Below, in pieces: positions 1 to 64,000 of a stretch of 64,000 bases of DNA. Below the pieces are notes generated by a model. The model searched no databases. It saw nothing but the letters and a program-made list of their open reading frames with translations, and had not been told where the DNA came from. Within the stretch, counting starts at the first letter, position 1; the number at the start of each line of letters is the position of its first letter. The translations under genes were made by a program, and so were the position numbers. The stretch comes from Candidatus Pantoea persica (GTDB lineage: Bacteria; Pseudomonadota; Gammaproteobacteria; Enterobacterales; Enterobacteriaceae), in assembly GCF_013753875.1 (NCBI RefSeq), contig NZ_SMDS01000023.1:1-64000 (forward strand). Reading direction: 5' to 3'.

Positions 1-59
1 CGACTCAGCTGCCTGCACCTCCTGAACACCGCATTCCGTAAGCCGTTGTGCCGTGTCAG

Positions 60-116
60 TGGAGGCGCGTTATAGGGAGTTCTTTCCAGCTGACAAGGGC
101 TAATTGCAAATTAATT
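60..116 (-). promoter_or_regulatory. rRNA operon P1 promoter
   Basis: Read on the minus strand, TTGTCA (91-96) and TATAAC (69-74) are separated by 16 bases. They are followed by the GC-rich discriminator GCGCCTCC and then ACTGACACGG, which matches the start region of enterobacterial rrn P1 promoters. The expected transcription start is near base 60, so the rRNA operon lies beyond the left edge. Upstream of the -35 box is an A/T-rich stretch (about 100-116) that could act as an UP element. In E. coli an rRNA operon also follows murI in this direction. The rRNA itself is not in the window. Confidence 0.85.
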
Positions 117-147
117 TCTGAGTGTCGTTTTTTTCATCAAACTATCC

Positions 148-1047
148 CTAAATCGCTACTTTTTCCAGCGAAGGGAAGCCGTAACGCTGTAAAACCGGCG
201 ATAATTGCAGCGCTTCGCTGTTTAACTCTGTACAAAAGGCGCAGTTGATCTGTGAAGACTGCACTTTAGGCGCCTCATGCTCCAGCAGCCATGCCGTGCG
301 ACGGGCAATTGCCGCGCCGGAATCAATTAGGCATGTTCCCTCGGGTAACACTTGCTGCAGCTCGTCGCGCAGCAAAGGAAAGTGAGTACAGCCCAGCACC
401 ACGGTATCCGGCGGCTCGGCCATGCGCAGCCAGGGCTGCACAATACGCCGCACATCCTGCAGCGCGACCGACTCCCCGTGCAGCTTCTCTTCGGCCAGCT
501 CCACCAGCTCTGCCGAACCCAGCATTTCGATTTTGCAGGCGGTAGCGAACTGCGCCACCAGCTCATGGGTATAGGCGCGGCGCACCGTAGCGCGTGTCGC
601 CAGCAATCCCAACACGCCGTTGCGCGTCAGGCGCGCAGCAGGCTTGATGGCGGGCACGACGCCGACCACGGGAAAGCCGAAGCGCGCGCGCAGCGCCGGT
701 AAGGAAACCGTACTGGCGGTATTACAGGCGATAATGCAGAGCGAAAGGGGATGACGGCTGGCTATCGCGCCAACGATGTCGACGACGCGCTCAACAATAT
801 AGGCTTCACTTTTTTCGCCATAAGGAAAGCCCGCGTTATCGAAAGCGTAGAGATAGTGCAGGTCCGGCAGCACTTGACGGACCTCACCATAGCCGGAGAG
901 TCCGCCGACGCCGGAGTCAAACACCAGCACGGTTGGGCGCAGATCAGAAGCTGTAGCTGTAGCTGTAGCTGTAGCTGTAGCTGTAGCTGTAGCTGTAGCT
1001 GTAGCTGGCGCAGAGGTAATACTTCGTTCCTGGAGTTCGATAGCCAT
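148..1047 (-). CDS. murI: Glutamate racemase MurI
   Basis: Converts L-glutamate to D-glutamate for peptidoglycan. The protein has 299 residues, a little longer than the E. coli enzyme. The start chosen (MAIELQE) matches the family N terminus; a longer frame begins at 1092. The catalytic motifs are visible: DSGVGGLS near the N terminus, ACNTAS with the first catalytic Cys, and GCTHFP with the second. Residues of about 14-33 are an alternating Ala-Thr run encoded by a hexanucleotide repeat; E. coli has a short variable segment at that place. The start overlaps the 3' end of btuB, as in E. coli. It ends in TAG, the only whole gene here that does. Confidence 0.95.
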
Positions 1048-2871
1048 ACGCTGTCTCGTAATCTTTATCAAACAGGTTGGCAATTCTACCACGAACCGTT
1101 AGCTGAGATGTGACCGGATACGACACCGCGAGATCCTACAGGCTCACGCCGCCCAGTTTAACGCGGCGTGTAGGATAGCTGTTGTAGTCATTATCGAAGC
1201 GGTCGCCCAGATAATGATACGTCACCGACCAGTCGAGGTTATAAATCGTCCAGTCGAGCTGATACTTAACCTGCTGTTTCGCACGGCGCACCAGCTGCTC
1301 ATCGTTTTCGCCGTCGCGCGCGTCGACATAATCATAGGAGATCTGATGTCCCAGCGGGCCGGTATCGAACGACACAGTTACCTCGACGCCTTTAATGCGC
1401 GCCTTGCTGATGTTGTAGTAGCGATGGGTCACCGGATCGCTGTCAATCAGGTTATCAATATCGTTGCGATAACCCGATACTCGCCAGTTAACCGGCCCGG
1501 TCAACCCCTCGACGCCCCCTTCCCACTGCTTGCTCTTTTCCGGATCGAGGTCGGGATTGCCGTAGCCTATACTGTAAACTTGCGACAGATTCGGCGCCTT
1601 GAAGGCGGAACCGTAAGAGGAGAACGCGCGGTAGCCTGAGATAAACTCCCACGAGGCGGCGGTTTGCCCGGTGTTGTGCCAGCCGAACTGGTTATTGTCG
1701 TCGTCGCGCACCGCGTCTTTTAAGGTCACGCTGCCGAACTGCTGCTGCCCGGTCAGATAGACGCCGGTATTGCGCTGCTCATACCCTTCTGCCAGATAGT
1801 TGGTGCCTGGTTCAGTGGTCTCTTTCTGCCAGTCGACGCCGCCGCTGATTGCGCCCTGCCCCACCCTCACGGTATTGCCCCACTGCAGGTTATACTGCGT
1901 CACGTCATCAAAGGTCGATGCAGCGCCATAGCGGCCGTTACGCGGATCGTAGTTGATATCTTTGGTGCGGCCGTAGCTGGCTATCAGCTGGGTCGAATAG
2001 CTGTCGCGGTTGAAGCGCAGGCCGGTGTCCCAGATCTGGCTGTAGAGCTAGCGCGTATCCGCCAGGCCGACGATATTCGGGGAGCTGTCATCATAGCTAT
2101 AATAGCCGTCATAGGCGGTGCGGTTGTCGAAACCGTAGCCGCGCACAAAGCCGCTTAGCGCATCGCTGAACTGATGCTCAAGGTTGCCGTAGAGGGTTTT
2201 GCTCATAAACCCGTCGCGGTCGCCCTGCGTCGGACCGTAATCATTGGGATAGCCTGCGCCAACGTCGAAGCCGCGGGTGTAGGTGTAGTTACGGCCAGCG
2301 TCAGTCGGGTGGCGTCGCCCAGCCACTACTGCGTCGCGCCGTCACAGGACTGATATCCCTTCGAGCCGACGCCGGCGGTAAGCGTGGTGCCGGGCTGCCC
2401 GCGGCCGGTGATGATATTCACCACGCCGCCGATAGCGTCCGACCCGTAGACCGCCGATCGCGCGCCGCGCACATATTCGATGCGCTGCACCAACGACAGC
2501 AGAATCTAGCTGAGATCGGAGGAGCCGGAGATGCCCGCCTGACTCAGGCGAATGCTGTCAATCAGGATCAGCACGTGGCTGGAATTGGTGCCGAGAGTAA
2601 ACAGCGAGCTGTTCTGGCCGAGGCCGCCGTTCTGCGCCACATCGACGCCGGGCAGATGACGCATCACGTCGGTCAGACTTTTCTCCTGCCAGCAGTCGAT
2701 TTCGGCGCGCGTCACCACCGTCGTCGGCGCCAGCACCGAGGAGACCGGCTGGGCGAAGCGGTTGGCGGTAACGACTTGCGTATCATCATTATCCTGAGTG
2801 AAACCAGGTTGCGCCCAAAGAGCAAGCGCCGTCGCGCTAAACGCGAACAGTGAAGCCGAGTGATTTTTCAT
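944..2871 (-). pseudogene. btuB: Vitamin B12 outer-membrane receptor BtuB, broken
   Basis: TonB-dependent cobalamin receptor of the outer membrane. A signal peptide ([20 protein letters not shown]), a TonB box (DTQVVTA), the plug domain and most barrel strands can be followed. In-frame TAG codons lie at 2506, 2326, 2048 (each at a Gln in E. coli BtuB) and 1136 (at Trp in GVSLWDLAV). A frameshift lies near 2300. The terminal Phe of the last strand is kept, but the final segment has become a Tyr-Ser repeat. It is almost certainly non-functional unless amber codons are read through, and the frameshift argues against even that. Its riboswitch upstream is still present. Confidence 0.93.
949..1007. 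repeat. Hexanucleotide tandem repeat (AGCTGT)n in btuB/murI overlap
   Basis: About 9.8 uninterrupted units of AGCTGT (59 bases). The tract lies where the end of btuB and the start of murI overlap in different frames of the minus strand. It therefore encodes (Ala-Thr)n in MurI and (Tyr-Ser)n in BtuB. Because the unit is six bases, a gain or loss of units leaves both frames open. Confidence 0.97.
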
Positions 2872-3105
2872 TGTTATAAGCATCCATAAGACTCAAGCAG
2901 GATGCCGCAGGCATACGATCGATAGCACGCGATAACCGTACGAGTTGCGACGTCACGCCGGCAGGTCTTCGGGCTGGGAACCATAAGTGACGAAGACTTC
3001 CCATCCGCATGGACAGTGTCTGCAAGGCGATCGCCACGACATTCCTTACCGCTGCGCGTCAACTCCAGATTTGCACTGGATTCCCCATTAACTCGGGCTG
3101 AGGGC
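2872..3105 (-). promoter_or_regulatory. Cobalamin riboswitch upstream of btuB
   Basis: On the minus strand the leader contains GAATCCAGTGCAAATCTGGA (about 3064-3083), then GACGCGCAGCGGTAAGGAATG, and later AGCCCGAAGACCTGCCGG (about 2959-2976). These are the core and B12-box segments of the E. coli btuB leader. The 3' part (CCTGCGGCATCC, then GGATGC just before the ATG) also matches the E. coli expression platform. The element looks intact although the gene it controls is dead. Confidence 0.92.
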
Positions 3106-3233
3106 GGCGCTCGCAGTCTACAGCAGCCATAATTGAAGTCCAGACAGCCATCTGTCCTGACGCGCGCAGCGCTGGACATCGTCAGGTGAATGCCTACAAT
3201 CGCCCGGCAAGTTTGCTATTAACCGGACCGATC

Positions 3234-4340
3234 ATGATTACCGAACATCTCCCGACCGAACAGTACGACGCGCAACTGGCCGAGAAAGTCAGCCGTTTAC
3301 AGACGATGATGACGCCGTTCGCCGCGCCGCAGGCGGAGGTGTTTCGCTCGCCGGTCAGCCACTACCGGATGCGTGCCGAATTCCGCCTCTGGCACGATGG
3401 CTACGATCTCTACCATATTATTTTCGATCAGGAGACGCGCCAGCGTATCCGCGTCGATCGCTTTCCGGCCGCCAGCGAACTGATCAACGCGCTGATGCCG
3501 GAGATGATCGCGGCGATCCGCGATAACCGCGCGCTGCGTCATAAGCTTTTCCAGATCGACTACCTCTCGACCATGAGCAATGAGATCGTTATCTCGCTGC
3601 TTTACCACCGTAAGCTGGAGGCCGACTGGATCGAGGCGGCCAGCGCATTGCGTGACGCGCTGCGCATCAAAGACTATGCGGTGCAGCTGATTGGCCGCGC
3701 CACCAAAACCAAAATCTGCCTCGACCAGGACTATATCGACGAGCGTCTGCCGGTAGCGGGCCGCGAGATGATCTATCGCCAGGTCGAGAACAGCTTTACC
3801 CAGCCCAACGCGGCGATGAATATTCAGATGCTGGAGTGGGTGCTGGACGTGACCCAAGGCTCGCGCGGCGATCTGCTGGAGCTCTACTGCGGCAACGGCA
3901 ACTTTTCGCTGGCGCTGGCGTGCAATTTCCGCCGCGTGCTGGCGACCGAAATCGCTAAGCCGTCAGTGGCGGCGGCGCAGTTCAATATCGACGCCAACCA
4001 GATCGATAACGTGCAGATTATCCGCATGGCGGCGGAAGAGTTTACCCAGGCGATGAACGGTGTGCGCAGCTTCAACCGTTTGCAGGGCATCGACCTGAAG
4101 AGCTACGAATGCGAAACCATTCTTGTCGATCCACCGCGCAGCGGGCTGGATAATGAGACGGTGAAGATGGTGCAGGCCTATCCGCGCATCCTTTATATCT
4201 CCTGCAACCCTGAGACGCTGTACGCGAATCTGCAGACGCTGGCGCAGACGCACGACGTCTCCCGCCTAGCGATGTTCGATCAGTTCCCCTACACGCACCA
4301 TATGGAGTGCGGCGTGTGGCTGACGCGTAAAACCGGATAA
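3234..4340 (+). CDS. trmA: tRNA (uracil-5-)-methyltransferase TrmA
   Basis: Makes m5U54 in the T-loop of tRNAs, and the matching base in tmRNA, using S-adenosylmethionine. It has 368 residues against 366 in E. coli. The start [10 protein letters not shown] aligns with the E. coli N terminus; an in-frame ATG at 3186 is less likely. The SAM site [13 protein letters not shown], the VDPPRSGLD motif and the nucleophile Cys324 in YISCNPETL are present, and the C-terminal HHMECG is kept. It is divergent from btuB and ends at a hairpin shared with yijD. No lesions were seen. Confidence 0.97.
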
Positions 4341-4383
4341 ACGGCGAATCCCCCCTGCGTTGGCACGATCGACACCTGATAAA

Positions 4384-4406
4384 AACGGGAACTTGAGGTT
4401 CCCGTT
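4384..4406. terminator. Bidirectional terminator between trmA and yijD
   Basis: Inverted repeat AACGGGAAC / GTTCCCGTT with a five-base loop, A-rich on the left and T-rich on the right. It sits between two convergent genes. Confidence 0.8.
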
Positions 4407-4412
4407 TGTCTG

Positions 4413-4769
4413 TCAGTCGTTTTTCTTACGGCGCCTCATCTTCACGCCGATCCAGAACACCAGCGCCACCATCAGAATAGTGGGAATAAAGTTCGAGCCG
4501 ATATCGGGATACTCCGCGCGCACCAGCGCGCTGTAAACCAGAATGCCCAGCAGGAAAAACGCCGCCGCCAAGCCCGGCATGCCATCCGGCATATTGTGGT
4601 TCAGGTAACGCTGATGCAGACTCCAGACCGCCAGCCCCAGCGCGATAATCGGGAAGACAGAAAACGGAACAAAGGCGCTGAACAGCACGGAAAACGAGCC
4701 GTTGATCGCCAAACCGGTGACAAAAGCCAGCAGCAGCGTGCCCTTATCGCGGGAAGTCGGTTGTGTCAT
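4413..4769 (-). CDS. yijD: Inner-membrane protein YijD (DUF1422)
   Basis: A 118-residue protein with four predicted membrane segments (roughly residues 10-28, 33-50, 66-82 and 92-110) and a basic C terminus (KMRRRKKND). It aligns along its whole length with E. coli YijD, including [11 protein letters not shown] and FWIGVKMR. The function of the family is unknown. It follows fabR after 16 bases and is probably in one operon with it, as in E. coli. It is intact. Confidence 0.95.
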
Positions 4770-4785
4770 AGCATTATCCTTATCG

Positions 4786-5430
4786 TTACTCTTCGGGTTT
4801 TTCTAGGGTAACCGCCAGACGCTCCTGCTCGCGGCGATACCAGTAATAGGCGCCTTTCGCAATCATGCGCAGCTGCAGCACCAGCCGATCTTCGAGCTTG
4901 CGGCGCTGCTCAATATCGACATCGAGCGCTTCCGCTCCCGCGCTAAAGACAATAGTCACCATAGCTTCCGCCTGCGCCTCAGTAAAGCTGCGCGGCATGC
5001 GGTTTTCAACCTCAAGGTAATCGGCCAGCTCGGCGATAAAGTGCTGGATTTCGCGCGCGACCGCGGCGCGAAACGCGGCGGAGGTGCCGGAGCGCTCGCG
5101 CAGCAGCAACCGAAACGCATTGGGGTTATTGCCGATAAACTCCATAAAGGTGGAGACCGAGGTTTTGATAATGCTGCCGCCCTTAGCGATACGCTGGCGC
5201 GCCTGGCGCATCAGCTGGCGCAGCATCAGCCCGCTCTCGTCGACCATGGTCAAACCCAGCTCATCAACATCTTTAAAATGGCGGTAAAAAGAGGTGGGCG
5301 CGATACCGGCTTCCCTGGCGACCTCGCGCAAACTTAAACTGGCGAAGCTGCGTTCGGCGCTGAGCTGGCTAAATGCCGCTTCGATCAGCGTACGTCTTGT
5401 ACGTTCTTTCTGTTGCGCTCTGACACCCAT
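4786..5430 (-). CDS. fabR: TetR-family repressor FabR of unsaturated fatty-acid synthesis
   Basis: In E. coli, FabR represses fabB and fabA and so sets the ratio of unsaturated to saturated fatty acids. This protein has 214 residues with the TetR helix-turn-helix at about residues 30-55 ([20 protein letters not shown]), which is very close to E. coli. The C-terminal ligand domain is full length. It is divergent from sthA and upstream of yijD, the E. coli order. No lesion was seen. Confidence 0.95.
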
Positions 5431-5618
5431 TCTCTCTACCTTGTGACGTGTTAGACGGTCACTATAACAAACTTATCAGCGAACATAGGCCAAACTTTGT
5501 GACTTGCCTGTGAACCTCTCGCTTTGTCAAACCGGGTGGAATTTCACTGTTAGAATTCAGATGTGCGCGGCGAGATGTTAGAATCTCGTTGTAAAATAGA
5601 AACATAGGGCGTACTGGT

Positions 5619-6518
5619 ATGCAAAAGTCTTACGATTACGATGTCATCATGATTGGCTCCGGACCGGGAGGTGAAGGCGCGGCCATGGGCCTAGTGAAGC
5701 AGGGAGCGCGCATCGCAATGATCGAACGCTACCATAACATCGGCGGCGGTTGTTCGCCCTGGGGCACGATCCCGTCTAAAGCGCTTCGCCACGCAGTCAG
5801 TCGCATCATCGAATTCAACCAAAACCCGCTTTACAGCGATCACACTCGCCTGCTGCGCTCGTCGTTCGCCGACATTCTTAACCACACGGAAAACGTCATC
5901 AGCCAGCAGACCGCAATGCGCCAGTGCTTTTTCGAGCGCAACTGCTGCGAGCTGTTTCAGGGCGACGCGCACTTTATCGACGCCAACACCATCGAGGTCG
6001 AACGGCGTTTCTCGATCAGGAGATGTCCGACTCGCTCTCTTACCACTTATGGAACAGCAGCGTCGTTATCCGCCACAACGAAGAGTTTGAGAAAATCGAA
6101 GGCGTCGACGACGGTGTGATTATGCACCTGAAGTCGGGCAAAAAGATCAAGGCGGACTACCTGCTCTAATACCATTCCGGAAATCAGCTCTTTGGGCAAA
6201 ACTGAGCAGCAGCTGACGGCGATGAAAGTGCCGTATGAAGTGGGCCGCGCGCAGTTCAAGCATCTGGCGCGCGCGCAGATTGTCGGCATGAACGTCGGTA
6301 GCCTGAAAATCCTGTTCCACCGCGAAACCAAAGAGATCCTCGGCATTCACTGTTTTGGCGAGCGCGCGGCGGAAATCATTCACATCGGCCAAGCGATCAT
6401 GGAGCAGAAAAACGGCGGCAATATCATTGAGTATTTCGTCAACACTACCTTTAACTACCCCACCATGGCCGAAGCCTATCGCGTGGCCGCGTTGAACGGC
6501 TTAAACCACCTGTTTTAA
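5619..6518 (+). pseudogene. sthA: Soluble pyridine nucleotide transhydrogenase SthA, broken
   Basis: SthA moves reducing equivalents between NADPH and NADH. The FAD-binding start ([14 protein letters not shown]) and residues to about 130 are present. About 80 codons, including much of the NAD domain, are then missing and the frame changes. The middle piece from FLDQEMSD to KADYL follows, then a second gap of about 75 codons before TIPEISS and the normal dimerisation domain to the C terminus (GLNHLF). Two internal deletions make it non-functional. Its last 18 bases overlap the end of convergent oxyR. Confidence 0.95.
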
Positions 6519-7418
6519 CAAAGCGTCCAGATAGCCCTGCATATGGGTACGAATCGCTTCTGCCAGCTGCTCATAGCGGCTGCGCAGAGGCGAGCAGGGA
6601 CGGTAGACCAGCGCGATGGTGCGCTGCGGCACGGGCTTATAGCACGTCAGATAGCATACGCCGTCACGCACGCGCTCCTGCGGCACCGCCAGCGCAGGCA
6701 GCAGCGTGATGCCGCTACCGGCCGCGATCATATTGCGCAGCGTCTCCAGACTGGTGGCGCGGAAATGGGTATCTTCGTCGGCGCCCGCTTCAAAGCAGAA
6801 GCCCATCGCCTGATCGCGCAGGCAGTGGCCATCCTCCAGCATCAGCAACCTTTCGCCCGCCAGATCGGACATGGGAACGCGATCGCGATCGCGCCACGGA
6901 TGATCCTGATAGACCGCCAGCTTCATCGGCTCGTCAAAAAGCGGCACCTTAATAAAGGCTTCGCTCTCTTTCACCAGCGCCAGAATCGCGCAGTCGAGCT
7001 TGCCGCTGTCGAGCTGTGCCAGCAGCTGCTGGGTCTGCGCTTCATGCAGGTACATCTCGAGTTTGGGAAAGGTCTGATGCAGCATGGGAATAATCTGCGG
7101 CAGCAGATAGGGGCCGGTGGTGGGGATCAGCCCGATATGCAGCGGACCGGACATGGCTTCGCCCTGCTGGCTCGCCATCTCTTTTAAGACTTTCACTTCC
7201 CGCAGCACAGTGCGCGCCTGATCGACCAGCAGCATGCCCGCCTGGGTGAACAACACTTTACGGCTGGTTCGTTCCAGCAGCATCACGCCCAGTTCACCTT
7301 CCAGCTTGCGGATCTGTCCACTCAGCGTGGGCTGGCTGACGTGGCACGCATCTGCCGCGCGACGAAAATGGCGATGTTCCGCAAGAGAAACCAGATATTC
7401 AAGATCGCGAATTTTCAT
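6501..7418 (-). CDS. oxyR: Hydrogen-peroxide sensor and LysR-family activator OxyR
   Basis: A 305-residue regulator of the peroxide response, the same length as in E. coli. The start MKIRDLEYL matches the family; a 45-residue upstream extension is ignored. The winged helix-turn-helix lies at residues 15-40 ([19 protein letters not shown]). The redox pair Cys199 and Cys208 ([14 protein letters not shown]) is intact, so the sensor should still work. The neighbouring peroxiredoxin target and sthA are both broken. Confidence 0.97.
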
Positions 7419-7448
7419 TGTTATCCTCCAGACCACGATAGCCTGTGA

Positions 7449-7488
7449 CGATAGATAGGATAGCAATGAACGATTAGCCCTATCAAGC
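7449..7488. promoter_or_regulatory. Possible OxyR operator between oxyR and peroxiredoxin gene
   Basis: The divergent gap holds spaced ATAG and CTAT blocks (GATAGATAGGATAG, then TTAGCCCTATC), similar to the ATAG-N7-CTAT units that OxyR binds. Autoregulation of oxyR from a divergent site is well known. The match is partial. Confidence 0.4.
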
Positions 7489-7543
7489 AATGATGAGATT
7501 AATGCACGCATCAAATTTAAGCGATTCTTGCCCCAAGGGAAAT

Positions 7544-8291
7544 ATGTTTGCAAGTCAGGAAGGTAACGCTGTTCCTCAGGTCATCTTCCATACCCGTCAG
7601 GGCGATCGCTGGGTCGACGTCACCACGAACGATCTGTTTGCCGGGGAAAACCGTTATCGTCTTTTCCCTGCCGGGCGCCTTTACGCCGACCTGCTCGTCG
7701 AGCCATCTGCCGCACCACAATGAGCTGTACAGCTTGTTTGCGCAGCATGGCGTCGACAGCATTCTCTGCATGTCGGTCAACGACACCTTTGTGATGAATG
7801 CCTGGAAAGCGGAGCAGCGTGCGGAAAACATTACCTTTATTCCCGACGGCAACGGCGACTTCACGCGTGGGATGAACATGCTTGAACATGCTTGTTGAAA
7901 AGGCGGACGTTGGCTTCGGCGCGCGCGCATGGCGCTATTCGATGCTGGTGCGCGACGGCGTACGTAATTGAAAAGATGTTCGTCGAGCTGAACGCCGGGC
8001 GATCCCTTTGAGATCTCCGACGCGGACACCATGCTGCGCTATCTGGTGCCCGAATATAAAGTGTAGGCACCCGTGGCGCTGTTTACCAAACCAGGCTGCC
8101 CGTCTGGACCAAAGCGAAACAGCTGCTGATGGATAACCGCATGCCGTTTGAAGAGATCGTGCTGGGTCAGGATGCGACCACCGTCAGCCTGCGCGCCGTA
8201 ACGGGCCGCGCCCACTGTGCCGCAGGTCTTTATCGGCGGACGCCATATTGGCGGCAGCGACGATCTGGAACAGTACCTGCATTCAGCGTAA
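7544..8291 (+). pseudogene. Hybrid peroxiredoxin-glutaredoxin (Prx5/Grx), broken
   Basis: The family reduces peroxides with a peroxiredoxin domain fused to its own glutaredoxin, and often sits beside oxyR. The N terminus [15 protein letters not shown] is recognisable, then PGAFTPTC (peroxidatic Cys) in a second frame and later KPGCP of the glutaredoxin site in a third. Frameshifts occur near 7650, 7730, 7880, 8000 and 8080; the CXXC of the glutaredoxin is damaged by one of them. The final residues GGSDDLEQYL are kept. It is a decayed gene in its ancestral place. Confidence 0.9.
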
Positions 8292-8373
8292 AAGAATCAC
8301 TGCATCAGCCGGGAGTGCTGACCCTTTGATGATGTGCCTATAAAAATAGAATGAAATTCCGAAGCTAGAGGTT

Positions 8374-8398
8374 AGCGGGCATTTATACCCGCTTTTTT
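8374..8398 (+). terminator. Rho-independent terminator after the peroxiredoxin pseudogene
   Basis: AGCGGG / CCCGCT stem with an eight-base loop followed by six T. It lies between the convergent peroxiredoxin remnant and argH. Confidence 0.8.
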
Positions 8399-8407
8399 GC
8401 CTGTCGA

Positions 8408-9781
8408 TCAGCCAAGACGCTTTTTCGCGTCGGCGATGGCGAACGCCACCTGCTGCGGCGCGACGCCGCCCCTGGCGTTACGTTTTTCCAGGCAGGAGCG
8501 CAGCGCCAGCACCGGATAGACATCCTCTTCAATCGTCGCGCTGAACGTTTTAAGCTGCGCCAGCAACAGCGCTTCCAGCGCCACGCCCTGTTTGATCGCC
8601 TCGACCACCGCTTCGCCCACAATATGGTGCGCCTCACGGAAAGGCACGCCCTTCGCCACCAGATAGTCGGCCAGCTCGGTTGAGTTGGCGTAGCCCTGCT
8701 CCGCCGCTTCCTGGCAGCGAGGACGTTTCACCTGAATGCCGTCCAGCACCAGCGCCGACATATGCAGACAGTCCAGCCAGGTGTCGAGCGCATCGAACAG
8801 CCCCTCTTTGTCTTCCTGCATATCTTTGTTGTAGGCCAGCGGCAGCCCTTTCAGCATCATCATCATGCCGGTCAGCGCGCCCTGCACGCGGCCGCACTTG
8901 CCGCGGATCAGCTCCAGCGCGTCCGGGTTTTTCTTCTGCGGCATCAGCGACGAGCCGGACGTCACTTTGTCAGAGAGCTCAACGAAGCCCGCTTCGCCGG
9001 TGTTGAAGAAGATCAAATCTTCCGCAAAGCGCGACAGGTGCACCATGCCGATAGAGGCGTCCGCCAGCAGCTCCAGCACGTGATCGCGATCGGAGACGGT
9101 GTCGAGGCTGTTGCGCGTCGCCGAGGCGAAGCCCAGCCAGCCGGCCAGCTGCTCGCGGTCGATATCGTAGGCGGTGCCCGCCAGCGCGCCGCAGCCGAGC
9201 GGGCTGACGTCGAGGCGCTTCAGCGTGTCCTGCAGGCGGCTTTCGTCACGCGCCAGCATCTCTACGTAGGCAAGACACCAGTGGGCGAAGGTCACCGGCT
9301 GCGCGCGCTGCAGGTGGGTATAACCCGGCATCACTGCATCCTGATTCGCCTCGGCGGTCGCCACCAGCGCCTGCTGCAGCTCGCGCGTCGCGCCCAGCAG
9401 CGCCTCGACCTGCGCCTTGCACCAGAGTTTCAGATCGGTCGCCACCTGATCGTTACGGCTGCGGCCGGTGTGCAGCTTTTTGCCCAGCGCGCCCACTTTC
9501 TCGATCAGCTGCCCTTCAACCCAGCTGTGAATATCTTCGGCGTCGCTCTGCAGGATCTGCTCGGGACTGGCCTGCACCTCGGCCAGCAGCGCCGTCAGCG
9601 CCTGCTCCAGCTGCTGCTGCTGCTCGGCGCTCAGCACGTTGACCGTGACCAGCGCTTTGGACCAGGCGATGGAGCCGGTAATATCCTGCTCCGCCAGACG
9701 ATAGTCGAAGCGCAGCGAGTCGTTGAACTGTTTGAACCGTTGGTCTGCTGCCTGGGTAAAGCGTCCGCCCCAAAGTGCCAT
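8408..9781 (-). CDS. argH: Argininosuccinate lyase ArgH
   Basis: Last step of arginine synthesis: splits argininosuccinate into arginine and fumarate. It has 457 residues, the E. coli length. The start MALWGGRF has a clear AGGAG ribosome site seven bases upstream. The motif TGRSRNDQ (105-112) and the flexible catalytic signature [10 protein letters not shown] (277-286) are intact. It is the last gene of argCBGH and is separated from argG by 87 bases that hold two hairpins. Confidence 0.98.
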
Positions 9782-9806
9782 GTGAAACTCCTCTGAATCC
9801 TTAAAC

Positions 9807-9862
9807 AAAAGGCGGCCCGAAGCCGCCTTTGCGAAATCTGGCTGGGCGAGGCGCGCCTCGCC
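9807..9862. repeat. Two hairpins in the argG-argH gap
   Basis: An 18-base perfect palindrome, GGCGAGGCGCGCCTCGCC (9845-9862), lies just after the argG stop. A second stem, AAGGCGGC / GCCGCCTT (about 9809-9829), lies just before argH, and on the minus strand it runs into TTTTGTTT. They may protect the argG 3' end or reduce read-through into argH. They resemble REP-type hairpins but I see no repeated family in the window. Confidence 0.7.
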
Positions 9863-9868
9863 GCATGA

Positions 9869-11089
9869 TTACTTCTGCTTCTGCTCGTTCAGGGCGCGGA
9901 TGCACGAAGAGAGCGAGAAGATACGGATAAAGCCGCCGGCGTGACGGTGGTCGTAAACCTCGTCTTCGCCGAAGGTGGCGAATTCTTCCGAGTAAAGGCT
10001 GTCGGCGGAGCGTTTCTCAATCGCCGTCGCCTGGCCTTTGTAAAGCTGCAGCACCACTTCGCCGTTGACTTCTTCCGCCAGCGACTCGGCGGCCGCCTGA
10101 ATTGATTTGCGCAGCGGCGCGAACCAGCGGCCGTCGTATACGACATAAGACATCTCATGGCCCAGCTGCTCACGCCATTTGAAGCTGTCGCGGTCCAGAA
10201 CCAGCTGCTCAACCGCACGCAGCGCGTTGACCATGATGGTGCCGCCAGGGGTTTCGTAGCAGCCGCGCGACTTGATGCCGACCAGACGGTTTTCCACGAT
10301 GTCTATACGGCCAACGCCATGCTTCGCGCCCAGCGCGTTGAGCTTATCCAAGCATTGGAACGGGCTCAGCTGCTCGCCATTTACCGCGACAACGCGGCCT
10401 TTTTCCACGGTGACGGTGACGTTCTCCGGCTGATCCGGCGCCTCCAGCGGATCCACGGTCCACACCCAGCAATCTTTGTTCGGGGCGTTAGACGGGCTTT
10501 CCAACACACCGCCTTCGGTAGAGATGTGCCAGGCGTTCTCGTCGCGGCTGTAGATTTTCTCCAGCGACGCGGTGGTCGGGATATTGCGCTCTTTCAGGTA
10601 GTCCAGCAGCGCTTCACGCGAACGCAGATTCCATTCGCGCCACGGAGCCACCACTTTCAGCTGCGGCGCCAGCGCGGTATAGGTGGTTTCAAAACGCACC
10701 TGGTCGTTGCCCTTGCCGGTTGCGCCGTGGCAAAGCGCATCCGCGCCCACTTTCAGCGCCAGCTCAACCTGTGCTTTGGCGATAATCGGACGCGCCATTG
10801 AGGTGCCCAGCAGATAGGTGCCCTCATAGAGCGCGCCGGTTTGTAGCACCGGGTAAACGTAATCGCTGATAAACTCTTCGCGCAGATCGACGACGTGACA
10901 TTCAGAGGCGCCAGACTGCAGCGCTTTCTTCTCCACGCCTTCCAGATCGCTACGCTCCTGGCCAATATCCGCCACGAACGCCAAGACTTTGCAGCCGCCG
11001 TGGTTCTCTTTCAGCCACGGAATAATCGCGGAGGTATCCAGACCGCCGGAATAAGCCAGTACGATTTTTTTGATATTTTGCGTGCTCAT
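9869..11089 (-). CDS. argG: Argininosuccinate synthase ArgG
   Basis: Joins citrulline and aspartate with ATP to form argininosuccinate. The protein has 406 residues. The N-type ATP pyrophosphatase loop YSGGLDTS is at residues 13-20, and the substrate motifs [13 protein letters not shown] and YETPGG are present. Its position between argB and argH is the Pantoea/Erwinia arrangement; E. coli keeps argG elsewhere. It starts 24 bases after argB. It is intact. Confidence 0.98.
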
Positions 11090-11113
11090 GTCGTCATCCT
11101 AGCATCTAAGTCG

Positions 11114-11890
11114 TTAAGCGTGGATCCGGGTGCCAATCGACACGCCGTTAAACAGGTCGGGCAGTTGCTCCGCGTGGCGCCAGCTGGCGATATCCACCGG
11201 GCGGCCCAGCGTGCGCGAGGCGTCGAGCGCCGCGTGCACTTTTACAATCATGCCGTCAGTAATGATGCCCTGCGCGATCAGCTGCTCCGCTTTTTCGGCG
11301 GTCATCTCCGCGATGCGCTGGCCTTTGCCGTCCAGAATGCCGCTCACGTCGGAGAGCAGCACCAAGTCGGCGCCCAGCGTTGACGCCAGCGCAGTTGCGG
11401 CCTGATCGGCGTTGACGTTCATCAGCGCGCCATCGTCGGTAATGCCGATAGAGCTGACGATCGGCATATAGCCCGCCGCCAGCAGCGTCGTCAGCAGCGC
11501 CGGATCGCCCGGCTCTGCCTGGCCGACGTAGCCCAGCTCCTCGTCGAACGGCGTCACCTTGACCAGATCGGCGTCGCCGAGGCTCAGGCCGACCGCCTTA
11601 ATGCCGTACTTCTTCGCCCAAGCGAGCAGCGTTTTGTTGGCGGTGCCCGCCAGCGCGCCGGTAATGATGTCGATCTGATCGGCCAGCGTGACGCGCAGGC
11701 CGTTTTTCTTTTTCACCGGCAGCGACAGCTTCTTCATCAGTTCATCGACCAGGCAGCCGCCGCCGTGAACGATCATCAGCGGACGCTGATGCGCGTTGCG
11801 CCAGGCCTGCAGGGCGTCAAACAGCCGCGCCAGCGCCTCTTCGCTGTCGAGCAGCACGCCGCCCAGTTTGATAATCAGTGGAGTCGTCAT
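11114..11890 (-). CDS. argB: Acetylglutamate kinase ArgB
   Basis: Phosphorylates N-acetylglutamate in arginine synthesis. It has 258 residues, the E. coli length. The amino-acid kinase fold shows IIKLGG at the N terminus, VHGGG at about 43-46, and VNADQAA and LLSDVSG in the nucleotide domain. It lies 15 bases after argC and 24 before argG in one operon. It is intact. Confidence 0.98.
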
Positions 11891-11905
11891 GTGCGTCCTT
11901 GTTCG

Positions 11906-12910
11906 TTAGATCAGTGACTGCGTTTCAGGGAAGCCGAAGCGAATATTCAAGCACTGCACCGCCTGCGACGCGGCGCCTTTCAGCAGGTTATCTTCCGCCG
12001 CGACGACGATCAGGTGCTCGCCCTGCAGCGCGAAGCCGATATCGCAGAAGGGCTGGCCGACAACCGCCTTCAGCGCCGGCACGCCCTGCCCGTAGACGCG
12101 CACCAGCGGCTTATCATGGTAGGCGCGCGCGAACACCGCCGCCACGTCGGCGTGGCCGACGCCCGGCTGGAGGCTGCAGGTGATGGTCGCCAGAATGCCG
12201 CGCGGAAAGCTGCCGAGGTGCGGCGTGAAGATCACCGGCGCGCCGAGGTGCACCACAATCTCTGGGTGGTGACGGTGGTTGAACAGGCCGTAGGGCTGCA
12301 GGCTCACTTCGCAGAAGCTGGTGGTGACGCTCGCCTTGCGGCCCGCACCGCTTATGCCGCTAATGGCGTTGATCACCGGCCACTGATCGGGATTCAGCAG
12401 GCCGCCGTCGACCAGCGGCTTCAGCGCCAGCTGCGCCGCGGTGGGATAGCATCCCGGTACGGCCACCAGCTGCGCCTCTTTGATTTTCTCATGGTTCCAT
12501 TCCGCCAGGCCGTAGACCGCCTTATCGAGCCAGTCGCCGTGCTGATGAGTAAAGCCGTAAAACTGCTGATAGAAGCTGCCGTCGTTAACGCGAAACGCGC
12601 CGGAGAGGTCGAACACTACGCAGCCCGCCGCAAGGAAGTCGGGTACCAGATTATGGCTCACCTCATGGGCGGTCGCCAGAAACACCACATCGACCTTGTC
12701 GGCCCACTCCGCCGCGCTGCTTAGCGGCTGCAGCGGCAGATCCACCACGCCTTTCAGCTGCGGATGCAGATCGGACAAACGCTTTCCAGCATCCGGGCTT
12801 TGCGCTGAAACCGCCAAAGCGGTTATGTTCATATGTGGATGGCGATTGAAGAAGGTGGCGAGCTCTACGCCAGCGTACCCACTGGCACCAACGATCAGCG
12901 TATTCAACAT
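11906..12910 (-). CDS. argC: N-acetyl-gamma-glutamyl-phosphate reductase ArgC
   Basis: Reduces acetylglutamyl phosphate with NADPH to the semialdehyde. It has 334 residues. The start [14 protein letters not shown] was chosen because it gives the Rossmann glycine motif GASGYAG at once; an open frame runs 51 codons further upstream. The catalytic Cys is in VPGCYPT. It is the first gene of argCBGH, transcribed from the control region shared with argE. It is intact. Confidence 0.97.
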
Positions 12911-13021
12911 CAGGCTGTATACCTTTTTACAGTTACACGTTCCGGGTCGCGGCCTTGCCCAATTGCCCACAATGCCGTTTGCGGGAAATTTCTGGTTTTC
13001 TGGTTCCCAGGCAACCGGCGT

Positions 13022-13058
13022 TAATGTATTTTTATTCACTATTAATGCATGAATATAA
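13022..13058. promoter_or_regulatory. Tandem ARG boxes (ArgR operator) between argC and argE
   Basis: Two adjacent A/T-rich imperfect palindromes, AATGTATTTTTATTCACT (about 13022-13039) and ATTAATGCATGAATATAA (about 13041-13058), resemble the 18-base ARG box TGAAT-N-ATTCA type. Both lie in the divergent argC/argE gap, as in the E. coli argECBH control region, and would let ArgR with arginine repress both directions. Confidence 0.75.
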
Positions 13059-13075
13059 CTCAAGGACCGTCAACA

Positions 13076-14224
13076 GTGAAGACAAAATTACCTTCTTTTA
13101 TCGAACTCTACTGCCAGCTGATCGCGACCCCGACCATCAGCGCGACAGATGCGGCGCTGGATCAGAGCAATGAAACTTTAATCAATTTGCTGGCGGGCTG
13201 GTTTCGCGACCTCGGCTTCAGCGTCGAGGTGCAGCCGGTGCCAGGCACGCGGCATAAATTCAACATGCTGGCGCATAGCGGCAGCGGCGCGGGCGGCCTG
13301 CTGCTGGCCGGCCACACCGACACGGTGCCCTTTGACGACGGCCGCTGGACGCGCGATCCCTTTCCCCTGACAGAGCATGACAACAAGCTCTACGGCCTGG
13401 GCACCGCCGACATGAAGGGCTTCTTCGCCTTTATCCTCGACACGCTGCGCGACGTCGACGTCAGCAAACTCAGCAAGCCGCTCTATATTCTCGCCACCGC
13501 CGATGAAGAGACGACGATGGCGGGCGCGAAGTACTTCTCCGAAATGGCGAGCATCCGCCCGGACTGCGCCATTATCGGCGAGCCGACCTCGCTGAAGCCG
13601 GTGCGCGCCCACAAAGGCCATCTGTCGCACGCGATTCGCGTGCAGGGTCAGTCGGGCCACTCCAGCGATCCGGCGCGCGGCGTCAATGCCATCGAGCTGA
13701 TGCATGACGCCATCGGCCATCTGATGCAGCTGCGCAATACGCTGAAAGAGCGCTATCACCACGACGGCTTCGCCATTCCCTACCCGACCATGAACTTCGG
13801 CCATATTCACGGCGGCGACGGGGCGAACCGCATCTGCGCCTGCTGCGAGCTGCATATGGATATCCGCCCGCTGCCGGGCCTGACGCTGAGCGATCTGGAA
13901 GGGTTACTGAACGAGTCGCTGGCGCCGGTCAGTGCGCGCTGGCCAGGCCGCCTGACGGTCGGCGAGCTGCATCCACCGATCCCAGGCTACGAGTGTCCGG
14001 CCGATCACGAACTGGTCGCCGTAGTGGAAAAACTGCTCGGCACGCCGACAGAAGTGGTCAACTACTGCACCGAGGCGCCGTTTATTCAGGAGCTGTGCCC
14101 GACGCTGGTGCTGGGGCCAGGATCGATTGATCAGGCGCACCAGCCAGACGAATTTATCGATACTGCATTTATTAAGCCGACGCGCGCCCTGATCGCGCAG
14201 GTTGTCCAGCATTTTTGCCACTGA
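13076..14224 (+). CDS. argE: Acetylornithine deacetylase ArgE
   Basis: Zinc-dependent M20-family enzyme that releases ornithine from N-acetylornithine. I place the start at GTG 13076 ([11 protein letters not shown], 382 residues). It aligns with the E. coli start, and AAGGA lies about ten bases upstream; an ATG at 13049 would overlap the second ARG box. Metal ligands are visible in [16 protein letters not shown] and ADEETTMAG, and GQSGHSSDP and [13 protein letters not shown] are kept. It is divergent from argCBGH. It is intact. Confidence 0.95.
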
Positions 14225-14464
14225 TATGCAATTAACAGGGCAATCGACTGTTAAGTAAGTAAATTTCCTGATCAAAGTGCGGGATTTGCCGATAAGAATA
14301 ACTTATCCCGCTCTTCTCAAATTAAAATATTTGAATTTCCGCAAGTTACCAGGCGCTGATGCGCATTGACGTCGCCGGATTTACGTAGCTAGATAAAAGG
14401 TGATGTTATGCTCGGAAACTGTGGGTGTAGATGTTTACAAAGATGATAAGGGTGTCAGGGTCAC

Positions 14465-16847
14465 ATGAACGAACTAATATTCCGCAATGCGAAGTAATAT
14501 CAGTATGCTTGGCAAACTGCTCGGGGATATGATCAAGGATGCACTAGGAGAGAACATCCTCGATCGGGTGGAGACCATCCGCAAACTCTCAAAGTCGTCC
14601 CGCGCGGGAAAATGACACTCATCGCAAGGAGCTGCTGACGACGCTGCAAAATCTGTCAAACGACGAGCTGCTGCCCGTGGCGCGCGCGTTCAGCCAGTTT
14701 CTCAACCTCACCAACGTCGCCGAGCAGTACCAGACCATTTCCCGCAGCGGCGAGGGTGCCAACCATCCTGAGCTGTTGAAGCGCACCTTTGAGCGCCTGA
14801 AACAGCAGCCGGACGTCAGCGAAAGCGCCATTTGCGAGGCGATCGAGTCGCTGTCGCTAGAGCTGGTGCTGACCGCGCAACCGACCGAAATCACCCGCCG
14901 CACCCTGATCCATAAGCTGGTCAAGGTTAACAGCTGCCTGAAGCAGCTCGACCACAGCGGCGTCTCCGACTACGAGCGCAACCAGATTTTGCGCCGCCTG
15001 CGTAAGCTGGTGGCGCAGGCGTGGCACACCGACAAAATCCGTAAATATCGCCCGACGCCGATCGACGAAGCCAAATGGGGCTTCGCGGTAGTGGAAAACA
15101 GCCTGTGGGAAGGCGTGCCCGCCTTTCTGCGCGAGCTGAACGAACAGGTGGAAGCGGCGTTCGGCATTACGCTGCCGGTCGACTTTATACCGGTGATATT
15201 TACCTCCTGGATGGGAGGCGATCGCGACGGCAACCCGAACGTGACCGCCACTATCACGCGCCATGCGATGCAGCTCAGCCGCTGGAAGGCCGCCGATCTC
15301 TTTCTGCGCAATATCGGCGTGCTGATCTCCGAGCTGTCGATGTCGGAATGCAGCGACGAAGTGCGCGAGCTGTGCGGCGATCCAGAGGCGATCGAGCCTT
15401 ACCGCATGATTCTGAAGCGCATGCGCAGCCAGCTTCTCACTACCCAGGCTTGGCTTGAGCGCCGCCTGAAGGGCGAGCAGCTGCCGCGCCCGGCAGACCT
15501 GCTGGTCTCAACAATCAGCTCTGGACGCCGCTCTACGCCATTTATCAGTCGCTGCAGCAGTGCAATGTGGGCATTATTGCCAACGGCCAGCTGCTGGATA
15601 CGCTGCGCCGCGTGAAGTGCTTCGGCGTGCCGCTGGTGCGCATCGACCTGCGTCAGGAGAGCACGCGCCATACCGAGGCGATCGCCGAGGTGACGCGCTA
15701 TCTCGGCCTGGGCGACTACGAAAGCTATTCGGAAACCGACAAGCAGGCGTTCCTAGTGCGCGAGCTGAACTCCAAGCGCCCGCTGCTGCCGTGCAACTGG
15801 ACGCCGAGTGACGAGACGCGCGAGGTGCTCGAAACCTGCCGCGTCGCCGCCGAAGCGCCGCAAGGTTCGATTGCCACCTACGTTATCTCGATGGCGAAAA
15901 CCCCGTCCGACGTGCTGGCCGTGCACCTGCTGCTAAAAGAGGCGGGCATCACCTTCTCCATGCCGGTGGCGCCGCTGTTCGAAACCCTCGACGATCTCAA
16001 CAACGCCAACGACGTGATGAGCCAGCTGCTGAGCATCGACTGGTATCGCGGCTTTATCCAGGGCAAGCAGATGGTGATGATCGGCTACTCCGACTCGGCG
16101 AAAGACGCCGGCGTGATGGCCACCAGCTGGGCGCAGTATCAGGCGCAGGACGCGCTGATCAAAACCTGCGAAAAAGCCGGCATCGCGCTGACGCTTTTCC
16201 ACGGGCGCGCCAGCGCATGCGGCGCTGCTGTCGCAGCCGCCGGGCAGCCTGAAGGGCGGCCTGCGCGTCACCGAGCAGGGCGAAATGATCCGCTTTAAAT
16301 ATGGTCTGCCGGAAGTCACCATCGCCAGCCTGTCACTCTACACCGGCGCGATTCTGGAGGCCAACCTGCCGCCGCCGCCGGAGCCGAAGTAGGAGTGGCA
16401 CAGCATTATGGATCAGCTGTCGGCGCATTCCTGCGCTATGTATCGCGGCTACGTGCGCGAAAATCCCGACTTCGTGCCCTACTTCCGCTCCGCCACGCCG
16501 GAGCAGGAGCTGGGCAAACTGCCCCTCGGCTCGCGACCGGCGAAGCGTCGCCCGACCGGCGGCGTCGAATCGCTGCGCGCCATTCCGTGGATCTTTGCCC
16601 GGACGCCGACATTAAAGCGGTGCTGACCATCGCCAACGACAAGCATCTGATGGCCGACCAGCCGTGGATCGCCCAGTCAATCGCGCTGCGCAAAGTCTAT
16701 ACCGATCCGCTCAACGTGCTGCAGGCGGAGCTGCTGCAGCGTTCGCGCGAGCAGGAAGCGCGCAGCGAAGAGCCCGATCCGCGCGTCGAACAGGAGTTGA
16801 TGGTTACCATCGCTGGCGTCGCGGCCGGCATACGCAACACCGGCTAA
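14465..16847 (+). pseudogene. ppc: Phosphoenolpyruvate carboxylase Ppc, broken
   Basis: Ppc refills oxaloacetate from PEP and is normally about 883 residues. Long stretches align with E. coli, but the gene has several lesions: a disrupted first 10 codons, an extra A in a GGAAAAT run near 14610, a frameshift near 15510, and loss of the catalytic Gly-rich loop after LFHGR near 16205. A TAG lies at 16390 and about 95 codons are missing after AIPWIF near 16595. The C terminus (RNTG) remains. It cannot make enzyme. Confidence 0.95.
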
Positions 16848-16998
16848 CCTCGCCTCAGATCGGGCAGACCACTGCCCGGCTCTCTTCTGCGCCCAGCGCG
16901 CGATTCGCCTGCGGACGTTATATCCGCCCGCTACTTTGCTCTATTCTTTAGAACCATTCATCAGTCAGATACCTTTTTCAATTACAGGAGTTACCACT

Positions 16999-17630
16999 AT
17001 GATGGCGTCAGGAATCTCTCGCATCTGAATGCGGACCGGCATGTTGCTCGGCGCCGCACTGCTGGTGCTTAACCTCGCTGCGTGCGGGGACAAAGAAGGC
17101 GAGCAGCGCAAAGTCTTTATCGACTTCTTGCAAAATACCGTGATGCGCAGCGGCGAGCATCTGCCAAGCCTGAACGAAAATCAGAAGCAGAACTTTGGTA
17201 AATTTGCCGGCGACCACGCCATTCTGTACGGCTTTTCCCAGCAGGTGAACAAGGCGGTGGAACAGGTTATGCGTCCGGAGGTGGACAGGCTGTCGGCTAT
17301 CCGCGTGCCGCAGGATTATCTGACGCGCCGCGCCAGGCGAACGGCGCACTGGTCATCGTGACGCAGCAGCTGGAGAGCGCTAAAATGCAGGCGAAAAGCA
17401 AAAAAGCCGCACTGGAGCAGGAAGATGATCTGAAAAAAGTCTATGACGGCGTCTACGATAAGGTCGTCACGCAGCCGGCAAATCAGCTGGTGCCGAAGCT
17501 AAGCCAAGTCGCGGTACAGGCGGGCGACTTCCTTGAATAGCAGGGCCCTCACGTCAGCTTCAAAAACGACGCCGTGCCTGCCTTTCTCTTCTTCCTTTCA
17601 GAATTTCCTCAGGCCACCGCACAGCGGGGT
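16999..17630 (+). pseudogene. yiaF: Lipoprotein YiaF (DUF3053), broken
   Basis: A lipoprotein-type start with LNLAACGDKEG as lipobox, then IDFLQNTVMRSGE as in E. coli YiaF. A TGA replaces Trp at 17026 in the signal peptide. A frameshift after QDYLT (near 17330) and a TAG at 17538 (GDFLE, then QG) break it further. The last recognisable part is near 17630. In E. coli yiaF follows ghrB; here ghrB is 37 kb away, which shows rearrangement. Confidence 0.85.
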
Positions 17631-17706
17631 GTGATATGCCGCATTTTTGCCCCCAAATTGTTTGCTATCATGATTGCATATATTAAACAAACCGCCCAGG
17701 CAAAAG

Positions 17707-17722
17707 AGTGATATTTATCACA
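17707..17722. promoter_or_regulatory. CRP binding site upstream of mtlA
   Basis: AGTGATATTTATCACA is a near-perfect GTGA-N6-TCAC palindrome, 240 bases upstream of the mtlA remnant. The mtl promoter of E. coli has several CRP sites. The rest of 17631-17954 contains a second half site (GATCACACTTA, about 17833) but no gene. Confidence 0.75.
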
Positions 17723-17954
17723 AACTCAGTCTAGTTGCGGTGAAAAAGCAGTAAAACGCTGTTTTTAAAGCCCTTTTTTGTTATCTTACTCACTAAAATA
17801 TCCCCCGACCCCGCCCTGAATAGGTAATCCAGATCACACTTAGTCCGACCGCTACGCAGCGTCATATTCGCGTGCTAGAGTCCGCGTGCATACAGTAATA
17901 GCCACGGGGCTCCCCGCCGTGCTGGCTTAACAAAAACAAACGCGCTCTCTTATA

Positions 17955-19474
17955 TTGCGGCGCATCTCAGGTATCATCACTGCGCTGTTTATTCCAACCG
18001 GCTGGATCCCGAACGCCACGCTGGCAAAGCTGGTGGGTCCGATGATTTCCTACCTGCTGCCGCTGACCTCGATCTTTGTCGAACCGGCGAAAATCCTGTT
18101 CCTCAATAAGCCATTAGCCACGGCATCTTCTCGCCGCTGGGTATTCAGCAGGCTGAGCGAAGCAGGCAAGTCCATTTTCTTCCTGATTGAAGCCAACCCA
18201 GGCTCAGGCATGGGCGTGCTGGTGGCCTATATGATGTTCGGCCGCGGCAGCGCCAGGCAGTCTGCGGGCGGCGCAGCGATCATCCACTTTCTCGGCGGCA
18301 TCCACGAAATCTACTTCCCGTACGTGCTGATGGCGCCGCGCCTGCTGCTGGCGGTGATTCTGGGCGGCATGACCGGCGTCTTCCCCCTGACGCTGCTCAA
18401 CGGCGGTCTGGTATCTCCCGCGTCGCCCGACTCAATCCTGGCGGTGCTGGCGATGACGCCGAAAGGCGCCTATTTCGCTAATATCTCGGCGATCTTCGCA
18501 GCCTTTGCGGTCTCTTTCGTGGTCTCTTCTATCTGCTGAAAACCAGCAAGGTGAAAGAGGATGATGATATTGAAGCGGCGACCCATCGCATGCAGGATAT
18601 GAAAGCGCAGTCCAAAGGCCAAGCCGTAGCGGACGCGCCAGTCGTCGCCGACGCCAACAGCATTGACGTGCACCACGTGCGTAAAATTATCGTCCCTGCG
18701 ACGCTGGTATGGGCTCCAGCGTGATGGGCGCGGGCGTGCTGCGTAAAAAGGTGCAGGACGCCGGTCTGACTAACGTCTCTGTCATCAACAGCGCGATTAA
18801 CTCGCCGCCGGGCGACGTCGATCTGGTAATCACCCACAGCGACCAGACCGAACGCGCGATGCGCCAGGCGCCGCAGGCGCAGCATATTTCGCTGAACAAC
18901 TTCCTCGACAGCGCGCTCTACAGCAACCTGACTGACCGTCTGTCTGATGGCGGTGAACCGCAGCGAAGCGCACTGCGAAACGGTGCAGAGCGTGCTGGCG
19001 GACAGTTACGACACCAGCAATGCGCACCTGTTTAAGCTGGGCGCGGACAATGTGTTCCTCGGCCTGAGCGCCAGCAACAAAGAGCAGGCAATCCGCTTCG
19101 CTGGCGAGCAGCTGGTGAAAGGCGGCTACGTGCAGCCGGAATACTTTGACACGATGCTGGCGCGTGAAGCGCTGACGGCAACCTATCTGGGCGAATCGAT
19201 CGCTGTGCCGCACGGCACGCTGGAAGCGAAAGATCGCGTATTGAAAACCGGCGTGGTCTTCTGTCAGTATCCGCAAGGCGTGTTGTTCGGCGAGGATGCG
19301 GATGACGTGGCGCGTCTGGTTATCGGTATCGCGGCGCGCAGCAACGAGCACATCCAGGTGATCACCAGCCTGACCAACGCGCTGGACGACGAGAGCGTGA
19401 TTGAGAAGCTGGCGCATACCACCAACGTGCAGGAAGTGCTGGATCTGCTGTCAGGCAGCACGGCGACCGCCTAA
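17955..19474 (+). pseudogene. mtlA: Mannitol PTS transporter MtlA (EIICBA), broken
   Basis: Takes up mannitol and phosphorylates it. The start codon and the first 30 or so residues are absent; the sequence begins inside the first membrane segment (GIITALFIPTGW). About 90 codons of the IIC domain are deleted after MISYLLP. Frameshifts occur near 18130, 18535, just before the IIB active site CDAGMGSS (near 18700), and near 18950. The IIA domain (from ADSYDTSNA to the end, with the His of VPHGT) is open. mtlD and mtlR, which normally follow, are missing. Confidence 0.94.
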
Positions 19475-19535
19475 ACGTTCTGCATGAATGTCCTTGGGGC
19501 GGACATGCCTGCCCCATCGTCATTTGAGTTGGGGA

Positions 19536-20498
19536 TCAGGCGGCCGCCTGATCCTCGCTGCGCTGGCCGACGGCCGTTAATACCTGCTGCGCCAGCGCAT
19601 CCAGCAGTTCATAGCGGCGGCGATACTCCGCACGCTTTTTGCTGGCGATCGCCTCCAGCGGCTTACGCGGCATGCTGAACGGCAGCTGGAACAGCCTATC
19701 CTCACGCGCCACGCCGCCAAGCGACGCCCAAAACTCGCTGTAGCTGGCGAAAAAATACTCGCTCTTGCTGTAGCGATAGCGCAGGCTGCGGAACACGTGC
19801 GTGCTGTCGCCGACGGCGACGATCTTTTCCACCGCGCACTGCTGCACCAGCATAAACACCACCTCCATCACCAGCCGTTTCGGAAACAGTCCGTGCGCCG
19901 CCTTGGTCGCCTCGCGGATCACCTCGTTGGAGACGTGCTTGCGCGGTCCCTGCAGGCCGCCGATCAACAGCGTGCGCCGCCCCTCTTCATTGATCAGTGA
20001 AAAAGAGAGCGAGGCGATAACATCGTCCTGATAGCGCAGTACCAGGGTAACTTCGCCCTCGCGGTCGAAGCGGCCGGGACAGGAGAAGAGCGAAAAGCGC
20101 TCGCCGTTTTTGCCCTGCAGCGTCGCCAGCAGATTATCGCCCGGGCTTTGCAACAGCTGGCGCAGCGTGCCGTTCGGCAGCGAGGCGATAAGATGATAGT
20201 GATCGAGAATCGCCTGCGCGCGCGCCGCCACGCTGATGCCGGCGCGTAAATAGGGGCGATGCGGCTTCACCGGTAATAATCCCTGGACGCTCATCAGCTG
20301 GCGTATATCCGGCAGATGCGACAGCTGATTTAAATAACGCAGCGTCGTCACGGGAAACGCCAGCGTTCTCAGGACGAATTTCAGGCGAAAGCTTTTACTC
20401 AACCACAGTTTATTCGGGATATACTTCCCGCTGATTAACTGGAAAAACAGCGAAGCCGACGACGCGATGGCCGGCACAGGCGATATTATAATAGACAT
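19536..20498 (-). CDS. DUF535 (VirK/YbjX family) protein
   Basis: A 320-residue protein of the VirK/YbjX family, seen from LSLPGNT-like and GGLQGPR segments and the C-terminal DALAQQ region. I chose the ATG at 20498 (MSIIISPV) over one 15 codons upstream, because neither has a strong ribosome site and the shorter form matches family length. In Salmonella and Shigella, members affect virulence and peptide resistance, but the biochemical function is unknown. It is intact among broken neighbours. It converges on the end of mtlA. Confidence 0.8.
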   Translation of the reverse strand: MSIIISPVPAIASSASLFFQLISGKYIPNKLWLSKSFRLKFVLRTLAFPVTTLRYLNQLSHLPDIRQLMSVQGLLPVKPHRPYLRAGISVAARAQAILDHYHLIASLPNGTLRQLLQSPGDNLLATLQGKNGERFSLFSCPGRFDREGEVTLVLRYQDDVIASLSFSLINEEGRRTLLIGGLQGPRKHVSNEVIREATKAAHGLFPKRLVMEVVFMLVQQCAVEKIVAVGDSTHVFRSLRYRYSKSEYFFASYSEFWASLGGVAREDRLFQLPFSMPRKPLEAIASKKRAEYRRRYELLDALAQQVLTAVGQRSEDQAAA

Positions 20499-20633
20499 AA
20501 TGTTAATTCTCTGACTTGAGAGCTTTTTAGCATACTCGTCCAAAACTCAACGGCGGGTCAATGTCCGAAAAAGTTAAAAGCCAACTGCGCGGACGTTTAG
20601 CTGCGGTTTATTTTTTTGCGCTTACGCGATAAA

Positions 20634-20662
20634 AAAACCGGCGAATCGCTTCGCCGGTTTTC
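20634..20662. terminator. Terminator downstream of sodA
   Basis: AAAACCGGCGAA / TTCGCCGGTTTT inverted repeat with a short loop; T-rich in both directions. It lies 20 bases after the sodA stop on the minus strand. Confidence 0.85.
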
Positions 20663-20681
20663 GCTCTCAATAAAGACGAAC

Positions 20682-21299
20682 TTATTTTGCAGAGGCGAAA
20701 CGCGCTGCTGCTTCGTCCCAGTTCACCACGTTCCAGAACGCCTTGATGTAGTCAGGGCGTTTGTTCTGATACTTTAGGTAATAGGCGTGTTCCCACACGT
20801 CCAGGCCCAGAATCGGGTAGCCTGATGCGCTAGAGATCGCTTCGCCCATCAGCGGGTTGTCCTGGTTAGCGGTAGAAACCACGGCCAGCTTGTCGCCTTT
20901 TTTCACCAGCCACGCCCAGCCTGAACCAAAGCGGGTTGCGGCGGCTTTCTCAAACTCTTCCTGGAATTTCTCAACGCTGCCAAAATCTTTTTCGATAGCC
21001 GCTTTCAGGTCGCCCTGCAGCGTGGTGCCAGTTTTCAGGCCTTTCCAGAACAGGCTGTGGTTAGCGTGACCGCCGGCGTTGTTGCGCAGTACAGTTTTTT
21101 TGTCTGCCGGTACCTGATCCAGTTTGGTGATCAGCTCGTCGACCGGTAGGTCAGCGAATTCGGTCCCTTCCAGCACCGCGTTAGCGTTGTTAACGTAGGT
21201 CTGGTGATGTTTGGTGTGATGGATTTCCATCGTCTGCTTGTCGAAGTGCGGTTCCAGTGCGTCGTAAGTGTAAGGCAGGGATGGCAGTGAATAACTCAT
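20682..21299 (-). CDS. sodA: Manganese superoxide dismutase SodA
   Basis: Converts superoxide to peroxide and oxygen in the cytoplasm. It has 205 residues; the start [10 protein letters not shown] follows a strong GGAGAGGAAG ribosome site. Metal ligands are visible: His in [11 protein letters not shown], His in NHSLFWKGL, and Asp and His in [11 protein letters not shown]. It is full length and intact, which fits a continuing need for oxidative-stress defence. Confidence 0.97.
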
Positions 21300-21462
21300 G
21301 TTCTTCCTCTCCATTTCATATTCATATTTGGGCAGCGGCGCCCGATGGCGTGCCGCGTAAGCAATCGAACCATTATAGTTAAATTCATGATCCGGAAAAG
21401 GGTAATCAATGCCCCATTAACCATAAGGAATTTACAAATTTCTCACAAGCAAACCGTTGTTT

Positions 21463-22488
21463 TTACACTCTGCCGCTGCTGGCGCGCGGTTTAAGGATCG
21501 CCGGTAGCTCATTGAAAATCGTCGGCTCATCGCCATCGAGCGCCGCCAGCAGCCGCTTGCCCGCCAGCGCGCCCATCTCTTCATAGGGCAGCGCTACCGT
21601 GGTCAGCGGCGGCGAGCAGACGGCAGAAAGCGGCCCGCCGCCAATGCTGGCGACGGCGAGCTGGCTGGGCACGGCGATGCCCGCCGCATGGCACGCCATC
21701 ATGGTGCCGCAGGCGACCTCGTCGCTGGTGCAGATCAACACGTCCAGCTCCGGCCAAGTCATACGGATTTTAGGCAGCAGGCTGTGGCCGACGGCGAAAG
21801 AGGCCGACAGCGGCGAACTGACGACGCGGTGCGGCGACTGATTCAGCGCCAGCATGCCGCTGTGCCAGCCGTTCAGCAGCTGCCGGAAAATCGTGCTGTT
21901 GGTTTGAGTGCAGAGTAGGCCGGGATGGCGATAGCCGCTCTCTACCAGATGCTGCACCAGCAGGCGGATCGCCTTGGCATAGTCCACGCCGATGCTGATG
22001 CCGGCCGACTCGCGATGCACCCCGCCGATATCCATCACCGGCAGGCCGGAATGGCTCAGCAGACGATGCACGTCGGCGGTGTTGTCGAAGCTGAAGTGCA
22101 CGATCGCCGCGGGATTGTAAGAGAGCAGCATCTCAATCAGCTCTCTCTCTTTGGCCGTCGAGTAGTCCGCTTCGGCCAGCATGACGTGATAGCCGCGGGG
22201 ATTCAGCACCTGCTGCAGAGCTTCTGACACCGCCGCACAGCCAGGCGTCGCAAAGGACGGCACCACCATGGTAATCAGGCGCGACGAAGCGGACGCCAGG
22301 TTACGCGCCTGCACGTTGGGCACATAGGCCAGCTCCGCCACGGCCGCTTCGATTTTTTCACGGATGTCCAGCGAGACTTTCTCGGGCATACGCAGCGCGC
22401 GCGATGCGGTCATGGTGCTCACCCCTACCAAACGGGCAACATCGGCCAGCGTGCTTTTGCCGGTACTGCGTCGCCGTTTCTCTGCCAT
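21463..22488 (-). CDS. LacI-family transcriptional regulator
   Basis: A 341-residue repressor with an N-terminal helix-turn-helix at residues 13-32 (TLADVARLVGVSTMTASRAL) and a hinge followed by a periplasmic-binding-like sugar domain. The start is set by AGGAGAAGG just before the ATG. It is divergent from the PTS remnants at 22.8-24.2 kb and the epimerase, so it probably controlled them; its inducer is unknown. It resembles GntR-type LacI members. It is intact although its likely target operon is dead. Confidence 0.85.
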   Translation of the reverse strand: MAEKRRRSTGKSTLADVARLVGVSTMTASRALRMPEKVSLDIREKIEAAVAELAYVPNVQARNLASASSRLITMVVPSFATPGCAAVSEALQQVLNPRGYHVMLAEADYSTAKERELIEMLLSYNPAAIVHFSFDNTADVHRLLSHSGLPVMDIGGVHRESAGISIGVDYAKAIRLLVQHLVESGYRHPGLLCTQTNSTIFRQLLNGWHSGMLALNQSPHRVVSSPLSASFAVGHSLLPKIRMTWPELDVLICTSDEVACGTMMACHAAGIAVPSQLAVASIGGGPLSAVCSPPLTTVALPYEEMGALAGKRLLAALDGDEPTIFNELPAILKPRASSGRV

Positions 22489-22510
22489 GCCTTCTCCTGT
22501 CTGCTCTCCT

Positions 22511-22540
22511 GTTGCGTGTGCGTGTGTTGCGTGTGCGTGC
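22511..22540. repeat. Two-copy 15-base tandem repeat
   Basis: GTTGCGTGTGCGTGT is followed directly by GTTGCGTGTGCGTGC, just upstream of the LacI-type regulator start. It may be a slippage product in the promoter or leader of that gene. Confidence 0.85.
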
Positions 22541-22726
22541 GTTGGACGCAGCTTAAAACCAAATGCGGCGGCATGCAACGCTCGAACCGCTTTTCCGTGA
22601 TGTCTAATGCCTGAGGTTATCGCGTAAACAGTCAGTCTCCTGGCTTGCCGGCCGCTGTGCAAAGAGCATAGCCAGAAATGTTAGCAATAACACAGAAAAT
22701 AACATCTTTGTGTTAGAGCTAACTCC

Positions 22727-22737
22727 GGGGGGGGGGG
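22727..22737 (+). repeat. Homopolymer of 11 G upstream of the PTS genes
   Basis: Eleven consecutive G lie about 70 bases before the EIIA start. Such a tract is slippage-prone. An imperfect inverted repeat (AACACA, then TGTGTT) lies just upstream (22689-22714) and could be an operator for the divergent regulator. Confidence 0.8.
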
Positions 22738-22808
22738 ACAACTTCACAGTAAAACGCCTCAGAGATCGCCCATTATTCAGCCTATTCAGCAACCAACAAG
22801 AGCTTGCG

Positions 22809-23099
22809 ATGATCAACCAGTGGCTAAAACCGGACGCCATCTGCGTGGTGGACAGGATGGAAAACTGGCAGGACGCGCTGCGCATCCAGCAAGGAGTGTG
22901 CTTCGAAGCGGGAGAGAATGACGCGGTACGGGTGATCGTGATGCTCAGCGCCGTGAACGGCGACGAGCATTTGCAGATGATCGCCGCGCTGGCGGAACTC
23001 TTCAGTGATGAATCTCGCCTGCAGCAGCTGCTTTCGGCCACCTCGCCCGCTGCTATTCAGGCAGCTTTAACGCTTAACCAGCAGCGAGTCTCGTCATGA
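22809..23099 (+). pseudogene. PTS EIIA component (fructose/mannitol/ascorbate class), internally deleted
   Basis: Starts MINQWLKPDAICVVD and ends with the helix motif HLQMIAALAELFSDE typical of EIIA of this class. The frame is open, but at 96 residues it is about 50 short. The block that should carry the phosphorylated His (usually LPHA) is missing between DALRI and GVCFEAGEND. It overlaps the EIIB start by four bases (ATGA). It is probably an in-frame deletion with loss of function. Confidence 0.75.
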
Positions 23100-23344
23100 A
23101 AAAAGTTTTAATCGTATGCGGCAATGGTTTGGGCAGCAGCTTTATCGTGGAAATGAACGTCAAGAAGATCGTGGCCGAGGTCAGTTATACCGACCTGACC
23201 TCCGCGATGTTAGAGCCTGCTGATTTAATTATCAGCGCCAAAGATATTGCTGACCGATTAACCGGCCATCGCGCGCAGGTTTTTAGCCTGACCAACCTGC
23301 TGGACGATGCGCAAATCAAAACCATCCTGGCTGAACACCTGTAA
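23096..23344 (+). CDS. PTS EIIB component (UlaB/SgcB-like)
   Basis: An 82-residue cytoplasmic EIIB with the phosphoryl-accepting Cys in VCGNGLGSSF near the N terminus, and the family segments PADLIISAKDIADRL and VFSLTNLLDD. It is about ten residues shorter than usual, apparently missing the loop between KKIV and AEVSYTDL. The frame is open. Its partners EIIA and EIIC are broken, so it has no transport role left unless it works with another system. Confidence 0.75.
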   Translation: MKKVLIVCGNGLGSSFIVEMNVKKIVAEVSYTDLTSAMLEPADLIISAKDIADRLTGHRAQVFSLTNLLDDAQIKTILAEHL

Positions 23345-23377
23345 TTACTCGGGCGAATCCGCCCACAGGGAGTCATT

Positions 23378-24229
23378 ATGATGCAGTTTATTATTAAGGA
23401 TGTTCTGGGAACACCCGCCATTCTTGTCGGCCTTTTCTCGCTAATCGGTTTGCTTGTGCAAAAGAACCTGTGTCAGACGTTATTTCCGGCACGCTGAAAA
23501 CCATCATGGGTTTCGTTATTCTGATTGCCGGCGCCAATATTATCGCCGCTATCCTGACGATATTCAGCCAGCTGTTTGAGCACTCTTTCGCCATTCAGGG
23601 CGTGGTGCCGAATACCGATGCGATGGCGGCGCTGGCGGGCAAAGCGGTGGGCAAAGGCAGTCCCTCTGTCGAAGAGCTCAAGGTGCCGAAGAGCCTCAAC
23701 TTCCTGCGCGACTCGTCGGTGGCCATCTCGCTGACCATGATTATCCTGTTTATCGCGCTGGTGCTGATGGCGGGCAAAACCTTTACCGAAACGCAGATTA
23801 GCGGCGGCCAGAACTTCCTAGTTTTCGCCATCCTTCAGGCGGGCGTCTATATCATTCTGGCCGGCGTGCGCATAGCGATTGCGGAAATCGTGCCGGCCTT
23901 TAAAGGCATTGCCGACAAGCTGGTGCCCAACGCCAGACCAGCGCTGGACTGCCCCACCGTCTTTCCCTTTGCGCCAAACGCGGTGATTATCGGCTTCCTC
24001 TCCAGCTTCGCCGCCGGGCTGCTCAGTATGTTTCTCTGCCCGCTGTTTGGACTGAGCGTGATCGTACCCGGCCTGGTGCCGCACTTCTTTTGCGGCGCGA
24101 CCGCAGGCGTCTACGTCAATATCACCGGCGGACGGCGCGGCGCCGTGCTTCGCCTCCAACACCTTCGGTGACGCGGACTTCGGCATCGTCGGCATCATTC
24201 TCGGCCATCTCATCGCATTTTTCTGTTAA
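23378..24229 (+). pseudogene. PTS EIIC component (UlaA-like), broken
   Basis: Begins MMQFIIKDVLGTPAIL and continues with hydrophobic segments like those of ascorbate-type EIIC (VPKSLNFLRDSSV, PALDCPTVFPFAPNAVIIGF, VPGLVPHFF). A frameshift lies near 23490. About 100 codons of the first half and most of the last 100 are missing. A second frameshift near 24140 leads to the end GIILGHLIAFF. Substrate is unknown; the family carries L-ascorbate or pentitols. Confidence 0.85.
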
Positions 24230-24272
24230 TCGTGCGAGCGGCGCGCGCCGCTTGCTCAATGAGGCAACCTAC

Positions 24273-24888
24273 ATGCGTGCAAAATTTTCACCTTTACTGA
24301 CATGCATGGATTTAACGCGCTTTCGCGAACAGATCGAAGCCATGAATAAAAGCGCTGCCTTTTATCATGTGGATATTATGGATGGCAGCTACGTGAAGAA
24401 TATTACCTTGTCGCCCTTCTTTATCGAAAACCTGCGCAAGATAACTGACGTGCCGATTGACGTGCATTTAATGGTCAATCACCCGGAAGATATTATCCCG
24501 CTCTGTCTCGATGCGGGTGCCGATATCATCAGCTTTCATCCCGAGACGGCCAGCAACAAAATCTTTCGCCTGCTGGACCAGATAAAGGACGCGGGTCGCC
24601 GCTGCGGCGTGGTGTTAAATCCCGCCACGCCCACCGACGCGATTCGCGAATATGCCTATCTGCTCGACAAGGTCACCGTGATGTCGGTGGATCCCGGTTT
24701 CGCCGGGCAGCACTTTATTCCCGAGACGCTGGATAAAATCGGCCGGCTGATTGAGATACGCGAGCAGGGAGGCTATCGCTACCTCACCGAGATCGACGGC
24801 TCCTGCAACGCGCGCACCTTACAGGCAAATCGCCGCCTCCGGCGTGGAGGTCTTTATTGTCGGCACCTCCAGGCTGTTTAGCAGCTAC
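24273..24888 (+). pseudogene. Ribulose/allulose-phosphate 3-epimerase (AlsE-like), fused to fdoG
   Basis: TIM-barrel epimerase: FYHVDIMDG, VHLMVNHPED, FHPETASN, VDPGFAGQ and EIDGSCN are all recognisable and closest to E. coli AlsE. A frameshift near 24825 leads into VEVFIVGTS, after which the last 20 residues are lost. At about 24888 the reading frame runs without a stop into the middle of fdoG, a deletion junction. It was probably the last gene of the PTS operon. Confidence 0.85.
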
Positions 24889-26911
24889 GACGCGCAGACG
24901 CGCCAGTACGATCGCCGCAGCTGGCGCTACGAGCTGGATGAGGCAGGCCACGCGCGCCGCGACGACAGCTTCACCCATCCGCGCTGCGTGCTGAATCTGC
25001 TGAAGGCGCACGCCAGCCGCTATACGCCCGAGATGGTGACGCGCCTGTGCGGCACACCGCAGGAGGATTTCCTCGCCGTCTGCCAGCAGTTTGCCAGCAC
25101 CAGCGTGCGCGACCGCACCGCCACCCTGCTCTATGCGCTGGGCTGGACGCACCACACCAACGGCTTACAGATTATCCGCACTGCCGCCATGATCCAGCTG
25201 CTGCTCGGCAATATCGGCATGCCGGGCGGCGGCATCAACGCGCTGCGCGGCCACTCCAACGTGCAGGGCTATACCGATCTCGGCCTGCTGTGGCAGAGCC
25301 TGACTGGCTATCTGCCGCTGCTGTCGGAAAAGATCGCCGCGCTGCCGAACCAGGTCAACTACTGGCAAAACACCGACAAGTTTTTCATCAGCCTTATGAA
25401 GTGTTTTTATGACGACAATGCCACGCAGGAGAATCAGTGGAGCTACGACTGGCTGCCTAAGTGGGACAAAAGCTACGATTGCATGGCGCAGGCGGAGATG
25501 ATGGAACAGGGCGCCATCAACGGCTGCCTCGTGCAGAGCTTCAACCTGCTGGCCGCCTTCCCGGATAAAAACAAAGCCTGCCGCGCCCTTTCGCGCCTGA
25601 AATATATGGTGGTGATCGATCCGCTCAGCACCGAAACCGCCAGCTTCTGGCAACCGCACGGCGAATTCAACGACGTCGATCCGGCGCAGATCGCCACGGA
25701 AGTCTTTCGCCTGCCCTCCTCCTGCTTCGCCGAAGAGGAGGGCTCGGTGGCCAACTCGTCGCGCTGGCTGCAGTGGCACTGGGCCGCTGGGCGAGGCGCT
25801 GCACGACGGTCATATTCTCGGAACGCTCTTTTTGCGCCTGCGCGAGCTGTACCGCGAGGAAGGCGGCGTGGCGCCGGAGCCGCTGATGGCGATGCGCTGG
25901 GACTACAGCAACCCTGCCGATCCGTCGCCGGAAGAGGTGGCGAAGGAGAGCAACGGCCGGGCGCTGCGCGACGTTTACGACGCCAGCGGCAAGCTACTGC
26001 TGAGAAAGGGCCAGCAGCTGCGCTCCTTCGCCGAGCTGCGCAACGACGGCAGCACCGCCAGCGGCTGCTGGATCTACGCCGGCAGCTGGACGCCCGACAG
26101 CAACCAGATGGCGCGCCGCGACAACGGCGATCCTTCTGGGCTGGGCGCGGTTTCCGGCTGGGCCTGGGCCTGGCCGGCGAACCGCCGCATTCTCTATAAC
26201 CGCGCCTCCGCCGACGAGCAGGGCAAAGCCTGGGACCCGAACCGACGCCTGATCGAGTGGGACGGCGCGCGCTGGCAGGGCATCGACGTGCCGGACTATC
26301 CGCTGGCGCTGGCACCGCAACAGCAGGCGGGGCCGCTTATTATGCAGCCGGACGGTCTCGGCCATCTCTTTGCGCTGGACAAAATGGCGGACGGCCCCTT
26401 TCCTGAGCACTACGAGCCGATGGAAAGCCCGCTCGACGTCAACCCGCTGCATCCGCAGCAGCGCTACAGCCCGGCAGCGCGCCTCTTCGCAGGCGACGCC
26501 GCGCAGCTGGGCGAGGCCGCCGACTATCCCTGCGTCGCCACCACCTACTCCATTACCGAGCTGTTCCGCCACTGGACCAAACATGCCCTGCTAAACGCCA
26601 TCGCGAAGCCCGAGCAGTTTGTCGAGATAGGCATCGAGCTGGCGGCGGAAAAAGGCATCTGGTCGGGCGATAGCGTTCGAGTCACCTTGCGACGCGGCTA
26701 TATCAAAGCGAAGGCGGTGGTGACACGACGTCTGCCGCGGCTGATGGTCGACGGCAAGCCGATCGATACCGTCGGCATTCCCTGTCTCTGGGGCTTTGAG
26801 GTCGCGACGCACAAAGGCTTTCTCACCAATACGCTGACGCCGTCGGTGGGCGACGCCAACTCGCAGACGCCGGAATACAAAGGTTTTTTAGTTAAAGTGA
26901 AAAAGGCGTAA
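24889..26911 (+). pseudogene. fdoG: Formate dehydrogenase-O large subunit FdoG, 3' fragment
   Basis: Molybdenum and selenocysteine enzyme of formate respiration. The fragment starts near E. coli residue 380 (YDRRSWRYELDEAG) and runs to the C terminus (SQTPEYKGFLV). The signal peptide, iron-sulfur domain and the selenocysteine codon lie in the missing half. A frameshift occurs near 25785 (LQWHW). The start is fused to the epimerase remnant. It is certainly inactive. Confidence 0.95.
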
Positions 26912-26923
26912 CGGAGAACGCAC

Positions 26924-27804
26924 ATGGCTTATCTCTCCCTGGACATTATTCGTCGCTCCGCAACCAGTTCACTGACGCCCGCGCTGCAGGCGCGCGACCA
27001 TCAGCGACAGGTCGCCAAGCTGCTCGACGTCACCGCCTGCATCGGCTGCAAGGCGTGCCAGGTCGCCTGCTCGGAGTGGAACGATATCCGCGCCAAGGTC
27101 GGCTATAACCTCGGCGTCTACGATAACACGACCGATCTCGACGCCAAAGCCTGGACGGTAATGCGCTTCTCCGAAGTCGAGGAGAACGGCCGCCTGGCGT
27201 GGTTAATCCACAAGGATGGCTGCATGCACTGCGCCGATCCGGACTGTCTGAAAGCCTGCCCGTCGGCGGGCGCGATCATGCAGTACGCCAACGGCATTGT
27301 CGACTTTCAATCTGAGCACTGCATCGGCTGCGGCTACTGCATCGCCGGCTGTCCCTTCAACGTGCCGCGCATTAACCCGCAGGACAACCGCGCCCACAAG
27401 TGCACGCTCTGCGTCGCGTCAGCGTCGGCCAGGAGCCGGCCTGCGTCAAAACCTGTCCAACCGGCGCCATCCACTTCGTCAGCAAAGAGGCGATGCAGCA
27501 GCGGGCAGCGGAGCGCGTCGCCGAGCTCAAGGCGCGCGGGTTTGACAACGCCGGCCTCTACGATCCTGCCGGCGTCGGCGGCACCCACGTAATGTACGTG
27601 CTGCACCATGCCCACAAGCCGCAGCTCTACCACGGTCTGCCGGAAAATCCCGGTATCAGCCCGGCCGTCACCTTCTGGAAAGGGATCTGGAAACCGCTGG
27701 CGGCGATAGGCTTTGCCGCCACCTTTGCCGCGTCGGTGTTTCACTACGTCGGCGTCGGTCCGAACCACGTAGAAGAGACGCGACACAAGGAGGAGGAAGA
27801 ATGA
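26924..27804 (+). pseudogene. fdoH: Formate dehydrogenase-O iron-sulfur subunit FdoH, frameshifted
   Basis: Carries electrons from FdoG to FdoI through four [4Fe-4S] clusters. Cys motifs [20 protein letters not shown] and [11 protein letters not shown] are present. A small deletion after KCTLCV near 27415 shifts the frame, and the rest ([13 protein letters not shown] to the membrane anchor) continues in another frame. It overlaps fdoI by four bases. Confidence 0.93.
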
Positions 27805-28396
27805 ACAACGGCTGAGCGCATCGTGCGCTATCGCGCGACGGAGCGCATCAACCACTGGATCGTCGCCATCTGCTTTATGCTGGTGGCGCTGAGCGGGCTG
27901 GGTTTTCTCTTTCCCGCCTTCAACTGGCTGATGAACGTCTTCGGCACGCCGCAGATGGCGCGCATCCTGCATCCCTTTATCAGCGTGGCGATGTTTGTCG
28001 CCTTTACGCTGATGTTTTTCCGCCCCTGGCACACAATCTGGTGAACAAAGTGGATCTGCTGTGGGCGCGCAACATCCACAAAATTGCCCTTAATGAAGAG
28101 GTGGGCGATACTGGTCGCTATAATTTTGGCCAGAGGTGTTTATTTTGGGCTGCGGTTATCTGCCTGCTGCTGCTGTTCAGTGGTATCGCGATATGGTGTC
28201 CCTGGTTCGCCGGCACCTTCAGCATACCGCTTATCCGAGCGGCGCTGGTGCTGCACTCTGTTTCCGCCGTAGGTCTAATCCTCGTCATTATGGGATGGTC
28301 GAAGGCTGGTTGAGCGCCGCCTGGGCGGAGAAACATCCCCCTCGCTGGTATCGCGAGCAGCGCAACCGCTCAACACAACAGGAAAAATGCCCCTAA
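27801..28396 (+). pseudogene. fdoI: Formate dehydrogenase-O cytochrome b subunit FdoI, broken
   Basis: Membrane cytochrome b556 of the enzyme. The start is frameshifted within ten codons (ATGAACAACGGCTGA). Segments INHWIV, ARILHPF, NEEVGDTGRYNFGQ and [20 protein letters not shown] are readable in three frames. A short deletion near 28035 and loss of about 15 codons near 28290, including a haem-ligand region, complete the damage. Confidence 0.93.
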
Positions 28397-29322
28397 TGAG
28401 TATTCGCATTATCCCTCAAGACCAGCTGGAGAAGCGCGAAAAGGCAACTGCGGAAACCATTCCGCCGTTGCTCTTTCCACGGCTGAAGAACCTCTATAGC
28501 CGTCGCGCGGCGCGCCTGCGCGATCTGGCCGACAAAAACCCGCTGGGCGACTATCTGCGCTTCGCCGCGAAGATCGCGCAGGCGCAGGAGATCGTGCTGT
28601 ATGACCATCCGCTGCATCGCGATCTGCGCGATCGGCTGGTGCAGAGCGCCGCCGAGGATAAGCCGCCGCTCGATATCCAGACGCTGCCGCGCGAGGCGCA
28701 CTGGCAGCAACTGCTGCACTCGCTGATAGCCGAGCTAAAGCCGGAGATGAGCGGCCAAGCGCTGGCGGTGCTGGAAAACCTAGAGAAAACCTCCGCCGGA
28801 GAGCTGGAGACGCTGGCCGACGCGCTGCTGGCGAGGGAGTTTGCGCTGGCCAGCAGCGATAAGGCGCCCTTTATCTGGGCGGCTCTCTCCGTCTACTGGG
28901 CGCAGATGGCGGCACTGATCCCCGGCAAAGCGCGCGCCGAGTATGGCGAGCATCGCCAGTTCTGCCCGGTCTGCGCCAGCATGCCGGTGGCGAGCGTGGT
29001 GCATCTCGGCATGCAGCAGGGCCTGCGCTATCTGCACTGCAACCTGTGCGAGAGCGAATGGTATGTGGCGCGCAGCAAGTGCACCAACTGCGAGCAGACC
29101 CGCGATCTGCACTACTGGTCGCTGGACAGCGAGCAGGCGTCGGTAAAAGCGGAGAGCTGCGGCGACTGCGGCACCTACCAGAAGATGCTCTATCAGGAGA
29201 GAGATCCGGCGCTAGAGCCGGTCGCGGACGATCTCGCCTCACTGGTGCTGGATGTGCGCATGGAACAGGAAGGCTTTTCGCGCAGCAGCCTGAACCCTTT
29301 TCTGTTTCCCGATGAGAGCTGA
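28396..29322 (+). CDS. fdhE: Formate dehydrogenase maturation protein FdhE
   Basis: FdhE is a rubredoxin-like accessory protein needed for activity of the respiratory formate dehydrogenases. It has 308 residues, similar to E. coli. The start MSIRIIPQD aligns with the family; an ATG nine bases earlier is possible. Four Cys pairs are visible (CPVCAS, CNLCES, CTNCEQ, CGDCGT). It overlaps the end of the fdoI remnant. It is intact although its nearby client subunits are destroyed. Confidence 0.95.
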
Positions 29323-29349
29323 TTAATCCTTTGATGACGGAGAAGCGCG

Positions 29350-29926
29350 ATGAAACTGATTGGTAGCTATACCAGTCCCTTTGTACGGAAGATTTCTGTC
29401 ATCCTGCTGGAAAAGGGCATTGTGTTTGAGTTTATCAACGATGCGCCTTACAGCCCCGACAGCCACGTCTCGCTCCACAATCCGCTGGGCAAGGTGCCGA
29501 CGCTGGTTGACGACGAGCAGCACGCCTGTTTCGACTCTTCCATCATCGTGCTGCTGCCGCACGACGCCAGACAAGCGCTGCACGTGCGGCAGGTCGAGCG
29601 GGGACGGCATCAGCGACTGAGCCAGCATTATCGTACGCGAGAAGCTGCGCGCCCCCGAGCAGCAGTCCGCAGAGGTGCTGACACACCACCGGGAGAAGAT
29701 TTTGTTTGGGCTGGATAAGCTGGAGGCGCTCACTGCCAAGGGAAAATGGCTGAACAGCGGCACGCTAAATCTGGCCGATATCGCAGCGGGCTGCATGATC
29801 GGCCATATCAACTTTCGCCATGTGGTGCCCAACGGGTGTGTCGACCGCCCGGCCCTGGTGAAGCTGGCGGAGACGCTGTTTCAGCAAGAGAATTTTGCCC
29901 GCACGGCGCCGCCGTTAACGGCCTAG
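29350..29926 (+). pseudogene. yibF: Glutathione S-transferase-like YibF, broken
   Basis: The thioredoxin-like domain is clear ([27 protein letters not shown]). After FDSSII a deletion of about 17 codons and frameshifts follow, and the helical domain resumes in another frame (LTHHREKIL to CVDRPALVKLAE). It matches E. coli YibF throughout. The 190 bases that follow (29927-30119) hold nothing I recognise. Confidence 0.9.
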
Positions 29927-30119
29927 CGGCCAGTGACATGCGTTTACTTGTAATGATGCTCAGCGCTGAAGAGAGTGACTGCTATCCTGGAGCTGCAGCA
30001 TAAAGCTAAACGCGCGGCGCGGAATAACCGTGGCGAATAAGCCGTGAGCCGTGAAAAGAAAAGGCATTTTGCTTTAGCAGTAAGGGAATGATTGATGGTT
30101 TAACGCGGGCAAAGCGGCC

Positions 30120-30440
30120 TCAACGCATAAATATTTCCGGCCCATTGTCAGAAATCATATTAATGATGCGCAGCACCGCTTTATTTGGCTTACTTTCTCC
30201 GCGCTCCCATTTAGATACGCTCTCAACAGACATACCGGTTGTTCGCGCCAGAACGGACTGAGATAACTTCCAGTGCTGACGGACCGCCTTAATCTCTTCG
30301 CCTGTCATCGGACGGACTTCAGGAATATCTGCGGCTTTGATGCGAAACTCAATAGATTGCAGCGTGTCATCTTTTACTACGACGCCATGCTTGTTATAGC
30401 GTTTCACCATAGCGTAAATTTTTTTCAAATCTTCACTCAT
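30120..30440 (-). CDS. Antitoxin with XRE-type helix-turn-helix (HigA-like)
   Basis: A 106-residue protein with a Cro/C1 helix-turn-helix at about residues 50-95 (RQHWKLSQSVLARTTGMSVESVSKWERGE). The start MSEDLKK at 30440 overlaps the stop of the upstream toxin frame (ATGAGTGA), the usual coupling of HigB-HigA type pairs. It would bind and neutralise the toxin and repress the operon. It is intact. Base composition is more A/T-rich than in the neighbours, which suggests acquisition. Confidence 0.8.
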   Translation of the reverse strand: MSEDLKKIYAMVKRYNKHGVVVKDDTLQSIEFRIKAADIPEVRPMTGEEIKAVRQHWKLSQSVLARTTGMSVESVSKWERGESKPNKAVLRIINMISDNGPEIFMR

Positions 30441-30827
30441 CGCACTCAACCTCGGACAATTGTTTCTTTTCAAGAAGATATTTTATGCACGCATCATCCG
30501 TTGCTATAAAATCCGGCGCAATATGACAAAAAACGTCTGTTTCTGCATCTTCAATCTCTTTGCCTTTCTTTTCTTTTTTGCAAGGCTGCTTTTGGCGTAG
30601 AGGTAAAAAAAGTAGAGGTGCTTGCCGTCATTAAAGAAAATGATAGAGCGCGCGCCATCTCTTTCGCTTACCTTCGGCAGGGCAATTCTCCTTTTATAGG
30701 TAAATTTCCCCAGCTGATTTCCTCTGAGTCCGCTAAAAACCTTGCGCGCTGTTTTACAAATAATCTTATCTGTAATCCCCAGCCGCCTGCGCTCCTTATC
30801 GAAATCAGGCGTCAAATAAACGCCCAT
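30433..30827 (-). pseudogene. RelE/HigB-type toxin, frameshifted
   Basis: From MGVYLTPDFDKERRRLGITD to LYFFYLYAKSSLA it resembles HigB/RelE-like mRNA interferases (ARKVFSGLRGNQLG, RIALP, RSIIFFNDGKHLYFFY). In an A-rich run (about 30565-30585) the frame is lost. The original frame continues as KKGKEIEDAETDVFC to a TGA overlapping the antitoxin start. The C-terminal helix is therefore replaced and the toxin is probably dead. Confidence 0.8.
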
Positions 30828-30976
30828 ATCTGCCTCTGCATCCATGCAACTCGTAGCCATTACTATAGTCTTCCTTACTGGTAGGATCAAATCCGCCGCT
30901 CGTCTCCCGGCTGATCAATAATCTGTTTAGCAAGAAGCGGAAGTGCGGGAAAAGAGGCAGGCAAATCTGAACGTAA

Positions 30977-31002
30977 AAAGGCCGACGAGATGTCGGCCTT
31001 TT
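30977..31002. terminator. Terminator downstream of glyS
   Basis: AAGGCCGAC / GTCGGCCTT type stem with T-rich flanks both ways, 34 bases after the glyS stop on the minus strand. Confidence 0.85.
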
Positions 31003-31035
31003 CTTTATGTTACTTGCTGACGGCTGATTGCCCGC

Positions 31036-33105
31036 TTACTGCAGTAGCGAAATATCCGCCACCTGCAGGAACAGCGCTCGCAGCTGCGCCAGCAGCGTCA
31101 GGCGGTTGATACGCACCTCAGCGTCTTCGGCGTTGACCATCACCTTGTCGAAGAAGTTATCTACCGCCGTGCGCAGCTGCGCCAGTTCGATCAGCGCGTC
31201 CTGGTAGCGCCCTTCGGCGAAATAGGGCTGCAGCTTGTCGCCCAGCGCGGTCACGAAGGTCGCCAGCTGGATCTCTTCGTTCTCCTTCAGCAGCGACGCC
31301 TGCACGCTCTCATTCAGCATTTCGGTCGACTTCGCCAGAATGTTGGAGACGCGCTTGTTGGCCGCTGTCAGCGCCGCCGCTTCGTCGAGCGTGCGGAAGT
31401 GCGACACCGCCTTCATGCGCGCATCGAAATCGGCCGGACGGGTTGGACGACGCGTCAGCACCGCCTGCAGCGTATCGACGCTGTGACCCTCTTCCTGATA
31501 CCAGCTGCGGAAGCGGCCCAGCATAAAGTCGATCACGTCATCAACCACGTTGACGTTGCTCAGCTTGCTGCCGTACAGGCGCACCGCTTCCTCGGTCAGG
31601 GTTTGCAGATCGAGCGGCAGATTCTTCTCGACGATAATACGCAGCACGCCCAGCGCGGCGCGACGCAGCGCAAAGGGATCTTTGTCGCCCTTCGGATGCT
31701 GGCCGATGCCGAAAATGCCCGCCAGCGTGTCCATTTTGTCGGCGATCGCCAGCGCGCACGCTACCGGGTTAGAGGGCAGATCGTCGCCGGCGTAGCGCGG
31801 CTGATACTGCTCGTTAAGCGCCACCGCCACATCTTCGGCTTCGCCGTCGTGGCGCGCGTAGTGCATGCCCATGACGCCCTGGGTGTCGGTAAACTCAAAA
31901 ACCATGTTGGTCATCAGGTCGCACTTGGACAGCAGGCCGGCACGCGTGGCGTGATTCACATCCGCGCCGATTTGCGCGGCGATCCAGCTCGCCAGCGCCT
32001 GAATGCGGTCGGTTTTATCGCGAAGCGAGCCAAGCTCTTTCTGGAACAGCACGGTTTCGAGGCGCGGCAGATGATCTTCCAGGCGCTTTTTGCGGTCGGT
32101 GTTGAAGAAGAATTCGGCATCCGCCAGACGCGGGCGCACCACTTTCTCGTTGCCGGAAATAATCTGCTGCGGATCGCTTGACTCGATATTGGTAACGAAG
32201 ATGAAGTTCGGCAGCAGCTTGCCCGCGTTGTCATAAACCGGGAAATATTTCTGGTCGCCCTTCATGGTGTAGACCAGCGCTTCCGCCGGTACCTTGAGGA
32301 ACTTCTCTTCAAAGGTCGCCGTCAGCACCACCGGCCACTCCACCAGCGAGGTGACCTCTTCCAGCAGGCTGTCGCTCAGATCGGCGTTGCCGCCCAGCTG
32401 GCGCGCCGCCGTTTCGGCGTCGGCCTTGATCTGCGCCTTGCGCCTGGCGTAGTCGGCAATGACCTTGCCGCGCGTTTCCAGAATATCGGGATAGTGATCG
32501 GCGCTGTGGATGGTGAACTCCGGCTCGCCGATAAAGCGGTGGCCGCGCAAGATGCGGTCTGACTTGATGCCCAGAATAGTCGCCGGGATCAGCTCGTCGC
32601 CCAGCAGCAGCGTCACGGTATGCACCGGACGCACGAACTGTACGTCGCTGGCGCCCCAGCGCATCAGTTTCGGGATCGGCAGCTTGCCGAGCGCGGCGGC
32701 GATCATGCCAGGCAGCAGCGCTTGGGCGATTTCGCCCTTGACCTGCGCGCGGTAAACCAGCCATTCGCCTTTATCAGTGCTCAGGCGCTCCGCCTGGTCG
32801 ACGGTAATGCCGTTGCCGCGCGCCCAGCCTTCTGCCGCTTTGGTCGGCTTGCCGTCGGCGTCAAAGGCAGCGGCAACGGCCGGACCGCGTTTATCGACTT
32901 CACGATCGGGCTGCGCGGCGCTCAGACGTGCGATTTTCAGCGCCAGACGGCGCGTCGTGGCGTACCAGCGCACCTCGCCGTGCGCCAGGCCGGTGGCGTC
33001 CAGCTCGGCTGTGACGTGCGCAGCGAAGGATTCAGCCAGGCTGCGCAGGGCTTTTGGCGGCAGCTCTTCGGTGCCGATTTCCACCAGAAACGTTTTTTCA
33101 GTCAT
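31036..33105 (-). CDS. glyS: Glycyl-tRNA synthetase beta subunit GlyS
   Basis: The beta chain of the alpha2-beta2 enzyme binds tRNA-Gly. It has 689 residues, the E. coli length, with the typical start [20 protein letters not shown] and the B-domain and HD-like segment. It starts 14 bases after glyQ. It is intact and expected to be essential. Confidence 0.98.
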
Positions 33106-33119
33106 GGCTGCCTCTTCTC

Positions 33120-34031
33120 TTACTTGTTGCTATTGCACATCGGGAAGCCCAGCGCCTCGCGAGAGGCGTAGTAGGCTTCAGCCACGGCTTTGGTCAGGGT
33201 GCGGATGCGCAAGATATAGCGCTGGCGCTCGGTCACGGAGATCACCTTGCGCGCGTCCAGCAGGTTGAAGCTGTGCGCGGCTTTAAGGATGCGCTCATAG
33301 GCAGGCAGCGGCAGCGGTTTTTCCAACGCCAGCAGCTTCTGCGCCTCTTTTTCATACTGCTCGAAGCAGGTGAAGAGGAAATCAACGTCGGCGTATTCGA
33401 AGTTGTAGGTAGACTGCTCGACTTCGTTCTGGTGGAACACGTCGCCGTAGGTGGTTTTACCCAGCGGGCCGTCGCTCCAGACTAGATCGTAGACACTGTC
33501 GACGCTCTGGATATACATCGCCAGACGCTCAAGGCCGTAGGTGATCTCGCCGGTGACCGGCTTGCACTCCAGGCAGCCCACCTGCTGGAAGTAGGTGAAC
33601 TGCGTCACTTCCATGCCGTTGAGCCACACTTCCCAGCCGAGGCCCCACGCGCCCAGCGTCGGGTTTTCCCAGTTATCTTCAACGAAGCGAATGTCATGCA
33701 CGGTGGGATCGATACCCAGCGCCTTCAGAGATCCGAGATACAGCTCCTGAATATTGTCCGGCGACGGCTTGATGATCACCTGGAACTGGTAGTAGTGCTG
33801 TAAGCGGTTCGGGTTTTCGCCGTAGCGGCCGTCGGTCGGACGGCGCGAAGGCTGTACATAGGCTGCGGCAATCGGCTCAGGTCCGAGTGCGCGTAGACAG
33901 GTCATAGGGTGTGAAGTACCAGCGCCCACTTCCATGTCTAGCGGCTGAACGATGGTGCAGCCATGACGCGCCCAGTAATCCTGCAATGTCAGGATCAGGC
34001 CCTGAAAGGTTTTGGTATCAAACTTTTGCAT
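33120..34031 (-). CDS. glyQ: Glycyl-tRNA synthetase alpha subunit GlyQ
   Basis: Class II synthetase catalytic chain that activates glycine. It has 303 residues starting [13 protein letters not shown]; 32 upstream codons in the open frame are not counted. Motifs [20 protein letters not shown] and [19 protein letters not shown] are as in E. coli. It is in one operon with glyS. It is intact. Confidence 0.98.
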
Positions 34032-34225
34032 GATGATTTCGCACGCGAGTCGGGTGGATGAAAAAATAGTTCGCCAGTATACTCTTTGACCGCGCAATAT
34101 GCAGCCGGAAATTCTGTGGGGCGTCACTGTAGTGCAGACGGCTCCAAATCGTGCTGACAGAGGTTGTTGCTCGCATCGCGACTGACTCCCCTTCTTCGCA
34201 CCAACGTGATGCGCGTGAGGGCCAG

Positions 34226-35189
34226 ATGGCGCAAAAGATTTGCTGGATACAATTTACGCGCGGTCTCCTGTCTGATGGTGATCGTAATTCATACCACTAC
34301 CTGGTATATCACCGGGCCGATGGTGGTGACCGGGCACTGGTGGGATATCGCCAACCTGCTTAATTTGGCGTCGCGCGTCTGCGTGCCGCTGTTTTTTATG
34401 ATTTCCGGCTACCTGTTCTTCGGCGAGCGCAGCGCGCAGCCGAGCCATCTGGCGCGTCTGGTGCTATGCCTGCTGTTCTACAGCGCGGTGGCGCTGGCCT
34501 ATATCACCTGGCTGACGCCCATCAGCGAAGAGCGATCGCTGCTGAAAATGCTGCAAAAACCGGTCTTCTATTATGGTTTTTCTTCGCGCTGATCGGCATC
34601 TACCTGCTGTCGCCGCTGATCCAGGTCAAGCAGGTGCAGGCGCACTACTTGGCACTGCTGGTGCTGGCGGTGCTGGCGAATCCGAATACGGTGGATCAGG
34701 CGGTCGGGCCGTTTCACTGGCTGCCGGTGAATCTCTATGTCAGCGGCGACAGCATCTACTATCTGCTTTACGCCCTGCTGGGTCGCGCCATCGGCACTAT
34801 GGATACCGCTGGCGGCGGGGCTATTCGCCGCCTGCGTAGTGGGCATTACGCTCGGCACCAGGCAGGCGCTGATCGTTAACAGCGCGTTCAACGACCGCTG
34901 GTATCTATACTGCGGCCCGCTGGTGTTTATCGCCGCCATAAGCCTGCTGGTGCTGTTTAAAAACACTTTGAACCGGCGGACGCTACCGGTGCTCGGCACG
35001 CTAGCCCGCTATTCGCAGCCGATCTACGGCTTCCACGCGCTGTTTATTCACTTCCTGCGCACGCGCCACTATGACGATATGTCACAGCCGCTACTCGATC
35101 TGCCCTAGATATTTGGCGCGACGCTGGCGGGCAGCCTGCTGCTGGCGATGGCCCTCAGACGCCTCGATAAACATCACTGGGTCAGCTGA
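34226..35189 (+). pseudogene. wecH: O-acetyltransferase WecH (YiaH), broken
   Basis: Membrane acyltransferase that acetylates enterobacterial common antigen. MAQKICWIQ, then [18 protein letters not shown], and [21 protein letters not shown] match E. coli WecH. Frameshifts lie near 34250, 34575 and 34810. A TAG at 35106 stands where E. coli has Trp. The last codons overlap the end of the convergent regulator remnant. Confidence 0.93.
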
Positions 35190-36061
35190 TCGCGCCAGCG
35201 ATCGCGCGCGCGGCGCAGCTGCCGCGCCGAGGAGAAGCCCGCCGCCAGCGCGGCCTTTTCCGCCCCTTCGCCCTGCTGCTCACGCTGTCGGGCGATGCCC
35301 AGCCGCAGCTGCTCATGATATTCGCGCACGCTGATTCCCAGGTGCTGTCGAAACAGGCGCGCCAGATGACGGCCGCTGACGTGCGCGTGCGCGGCGAGCG
35401 AGATCGGCGAGCGGCCAGCTGCGTTTGGGATGGGCGATCATCGCGTCCTGCACGCGATGGATCGCCGGATGAAGATGGTTGCGATAGCGCAGCCAAGGCG
35501 ACAGCTGCGGATCGTCGCCGGAGCGGCGGAACCATACCACCATTTCGCGCGCCACCTCCAGCGCCGTCTGCGCGCCGCACAGCCGACCGATCAGGTGCAG
35601 CGAAAGATCGATGCCGGCGGTAATGCCGGCGCTGGTCCAGATATTATCGTCATCGACAAACACGCGGTTCGCTTTTACCAGCGCGGCGGGCGCGGCCGCC
35701 TTCAGGCGCGACAGCACGTGGTGATGGGGGGTGCACTGGACGCCGTTGAGCAAGCCCGCCTGCGCCGCCAGCAGAGCGTCGGAGCAGACGCAGATCAGGG
35801 TCAGCTGCCGCGTATGCAGCTGCGGCTGCAGCCCGGTCAGCCAGCTCCGCTTGCGGGGTGCTGAACCAGACGGCGGAGTCGCATACGCCCGGCACCACCA
35901 GCAGGCTGCCGAGCAGCAGGCTCGCCGGCAGCGGCGCAATGTCGGCGTTAGTCATCTGCGTTGAGCTCATCAACGACGCCTGCAGGCCGATATAACGCAG
36001 CGCGAAGCGATCGCCAGCCAGCCACCAGCGCTTCCGCTGGGCCGGTCAGATCCAGCGCCAT
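35174..36061 (-). pseudogene. GlxA-family AraC-type regulator, broken
   Basis: A DJ-1/PfpI-like sensor domain followed by an AraC-type DNA-binding domain. Readable pieces are MALDLTGPAEAL, MSSTQMTNADIAP, NIWTSAGITAGIDLSLHL (the usual domain end) and ISVREYHEQLRLGIA. Frameshifts lie near 36010, 35870 and 35410. Its start overlaps the stop of the upstream isochorismatase gene (TGATG), so the two were translationally coupled and the regulator probably served that enzyme. The extreme N terminus may be missing. Confidence 0.8.
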
Positions 36062-36585
36062 CACGCCTCCACGCTCAACAGCTCGGCAAACCGGTTAACC
36101 AGCACGGTTTCGGTGCGGTGAATCAGCTCTGCACAGCTGAGGGTAATGCCGTCGTGCGTCATCGGGAAGATCCGCGTCGCTTCGCTGACAAACAGTACCT
36201 TAAAACCGAGATCGGACGCCACGCTTGCGGTGGTTTCGCAGCACTGTTCGGTGCGGATTCCGCTGATAATCAGCGTATCGATCTCGCGCGCCTGCAGCCA
36301 GGGCAGCTGGCCCGATTCGGTCAGGGCGTTGTGCACCCGTTTCTGTACGCTGAAGGTCGCCTGATGCTGCAAAAAATCTATCCGCTTAACCCAGCCGGAC
36401 GCCAGTGAGAAAGGCCCCTGCGGCGCAACGTGAAACACATCCACTACCGGAATGCCCTTGCCCTCGCAGCCTTCGATCAGCGCGCTGATGCTGCGCTGGA
36501 AGGCGGGAAAATCTGTCTCACGCCAGAAATCGCGGTGCAGAAAGGACTGCTGAACGTCAATCACTAACAGGGCCGCCTGTGCCAT
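36061..36585 (-). CDS. Isochorismatase-family cysteine hydrolase
   Basis: A 174-residue alpha/beta hydrolase with the family triad visible: Asp10 (VIDVQ), Lys82 (VQKR) and Cys115 or Cys116 in GIRTEQCCETTA. An AGGAG site lies ahead of the ATG. The substrate cannot be told; relatives act on nicotinamide, carbamoyl-sarcosine-like or unknown amides. It is coupled to a broken GlxA-type regulator downstream. It is intact in a heavily eroded stretch. Confidence 0.85.
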   Translation of the reverse strand: MAQAALLVIDVQQSFLHRDFWRETDFPAFQRSISALIEGCEGKGIPVVDVFHVAPQGPFSLASGWVKRIDFLQHQATFSVQKRVHNALTESGQLPWLQAREIDTLIISGIRTEQCCETTASVASDLGFKVLFVSEATRIFPMTHDGITLSCAELIHRTETVLVNRFAELLSVEA

Positions 36586-36687
36586 TATTATGTCTCCTGA
36601 TAAGGTAAGTTCAGGCCCATAATGACGGGGCCTGAGGCTTTGACAGAAGGCCAGAACGGGACAAGAGAGTGACAGGGCGGGACAGCT

Positions 36688-38017
36688 TTACTGCATCAGC
36701 GGCGCCAGCTGGGTAAAGAGCCGGGCGAAGGCCTCGCGCAGCGGTTGATAGCGCCGGACCGACTTCGCCGCCCCGGCAGTAGTCGAGCATCTGGTCGCTG
36801 ATATCGGCCAGCATCTGCCGCCACAGCGCGCTGCGAGCGCCGCCGCCGATCAGCATCACGCTGGACAGGGTAACGCCGCACTCATGCACCGCATCCATGC
36901 CCTGCACCAGCGCGTAGCCGATGCCCTCCAACACCGCCCGTGCCAGCTTGGGGCGCCGGTGCTGATGCGTCAGGCCGAAGAAAACGCCGCTCGCCCGCGG
37001 GTTATTGTGCGGCGTGCGCTCGCCGGAGAGACAGGGCAGAAACCACAGCGGCGGCGCCTGCTCGTCGGCGCGCTCCGCCTCCGCCAGTAGCTGCGGCACG
37101 TCCGCGCAGCCGGTCAGCTCGGCGGCCCAGTCGAGACAGGAGGCTGCGCTGAGGATCACCGACATCAGATGCCAGCGCTGCGGCAGCGCATGGCAGAAGC
37201 TGTGCAGCGCGCGCTGCGGTTTGCTGAGGTAGCCGTCGCTGACAACAAAGTAGACGCCCGAGGTGCCGAGCGACAGCATCCCCCGGCCCGGCTCGGTCAT
37301 GCCGGCCCCCGCCGCGCCCGCAGTGTTCACCGCCGCCCTACACCAGCGGCACCGGCGGCATGCCCCAGCGCGCCGCGATGTCAGGCGACAGCGCGCCGGT
37401 CACGGCGTCGCCCTCGAACAGCTGCGGCATCTGCGCGCGCGGCAGGCGGCGAGCATAGTGTCGCTCCAGTCGCGCCACGCCACGTCGAGCCACAGGGTGC
37501 CGGCTGCGTCGGACATATCGCTGGCGAAGTCGCCGCTCAGCCGCCAGCGCAGGCAATCTTTCGGCAGCAGCACTTTCGCCACCTAGCGAAAAATTGCCGG
37601 CTCGTGCTGCTGCACCCACAGCAGCTTGGGCGCGGTAAAGCCGGGCATAATCAGGTTGCCGGTAATCTGGCGCGCGTCGGGCACGCGCCGCTCCAGCTCG
37701 CGGCACTGTTCGTAGCTGCGTCCGTCATTCTACAGGATGGCCAGCCGCAGAACGCGATGGGCGCCGTCCAGCAGCGTCGCGCCGTGCATCTGGCCGCTCA
37801 GGCCGATGGCTTTCACCTCGCCCAGCGGCGGCTGCTGCGCCAGCGCCTGCATCGCCTGGTCGGTCGCTCGCCACCAGCTTTCAGGGTCCTGCTCGCTCCA
37901 GCGCGCACGCGGGCGCGATACCTGCAGCGGCGCGCTCGTCACCGCCGCTACCTCGCCCTGCGCATCCAGCAGCGCGACCTTGACGCCGGAGGTGCCTAAA
38001 TCGATCCCGATATACAT
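36688..38017 (-). pseudogene. xylB: Xylulokinase XylB, broken
   Basis: FGGY-family kinase that makes xylulose 5-phosphate. MYIGIDLGTSGVKVALLD, SGQMHGATLLD, MPGFTAPKLLWVQ, LSLGTSGVYF and ERTPHNNPRA all match E. coli XylB. In-frame TAG codons lie at 37730 (Trp in relatives), 37583 (Gln) and 37338, and frameshifts near 37450, 37315 and 36750. It lies 18 bases after xylA, as in E. coli. Confidence 0.95.
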
Positions 38018-38035
38018 GCCTTGCTCCCGATTGTC

Positions 38036-39332
38036 TCAGAAATCATAAAGATAGTGGTTCACCAGATTTTCCAGCTGCTCCTGGCGGCCGCTGCGGTGCT
38101 GCGGATTGAACTGCTGCTGAGCATACGCCGCCAGCGAGGAGAGTGAAAATCCTCCGTTGAGGATTTGCTGGCCGAACTCACCATTCCAGCCGCTGTAGCG
38201 CTGCACCACGCGCCGGTCCAGCTCGCCCTCTTCCACCATGCGCGCCGCCACCTTCAGCGCCAGGGTATCCATCGCGCCGATGTGGCCGTAAAAGAGATCG
38301 TACTTGTCGGTGCTCTGGCGACGCACCTTGGCGTCAAAGTTGAGGCCGCCGGTGGTGAAGCCGCCCGCCTTGATAATCTCATACAGCACCAGCGCGTTCT
38401 CTTCGGCGCTGACGGGGAACTGATCGGTATCCCAGCAGCACTGGCTGTCGCCGCGGTTGGCGTCCACCGAGCCGAAAATGCCGAGCGCGATGGCGGTAGC
38501 AATCTCATGGTGGAACGAGTGGTCCGCCAGCGTGGCGTGGTTCGCCTCGACATTGACCTTGATCTCTTTCTCCAGCCCGAACTGCTTCAGGAAGCCGTAG
38601 ACCGTCGCCACATCGTAATAATACTGATGTTTGGTCGGCTCCTGCGACTTCGGCTCAATCAGCAGCGTACCCTGTGAGCCGATTTTATGCTTGTGCTCCA
38701 CCACCATCTGCATAAAGCGGCCAATCTATTCCCGCTCCTGGCGCAGATCGGTATTCAGCAGGGTTTCATAGCCTTCGCGCCCACTCCACAGTACATAATT
38801 CTTGCCGCCGAGCGTCTGCGTCGCCTGCATGGCGCTGCACACCTGGCTGGCCGCCCAGGCGAAAATCTCCGGATCGGGGCTGGTCGCCGCGCCGGCGCCG
38901 TAGCGCGGATGGGGGAAGTAGTTGGCGGTGCCCCACAGCAGCTTCACGCCGTTCTCCTGCTGCTTTTCCAGCAGCTTGTCGGTCATCACCGAGAGGTTTT
39001 GCTGATAGCTTCGCAGTGAGTCCCCTTCCGGCGCCATGTCGACGTCGTGGAAGCAGTAATAGGGCACGTTCAGCTTGTGGAAGAACTCAAACGCCATGTC
39101 CGCCTTGAGCGTCGCCGCTCTTTTGCCACGGACGATCGAAGGCACTGACGCCGAACATATCCGCGCCGCTCCAGCAGAACGTATGCCAATAGCAGGCGGC
39201 GAAGCGCAGATGTTGCGCCATGGTTTTGCCGAGGAGCACCTCGTCAGGATTGTAGTGACGAAAGGCCAGTGGATTGATGCTCTTTACCCCTTCAAAACGA
39301 ACGCGTTCGATCTGGTCGAAACAGGCGTGCAT
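38036..39332 (-). pseudogene. xylA: Xylose isomerase XylA, broken
   Basis: Metal-dependent isomerase from xylose to xylulose, normally 440 residues. The N terminus ([26 protein letters not shown]) is followed by a frameshift near 39130. A TAG at 38726 stands where E. coli has Gln (LRQEREQLGRF). From there to the C terminus the frame is open with metal-site segments ([21 protein letters not shown]). Only two lesions are visible, so decay is recent. Confidence 0.95.
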
Positions 39333-39670
39333 GTTTCGCTCCTCAGCGTGAAAACCCAAACAGACAGCAGTGAGCCTTTATATTGCGTGCGGATTTTTCG
39401 CCTGCTCAATTACAATATTTCACACCCTGGTTAAGAGAATTATTTTTTGTGTAGCCGCTCGAAAAATATTAATCGTCTTTGCGAAGCGCCTCCGAAAACA
39501 GGCTTACAGCACTCTGAAAAGAGTTAAATCTCGATCGCATTCATAAAACGCAAATAAAACAAAAAACGTAATCGCCGGATAAAAATCAGTAATTGATGTT
39601 GTCCTAAAGCCAGGTCAACAATTCATCCGCCGAGTCTACTGCGATAACCACGATAGCCTCTACCTACAGG
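39333..39670. promoter_or_regulatory. Divergent xylA/xylF control region
   Basis: A 338-base A/T-rich gap between the divergent xylAB and xylFGH units, where XylR and CRP act in E. coli. Repeated AAAAC/ACGCAAATAAAAC-like blocks near 39545-39570 could be XylR sites, but I cannot place them with certainty and see no good CRP palindrome. No gene is seen in it. Confidence 0.5.
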
Positions 39671-40672
39671 ATGAAAACGATGAAAATAAAACTCACGCTG
39701 TTAGCTGCCTGCGCCGCGCTGGCGCTGTTCTCTCATACCGGTATGGCGAAAGAAGTGAAAATCGGCATGGCGATCGACGACCTGCGCCTAGAGCGCCGGC
39801 AGAAGGATCGCGACATTTTCGTTAAGCAGGCGGGATCGCAGGGTGCGAAAGTGTTCGTACAGTCGGCCAACGGCAATGAAGAGACGCAGATGTCGCAGAT
39901 TGAAAATATGATCAACTGCGGCGTCAACGTACTGGTAATCATTCCCTATTACGGCCAGGTATTAAGTAACGTGGTCGCCGAAGCTAAACGCGAAGGCATT
40001 AAAGTGCTCGCCTATGACCGCATGATTAATAACGCGGATATCGATTTTTATATCTCTTTCGATAATGAAAAAGTAGGCGAACTGCAGGCGGAAAGTATTG
40101 TTAAGCAGGTGCCGAAGGGCAACTATTTTCTGATGGGCGGATCGCCGGTGGATAATAACGCCCGCCTGTTCCGCGAAGGCCAGATGAAGGTGTTAAAACC
40201 CTATATCTACAAGGGCAGCATCAAGGTGGTCGGCGATCTGTGGGTTGATGCCTAGCTGGCGGGAAACGCGCTGAAAATCATGGAGAACGCCCTGACCGCC
40301 AACGGCAACCATATCGACTCGGTCTTCGCCTCCAACGACGCCACCGCCGGCAGCGTCATCTAGGCGCTGAGCGCGCAGGGGCTGGCGGGCAAAGTCGCCA
40401 TCTCCGGCCAGGACGCCGATCTCGCCGCTATTAAGCGCATCATCAATGACACGCAGACCATGACCGTCTATAAGCCGATTACCCAGCTCACCACCGAGGC
40501 GGCCAACATCGCCATTGAGCTGGGCAACGATAAAGCGCCTGCCGGCAACGGCAAGCTGAACAACGGCCTGAAAGAGGTGCTCTCGCGCCTGCTGACGCCG
40601 ATTCAGGTCAATAAAGAGAATATCGAGAGCACCTTGGTGAAAGACGGTTTCCATAAACAGAGCGAGCTCTGA
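39671..40672 (+). pseudogene. xylF: Xylose-binding periplasmic protein XylF, two amber codons
   Basis: Signal peptide (MKTMKIKLTLLAACAALALF, cleavage after MA) and full mature protein aligning with E. coli XylF to the C terminus. The only lesions are TAG at 40253, where E. coli has a Gly-Trp pair (VDGWLPENAL), and TAG at 40361, where it has Gln (AIQALSAQG). There is no frameshift, so this is the cleanest example of amber-only inactivation in the window. Confidence 0.93.
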
Positions 40673-40700
40673 ACGCGGCTGCCGTGAGGAGGAGAGGTCA

Positions 40701-42154
40701 ATGCTGCTGAAATGAATCATATCACCAAGCGCTTCGGCGCGGTAAAGGTGCTGGATAACGTCAGCCTGCGGCTGGAGAGCGGCGAAGTGCTGTCGCTGTG
40801 CGGCGAAAACGGCTCGGGGAAATCGACGCTGATGAAGATCCTGTGCGGGCTTTATCCGCACGGCGAATATGAGGGAAGTATTCATTTCGCCGGCGACGAG
40901 ATTCAGGCGCAGACCATTCGTGATACGGAACGCAAAGGCATTGTGATTATTCATCAGGAGCTGGCGCTGGTGCGGCAGCTGACGGTAATGGAGAACATCT
41001 TTCTCGGCGAGGAGCTGGGTCGCTTCGGCATCGTGGACGATGAAACCATGACACTGCGCTGCTAGCAGCTGCTGGCGCGCGTCAGCCTCGACGTCTCGCC
41101 GCACGCCAGAGTGGGCGAACTGGGTCTGGGCCAGCAGCAGCTGGTGGAGATCGCCCGCGCGCTGAACAAGCAGGTGCGGCTACTGATCCTCGATGAGCCG
41201 ACCTTTTCCCTGACCGAGCGCGAAACCGTGGTGCTGCTGGAGATTATTCAGAATCTGCGCGAGCACGGCATCGCCTGTATCTATATCTCGCACAAGCTAA
41301 ACGAGGTCAAAGCCATCTCCGACACCATCTGCGTGATCCGCGACGGCTAGCATATCGCCACGCGCCCGGCCGCCGGGCTAAGCGAGTAGGATATCATCAC
41401 CATGATGGTCGGGCGCGAGCTGACGGCGCTCTATCCCCATCAGCAGCACACCGTCGGCAAGACGATACTGCGGGTAGAGCACCTTACCGCCTGGCATCCG
41501 GTTAACCACTACGTGCGCCTCGTCAACGACGTCTCCTTTAGCCTGAAGCGCGGCGAGATCCTCGGCATCGCCGGGCTGGTGGGCACTGGTCGCACCGAAA
41601 CCGCCTAGTGCCTGTTTGGCGTCTGGCCGGGGCGCTGGCAGGGCGAGATCTGGATCGACGACAAGCAGGTGCAGATTCGCGACTGCCAGCAGGCGATTGC
41701 CCACGGTATCGCCATGGTGCCGGAAGATCGTAAAAAGATGGCATCGCGGCACTGGATCAGTTCAGCCACCGCTTCGCGCCGCTGGACGAGACGTGTGAGC
41801 AGCAGACCATCAATGCCTCAATCGTGCGGCTGCGGGTAAAGACCTCTTCGCCGGAGCTGGCGATCGGCCGCCTGAGCGGCGGCAATCAGCAGAAGGCGAT
41901 CCTCGCCAAATGTCTGCTTCTCAATCCACGCATTTTGATCCTCGACGAGCCGGCGCGCGCCAAGAGATCTATCTGCTGATCGAGAGCCTGGTGCAGCAGG
42001 GGATCGCGGTGATCGTTATCTCGTCTGAACTCCCGGAAGTGCTGGGCCTGAGCGACCGCATTCTGGTTATGCATGGAGGGCGGATCTGGTTAATAACAAC
42101 CAGACTCAGGAGCAAGTTATGGAAGCGGCCCTGCGGAGTGAACATTATGCTTAA
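40701..42154 (+). pseudogene. xylG: Xylose ABC transporter ATPase XylG, broken
   Basis: Two-domain sugar ABC ATPase. The first Walker A (GENGSGKST), the [15 protein letters not shown] signature and LLILDEP are readable, as are the second-domain [16 protein letters not shown] and [15 protein letters not shown] codons occur at 41063, 41348, 41387 and 41606, three of them at Gln in E. coli. The start is frameshifted at codon 5. A deletion near 41740 and another near 41955 remove segments. It overlaps the xylH start. Confidence 0.95.
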
Positions 42155-43267
42155 AATCGAAAGTCGTCAGGGCGCGCTGCCGGGTGCGCCGTCGCCAGGC
42201 AAGTTCTCGCTGCCTAACCTGCAGGTGCTAGTGATGCTGGGCGCAATCCTAGCGATCGCTCTGTTCTTTACCTGGACCACCGACGGCGCCTAATTACCGG
42301 CATTCTGGCGGTCGGCATAGTGTTCGTAATTATATCGGCGGAGATCGATCTCTCCGTCGGCTCGATGATGGGGCTGCTGGGCGGCGCGGCGGCTATCTTC
42401 GACGTCTGGCTCGGCTGACGATAGCGGTGACGCTGGTTATGGGGCTGCTGCTGGGCACCTGGAACGGCTGGTGGGTCGCCTACCGCAAAGTCCCCTCCTT
42501 TTATTGTTACCCTAGCCGGGATGCTGGCGTTTCGCGGCATTCTGGTGGGCATGACCAACAGCACCGCGGTGGCGCCGACCACGCCCGCCATGTCGCAAAT
42601 CGGGCAGAGCTATATCTCCGACGGCGTCGGCTTCGGCATCGCCGGGCTGGCGCTGTTTATGCTGTGGCTGTGGCAGTGGCAGTGGCAGTGGCAGTGGCAG
42701 TGGCAGTGGCAGTGGCGGCTGCGACTGCGTCGCCAGCAGCTCTGGCTGACGCAGCCCGCCGCCGGTGGCACGCTGGCTCGCCAGGCGCCATCTGGCTGCT
42801 GAACGACTACCGCTGCGTGCCGACGCCGGTGCTGCTGCTGCTGGGCGGCATGTTTATGGCGACGCGCACCGCCTTTTGCCGCCGCATCTACGCCATCGGT
42901 GGCAACCTGGACGCCGCGCGGCTGTCGGGCATTAACGTGGCGCGCACCAAGCTGGCGGTATTCGCCATTAACAGCGTGATGGTGGCGATCGCTGGGATGA
43001 TCCTCAGCTCGCGCCTCGGCGCGGGTTCGCCATCGGCGGGCAATCTCGCCGAACTGGATGCGATTGCCGCCTGCATGATCGGCGGCACCAGCCTGGCGGG
43101 CGGCGGCGTCTCGGTGGCGGGCGCGGTGATGGGCGCCTTCATTCATGGCCTCGCCAGATAACGGCATGAGCATGATGGACGTGCCGACTTTCTGGCAGTA
43201 CATCGTCAAAGGCGCCATCTTGCTGCTGGCGGTGTGGATGGATACCGCTACACGCCGCCGGGTGTAA
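42147..43267 (+). pseudogene. xylH: Xylose ABC transporter permease XylH, broken
   Basis: Multi-spanning permease. Recognisable pieces are [53 protein letters not shown] and [12 protein letters not shown]. Deletions or frameshifts occur near 42290, 42415, 42500, 42785 and 43145. In the loop where E. coli has WQWR, the sequence has expanded into seven Trp-Gln units by a TGGCAG repeat. Confidence 0.94.
42665..42718 (+). repeat. Hexanucleotide tandem repeat (TGGCAG)7 in xylH
   Basis: Seven perfect TGGCAG units (42671-42712), flanked by TGGCTG and TGGCGG variants. In frame they encode Trp-Gln repeats, at the site where the E. coli protein has a single WQWR. Growth by slippage from that native pair is the simple explanation. 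Confidence 0.97.
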
Positions 43268-43351
43268 TCGCGTCGGCGATCACAACGTGGCGCAAACAAT
43301 TTCTGCTGTTCATTCAGCCATGCTATGCATTGCGCTGAGATTCGCGCCACT

Positions 43352-44495
43352 ATGCATGAAAAACGCTATCGCATTACGTTGCTGTTCAATGCCAACAAAG
43401 TGTATGACCGTCTGGTCGTTGAGGGTGTCGGCGAATATCTGCAGGCGTCGCAGAGCGACTAGGATATCTTTATCGAAGAGGACTTTCGCTGCCGCATTGA
43501 AAATATCGGGGAGTGGCTGGGCGACGGCGTGATCGCCGACTACGACGACAGCTCTATCGCCCAGCTGCTGGCGAACGTCAACGTGCCGATTGTCTGCATC
43601 GGCGGCTCCTACCAACGCCAGCAAGACTATCCGCCGGTGCACTATATCGCCACCGATAACGCGGCACTGGTGGAGAGCGCCTTTCTGCATCTGAAGGAGA
43701 AAGGGCTGCACCACTTCGCCTTTTACGGCCTGCCCGCCTCTAACGGCAAGCGCTGGGCGCAGGAGCGCGAGTATGCCTTCCGCCAGCTGGTGCAGCGCGA
43801 ACGCTATCAGGGCGTTATCTATCAGGGCATGGAAACCGCGCTGGCCGACTGGCTGCAAACCCTGCCGCAGCAAACCGGCATTATCGCCGTCACCGACGCG
43901 CGCGCGCCACCTGCTGCAGGCCTGCGAGCATCTCAAGATCCCGGTGCCGGAGAAGCTGAGCGTGATCGGTATCGACAACGAGGAGCTGACGCGCTATCTG
44001 TCGCGCGTGGCGCTCTCCTCGGTGGCGCAGGGCACCCGACAGATGGGCTATCAGGCCGCCCGGGTGCTGCACCACCTGCTGGACAAGCAGCCGCTGCAGC
44101 GTATTCTGGTGCCGTCGGTAAAGGTCATCGCCCGACGCTCAACCGACCTCCGCTCGCTGCGCGATCCCGGCGTGATTCAGGCGATGCACTATATCCGCTT
44201 CAACGCCTGTAAAGGCATCAAGGTGGAGCAGGTGCTCGACGCCATCGGCATGTCGCGCTCTAACCTGGAGAAACGTTTCCGCGACGAAACCGGCGACACC
44301 ATTCACACCATGATCCACCGCGAGAAGCTGGATAAAGCGCGTGAGCTGCTGGCCTCTTCCTCGCTCAATATCAATGAAATTTCGCAGATGTGCGACTATC
44401 CCTCGCTGCAATATTTCTACTCGGTGTTTAAAAAACGCTACGCCACCACGCCGAAAGAGTATCGCCAGCACCACGGCGCGGGCATGATGCAATAA
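43352..44495 (+). pseudogene. xylR: Xylose operon activator XylR, broken
   Basis: AraC-type activator with an N-terminal xylose-binding domain. The sequence follows E. coli XylR closely. TAG at 43460 replaces Trp in SQSEWDIF. Ten codons are missing near 43845. A two-base loss in a GC dinucleotide run near 43905 shifts the frame. The C-terminal helix-turn-helix (GIKVEQVLDAIGMSRSNLEKRF, ISQMCDYPSLQYFYSVFKK) is open. Confidence 0.94.
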
Positions 44496-44836
44496 ACCGG
44501 CTCTGCGCGCCGCGTTAATGCCAGTGACTATTTTTCCTTCCCTGCGGTTAATCCGCTCAGCCGCAGGGAAACGACGCGAAAAATAACGTCGCCGCCCAGG
44601 CCCCGCCTTTTATTTGACCTCTGCGCTCTTGCTGCTTTCAAAAGTTACAATATTTGTAATTCTTTTTAATGCATGTGTATTGAATGTTATATTCCGTCGC
44701 GCTTTTAACTGCTGTTTAACAAGCAGCTGCTTCGCACCAGATGTGAGCTGAATTTAAATGGAGATCGCAGCGCCTCCGCAGAAGGCGCGCGATATCACTT
44801 GCCGGTTATCACGAATAGCGGTTGAAGATGTTTTTC
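44496..44836. other. Intergenic region between xylR and mqo
   Basis: It holds a hairpin TTCCCTGCGG / CCGCAGGGAA (about 44537-44571) that may end xylR transcription, then an A/T-rich stretch (about 44635-44700) suited to the mqo promoter. No gene is visible. Confidence 0.6.
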
Positions 44837-46469
<1,633 letters not shown>

Positions 46470-46568
46470 CCGCAACGGCCAGGGCAGCCCTGCCTGAACC
46501 TGTCGGTTAACGGCGGGTACAGAGGACGCAGCGCACGCGCGCTGTTCGTCATCCCCATCAGCTCTGAT

Positions 46569-46592
46569 ACGCACCTCCGCCCGGAGGTGCGT
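46569..46592. terminator. Terminator downstream of mqo
   Basis: Perfect 11-base stem ACGCACCTCCG / CGGAGGTGCGT with a two-base loop, then TCGTTT. It lies 100 bases after the mqo stop. The rest of 46470-46739 holds nothing else I recognise. Confidence 0.8.
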
Positions 46593-46739
46593 TCGTTTCA
46601 GGGCCAGCGCATTGTCCGATCGCGCTGGCGCTTTCCCAGTCGCGTCCCGCTTTACGCTACGCTCTGCCTTATTCGCCTGTTAGGCTACGCGACCGCTGCA
46701 TCTCTCCCTCGCCTGTTACTCCTGACGCTTTTCAAACTG

Positions 46740-47862
46740 TTAGATCACGCCTAGCGACAGCCTCACGGCCGGATCGAGGCGCGTCTGTAAAAAATACAGC
46801 GGAGTATGTTGGAAGGTATAGCTCGGCGTGCCGGATTCGACGCGTTTACGCACCGTTTCACAGAACAAGGGGTGCAGATTCCAGGGCGCGTCGACGATCA
46901 GGCTGGCGGGATTGAGCAGCAGGATAATCTGGCCTATCGCCTTCGCAAGCAGGCCACCCGCCTGCCGCATCACCTCATCCACCACCGGCGGCGCCTCGTC
47001 ACTCGTCTGCCAGCTTAAACCGGGACGACGCTGCGCCAGCTGCTGCTGCACCGCCGGCATGCTGATCAACGTCTCGATGCAGCCCTGCCGTCCGCAGTGA
47101 CAGCGCGGGCCATCCGGCTGCACGATAATGTGCCCCGCTTCACCCCCGCGGTCCAGCTATTGCCGATCACTACCTGGCCCTGCTGCCCCAGCGCGCCGCC
47201 CACGCCGTCCGCGATGCACAGATAGAAATGGCTGCTCGCCGCTTCCAGCCCAAGCTGCTGCACCGCCAGCAGCGCAGACGCCTTGACGTTGTTCATGACG
47301 CGCAGCGGCAGCGCGACTTTTTTCCGAATCGGCGACAGGAGATCGACATCGCGCCAGCCAAGGTGAACCGACTGATACATATTGATACATCCAGCCGCGC
47401 TGCGGATCGACGATGTCGGGAAAGCCCAGCCCGATACCCAGCAGCGTCGGATGCTTCTCCGCCAGTCCGCTGCACACCGCTGCTACCTCCTGCATTACGG
47501 TTGCCGGGCTGGCGGTATCGATACGTCTCGTCTATTCCTCCATCACCTGTGAAAAGTAGTCGCAAACGCGCCAGTAAATCGCGTTGCGCTCCACCATCAC
47601 CCAGGCGCTTTTTAGCTACTCCGGGCGCAGCGCGATCTCGATCTTCGGCCGTCTGTCCGCGGCCACGCTGACCGGCCCCAGCTCCTGCACCAGCTTCTGC
47701 TCCAGCAGCTCATCCACAATCAGCGAAACCGTGTTTTTGCTGAGGGGACAATATGTGGGCCAAATCTTGACGGGAGGTGACGCGCAACCGACGCAGCTGC
47801 GTCATCACGCGCTTCTGGTTGTTGAGTCTGAGGAGTGCAGGACCTTTACCCATGTTTTTCAT
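46740..47862 (-). pseudogene. ROK-family sugar-responsive repressor (Mlc/NagC-like), broken
   Basis: N-terminal winged helix remains (MKNMGKGPALLRLNNQKRV, TSRQDLAH), then VDELLEQKLVQELG, and the ROK domain with GIGLGFPDIVDPQRGWM and the zinc motif CHCGRQGCIE. A frameshift near 47745, TAG codons at 47616 and 47532, and further frameshifts near 47380 and 47150 break it. Which sugar it sensed is unknown; it is not clearly Mlc or NagC. Confidence 0.85.
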
Positions 47863-47973
47863 GGCGCTTACCTAGTGAACATCAAGATCTTAAGTGTAAC
47901 AGCACTGCGCCGCCGGTTATCTGACACTTTTGCGCGCTGTTTCACACAAGTCGCCGTTAAGCAAAGAAGGGCG

Positions 47974-47999
47974 AAAAAAAACCGGGCCAGGCCCGGTTC
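47974..47999 (-). terminator. Terminator downstream of dnaC
   Basis: On the minus strand AACCGGGCC / GGCCCGGTT with a one-base centre is followed by eight T. It lies 19 bases after the dnaC stop. Confidence 0.9.
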
Positions 48000-48017
48000 G
48001 CTTGCCGCGCAGCGGCA

Positions 48018-48758
48018 TCAGTATTCGTCGCCGCGCACGCGGTTGCGGTAGCTTTCCCAGTCGAAGCGCACCCACATGCTGTTACCGAGACGCATGCGGT
48101 CCATTACGCGTTCTCCCAGCAGCATATTCATGCCGGCGGGATCAAGGTTGGAGAGCATCCCGGTCGGACGCTTAGAGGAAGAGCGGCGGTCAACGATCTG
48201 GTTGATGATCACCTTTTCATAGCGCGATTCGCTCTGCATGCCGATTTCATCGATCACCAGCAGATCGACGCTGCTGAGATCCTGCAGCAGGCGCTCTTCC
48301 GTGATATCGCTGCCGCCGCTGAAGGTCCCCTTCATACTGGACATCAGATCCGCCACCGTGACGATCAGCACGCTTTTGCCACGCAAAATCAGGTCGTTAC
48401 CGATGGCGGCCGCCAGATGGTTTTTACCAGTGCCGGGGCGGCCAGAAAAAACGAAGCTGGCGATACTGCCCTCAAACTCCTCCGCATACTGGCGCGCCAT
48501 CGCCAGCGCCCGGCGCTGGCCTCCGTTCTCAACGCGATAGTTGTCGAACGAGCAGTTCATATGCAGCTCACGGATGCCGGAGCGGCCCATAACACGCTGC
48601 ATCTTCATGGCGCGGTTTTCACGCACGATAGATTCCGAACGCAGGCGGCCCTGCTCCTGATTCCAGGCCAGCAACTCTTCACCGCTGGTGAATTTCGGCT
48701 GGACGTTGGCGGGCATCATTTTCTTCAGACGGCTGAACAGATCGGTCGGCGTTTTCAT
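48018..48758 (-). CDS. dnaC: Helicase loader DnaC
   Basis: AAA+ ATPase that loads DnaB helicase at oriC and at restarted forks. It has 246 residues against 245 in E. coli. Walker A is GRPGTGKN (106-113) and Walker B LLVIDE (166-171); the box VII-like segment IVDRRSSSKRPTGM is present. It is translated with dnaT through a TAATG overlap. It is intact, as expected for an essential gene. Confidence 0.97.
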   Translation of the reverse strand: MKTPTDLFSRLKKMMPANVQPKFTSGEELLAWNQEQGRLRSESIVRENRAMKMQRVMGRSGIRELHMNCSFDNYRVENGGQRRALAMARQYAEEFEGSIASFVFSGRPGTGKNHLAAAIGNDLILRGKSVLIVTVADLMSSMKGTFSGGSDITEERLLQDLSSVDLLVIDEIGMQSESRYEKVIINQIVDRRSSSKRPTGMLSNLDPAGMNMLLGERVMDRMRLGNSMWVRFDWESYRNRVRGDEY

Positions 48759-49294
48759 TACTCACCTCGGAACCCATCGGGAATGTTGTAATCAGTATTG
48801 CTGATTTGCGTGCTGTCGCGTTTCGGCTGGCCGCCGCTGGCGGCGCGGTTCATCTGCACGCTACGCGCCAGCTTCTGCTGCCACTGCACATGGTGGAACA
48901 GGCGGCCTTCCGCCTGCCAGTAGGCGATAAACGCGGCCAGCTCGGCGGGCGTCACCGGCTCGCTCAGCGCCACGCCCCAGATGGCGGCCTGGCGTTGAAA
49001 GTCGGCGTTAGGCTGCCAGCCGGCGTACATGGCGAACTTGCCGACTGGCGCGGATGGCACGGCGGGAGCATCGTTATAGAGGCTGTCATCCAGCGTAACG
49101 TCGCTGGACTGCTGGACTGCCGCCTCCAGCGCCAGCAGCTGCGCCAGCCGCTCGGGCGTCACGGCGTAAAGTACCGGCGTATAGTTATCTAGGACCGCCA
49201 GCGTGCCGTTTTCCGCCTGATGCAGCGCCTGGCGCGGATCCTGACGGAAAGCTTCCAGGCCGATAAGCGTAGAGGTAAGAATTTTGACTGACAT
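48758..49294 (-). CDS. dnaT: Primosomal protein DnaT
   Basis: Helps load DnaB-DnaC at PriA- and PriB-marked forks. It has 178 residues (E. coli 179). The C-terminal half ([26 protein letters not shown]) is highly conserved; the N-terminal half is variable as usual. It overlaps the dnaC start by one base. It is intact. Confidence 0.96.
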
Positions 49295-49480
49295 GATGAA
49301 ACCTGACGTTAACCAGCACGTTGCGCCGGCAGAACACCGGCGTATAAGTAAGTATTGTACCTTTTTTGGCGCGGAGGATCGCCAAAAAAGCGGGCGTTAA
49401 GAAGAGAAGGAGGCGAGCTTTATCGCCAGCGGCGAGAGGGCCGGCGCTGCGGCGGCGGTCACGCGCGCCGGGCGGGTATG

Positions 49481-50059
49481 CTATAGATAGCGCGCCGAGG
49501 CGAGCCAGCAGAGGCTGTAGCCCAGCAGTTCGGTCCCCTCTTCCGCCATGTTTTTCACCACGCGGTTGTAGCCCTCCAGCATCAGATGCTGACACAGCTG
49601 ATGCATGCCGAATAGGCGGGAAAAGACCAGCAAGACCAGCAGGCCAGAAGCAGTCATCAGCCAGCTGCGGTCGGTGACGAAGGCGACCAGCCCGGCGAGC
49701 GTGGCGCGTGGCGCGCGCAGCGCCAGGCAGACGAGGGCGCTCGCCAGCGCGAACCATACCCAGCTGCCGTGCTCAACGAGGTCGAACACGAAGTCCAGCT
49801 CGCGGATCAGCATGCAGCTTTAGAAACCGCCGATCAGCATCAGCGCGTCGGGACGTTGACGCGCCGACCAGAAAAACAGACCCGCCATTGAGGCGAGCAT
49901 GATCTCCTGCAGCGTCTCGGTCAGCGAGGTTTCATGCATAGCTTCGTTCATCCAGTTGACGTCGATATAGACGGCCGACATCATCAGCACAAGGAATAAT
50001 AGTGTTGCAAATAAAAAAGCCGCGCATTCACGGCCGAGGATTAAAACTTGTTCGCGCAT
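49481..50059 (-). pseudogene. Unknown inner-membrane protein with one internal stop
   Basis: About 192 codons in one frame, with four or five hydrophobic segments (FATLLFLVLMMSAVYI, WVWFALASALVCLALR, WLMTASGLLVLLVFS). A single TAA at 49820 interrupts it after LMLIGGF; the frame resumes at once as SCMLIRELDF. I do not recognise the family. It may be a recent nonsense mutation, or two separate small proteins. Confidence 0.6.
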
Positions 50060-50135
50060 ATTATTATCAAAATAATAATTAGTGCGCTCATCATGTGACG
50101 TCAGCTACCCGCTCTTTCTCATTTTATGCCCCATG

Positions 50136-50827
50136 TTAAAAACTGGCGCTCACACCCAGGCTATAAATCAGCGGCTCGCCGTTACTGAAGGTGTCGCTTT
50201 GCGAAAAGGCGGCGAAAGCGGTCAGCCGATCGTTAAAGGGAAGATGGGCGCCGATGCTGACGTCCAGCGTGCCCTGTTCGCGTGGCGCGCGCCCGCTGGA
50301 GCTTTCCTGCCCGTCGCGATGCGCGCCATCGGCTGTCTGGTAGCAGTAGCCCAACTGCGCATAGGGGGGCGATTCAGCCCAGGCGGGAATCAATGCGCCA
50401 GCCGAGGGTGGCGACGCCGTCGCGGCTGAAAACGCAGTCCGGACAGCTGAGCGGGCCCGCGGCCGCGGCGAACTGCGCCACCGGCCCGGTGGTGAGCGAG
50501 GCGCCCAGCAGCAACGCCCAGTCTGCACGGTAGCGCGTGCCATCCGGTGCAGGCTCGGCGCGCAGCGTCATCATCGCCTGCGTGGGATTGAGCGCGGCGT
50601 CAAGAAAATCGGCGCGCGCCTCATCACTGCCCGCTGCCAGCCCGCCCTGGGCGATCTTCTCCGCAAGGATGGCATTGTAATCGGGGCGCGCGCCCGCGCC
50701 GCTCTCCTTTGGGGAGAACGTAGTATTGCTCCAGGCGAACAGGGGCGTTGCCACGCAAAAAAGCAAAGCACTTTCCAGCCCCGACGCGGCGGCGCGAAGA
50801 CGACGACAGTGACTTTATTTGCAACAT
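50136..50827 (-). pseudogene. Outer-membrane beta-barrel (autotransporter-like) remnant
   Basis: A signal peptide split by a frameshift near 50770 (MLQIKSLSSSSRRRVGAG, then ALLFCVATPLFA) is followed by a soluble stretch and, after a second frameshift near 50370, by alternating strands ending in PLIYSLGVSASF. A terminal Phe after such strands is typical of outer-membrane barrels. The length is small for an autotransporter, so an internal deletion is likely. The exact family is not recognised. Confidence 0.5.
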
Positions 50828-50967
50828 GAAACACTCCAGGCGATGCTGAGGAAGAGATGCAGGCGTCAATAAAGCAGCCATTTACCGCGCCTGCTGTATA
50901 ACTATTAACCGACACTATGTAAGATCAAGCACAGCGCTGAAATTTTATCTTTATAAGGATGTCGACG

Positions 50968-51549
50968 ATGCAACGATGCGGCTGGGTAACGCAGGATCCA
51001 CTCTATATCGCCTATCACGATCGGGATTGGGGCATTGCACAAACCGACAAGCGAGCGCTGTTTGAGATGATCTGTCTTGAGGGCTAGCAGGCGGGGCTGT
51101 CGTGGATCACGGTGCTGAAGAAGCGCGACAACTACCGCCGCACCTTCCACGATTTCGATCCGCAGCAGGTAGCGCTGATGAATGAGCAGAATCTGGCGCG
51201 GCTGCTGCAGGACAGCGGCCTGATCCGCCATCGCGGCAAGCTGGCCGCCATTATCAGCAACGCGCGCGCCTTGCTGGCGATGGAGGCGCAGGGCGAGGAT
51301 TTCGCCCGTTTCGTCTGGCATTTTGTCGATAACCAGCCCATTGTGCATTGCTATGCAGATTACAAAGCGGCATCCACCACCATAGAGCAGGCGTTTGCGC
51401 TGTCGAAGGCGCTCAGACTACGTGGTTTTAAATTCGTCGGTCCGACAATTTGCTATTCCTTTATGCAGGCCTGCGGGCTGGTCAGCGACCATCAGACCAA
51501 CTTTTTTTGCCATCCCGACAACCTTTTAAAGCCAGAGACTGAAAAATAG
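50968..51549 (+). pseudogene. tag: 3-methyladenine DNA glycosylase I Tag, single amber codon
   Basis: Removes 3-methyladenine from DNA. MQRCGWVTQDPLYIAYHD, GLSWITVLKKRDNYR and GFKFVGPTICYSFMQACG match E. coli Tag. The only lesion is TAG at 51085, at the Gln of ICLEGQQAGLSW close to the catalytic pocket. The C-terminal zinc-site region is slightly rearranged (FFCHPDNL). Confidence 0.9.
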
Positions 51550-51633
51550 GAGTTTCCCCCACTCATTCTCTCTTTTCAGACGACATAATTTTGCCGCTTG
51601 AAAGACTTAGTATCTTTCTTTTTTGATTTAGGA

Positions 51634-52105
51634 ATGAGCACGTATAAAAAAACATTGACGATTTGCCTGTTACTGAGCGGCAGCCTTTCGCTGTCTGGTT
51701 GCACCGTTAACCCCTACACCAACGAATCGCAGGCGGGTAAGTCCGGCATCGTCGCGGGCCTTGGCGCGCTGATGGGCGCAAGCGTTGGCGTTCTCTCCTC
51801 CTCGAAAAAAGATCGTGGCAAGGGTGCCCTGATCGGAGCAGCGTCAGGCGATGGGCGGGCGGCATCGGCTACTACATGGACGTGCAGGAAACGAAGCTGC
51901 GTGAAAAGATGCGCGGCACCAGCGTCAGCGTTACCCGCTAGGGCGATAACATCGTGCTGAATATGCCGAATAACGTCACCTTCGACTCCAGCAGCAGCAG
52001 CCTGAAACCGGCCGGCGCCAATACGCAGAGCGGCGTGGCGATGGCGCTGAAAGAGTATCCGAAAACCGCGGTAAACGTGGTGGGCTACACCGACGCTACT
52101 CGGTG
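51634..52105 (+). pseudogene. yiaD: OmpA-like lipoprotein YiaD, broken and truncated
   Basis: Lipobox LSLSGCTVNPYTN, then the glycine-zipper region (GLGALMGASVG) and SSKKDRGKGALIGAA as in E. coli YiaD. A frameshift lies near 51850 and a TAG at 51939. The OmpA domain begins (MPNNVTFDSSSSSLKPAGAN, AVNVVGYTDAT) and is cut at about 52105 by a deletion that joins it to the next gene. tag and yiaD are also neighbours in E. coli. Confidence 0.92.
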
Positions 52106-52510
52106 CCGGACACGCTATTCTGTGATGACGGCACGCTCAATCCGCAGCTGGAGAACTACCTTAAAAAGTCGCAGCAGCTGCAGGCTCAGCGCCTGAAGCT
52201 AGCGCTGGGCGCCTTCAACGGCAAGCTGGCGCCGTTGCGCCATTTTTTCTAGGCGGCGGAGCAGGCCAACCTGCCGGTGGTAATGACCTTCGACATGGAC
52301 AACTGGCTCTGGGCGCAGGAAAATGCGGCGGCAGCGGCGGATCAGCTGGGCCGCTTCGTGCGCTATATCCACGTCAAGGCCGCGGTGCCGCACGGCGACC
52401 GCTTCCGCGCCATCGCGCTGGATGAGGCGAATGAAGACTGGCGGCAGCAGGAAGGCGACGATCTGCTGGCAGTCACGCGCTACTACGTGACGCTGCTACG
52501 CAATCTGTAA
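52106..52510 (+). pseudogene. kguE: Sugar-phosphate isomerase/epimerase KguE, 3' fragment
   Basis: Only the second half of a TIM-barrel isomerase is left (PDTLFCDDGTLNPQLENYL to VTRYYVTLLRNL), with TAG at 52250. The 5' half was lost in the deletion fusing it to yiaD. The name is given from operon context: it is followed by a kinase, an MFS transporter and a 2-ketoaldonate reductase in the kguE-K-T-D order known from Pseudomonas. Confidence 0.7.
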
Positions 52511-52519
52511 GGAGAGAAC

Positions 52520-53470
52520 ATGGCTATTCAGAACAACGGCGCGCTGGACGTCGTGACCATCGGCGAAGCAACGGCGATGTTCGTCGCCCGCGAAACCGGC
52601 GATCTCGCTGCCGCCGAAACCTTCGTCAAACGTGCGGCGGGCGCCGAGCTTAACGTCGCTATCGGCCTGGCGCGCCTCGGCCTCAAGGTCGGCTGAGTGA
52701 GCCGCGTCGGCGACGACAGCTTTGGCAGCTTTATTTGTCAGGTGCTGGAGAGCGAAGGCGTCGACCACAGCTAGGTGACGCAGGACACGCGCTATCTCAC
52801 CGGCTCTCAGCTGAAATCCAAAGTTGATGACGGCTCCGATCCGCTGGTGGAGTATTTCCGTAAAGGCTCCGCCGCCAGCCATCTTTCCGTCGACGATTTC
52901 AACAGCGGCTATTTCGGCGCCGCGCGCCATCTGCACCTGAGCTGCGTCGCCTCGGCGCTCTCCGAGAGTTCGCTGGCACAGCTGAAGCACAGTGCGAAAG
53001 AGATTTGCGCGCGCGGCAAAACCCTCTCTTTCGATCCCAATTTGCGCAGTGCTGTGGCGCAGCGAAGAGGTGATGCGCCAGCAGCTTAACCATCTGGCGG
53101 AGTACGCCGACTGGGTGCTGCCGGGCGAAAAAGAGGGCTATATCCTCACCGGCTATCGCCAGCCGGAGGCGATAGCTGACTTTTACCTCGATAAAGGGGT
53201 AAAGGCGGTCATCATTAAAACCGGCTGCGACGGCCCTAGTATAAAATCGCTGACGGCGAACAGGGCTAGGTCGAGGCGATGCGCGTGGAGAACGTGGTCG
53301 ACACCGTCGGCGCGGGCGACGGCTTCGCCGTTGGGGTGATCAGCGCCCTGCTGGAAGGTAAAACGCTGCCTCAGGCCATCCGGCGCGGCAACAGAATTGG
53401 TTCGCTGGCGATTCGGGTGATCGGCGACAGCGAAGAGCTGCCGACGCGCAGCGAGCTGGGCGATTATTAA
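52520..53470 (+). pseudogene. kguK: PfkB-family 2-ketogluconate kinase KguK, broken
   Basis: Ribokinase-type fold: VVTIGEATAMF at the start, GAELNVAIGLARLG, and the catalytic VVDTVGAGDGFAVG near the end (anion hole and Asp base). TGA at 52694 replaces Trp (KVGWVSRVGDD type), TAG lies at 52772, 53237 and 53267, and frameshifts lie near 53050 and 53230. It starts ten bases after kguE. Confidence 0.85.
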
Positions 53471-53506
53471 TCTGCACCCGAAACCGCATTATCAGAGGAG
53501 TACACC

Positions 53507-53960
53507 ATGGAATCGCAGACAATCGCGCCAAAACGCTAGTGGTATATCATGCCCATCGTGTTTATTACCTACAGTCTGGCGTATCTCGATCGCGAAAACT
53601 TTAGCTTCGCCTCTGCGGCAGGGATAAACGACGATCTGGGCATTACCAAAGGCATGTCCTCGCTGCTGAGCGCGCTCTTATTTCTCGGCTACTTCTTTTT
53701 TCAGATCCCCGGCGCGGTCTATGCCGAACGCCGCAGCGTGAAAAAGCTGATCTTCTGGTGTCTGGTGCTGTGGGGCGTCTGCGCCTAGCTGACCGGCGTG
53801 GTGAGCAATATCCCGATGCTGGCGGCGATTCGCTTCGCGCTCGGGGTGGTGGAAGCGGCGGTGATGCCCGCCATGCTGATCTACATCATCAACTGGTTCA
53901 CCAAATCGGAGCGTTCGCGCGCCAACACCTTTCTCATCCTCGGCAACCCGATGACGGTGC
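53507..53960 (+). pseudogene. kguT: MFS transporter KguT, 5' fragment
   Basis: Anion:cation symporter-type MFS protein. [21 protein letters not shown] and [23 protein letters not shown] are typical. TAG lies at 53537 (in KRWWYI) and 53786. At about 53960 (LGNPMTVLW) the sequence joins the next gene, so about two thirds of the transporter is missing. It probably carried 2-ketogluconate, inferred from context. Confidence 0.85.
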
Positions 53961-54698
53961 TGTGGATTTTGACGTCGAGGCGCTTAATCAGCGCGAGGTG
54001 CTGCTGATCCATACGCCAACGGTGCTCACCGAGACAGTAGCGGATACCATGATGGCGCTGGTGCTGAGCAGCGCGCGCCGTGTCACCGAGCTGGACGCTT
54101 GGGTGAAGGCGGGTCACGGGGATCAGAGTATCGGCCCGGACAAATTCGGCATCGACGTGCACCATAAAACCCTCGGCATTCTGGGCATGGGCCGCATCGG
54201 CATGGCGCTGGCGCAGCGTGCCCATTTGGGCTTAGGCATGAAGGTGCTCTATAACGCGTGCCGCGAACGTGTAGAGGCGCAGTCGCGCTTCGGCGCGCAG
54301 CGCTGCGATCTGGAGACGCTGCTGAAAGAGAGCGACTTCGTCTGCATAAGACTGCCACTGACCGAGCAGACCCACCAATCGGCGCGGCGCAGCTGAAGAT
54401 GATGAAGCCGAGCGCCATTCTGATCAACGCCGGACGCGGGCCGGTGGTCGATGAAGAGGCGCTGATCGCCGCGCTGAAAGCGGGCACGATCCACGCCGCG
54501 GGCCTCGACGTGTTTGAGAAAGAGCCACTGCAGGCGTCGCCGCTCTTCTCGCTGCCCAGCGTGGTGGCGCTGCCGCACATTGGCTCCGCCACTCACGAAA
54601 CGCCCTACGGCATGGCGCAGGATGCGGTGGAAAACCTGATCGCCGCACTTAGCGGCAAGGTCGAGAAAAACTACGTCCACCCGGACATCCTGAAGTAA
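53961..54698 (+). pseudogene. ghrB: 2-ketoaldonate/hydroxypyruvate reductase (GhrB/KguD), 3' fragment
   Basis: D-isomer-specific 2-hydroxyacid dehydrogenase, starting at about residue 80 ([17 protein letters not shown]). The NAD motif [28 protein letters not shown] and the catalytic region [13 protein letters not shown] are present. A frameshift lies near 54380. The 5' part was removed with the end of kguT. E. coli has ghrB next to yiaD, consistent with this location. Confidence 0.9.
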
Positions 54699-54779
54699 TC
54701 CGCCCTTCCCATTCACGCCCGCCGCTGGCGGGCGTTATCGTTAATCCCCCCCATTCGTCACATATTTTTAACTTTTATA

Positions 54780-55956
54780 TGGCTTTTTCTCAGTTCGGCG
54801 ACAAGTTTACCCAGCACACCGGCATTTCCCACCTGATGGAAGATATGGGCGCGGGCCTGCGCACCCCCGGCACCATTATGCTCGGTGGCGGCAATCCGGC
54901 GCAGATCCCGGCGATAAATAACTATTTTCAGCAGCTGCAGCAGATGCACAACGAGGGCAAGCTGAGCGAAGCGCTCTGCAACTATGACGGCCCGCGCGGC
55001 TGGCCCGTGACGGCGCAAAATACCGCCCTGACTAACGGCAGCCAGAGCGCTTTTTTCTATCTGTTTAACCTGTTCGCCGGCCGCCGCGCCGACGGCGGCA
55101 AAAAGCGCGTGCTCTTTCCGCTGGCGCCTGAATATCTCGGCGATGCCGACGCCGGACTGGACGAGGGGCTGTTCGTCTCCAGAAGGCCAGTTCAAATACC
55201 ACATCGATTTTTACCATCTGCCGCTGCATAACGACATCGGCCTGATCTGCGTGTCGCGTCCGACCAACCCTACCGGCAACGTGGTGACCGACGAGGAGCT
55301 GATGCAGCTCGACGCGCTGGCGCAGCAGCACGACGTGCCGCTGCTGATAGACAACGCCTACGGCGTGCCTTTCCCTAGCATTATTTTCAGCGACGCGCGT
55401 CCGCTGTGGAATCCCAACATCATTCTCTGCATGAGCCTGTCGAAGCTGGGCCTGCCGGGCGCGCGCTGCGGCATTATCGTCGCCGACGAGAAGACCATCA
55501 GCGCCCTGAGAAATATGAACGGCATTATCAGCTTGGCGCCAGGCAGCATCGGCCCGGCGATCACCGCCGAGATGATCCAGCGCGGCGATCTGCTGCGTCT
55601 GTCGGAAGGAGGTGATTAAGCCCTTCTACCAGGCTAAGGTGGCCCAGACCAGCGCCATCCTGCGCCGCCACCTCTCCGAGGAGCGCTGCCTGATCCACAA
55701 GCCCGAAGGGGCGATTTTCCTCTGGCTCTGGTTCCGCGACCTACCGATTACCAACGAAGCGCTCTATCAGCGCCTGAAGGCGCGCGGCGTGCTGATGGTG
55801 CCGGACCACGTCTTCTTCCCCGGTCTGGAGCAGGCGTGGCCGAATATCCATCAGTGCATGCGCATGAACTACGTGCCGGATGCAGAAAATATCGAGCGCG
55901 CGGTGAATATTCTGGCGGAAGAGATCGAGAAGGCGTTTACGGATCAGGCGGCCTGA
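54780..55956 (+). pseudogene. avtA: Valine-pyruvate aminotransferase AvtA, broken
   Basis: PLP aminotransferase acting on valine and alanine. MAFSQFGDKFTQHTGISHLM, MLGGGNPAQIP, ALTNGSQSAFFYLFNLFAG and the PLP-Lys motif SLSKLGLPGARCG match E. coli. About 22 codons are missing after YDGPRG (near 55005), and frameshifts lie near 55180 and 55612. Valine and alanine transamination would depend on other enzymes. Confidence 0.95.
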
Positions 55957-56100
55957 CGGCGCAAGGCGCGTGGTCAGCCGGAGAAGCGCGGCGTTAACTG
56001 CTGTCGGCGGCGGCGCTATGGCGCGCGGCCTTTAGGCACGATGCCGGGCGGTCTGACACAGCATCGCGCCGGAACGTGACGTCCCGCGCGGCGCGGGCAC

Positions 56101-57275
56101 CTACGCCAGCGACTCCCGGCACCACGCCGCCAGCTGACAGATCGCCTGCGCCACCTCCTCATTCCAGCCAAATCCCGCGTTCAGCCGGAAGCAGTGGTCG
56201 TAGCGATTATGGCCCGGCGCTATGCCGATGCCGGCGTTGCGCGCCTTCAGAAACAGCGCGTGCACGTTCAGCGCCTACGGCGGCATCTCTCCACCCACAG
56301 CACATAGCCCCCTTCCGGATCGGAGACGCACATGCCCGGCGGAAACTCCCGTAGCAGCACCTGCCGCATCCGCTGGATCTGACTTGCCAGCTCGCGCCGC
56401 AGCTTGTTCAGGTGCGCGTCGCAGCCACCGCTGCGCATCAGTTCGGCAATCGCCGCCTGCGACAGCGTTGAGGTGCCCATAGTGGAGGTGTACTTCAGCG
56501 ACGCTGTCTTGCGCATAAAGTTGGTGCTGTGCACCCAGCCGATACGGATGCCGGGCGCGACGGTTTTCGAGAAGCCGCTGCAGAGAATGGCGTCGGGGCT
56601 GAACGCACGCATCGGAAACGGGCGACGCTCGCCGAAAGCGGTGTCGCCAAAATATCATCTTCCACAATCACTACGTCGTTTTCGTCCGCCTGACGCGCAA
56701 TATAGGCCTTCTGCTCGTTGGGGATCTATTTGCCGAGCGGATTGTTGACGTTGCTGATAGTGAGAAACGCCTGCACCGCCCGACGGCGGAACAGCGCGGT
56801 CAGTTTCTCTATGTCGACGTAGCCCTATGGCACCGCCTCGACCTTAATCACGCGCAGGTTCAGGTTGTGCAGCATCTGTAACAGTACAAAGTAGCAGGGC
56901 GACTCCACCGCTACCACGTCGCCGGGCGTCAGGGTGGCGCGCAGCGACACTGCCTCAATGCAGCCGTTGGTGATCAGGATGTCGTCAGCGTTGATATTAC
57001 AGCCATACTCCACCGCGCGCCGAGCAATTTCATGCTTCAGCGGCAGGTAGCTGGTGCCTTTACCGTAGTGCCAAGCAGCGCCGGTTTGCTGTAGCCCATC
57101 TGGCGCATCAGCAGCCCGATCTTTTTGACCGGATAAAGCGAGCTGTCAGCGTGCGCACCGAAGGCAACCGGCTGTCGGGCGGCAGAGAACCGCTGTGGAT
57201 AGCCTGCTTAATCTGCTCGGCTATCTGGCGGTAGCGGCTGCTCTGGCTCTCCTGTTCTTCCCTTTCAAGCGGCAT
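56101..57275 (-). pseudogene. MocR/GntR-type regulator with aminotransferase domain, broken
   Basis: GntR winged helix at the start (YRQIAEQIKQAIHSGSLPP, RLPSVRTL), followed by an aminotransferase-like PLP domain (DDILITNGCIEAVSL, SGFSKTVAPGIRIGW). Part of the helix-turn-helix and the linker are deleted near 57150. TAG codons lie at 56825, 56726 and 56275, and frameshifts near 56640 and 56290. It resembles YdcR. It is divergent from the biosynthetic cluster and may have controlled it. Confidence 0.85.
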
Positions 57276-57515
57276 CTGTTCCACCCTATATCGTCCAGAT
57301 CTGTGTATATTCAAGAGAGTACATTCAAAGTAATTTAGGCTGCATCTCTTAATTATTTTATGACGCGCGTTCGCCTCGCTTTTCCCTGCGCGTCGCCCTG
57401 GCGAACGCCGCGGCCAGCAGATTCATTACCGTCCCGCTTTATAGCCTGTTTTTCATGGAATCAGCAACTTCCGTCGCATTTAAACGAATTTACCTGCCAA
57501 AGGAAAACGCAAAAA

Positions 57516-58790
57516 ATGAATAATCTGTCCACCATGATGAGAGAAATTGAAGGCTACCTGACGCCGACAATCATCGATTCTGCTAAACGGTGCGCGCAGC
57601 ACCTGCTCGCCTACGGCGGCGGCAAAGATAGCAGCTACATGGTGGCCTACGTCCGCTATATTCAGGGGCTTATCTGGCAAGCGCAGTGACACCTTTCGCC
57701 TGCGCATTAGCATCAACCGCCACGCCGCAATGAGCAGCAGCGTGATGGAGAATATCGATCGCGTTTACCGCGCGCTGGCTATTCCCCATGACGCCTTTGT
57801 CGAATGTCTGCTGATCGACGGCATGCAGATCCATCCGTTTCAGGCCGATCTGCCATTTCCTGAGGCGGTGCGCCAGCAGAACCGCAACGACGTTCTGATG
57901 AACGGCCACCGCTTCCGCGCCGACGCGCGCTCCACCTTCTGCAACGCCTGTAACCTCAGCATGGTGAATTCGTTCGGCCTCGCCGCGTACTACGACGGCG
58001 GCGTCGACGTGATTATCACCGGTGACTCGCCGCAGGAGCAGACCGCCTATGTCGCCTGGGCGCGCTACCGTTCTCGCCTGTTCAGCGCCCCTGCCGCCGA
58101 GAAGGGCCAGGGCTTTCGCGGCTTTTTGCAGACGCTCGACGGCGTGGCCGAACGCTACTCCACCGCCATTCACGGCGCCAGGCGCGTGACGCCCGCGCAC
58201 CGCATCATGCACCAGCTGTCGCGCGATCCGCTGTTCTTCAATATCTATCAGGACACCGCCTACGAAGCTGGGGCGCACTGGGCGCTGCTCCACGACTTTA
58301 TGCGCTTTCGCTTTCGCTTCGATGCACTGATGTTCAGCTTTTCCGAATCGGACTGCGGCAATCCAACGCTGATGGCCCATATCCGCGGCCTGCGCGCGGA
58401 AACGCTGCTGCAGCGCAGCTACGGCAAAGGCGTTCGCGAGTACGTGCGCTTTGCGATCGGGCTGATGGCGCAAAAATATTTCCCGGCGCCACTGATCGAC
58501 AAAATGGCGGCGCGCTATCATGATGAGGCCGCCATCCAGCGGCAGCGCGCGGCGCGCTTCGCACAGGAGGCTTTCGGCCTCAGCGAGGCGCAGCTGGTTT
58601 ACATGATCTATTCCCTTTATCGCGCACAGGGCAGCGAACTACGCGGCTGGCTGACGCAGCAGCGCATCGCGCTGGAGGAGTCGGCGATCCGCTGTCGCGC
58701 ATGCTGCGCTTCGACCCGCATAAGGCGGTGATTCAGGTAAACAACGGCGTCCTGCAGGATACCGTGACCGAAGTGATCTCTGGGCGCTGA
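57516..58790 (+). pseudogene. PP-loop ATP-pyrophosphatase-like enzyme, frameshifted
   Basis: N-terminal AYGGGKDSSYMV is a PP-loop (SGGxDS type), the AMP-forming site of asparagine-synthetase and related enzymes. Other marked segments are RSTFCNACNLSMVN, with a Cys pair, and VIITGDSPQEQTA. One frameshift lies near 57675 and another near 58690; otherwise about 420 residues are readable. An AAGGAAAA site precedes the ATG. It is the first gene of a five- or six-gene cluster. The substrate is unknown. Confidence 0.7.
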
Positions 58791-58808
58791 TCCCTGTAAG
58801 GCGGATCG

Positions 58809-60077
58809 ATGAGGAAAATTTTTCTGCAAATAGGCGCGACGCGCGACGGCCAGAGCCCTTATTGCGTGGTGGCGAAGCGCAAGGGCTATTTCACCGTGCT
58901 GGCGGAGATGAGCGATTTTGTCGACTACCAGTCGCTGAGCCTCGCGCTGCCGTTTGATTTAATCGTGCGCCTCGACCGCCTGGAAAATCCCTGGGAGGTG
59001 CTGCAGGCCTGCCTGCGCGCTGGGCTGCTGGAGCATCCGCGCGTGGTGCTGGCGGGCTTCGAAGCCTACAACGTCTGCGCCGGGCGGGTGCGCGAAATAC
59101 TGGCGGGGCCTGACGCGCCGCACACCTTTATTCCGCTGGATAAATACGCCCAGCGCATGGCGTTGAAAAAGGCCTAGCCGCGCTTTCCGCAGCCGGAGTT
59201 CCGCTTCTTCGCCTCGCCGCTCAGCATTCTCGACGCGCATCAGGCGTTAATCTATCCCTGCTTCATCAAGCCGGTGGATGGCGGCGGCGGGCTGGACATC
59301 TGGCTGGTAAAGGAGCCGGGGCAGCTAGGCGCCGTAGTGCGCAAGCTGGAGGAGACTATGAACTATGGCGGGCGCGGCTTTAGCGGTTTTATCGTCGAAA
59401 GCTTGCTCGACGGCGATAAGTATTCGCTGCAGGGCTTGGTGCATAACGGCCGGCCGCACGCCTTTACCTGCTGCCAGAAGGTGATAGAGCAGCAGCGCGA
59501 CGCGCAGGGCTGCGTCAACTTTTACGAATCCGGCCACGTCGCGGTCGCCGACGACGCGCTGCCACCAGCGTTCGCCAGGCTGATGGCGTACTGCTGCGAC
59601 ACCTTTGACTACCGCTGCGGCGCGTTTCATATCGATTTTATCGTCGTCGACGGCGTGCCGCACTTTGTGGAGATGGGCTTCCGCCTATCCGGCATGGGGC
59701 TGGTGAATCTGATTCAGGAGGTCACCGACATCAAATGGGCTGAGGTGGCGTTCCGGCGCACGGCAATATGCCCGCGCTGCGCTTTCCGGCATCGCCACGC
59801 GCGGTGGGCCAGCTGCGCATGCACCAGCCGGCGCAGCTGAAAAGAGGCGGAGAGCTGGATTGCCGAACATCAGCAGGGGGTGCTGCTGCTGCTGAATCCC
59901 CCCAGCCTGCAGGTCTCGCGTCTCTCGTCGCTCTACGCCGATCTGACGCGCCATGCGGGCCTGCTCGGTATTCTGCGCCTGAGCGCCGGCGGCCGGGACA
60001 ATATTCTGGCGATGTTCAACGACATGGTGCGTGCGACGTCGCGTATTTCAGGAGGAAATTTACTATGTGCAGAATGA
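58809..60077 (+). pseudogene. ATP-grasp ligase, broken
   Basis: About 420 residues: MRKIFLQIGATRDGQSPY, a central ATP-grasp lid (FIKPVDGGGGLDIWLV) and the metal site FHIDFIVVDGVPHFVEMGFRLSG. Members join a carboxylate to an amine through an acyl phosphate, often making dipeptides. TAG lies at 59175, and frameshifts near 59750 and 59845. The stop overlaps the start of the next gene, so the genes were coupled. Confidence 0.8.
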
Positions 60078-60118
60078 TTCTGGCGCACGGCGACTTTGAC
60101 GCGGCGCAGGTGCTGAGG
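60065..60118 (+). pseudogene. Class II glutamine amidotransferase, N-terminal stub
   Basis: The frame opens MCRMILAHGDFDAAQVL after a strong AGGAGG site. A Cys directly after the initiator Met is the catalytic nucleophile of class II (Ntn) glutamine amidotransferases. After about 18 codons a deletion joins it to a different gene. The assignment rests on the N terminus and on context beside a PP-loop protein. Confidence 0.55.
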
Positions 60119-60377
60119 CGGCGCGCTGCGGATTTTCAATAAGAAATGGCTGCCGGAGGATGAGCGCCTCAAGACGCCGAGCAAGCTGGGCTACCAGACT
60201 GGCGTGGTGGCGCAGAGCGAAATCTGCGAGTTCTCGCCGCGCAGCGGCGACATCTATATGTTTAATCCCGCTTTTTATCATGAAATCGATCGGGTTGAAG
60301 GCGATACCCGCATCACCATGGGCTTCTTCTTTGGCCTGACCGACAAAAAAATGAAACACGCGATTGCGTGGAGCTGA
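60119..60377 (+). pseudogene. 2-oxoglutarate/Fe(II)-dependent oxygenase, C-terminal fragment
   Basis: The fragment RIFNKKWLPEDERLK to MKHAIAWS contains GDIYMFNPAFYHEIDRVEGDTRITMGFFFG in the original frame order. Its distal His and the following Arg fit the second half of the facial triad and the 2-oxoglutarate site of this superfamily. The first half, with the HxD pair, is gone. It is joined to the amidotransferase stub by deletion. Confidence 0.6.
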
Positions 60378-60404
60378 CGCCTGAGGCGCAGCCTTGCAAG
60401 ACGA

Positions 60405-60898
60405 AGAGAACACGATACAACCACCTTTACAGAGATAACCGGGCTGCTCGATCGTCACGGCGCCGATTACCGCGTTGTGGAGCATGAGGCTATTGGCCAG
60501 ACCAACGTCATCAGCGCCCTGCGCGGCAACGCGCTGAGCCAGGCGGCAAAGGCGATGGTGCTGGAAGTAACGATGCCGGACAGCGCAGCGCTTTCTGCTG
60601 GCGATCGTTCCGGGCGACAGCAAAATCAACTTCAAAAGCGAGGCGCGCGCCATCGGCGGGAAAAAATCGAGCTTCGCCTCGCCGGAGATGTCGCTGCGTG
60701 ATGGGCGCGGTGCCGCCCTTTAGTTTTGATGACCGGCAGGCGCTGCGCGTCGATACGCGCCTGCGCGACGTCGGTACGCTGTGGTTCAACGCCGGGGCGC
60801 TAGAAAAATCGATCACCCTCAACGCAGCGGACTATTTCCGCATCGTTGGCGACGCCAGCGGCGCCGATATCGCCACGCCCGTGGCGGTTAACGCCTGA
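60405..60898 (+). pseudogene. YbaK/ProX-type aminoacyl-tRNA deacylase, broken
   Basis: Segments TEITGLLDRHGADYRVVEHE, GNALSQAAKAMVLEV, KINFKSEARAIGGKK (read in a second frame) and MGAVPPFSF are characteristic of the YbaK family, which hydrolyses mischarged tRNA. A frameshift lies near 60590 and no good start codon is visible. A free-standing member in a biosynthetic cluster could protect translation from the cluster product; that is inference. Confidence 0.75.
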
Positions 60899-60914
60899 CG
60901 GCAGGGGAAAAACT

Positions 60915-61576
60915 ATGTCAGTTAAAGATATGCTGCTGGCGCTGTGCGACGTCGTCGCCTGGGGCATCAACTTCGTGGTGATTAAGCTCGGTTTGCAGGG
61001 CATGCCGCCCTTTTTGCTAGCGGGTCTGCGCTTTACCCTAATAACCTTTCCGGCGATTTTTTTCGTGCGCTGTCCCGCCATTCCGCTGCGCTGGCTGGTG
61101 GTGTACGGCATGACCATCAGCTTTGGGCAGTTCGCCTTTCTCTTTCTCGCCATCAAGCTCGGCATTCCCGCCGAGCTAGCGTCGCTGGTACTGCAGGCGC
61201 AGGCGTTTTTTACTCTCTGCTGCTGGCGGAGAAGCTGCGCTGGAACCATATCGCCGGCATTATGATCGCCACGCTCGGCATGTTTATGCTGGCGACGGCG
61301 GGCATGGAAGGGCAGTCGGCGACGGGCATTACCCTGACGACCATGATGCTGACGCTGGCGGCGGCGCTCTCCTGGGGAATAAGCAATATCACCAACAAGA
61401 TTATTCTACGCAACCGCAAGGTGCCAGTGGTGGGGCTGCTCAGCGCGGCGTTAGTGCTGGATGAACACCTCACCGCGCAGCAGATGCTGGGCGCCTCGGT
61501 GATTATCGTGAGGCTGATGGTGAACGTCTTCGGCGGTCTGGTCAGCCAGCATCTCACCATGCGCCCCAATCCCTGA
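60915..61576 (+). pseudogene. eamA: EamA-type O-acetylserine/cysteine exporter, broken
   Basis: DMT-superfamily permease. WGINFVVIKLGLQGMPPFLLAGLRF and ISFGQFAFLFLAIKLG follow E. coli EamA closely. A frameshift near 61215 and a large deletion between NKIILRNRK and VPVVGLLSAAL (near 61420, about 90 codons) remove much of the second half. It may have exported the cluster product or cysteine-type amino acids. Confidence 0.88.
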
Positions 61577-61632
61577 GCGCGGTGCTGCAACGGCGCCGTT
61601 GTCTGGCGGCGAGCCGCCGAGCGCACGCAAAA

Positions 61633-61656
61633 AAAACGCCGCTGCTGCGGCGTTTT
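61633..61656. terminator. Bidirectional terminator between eamA and ibpA
   Basis: AAAACGCCGC / GCGGCGTTTT stem with a four-base loop between convergent genes, A-rich before and T-rich after. Confidence 0.9.
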
Positions 61657-61673
61657 CTCTTTATTGAACCTGA

Positions 61674-62090
61674 TTAGTTCAGGATTTCAATCCGGCGCGG
61701 TTTCGCCTCTTCGGGGACGATGCGTTCGAGATCGATACTTAGCAGGCCATTTTCCAGACGTGCGTCGCGTACGACGATATGGTCGGCCAGCTGGAATTTG
61801 CGCTCAAAGTTGCGCTCGGCGATACCCTGATAAAGGTATTTACGCTCGATCTGCTCTTCGGGATGCGCGCCGCGTACGATCAGCACGTTATCCTGAGCGG
61901 TGATGTCGAGTTCGTTCTGGGCGAATCCAGCCACCGCGATAGTGATGCGATAGTGGTTTTCGCTGACCAGTTCAACATTGTACGGAGGGTAACCGCCGTT
62001 GCTCTGGTTCTGGTTCGATTCAAGCAGGTTAAACAGACGATCAAAACCGATAGCAGAGCGATAAAGTGGAGCAAGATCAAAATTACGCAT
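61674..62090 (-). CDS. ibpA: Small heat-shock protein IbpA
   Basis: Holds denatured proteins for refolding by DnaK and ClpB. It has 138 residues (E. coli 137). The start [20 protein letters not shown], the alpha-crystallin core ([28 protein letters not shown]) and the C-terminal IEI motif are intact. No ibpB follows. The upstream region keeps a heat-shock promoter and an RNA thermometer. Confidence 0.97.
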
Positions 62091-62116
62091 GGAATGACTC
62101 CTGATATTCAGCAAGT
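62091..62116 (-). promoter_or_regulatory. ROSE-type RNA thermometer over the ibpA ribosome site
   Basis: The transcript reads ACUUGCUGAAUAUCAGGAGU just before the start. The UUGCU block can pair with the AGGAG ribosome site, the hallmark of ROSE elements in ibpA leaders. The pairing would melt at high temperature. Confidence 0.75.
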
Positions 62117-62194
62117 TTTGTCAACCTTCCACAATGGACAGGCCGTGCGGCGCTCCGATGTCCCTGTCGGCGACAGCGGGTGCATCCGTAGCTA

Positions 62195-62224
62195 TAAAAT
62201 GGGTATGCCAGCAACGCTTTCAAG
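62195..62224 (-). promoter_or_regulatory. Sigma-32 promoter of ibpA
   Basis: On the minus strand CTTGAAA (62218-62224), 14 bases, then CCCATTTTAT. This matches the heat-shock consensus CTTGAAA / CCCCATNT. It lies about 105 bases ahead of ibpA, leaving room for the thermometer leader. Confidence 0.8.
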
Positions 62225-62367
62225 AGGCGAAAACGTAATTTTTTTCGCCAATCTACTGATATGGCATACACTCAGGGGACTTTCTTCTGACATGACGCAC
62301 CCTGCCGCAGAGCCGGAATGTTATCAGACAAGCCAACTCAGCCGGGGCGGACGCCGCGGCTGAAGGG

Positions 62368-62719
62368 ATGATGAAAATGAAATTATTACAGGCAATTCCT
62401 CTGGCTGACGCACTAGCCTGCTGCACTGTGGCGACCTCCGGCTGCTCCAGCATGATGGCGCATACCGGGCCGAATCGTCACCAGCGCCGCGCTTCTGACC
62501 GACGACAACAGCAACTGGGCGCTCAAGCCGCTGGTGCTGATCGATCTGCCCTTCTCCGCCGTGCTGGATACACTGCTGGTCCCGTGGGATTATGCGCACA
62601 ACGACGACGATAAATCTCTCTACTCCCCGCGCGAACGCATTCTGCAAAGCGAAAAGCTGAACCACACGCAGGAAAACCTGGCACAGGCCGCGCCTTGGCC
62701 CGCTAAGCCGACACCGTAA
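62368..62719 (+). pseudogene. yidQ: Lipoprotein YidQ (DUF1375), broken
   Basis: A signal peptide with lipobox near SGCSSMMAHTG as in E. coli YidQ. A small deletion near 62470 shifts the frame; the rest (DDNSNWALKPLVLIDLPFSAVLDTLLVPWDY) continues in another frame. E. coli also has ibpA, yidQ, yidR and yidA in this order, so synteny supports the call. The end overlaps convergent yidR. Confidence 0.88.
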
Positions 62720-63829
62720 ACAGCTGCCACCAGCCGTCGACGTCGCGTATAAACGCAATCGGCTCTCCGTCCGACGACCAGACCACCACGTCGCCGCTCG
62801 TCGGCAACGAGATCGGTCAGCGGCTGGCAGCCGCCGCTGCACATATCGCAACGCATGATCCGATCGTCGCTGATAAAGGCGATGGCGTCACCCTGTGGAT
62901 GCCAACTGAATGCCGACTGTACCAACTGCGCCAGCCCGCACGTAAAGGTGAGGCGACGCTGCCGCACGCCCGCCGGCGGGGCGGGCAGCTGCGTTTCCGT
63001 GCCCACCAGAGGCGCCTCGCCCGGCCGGGCGTACGCCTCCAGCGCCTCCGGCAGATCGACGATAAAGACCTCCGGCCGCTTTTCGCCGCTGGCGGAGAGC
63101 GTATCGCCGATAAAGGCGATGGCCCAGCGCTGCCAGCCTACGTCGGGCCGTTGATAGCCGCGCGTGCCTGTCCATCCCTCTTCAATAGGCGCGGTTGATC
63201 TCATCACTGCTCGGCCGCGGCGCGACGTTGGTCTGGCTCACCAGCACGCAAAAATAGCTGCCGTCATATTCGCACGGATGCTGCTTTTCCGGGATAACCG
63301 CGCGCAGCGGCACCGCTACGCCAACGTTGCGCAGATCCGCTTTCACCTCACTCTCGTGCATCACATGATCGTTATAAGTAAAGCTAATGCGCGAGCCGTC
63401 AGGGCTGAACATATACATATGGGAGCCGCCGCGCAGCGCGCCGGGCGTAAAGGGCAGCGTGATGTCGCAGGCGTCGAGGTTTTGCGCGCGACCGTTTTGC
63501 ACGATAACGCCGCGGCGATGGTGAAAGTCGTAGCGCCACGTGTCGTCCGGATGTTCCGGTGCGTGGATGCAGAGGTAGCGCGGCGGCAGATCGGGGCTGA
63601 CGGTGACGACGCCAACGTGCGCGCCTTCGGTCGCCCGATAGAGCACCTCGATCGCGCCAGTCGACACGTTGACGCGCTCGATGGTTTCGCTGGTGAACGA
63701 GGCGCCAGAGGGGCGAACGTCAAACACCAGCCACTGGCTGTCGGCGGCCCAGACGTTGCTGTTGGTCAGTTGATGATGGCATGGGCTGAAGTGAGTTGTT
63801 TTTCGCGCACAGGGCAACCTGGCTAACAA
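62703..63829 (-). pseudogene. yidR: YidR (DUF3748, TolB-like propeller), broken
   Basis: DSQWLVFDVRPSGASFTSETIERVN, ILRGGSHM-type and FTYNDHVMHE segments match E. coli YidR. Frameshifts lie near 63795, 63185 and 62800, and about 50 codons are missing near 62945 (FTCGLAQL joined to QSAFSWHP). The function of the family is unknown; the fold is a beta-propeller. Confidence 0.9.
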
Positions 63830-63905
63830 TGTTGCCCCACACGCTACGCCAAAAGCGCTAAAGATGCAGCCGACTTTTTTTTGCTGGCCGCCTGCGCAGC
63901 GCCGG

Positions 63906-64000
63906 TTACAGCACCAGCTTTTCGATCGCGTGCGCGACGCTATCTTCCATATTGGTTTTGGTGACGAACTACGCGATCTGCTTCACGGCGTCGATGGCGT
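63906..64000 (-). pseudogene. yidA: Sugar phosphatase YidA, C-terminal end, with amber codon
   Basis: Only the last 30 codons are in the window: VKQIA, then a TAG at 63969, then FVTKTNMEDSVAHAIEKLVL. E. coli YidA ends VANFVTKSNLEDGVAFAIEKYVLN, so the TAG stands at the residue before FVTK. HAD-family (Cof type) phosphatase. The rest lies beyond the right edge. Confidence 0.85.

Follow-up and report, generated by a model that had tools for sequence, protein, structure and literature searches.

A decayed gene set in Candidatus Pantoea persica and the amino-acid-modifying pathway its intact relatives may encode

A run of broken genes in Candidatus Pantoea persica raises the question of whether it represents the remains of a single pathway and, if so, which compound the intact form would make. 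The window examined here is the whole 64,000-nucleotide stretch of contig NZ_SMDS01000023.1 (assembly GCF_013753875.1, forward strand). The initial annotation had read the run as what is left of a small-molecule cluster, with an asparagine-synthetase-like enzyme divided over two genes.

Members of the set and their damage in the window

The remnants were mapped by tblastn with the proteins of one congener, L017. All of the members named by the initial annotation were recovered at or near the places it had assigned to them, over 56098-61576 overall:

56098-57314, minus strand: MocR-type regulator (GntR HTH plus aminotransferase-like part), in five frame pieces and lacking an internal segment, 77-91% identical to the congener protein
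57273-57359, no strand assigned: divergent, putatively promoter/operator-like stretch in the gap between regulator and cluster, from an alignment of 12 loci plus the window
57480-58787, plus strand: PP-loop (GGGKDS) ATP-pyrophosphatase gene, a three-frame remnant
58809-60074, plus strand: ATP-grasp ligase gene, 77% identical to the L017 protein
60065-60139, plus strand: class II glutamine amidotransferase stub, overlapping the 3' end of the ATP-grasp gene
60117-60377, plus strand: C-terminal third of a WelO5-type 2OG-Fe(II) oxygenase (PF22814, 5e-7)
60420-60895, plus strand: YbaK-like aminoacyl-tRNA deacylase gene, in three frames (PF04073 in the intact congener protein)
60915-61576, plus strand: EamA-type exporter gene, frameshifted

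Each of these genes was broken, as had been claimed, by frame changes, stops or losses. The regulator remnant is missing residues 61-134, and the PP-loop remnant consists of the pieces 57480-57680, 57679-58692 and 58674-58787 (71-87% identity), with position 57516 equivalent to the start codon of the congeners. Two in-frame stops, at 59175 and 59838, interrupt the ATP-grasp remnant, which is also locally shifted near 59745-59840. Only the start of the amidotransferase is retained (residues 1-18 of 235, at 60065-60118), followed by residues 181-265 of the 266 of the oxygenase (60117-60371). About 1.2 kb was lost between the two, since the window has 60065-60377 where L014 and L017 have about 1.5 kb. 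The exporter remnant lies in two frames at 60915-61573, with residues 180-252 gone.

When the window pieces themselves were searched against Pfam, the ATP-grasp (8e-10), WelO5-type 2OG oxygenase and EamA (1e-6) domains were detected; the amidotransferase and the YbaK-like protein were named from intact congener proteins. The decay is regional, since it extends to the adjoining aminotransferase and dehydrogenase genes. The window copy is dead, and the pathway cannot run there. The stretch between regulator and cluster is strongly conserved over the Pantoea loci compared and is in part retained in Hafnia psychrotolerans.

Co-occurrence, selection and spread

It had been suggested that an intact version may exist in relatives, and the proposal had been staked on homologues that occur together in other genomes. 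Both expectations were borne out, as congeners carry an intact homologue of each member at the syntenic position and the set is colinear and jointly present or absent in Pantoea. The PP-loop gene was found in 49 of 60 other Pantoea genomes, mostly beside the same aminotransferase gene and with host-like GC. Every gene was matched in all 11 of the fetched congener loci, and all six enzyme and exporter genes were matched in 34 of the 35 named loci, some only partly; elsewhere in Pantoea, single genes were broken or shortened at a few loci. Among the 11 PP-loop-negative congeners, ten were without the oxygenase and amidotransferase and one had broken pieces of both. Purifying selection acts on all six genes, with median dN/dS values of 0.09-0.16 after saturated-dS pairs were dropped (8/36 for three genes, 6/21 and 7/28 for two, and 0/21 for EamA). 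The cluster is probably ancestral in Pantoea.

These observations bear on whether the run is merely a chance neighbourhood of unrelated decaying genes, which would fit the broken state of all window members and of their neighbours. Against it stand the colinear sets of Pantoea, two further genera of the family and Hafnia, the partial set of Pseudomonas fragi, and joint presence and absence combined with purifying selection. The chance explanation was refuted by this co-occurrence, and we give it practically no credence. We put the chance at about even that the window set is what remains of a cluster dedicated to biosynthesis and export and working in the manner proposed below.

Outside Pantoea, we found signs of apparent transfer of the set to Hafnia and Pseudomonas fragi. 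Hafnia psychrotolerans carries the whole set, with genes upstream that, on inspection by eye, look like transposase and integrase genes. In Pseudomonas fragi, the PP-loop, amidotransferase, oxygenase and EamA genes lie at 45% GC within a 58% GC neighbourhood. The ATP-grasp and YbaK-like proteins are absent there and the PP-loop gene is frameshifted, and this partial set may be dead; an asparaginase-family gene lies directly 3' of EamA. A plasmid search for relatives returned one match only, a Methylobacter plasmid from one genome whose run comprises glutamate mutase E and S-type subunits, asparagine synthetase A, and PP-loop, EamA and MocR genes. As this run is without the amidotransferase, oxygenase, ATP-grasp and YbaK-like protein, its chemistry may differ from that of the Pantoea set.

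Broader sampling was carried out in draws that overlap and from which distant relatives may escape at first look. With the own genome counted, positive genomes numbered 4 of 246 in the family draw (three genera), 3 of 394 in the order draw (all from the own genus), 1 of 369 in the class draw (the own genome) and 7 of 398 in the phylum draw, where five came from one other genus. In these five genomes a PP-loop homologue (27-32% identity) lies beside a MocR homologue (23-26%), and the other five proteins were unmatched at E 0.001 within about 19-20 kb.

The PP-loop protein and its partner enzymes

The central question is what the PP-loop enzyme does. Its AYGGGKDS motif was invariant in 25 of 25 aligned proteins and also present in Methylobacter. 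No Pfam or NCBIfam family was matched at E 0.1, so the protein was named from its motif and fold. The model of the intact congener protein, built from 25 closely related sequences, was of moderate quality (pLDDT 69.9, pTM 0.73) and weakest around the conserved cysteine motifs. This predicted model has the PP-loop ATP pyrophosphatase fold, with the N-acetyl sugar amidotransferase 8wex, NcsA, TilS, and GMP and NAD synthetases at Z 7-13. First in the ranking was 8wex (Z 13.4, rmsd 4.8, 278 residues), and the next row stood at 9.8, which was also the Z of NcsA. Foldseek gave nothing at E 0.001 or better, and below that significance it placed the thiolase NcsA first and asparagine synthetases third and fourth. 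A profile comparison gave 76% for N-acetyl sugar amidotransferases (9 of 12 loci) against 24% for the small GMP synthetase set (4 of 7 loci), both picked by motif. The profile of the protein yielded no credible match to solved structures.

The amidotransferase half of the supposed asparagine-synthetase-like pair stood up well. The intact congener protein matches PF13230 (GATase_4; 27.8 bits, cut-off 23), and its C2 (the invariant Cys2), HVRHAT, HNG and FDS signatures were invariant in all 8 aligned proteins, Pseudomonas fragi included. The PP-loop half did not, since Asn_synthase (PF00733) was unmatched at E 0.1 and the structure prediction that had been proposed as a check placed the sugar amidotransferase nearest, with asparagine synthetases lower (Z 7.4 and 7.2). 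It is possible, but on the doubtful side, that the two proteins form a two-gene glutamine-dependent asparagine-type synthetase acting on a side-chain carboxylate, with hydroxylated asparagine or its dipeptide as the product. The split pair and the asparagine synthetases in both fold lists are consistent with this, whereas NcsA, TilS and the GMP and NAD synthetases, like 8wex, outscore asparagine synthetase by fold. Plain asparagine synthesis is an unlikely role for the PP-loop step, because the Methylobacter cluster has its own asparagine synthetase A beside the PP-loop gene.

A CxxC motif with a third cysteine resembles the pattern of thiolases of the NcsA/TtcA type, which are [4Fe-4S] PP-loop enzymes, and C159, C162 and C295 fit this pattern. 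They were invariant in the aligned GGGKDS proteins, Methylobacter included, and the diverged homologue L105, which has lost the motif, is also without C162 and C295. The PP-loop enzyme could insert sulfur: the three cysteines would hold an iron-sulfur cluster, the amide oxygen would be exchanged for sulfur, and the resulting thioamide amino acid would leave by a cysteine-type exporter and be policed by the relative of Cys-tRNA(Pro) deacylase. The place of NcsA in the fold lists agrees with this, as does the EamA protein, which scored 392.5 bits to the O-acetylserine/cysteine exporter model PRK11453, under its cut-off of 472. However, 8wex scores clearly higher than NcsA, no cysteine desulfurase, sulfur carrier or rhodanese is among the six cluster proteins, and the signature-intact glutaminase partner of Pantoea, Hafnia and Pseudomonas fragi would give ammonia rather than sulfide. 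We consider sulfur insertion improbable.

The oxygenase of the intact congener matches PF22814 (71.7 bits, cut-off 27), the family of the WelO5 carrier-free 2OG halogenases, and its fold matches WelO5 over the whole length (Z 17.8). WelO5 halogenases have a glycine where hydroxylases have the Asp of the HxD triad. In the cluster oxygenase that position is Asp rather than Gly or Ala, with an HND motif in 19 of 19 aligned proteins and H147, D149, H235 and R245 invariant in the same 19. The triad was taken as H147/D149 from the motif, which the ungapped HMMER alignment puts two columns off. Halogenation was rejected on the presence of the triad, which is as in hydroxylases. It was noted that the PDB rows of the fold comparison include the WelO5 G166D variant.

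For the remaining enzymes, the nearest solved relative of the ATP-grasp protein by sequence was the L-amino acid ligase BL00235, and its match to the DdaF model was weak (34 bits, cut-off 840). The YbaK-like protein matched tRNA_edit (PF04073, 70.2 bits, cut-off 25.5) and fell below two NCBIfam equivalog cut-offs (54.3 of 153.25 and 48.6 of 243 bits). The EamA domain (PF00892) was present in the intact exporter.

A proposed pathway and its known neighbours

The general reading of the initial annotation, a small-molecule cluster with an exporter, a regulator and a YbaK-like deacylase, is supported, and the cluster probably makes a modified amino acid or dipeptide for export. We favour chemistry that uses ATP and ammonia to form an amide or amidine on an amino acid, with hydroxylation, ligation and export as the later steps. 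The PP-loop enzyme would use ATP to activate a free acidic amino acid or the corresponding amide; an aspartate/asparagine-type substrate is what the glutamate mutase and asparagine synthetase A of Methylobacter point to. The class II amidotransferase would free ammonia from glutamine, and this ammonia would replace an oxygen to give an amide, or an amidine as in the nearest fold relative of the PP-loop protein. Amidine-forming chemistry is known for sugars. The WelO5-type enzyme, with its HxD triad, may then hydroxylate the product, and the ATP-grasp ligase may couple it to a second amino acid, giving a dipeptide of lower toxicity that EamA would export. Where the free amino acid has been mischarged onto tRNA, the YbaK-like deacylase would remove it. 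Expression from the divergent promoter would be under the control of the MocR protein.

In its most specific form, this proposal is of an undescribed genus-wide Pantoea pathway in which a new PP-loop family and a class II amidotransferase turn an asparagine-type side-chain amide into an amidine, with subsequent hydroxylation, dipeptide masking, export and tRNA-editing immunity, and with a sister pathway in Methylobacter that starts from glutamate mutase and 3-methylasparagine. We put this version forward tentatively, as well short of an even chance.

The nearest known systems share parts of this scheme. N-acetyl sugar amidotransferases (WbuX, TIGR03573; Legionella 8wex) gave the nearest predicted fold and the better of the two profile comparisons, while their sequence similarity to the PP-loop protein is weak and the TIGR03573 model was unmatched by it at E 0.1. 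These sugar enzymes take ammonia from a separate glutaminase subunit of the HisH type and form an acetamidino product. The cluster partner is instead a class II Ntn amidotransferase, no sugar genes are among the cluster's six, and its neighbours look like amino-acid enzymes. The cluster also resembles bacilysin- and dapdiamide-style dipeptide antimetabolites in that its ligase has L-amino acid ligases as relatives (BL00235; DdaF, weakly) and lies beside modifying enzymes and an exporter; the warhead genes of those systems are not among its six.

The Hil operon of Pantoea ananatis and relatives combines a free-amino-acid 2OG dioxygenase, an ATP-grasp carboxylate-amine ligase and an RhtA-type exporter, and has been proposed to make a dipeptide antibiotic with self-detoxification (PMC3684760). 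The cluster oxygenase matched the HilA model weakly (29 bits, cut-off 500), HilB (PF10014) and the HilC dehydrogenase were unmatched among the cluster's six proteins, and the operon's legend names no PP-loop protein, amidotransferase, YbaK-like protein or MocR (PMC3684760). The 6-thioguanine ycf operon of Erwinia amylovora, from a related genus, is also small and has a PP-loop-like enzyme, YcfA, whose structures stood at Foldseek ranks 37 and 47 for the PP-loop model. It was rejected as a counterpart, since YcfB is a NUDIX protein (PMC7994395) and no NUDIX match was found among the six. A literature search of open-licence PMC titles, abstract openings and passages did not find the gene set described.

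Pantoea are plant- and insect-dwelling, with some used in biocontrol, and the 12 antibiotic clusters surveyed in the genus are each rare, at no more than 1.86% of 2,527 Pantoea genomes under strict criteria (PMC11350110). Compared by prevalence alone, the set described here does not look like any of them. This contrast, together with the 49 of 60 genomes, the shared aminotransferase neighbour and the host-like GC, would also suit a conserved cellular role in Pantoea, in which a compatible solute, signal or nutrient-scavenging compound rather than an antimetabolite is made and the exporter and deacylase have other reasons to be present. The set is, however, missing from about ten congeners, several with full-size genomes, it was apparently transferred to Hafnia and Pseudomonas fragi, and an exporter and tRNA-editing enzyme in one operon fit a toxic amino acid better. 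We hold a cellular role to be a minority possibility. As a separate observation, an antibiotic would not usually be found in most species of a single genus, and the product could be of a housekeeping or signalling kind.

Common to most species sampled, absent from the descriptions in the literature searched and centred on an enzyme that Pfam and NCBIfam models do not match, the cluster would represent a natural-product family and a PP-loop enzyme that are both new, and would offer a testable rule of self-protection by tRNA editing. The set has decayed in two named stink-bug symbionts (L059 and L069), as in the window genome, and its loss from this reduced genome and from the symbionts suggests that the product matters outside such hosts.

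The decayed copy and its intact counterparts

The initial annotation had read this part of the window as the remains of an unusual small-molecule cluster, of which an intact version might exist in relatives. Such a version was encountered: in eleven fetched regions from other Pantoea genomes (congeners), every gene was matched and the order was identical (11/11). Proteins of at least 90% of the expected length were noted in 10 of these loci for the PP-loop protein, 9 for the ATP-grasp protein, 11 for the amidotransferase, 10 for the oxygenase and 10 for the EamA exporter, and the YbaK-like protein was recognized in ten by motif and in the eleventh by BLAST. Positions 56000-61700 of the window were read in all frames and set against the unbroken proteins of a single congener, giving from left to right:

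Minus strand: MocR-type regulator, in five frame pieces
57273-57359: conserved intergenic stretch between regulator and cluster
PP-loop gene, in three pieces
ATP-grasp gene, interrupted by two in-frame stops and shifted over one stretch
Class II amidotransferase, only the first 18 congener residues left
2OG oxygenase, only the last third left
YbaK-like gene, in three frames
EamA gene, with one frameshift and an internal loss

What remains of the amidotransferase lies directly against the oxygenase remnant, since approximately 1.2 kb has been lost between them. The genes on either side (upstream a dehydrogenase and an aminotransferase, downstream a lipoprotein and a peptidase, all named by eye) are also broken, and the genome is reduced, at 2.85 Mb; of the 60 other genus genomes, 57 measure 3.9-6.6 Mb. 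The loss therefore belongs to a genome-wide decay and was not directed at the cluster. The broken neighbours occupy 53507-55956 and 62368-63838 and, again by eye, include a transporter gene besides those just named; on the minus strand at 61674-62114, an ORF resembling a small heat-shock protein is open.

Inheritance, selection and apparent transfer of the set

The PP-loop gene was found in 50 of 61 genus genomes, namely 49 of the 60 others, one of which (G032) carries it in three pieces, and the window's own broken copy. A named-genome scan keyed on the PP-loop gene yielded 35 loci with Pantoea predominating (e.g., P. agglomerans, P. dispersa, P. septica, P. latae, P. piersonii, and P. brenneri), together with an Enterobacterales MAG, Hafnia psychrotolerans, Pseudomonas fragi D12, and the type-B symbiont of Plautia stali. 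All six enzyme and exporter genes were matched in 34 of the 35, some of them degraded or with single broken genes. The cluster was clearly degraded in two stink-bug symbionts, those of Euschistus servus (L059) and Plautia stali (L069), and a few further loci had single broken or shortened genes. The P. fragi D12 locus lacked the ATP-grasp, YbaK-like and MocR genes.

Because the loci were collected through the PP-loop gene, the reverse test matters. Of the 11 congeners in which no PP-loop gene was matched (one genome is just 74% complete), ten lacked both oxygenase and amidotransferase, and the eleventh (2.4 Mb) held broken pieces of both. The co-occurrence that the initial annotation proposed to check was upheld and, as far as the reverse test reaches (oxygenase and amidotransferase), the set is either inherited complete or missing altogether.

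Median dN/dS between intact copies was 0.09-0.16 across the six genes, with a largest single value of 0.23 (7-9 sequences per gene; 15-28 usable pairs, saturated pairs dropped). The intergenic stretch at 57273-57359 was very similar among the aligned Pantoea loci and partly retained in Hafnia. In the four Pantoea loci measured, cluster GC was within 2 points of the surroundings or slightly higher; the P. fragi cluster (45%) lies in a 58% neighbourhood, and the value of 44% for H. psychrotolerans compares with 47% and 53%. The complete Hafnia cluster lies between genes that look by eye like transposase/integrase genes upstream (L062:3380-7127) and plasmid-type genes downstream (L062:14717-19420), and a location on a mobile island is suggested.

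Protein relationships and distant versions

For the PP-loop protein, a sub-threshold DUF5998 row was the only one obtained from Pfam and NCBIfam at E 0.1, and no credible solved homologue was found by sequence. With its AlphaFold2 model (pLDDT 69.9, pTM 0.73), Foldseek gave no match at E 0.001, NcsA ranking first and human asparagine synthetase third. By VIA-align 2, an N-acetyl sugar amidotransferase was best (Z 13.4 over 278 residues), followed by NcsA (9.8), TilS (9.6), GMP/NAD synthetases (8-9), and asparagine synthetase (7.4). A profile comparison (76% with nine sugar amidotransferase sequences versus 24% with four GMP synthetases) lends weak support to a putative sugar amidotransferase kinship.

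The ATP-grasp protein (PF02655/PF13535) has the L-amino acid ligase BL00235 as its closest solved relative by sequence (5e-11). Intact copies of the amidotransferase (PF13230) should have glutaminase activity because its signature residues (Cys2, HVRHAT, HNG, FDS) are invariant in 8/8. The oxygenase (PF22814, 9e-20; model pLDDT 67.8) aligned with WelO5 at Z 17.8 over 245 residues, the next family reaching 12.2. It shares fold and PF22814 with WelO5 but differs in its triad, having H147-N-D149, which with H235 and R245 is invariant in 19/19; judged from sequence, this triad is of the hydroxylase rather than the halogenase type. The YbaK-like protein matches PF04073, yet falls far under the equivalog cut-offs, and the exporter scored 392.5 bits against the O-acetylserine/cysteine exporter model (cut-off 472).

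A probable sister pathway was encountered on the Methylobacter sp. YRD-M1 plasmid NZ_CP091425.1 (L080:10375-17093), with a single run of cluster-like genes:

Asparagine synthetase A, scoring 309.2 bits against a cut-off of 309
B12-binding protein resembling methylaspartate mutase S, 53 bits against a cut-off of 110
PP-loop protein, 39% identity
Methylaspartate mutase E protein, PF06368, 1e-87 (185/390 bits to equivalog)
EamA
MocR, opposite strand

If these genes act together, 3-methylasparagine would arise from glutamate by way of 3-methylaspartate and would be the kind of molecule on which the PP-loop enzyme acts. Further out on the plasmid are His-Xaa-Ser maturase and transfer genes. In P. 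fragi D12, an asparaginase-family gene (L068:13157-14134; PF00710, 3e-24) immediately follows EamA, its Pfam match starting at profile position 52 with the catalytic N-terminus unmatched; a further gene of asparaginase type (PF01112) occupies L068:7146-8105, upstream. In five genomes of one other genus (L109-L113), a diverged PP-loop homologue adjoins a MocR homologue, and the other cluster members were not found beside them. The PP-motif is altered in the three read (L110, L111, L112), and in L105, which belongs to the L112 genome, C162 and C295 are missing as well. This homologue may be a sensor or regulator that arose from the enzyme.

Proposed product and comparison with described clusters

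The product that we favour is a modified amino acid or dipeptide, exported and belonging to the aspartate/asparagine class. The set would perform ATP- and ammonia-dependent chemistry at a side-chain carbonyl, with hydroxylation and ligation as further steps, and the putative tRNA-editing enzyme and exporter would provide self-protection. The core PP-loop reaction may give an amidine, as suggested by the fold of a single model of moderate quality and by the sister cluster having an asparagine synthetase of its own. It may instead yield a thioamide, to which the protein's three invariant cysteines and the NcsA-like fold of its model point, or a plain amide.

A Pantoea survey describes 12 antibiotic clusters, none of them present in more than 1.86% of 2,527 Pantoea genomes, although its criteria were strict (PMC11350110); judged by prevalence, against 49/60 species genomes here, identity of the set with one of these is unlikely. 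A description of the set was not found in a search of the open full-text literature. PNP-1 shares the divergent GntR/aminotransferase regulator, its remaining listed genes being of other types (PMC4010436), and the Hil operon offers the best conceptual parallel (PMC3684760).
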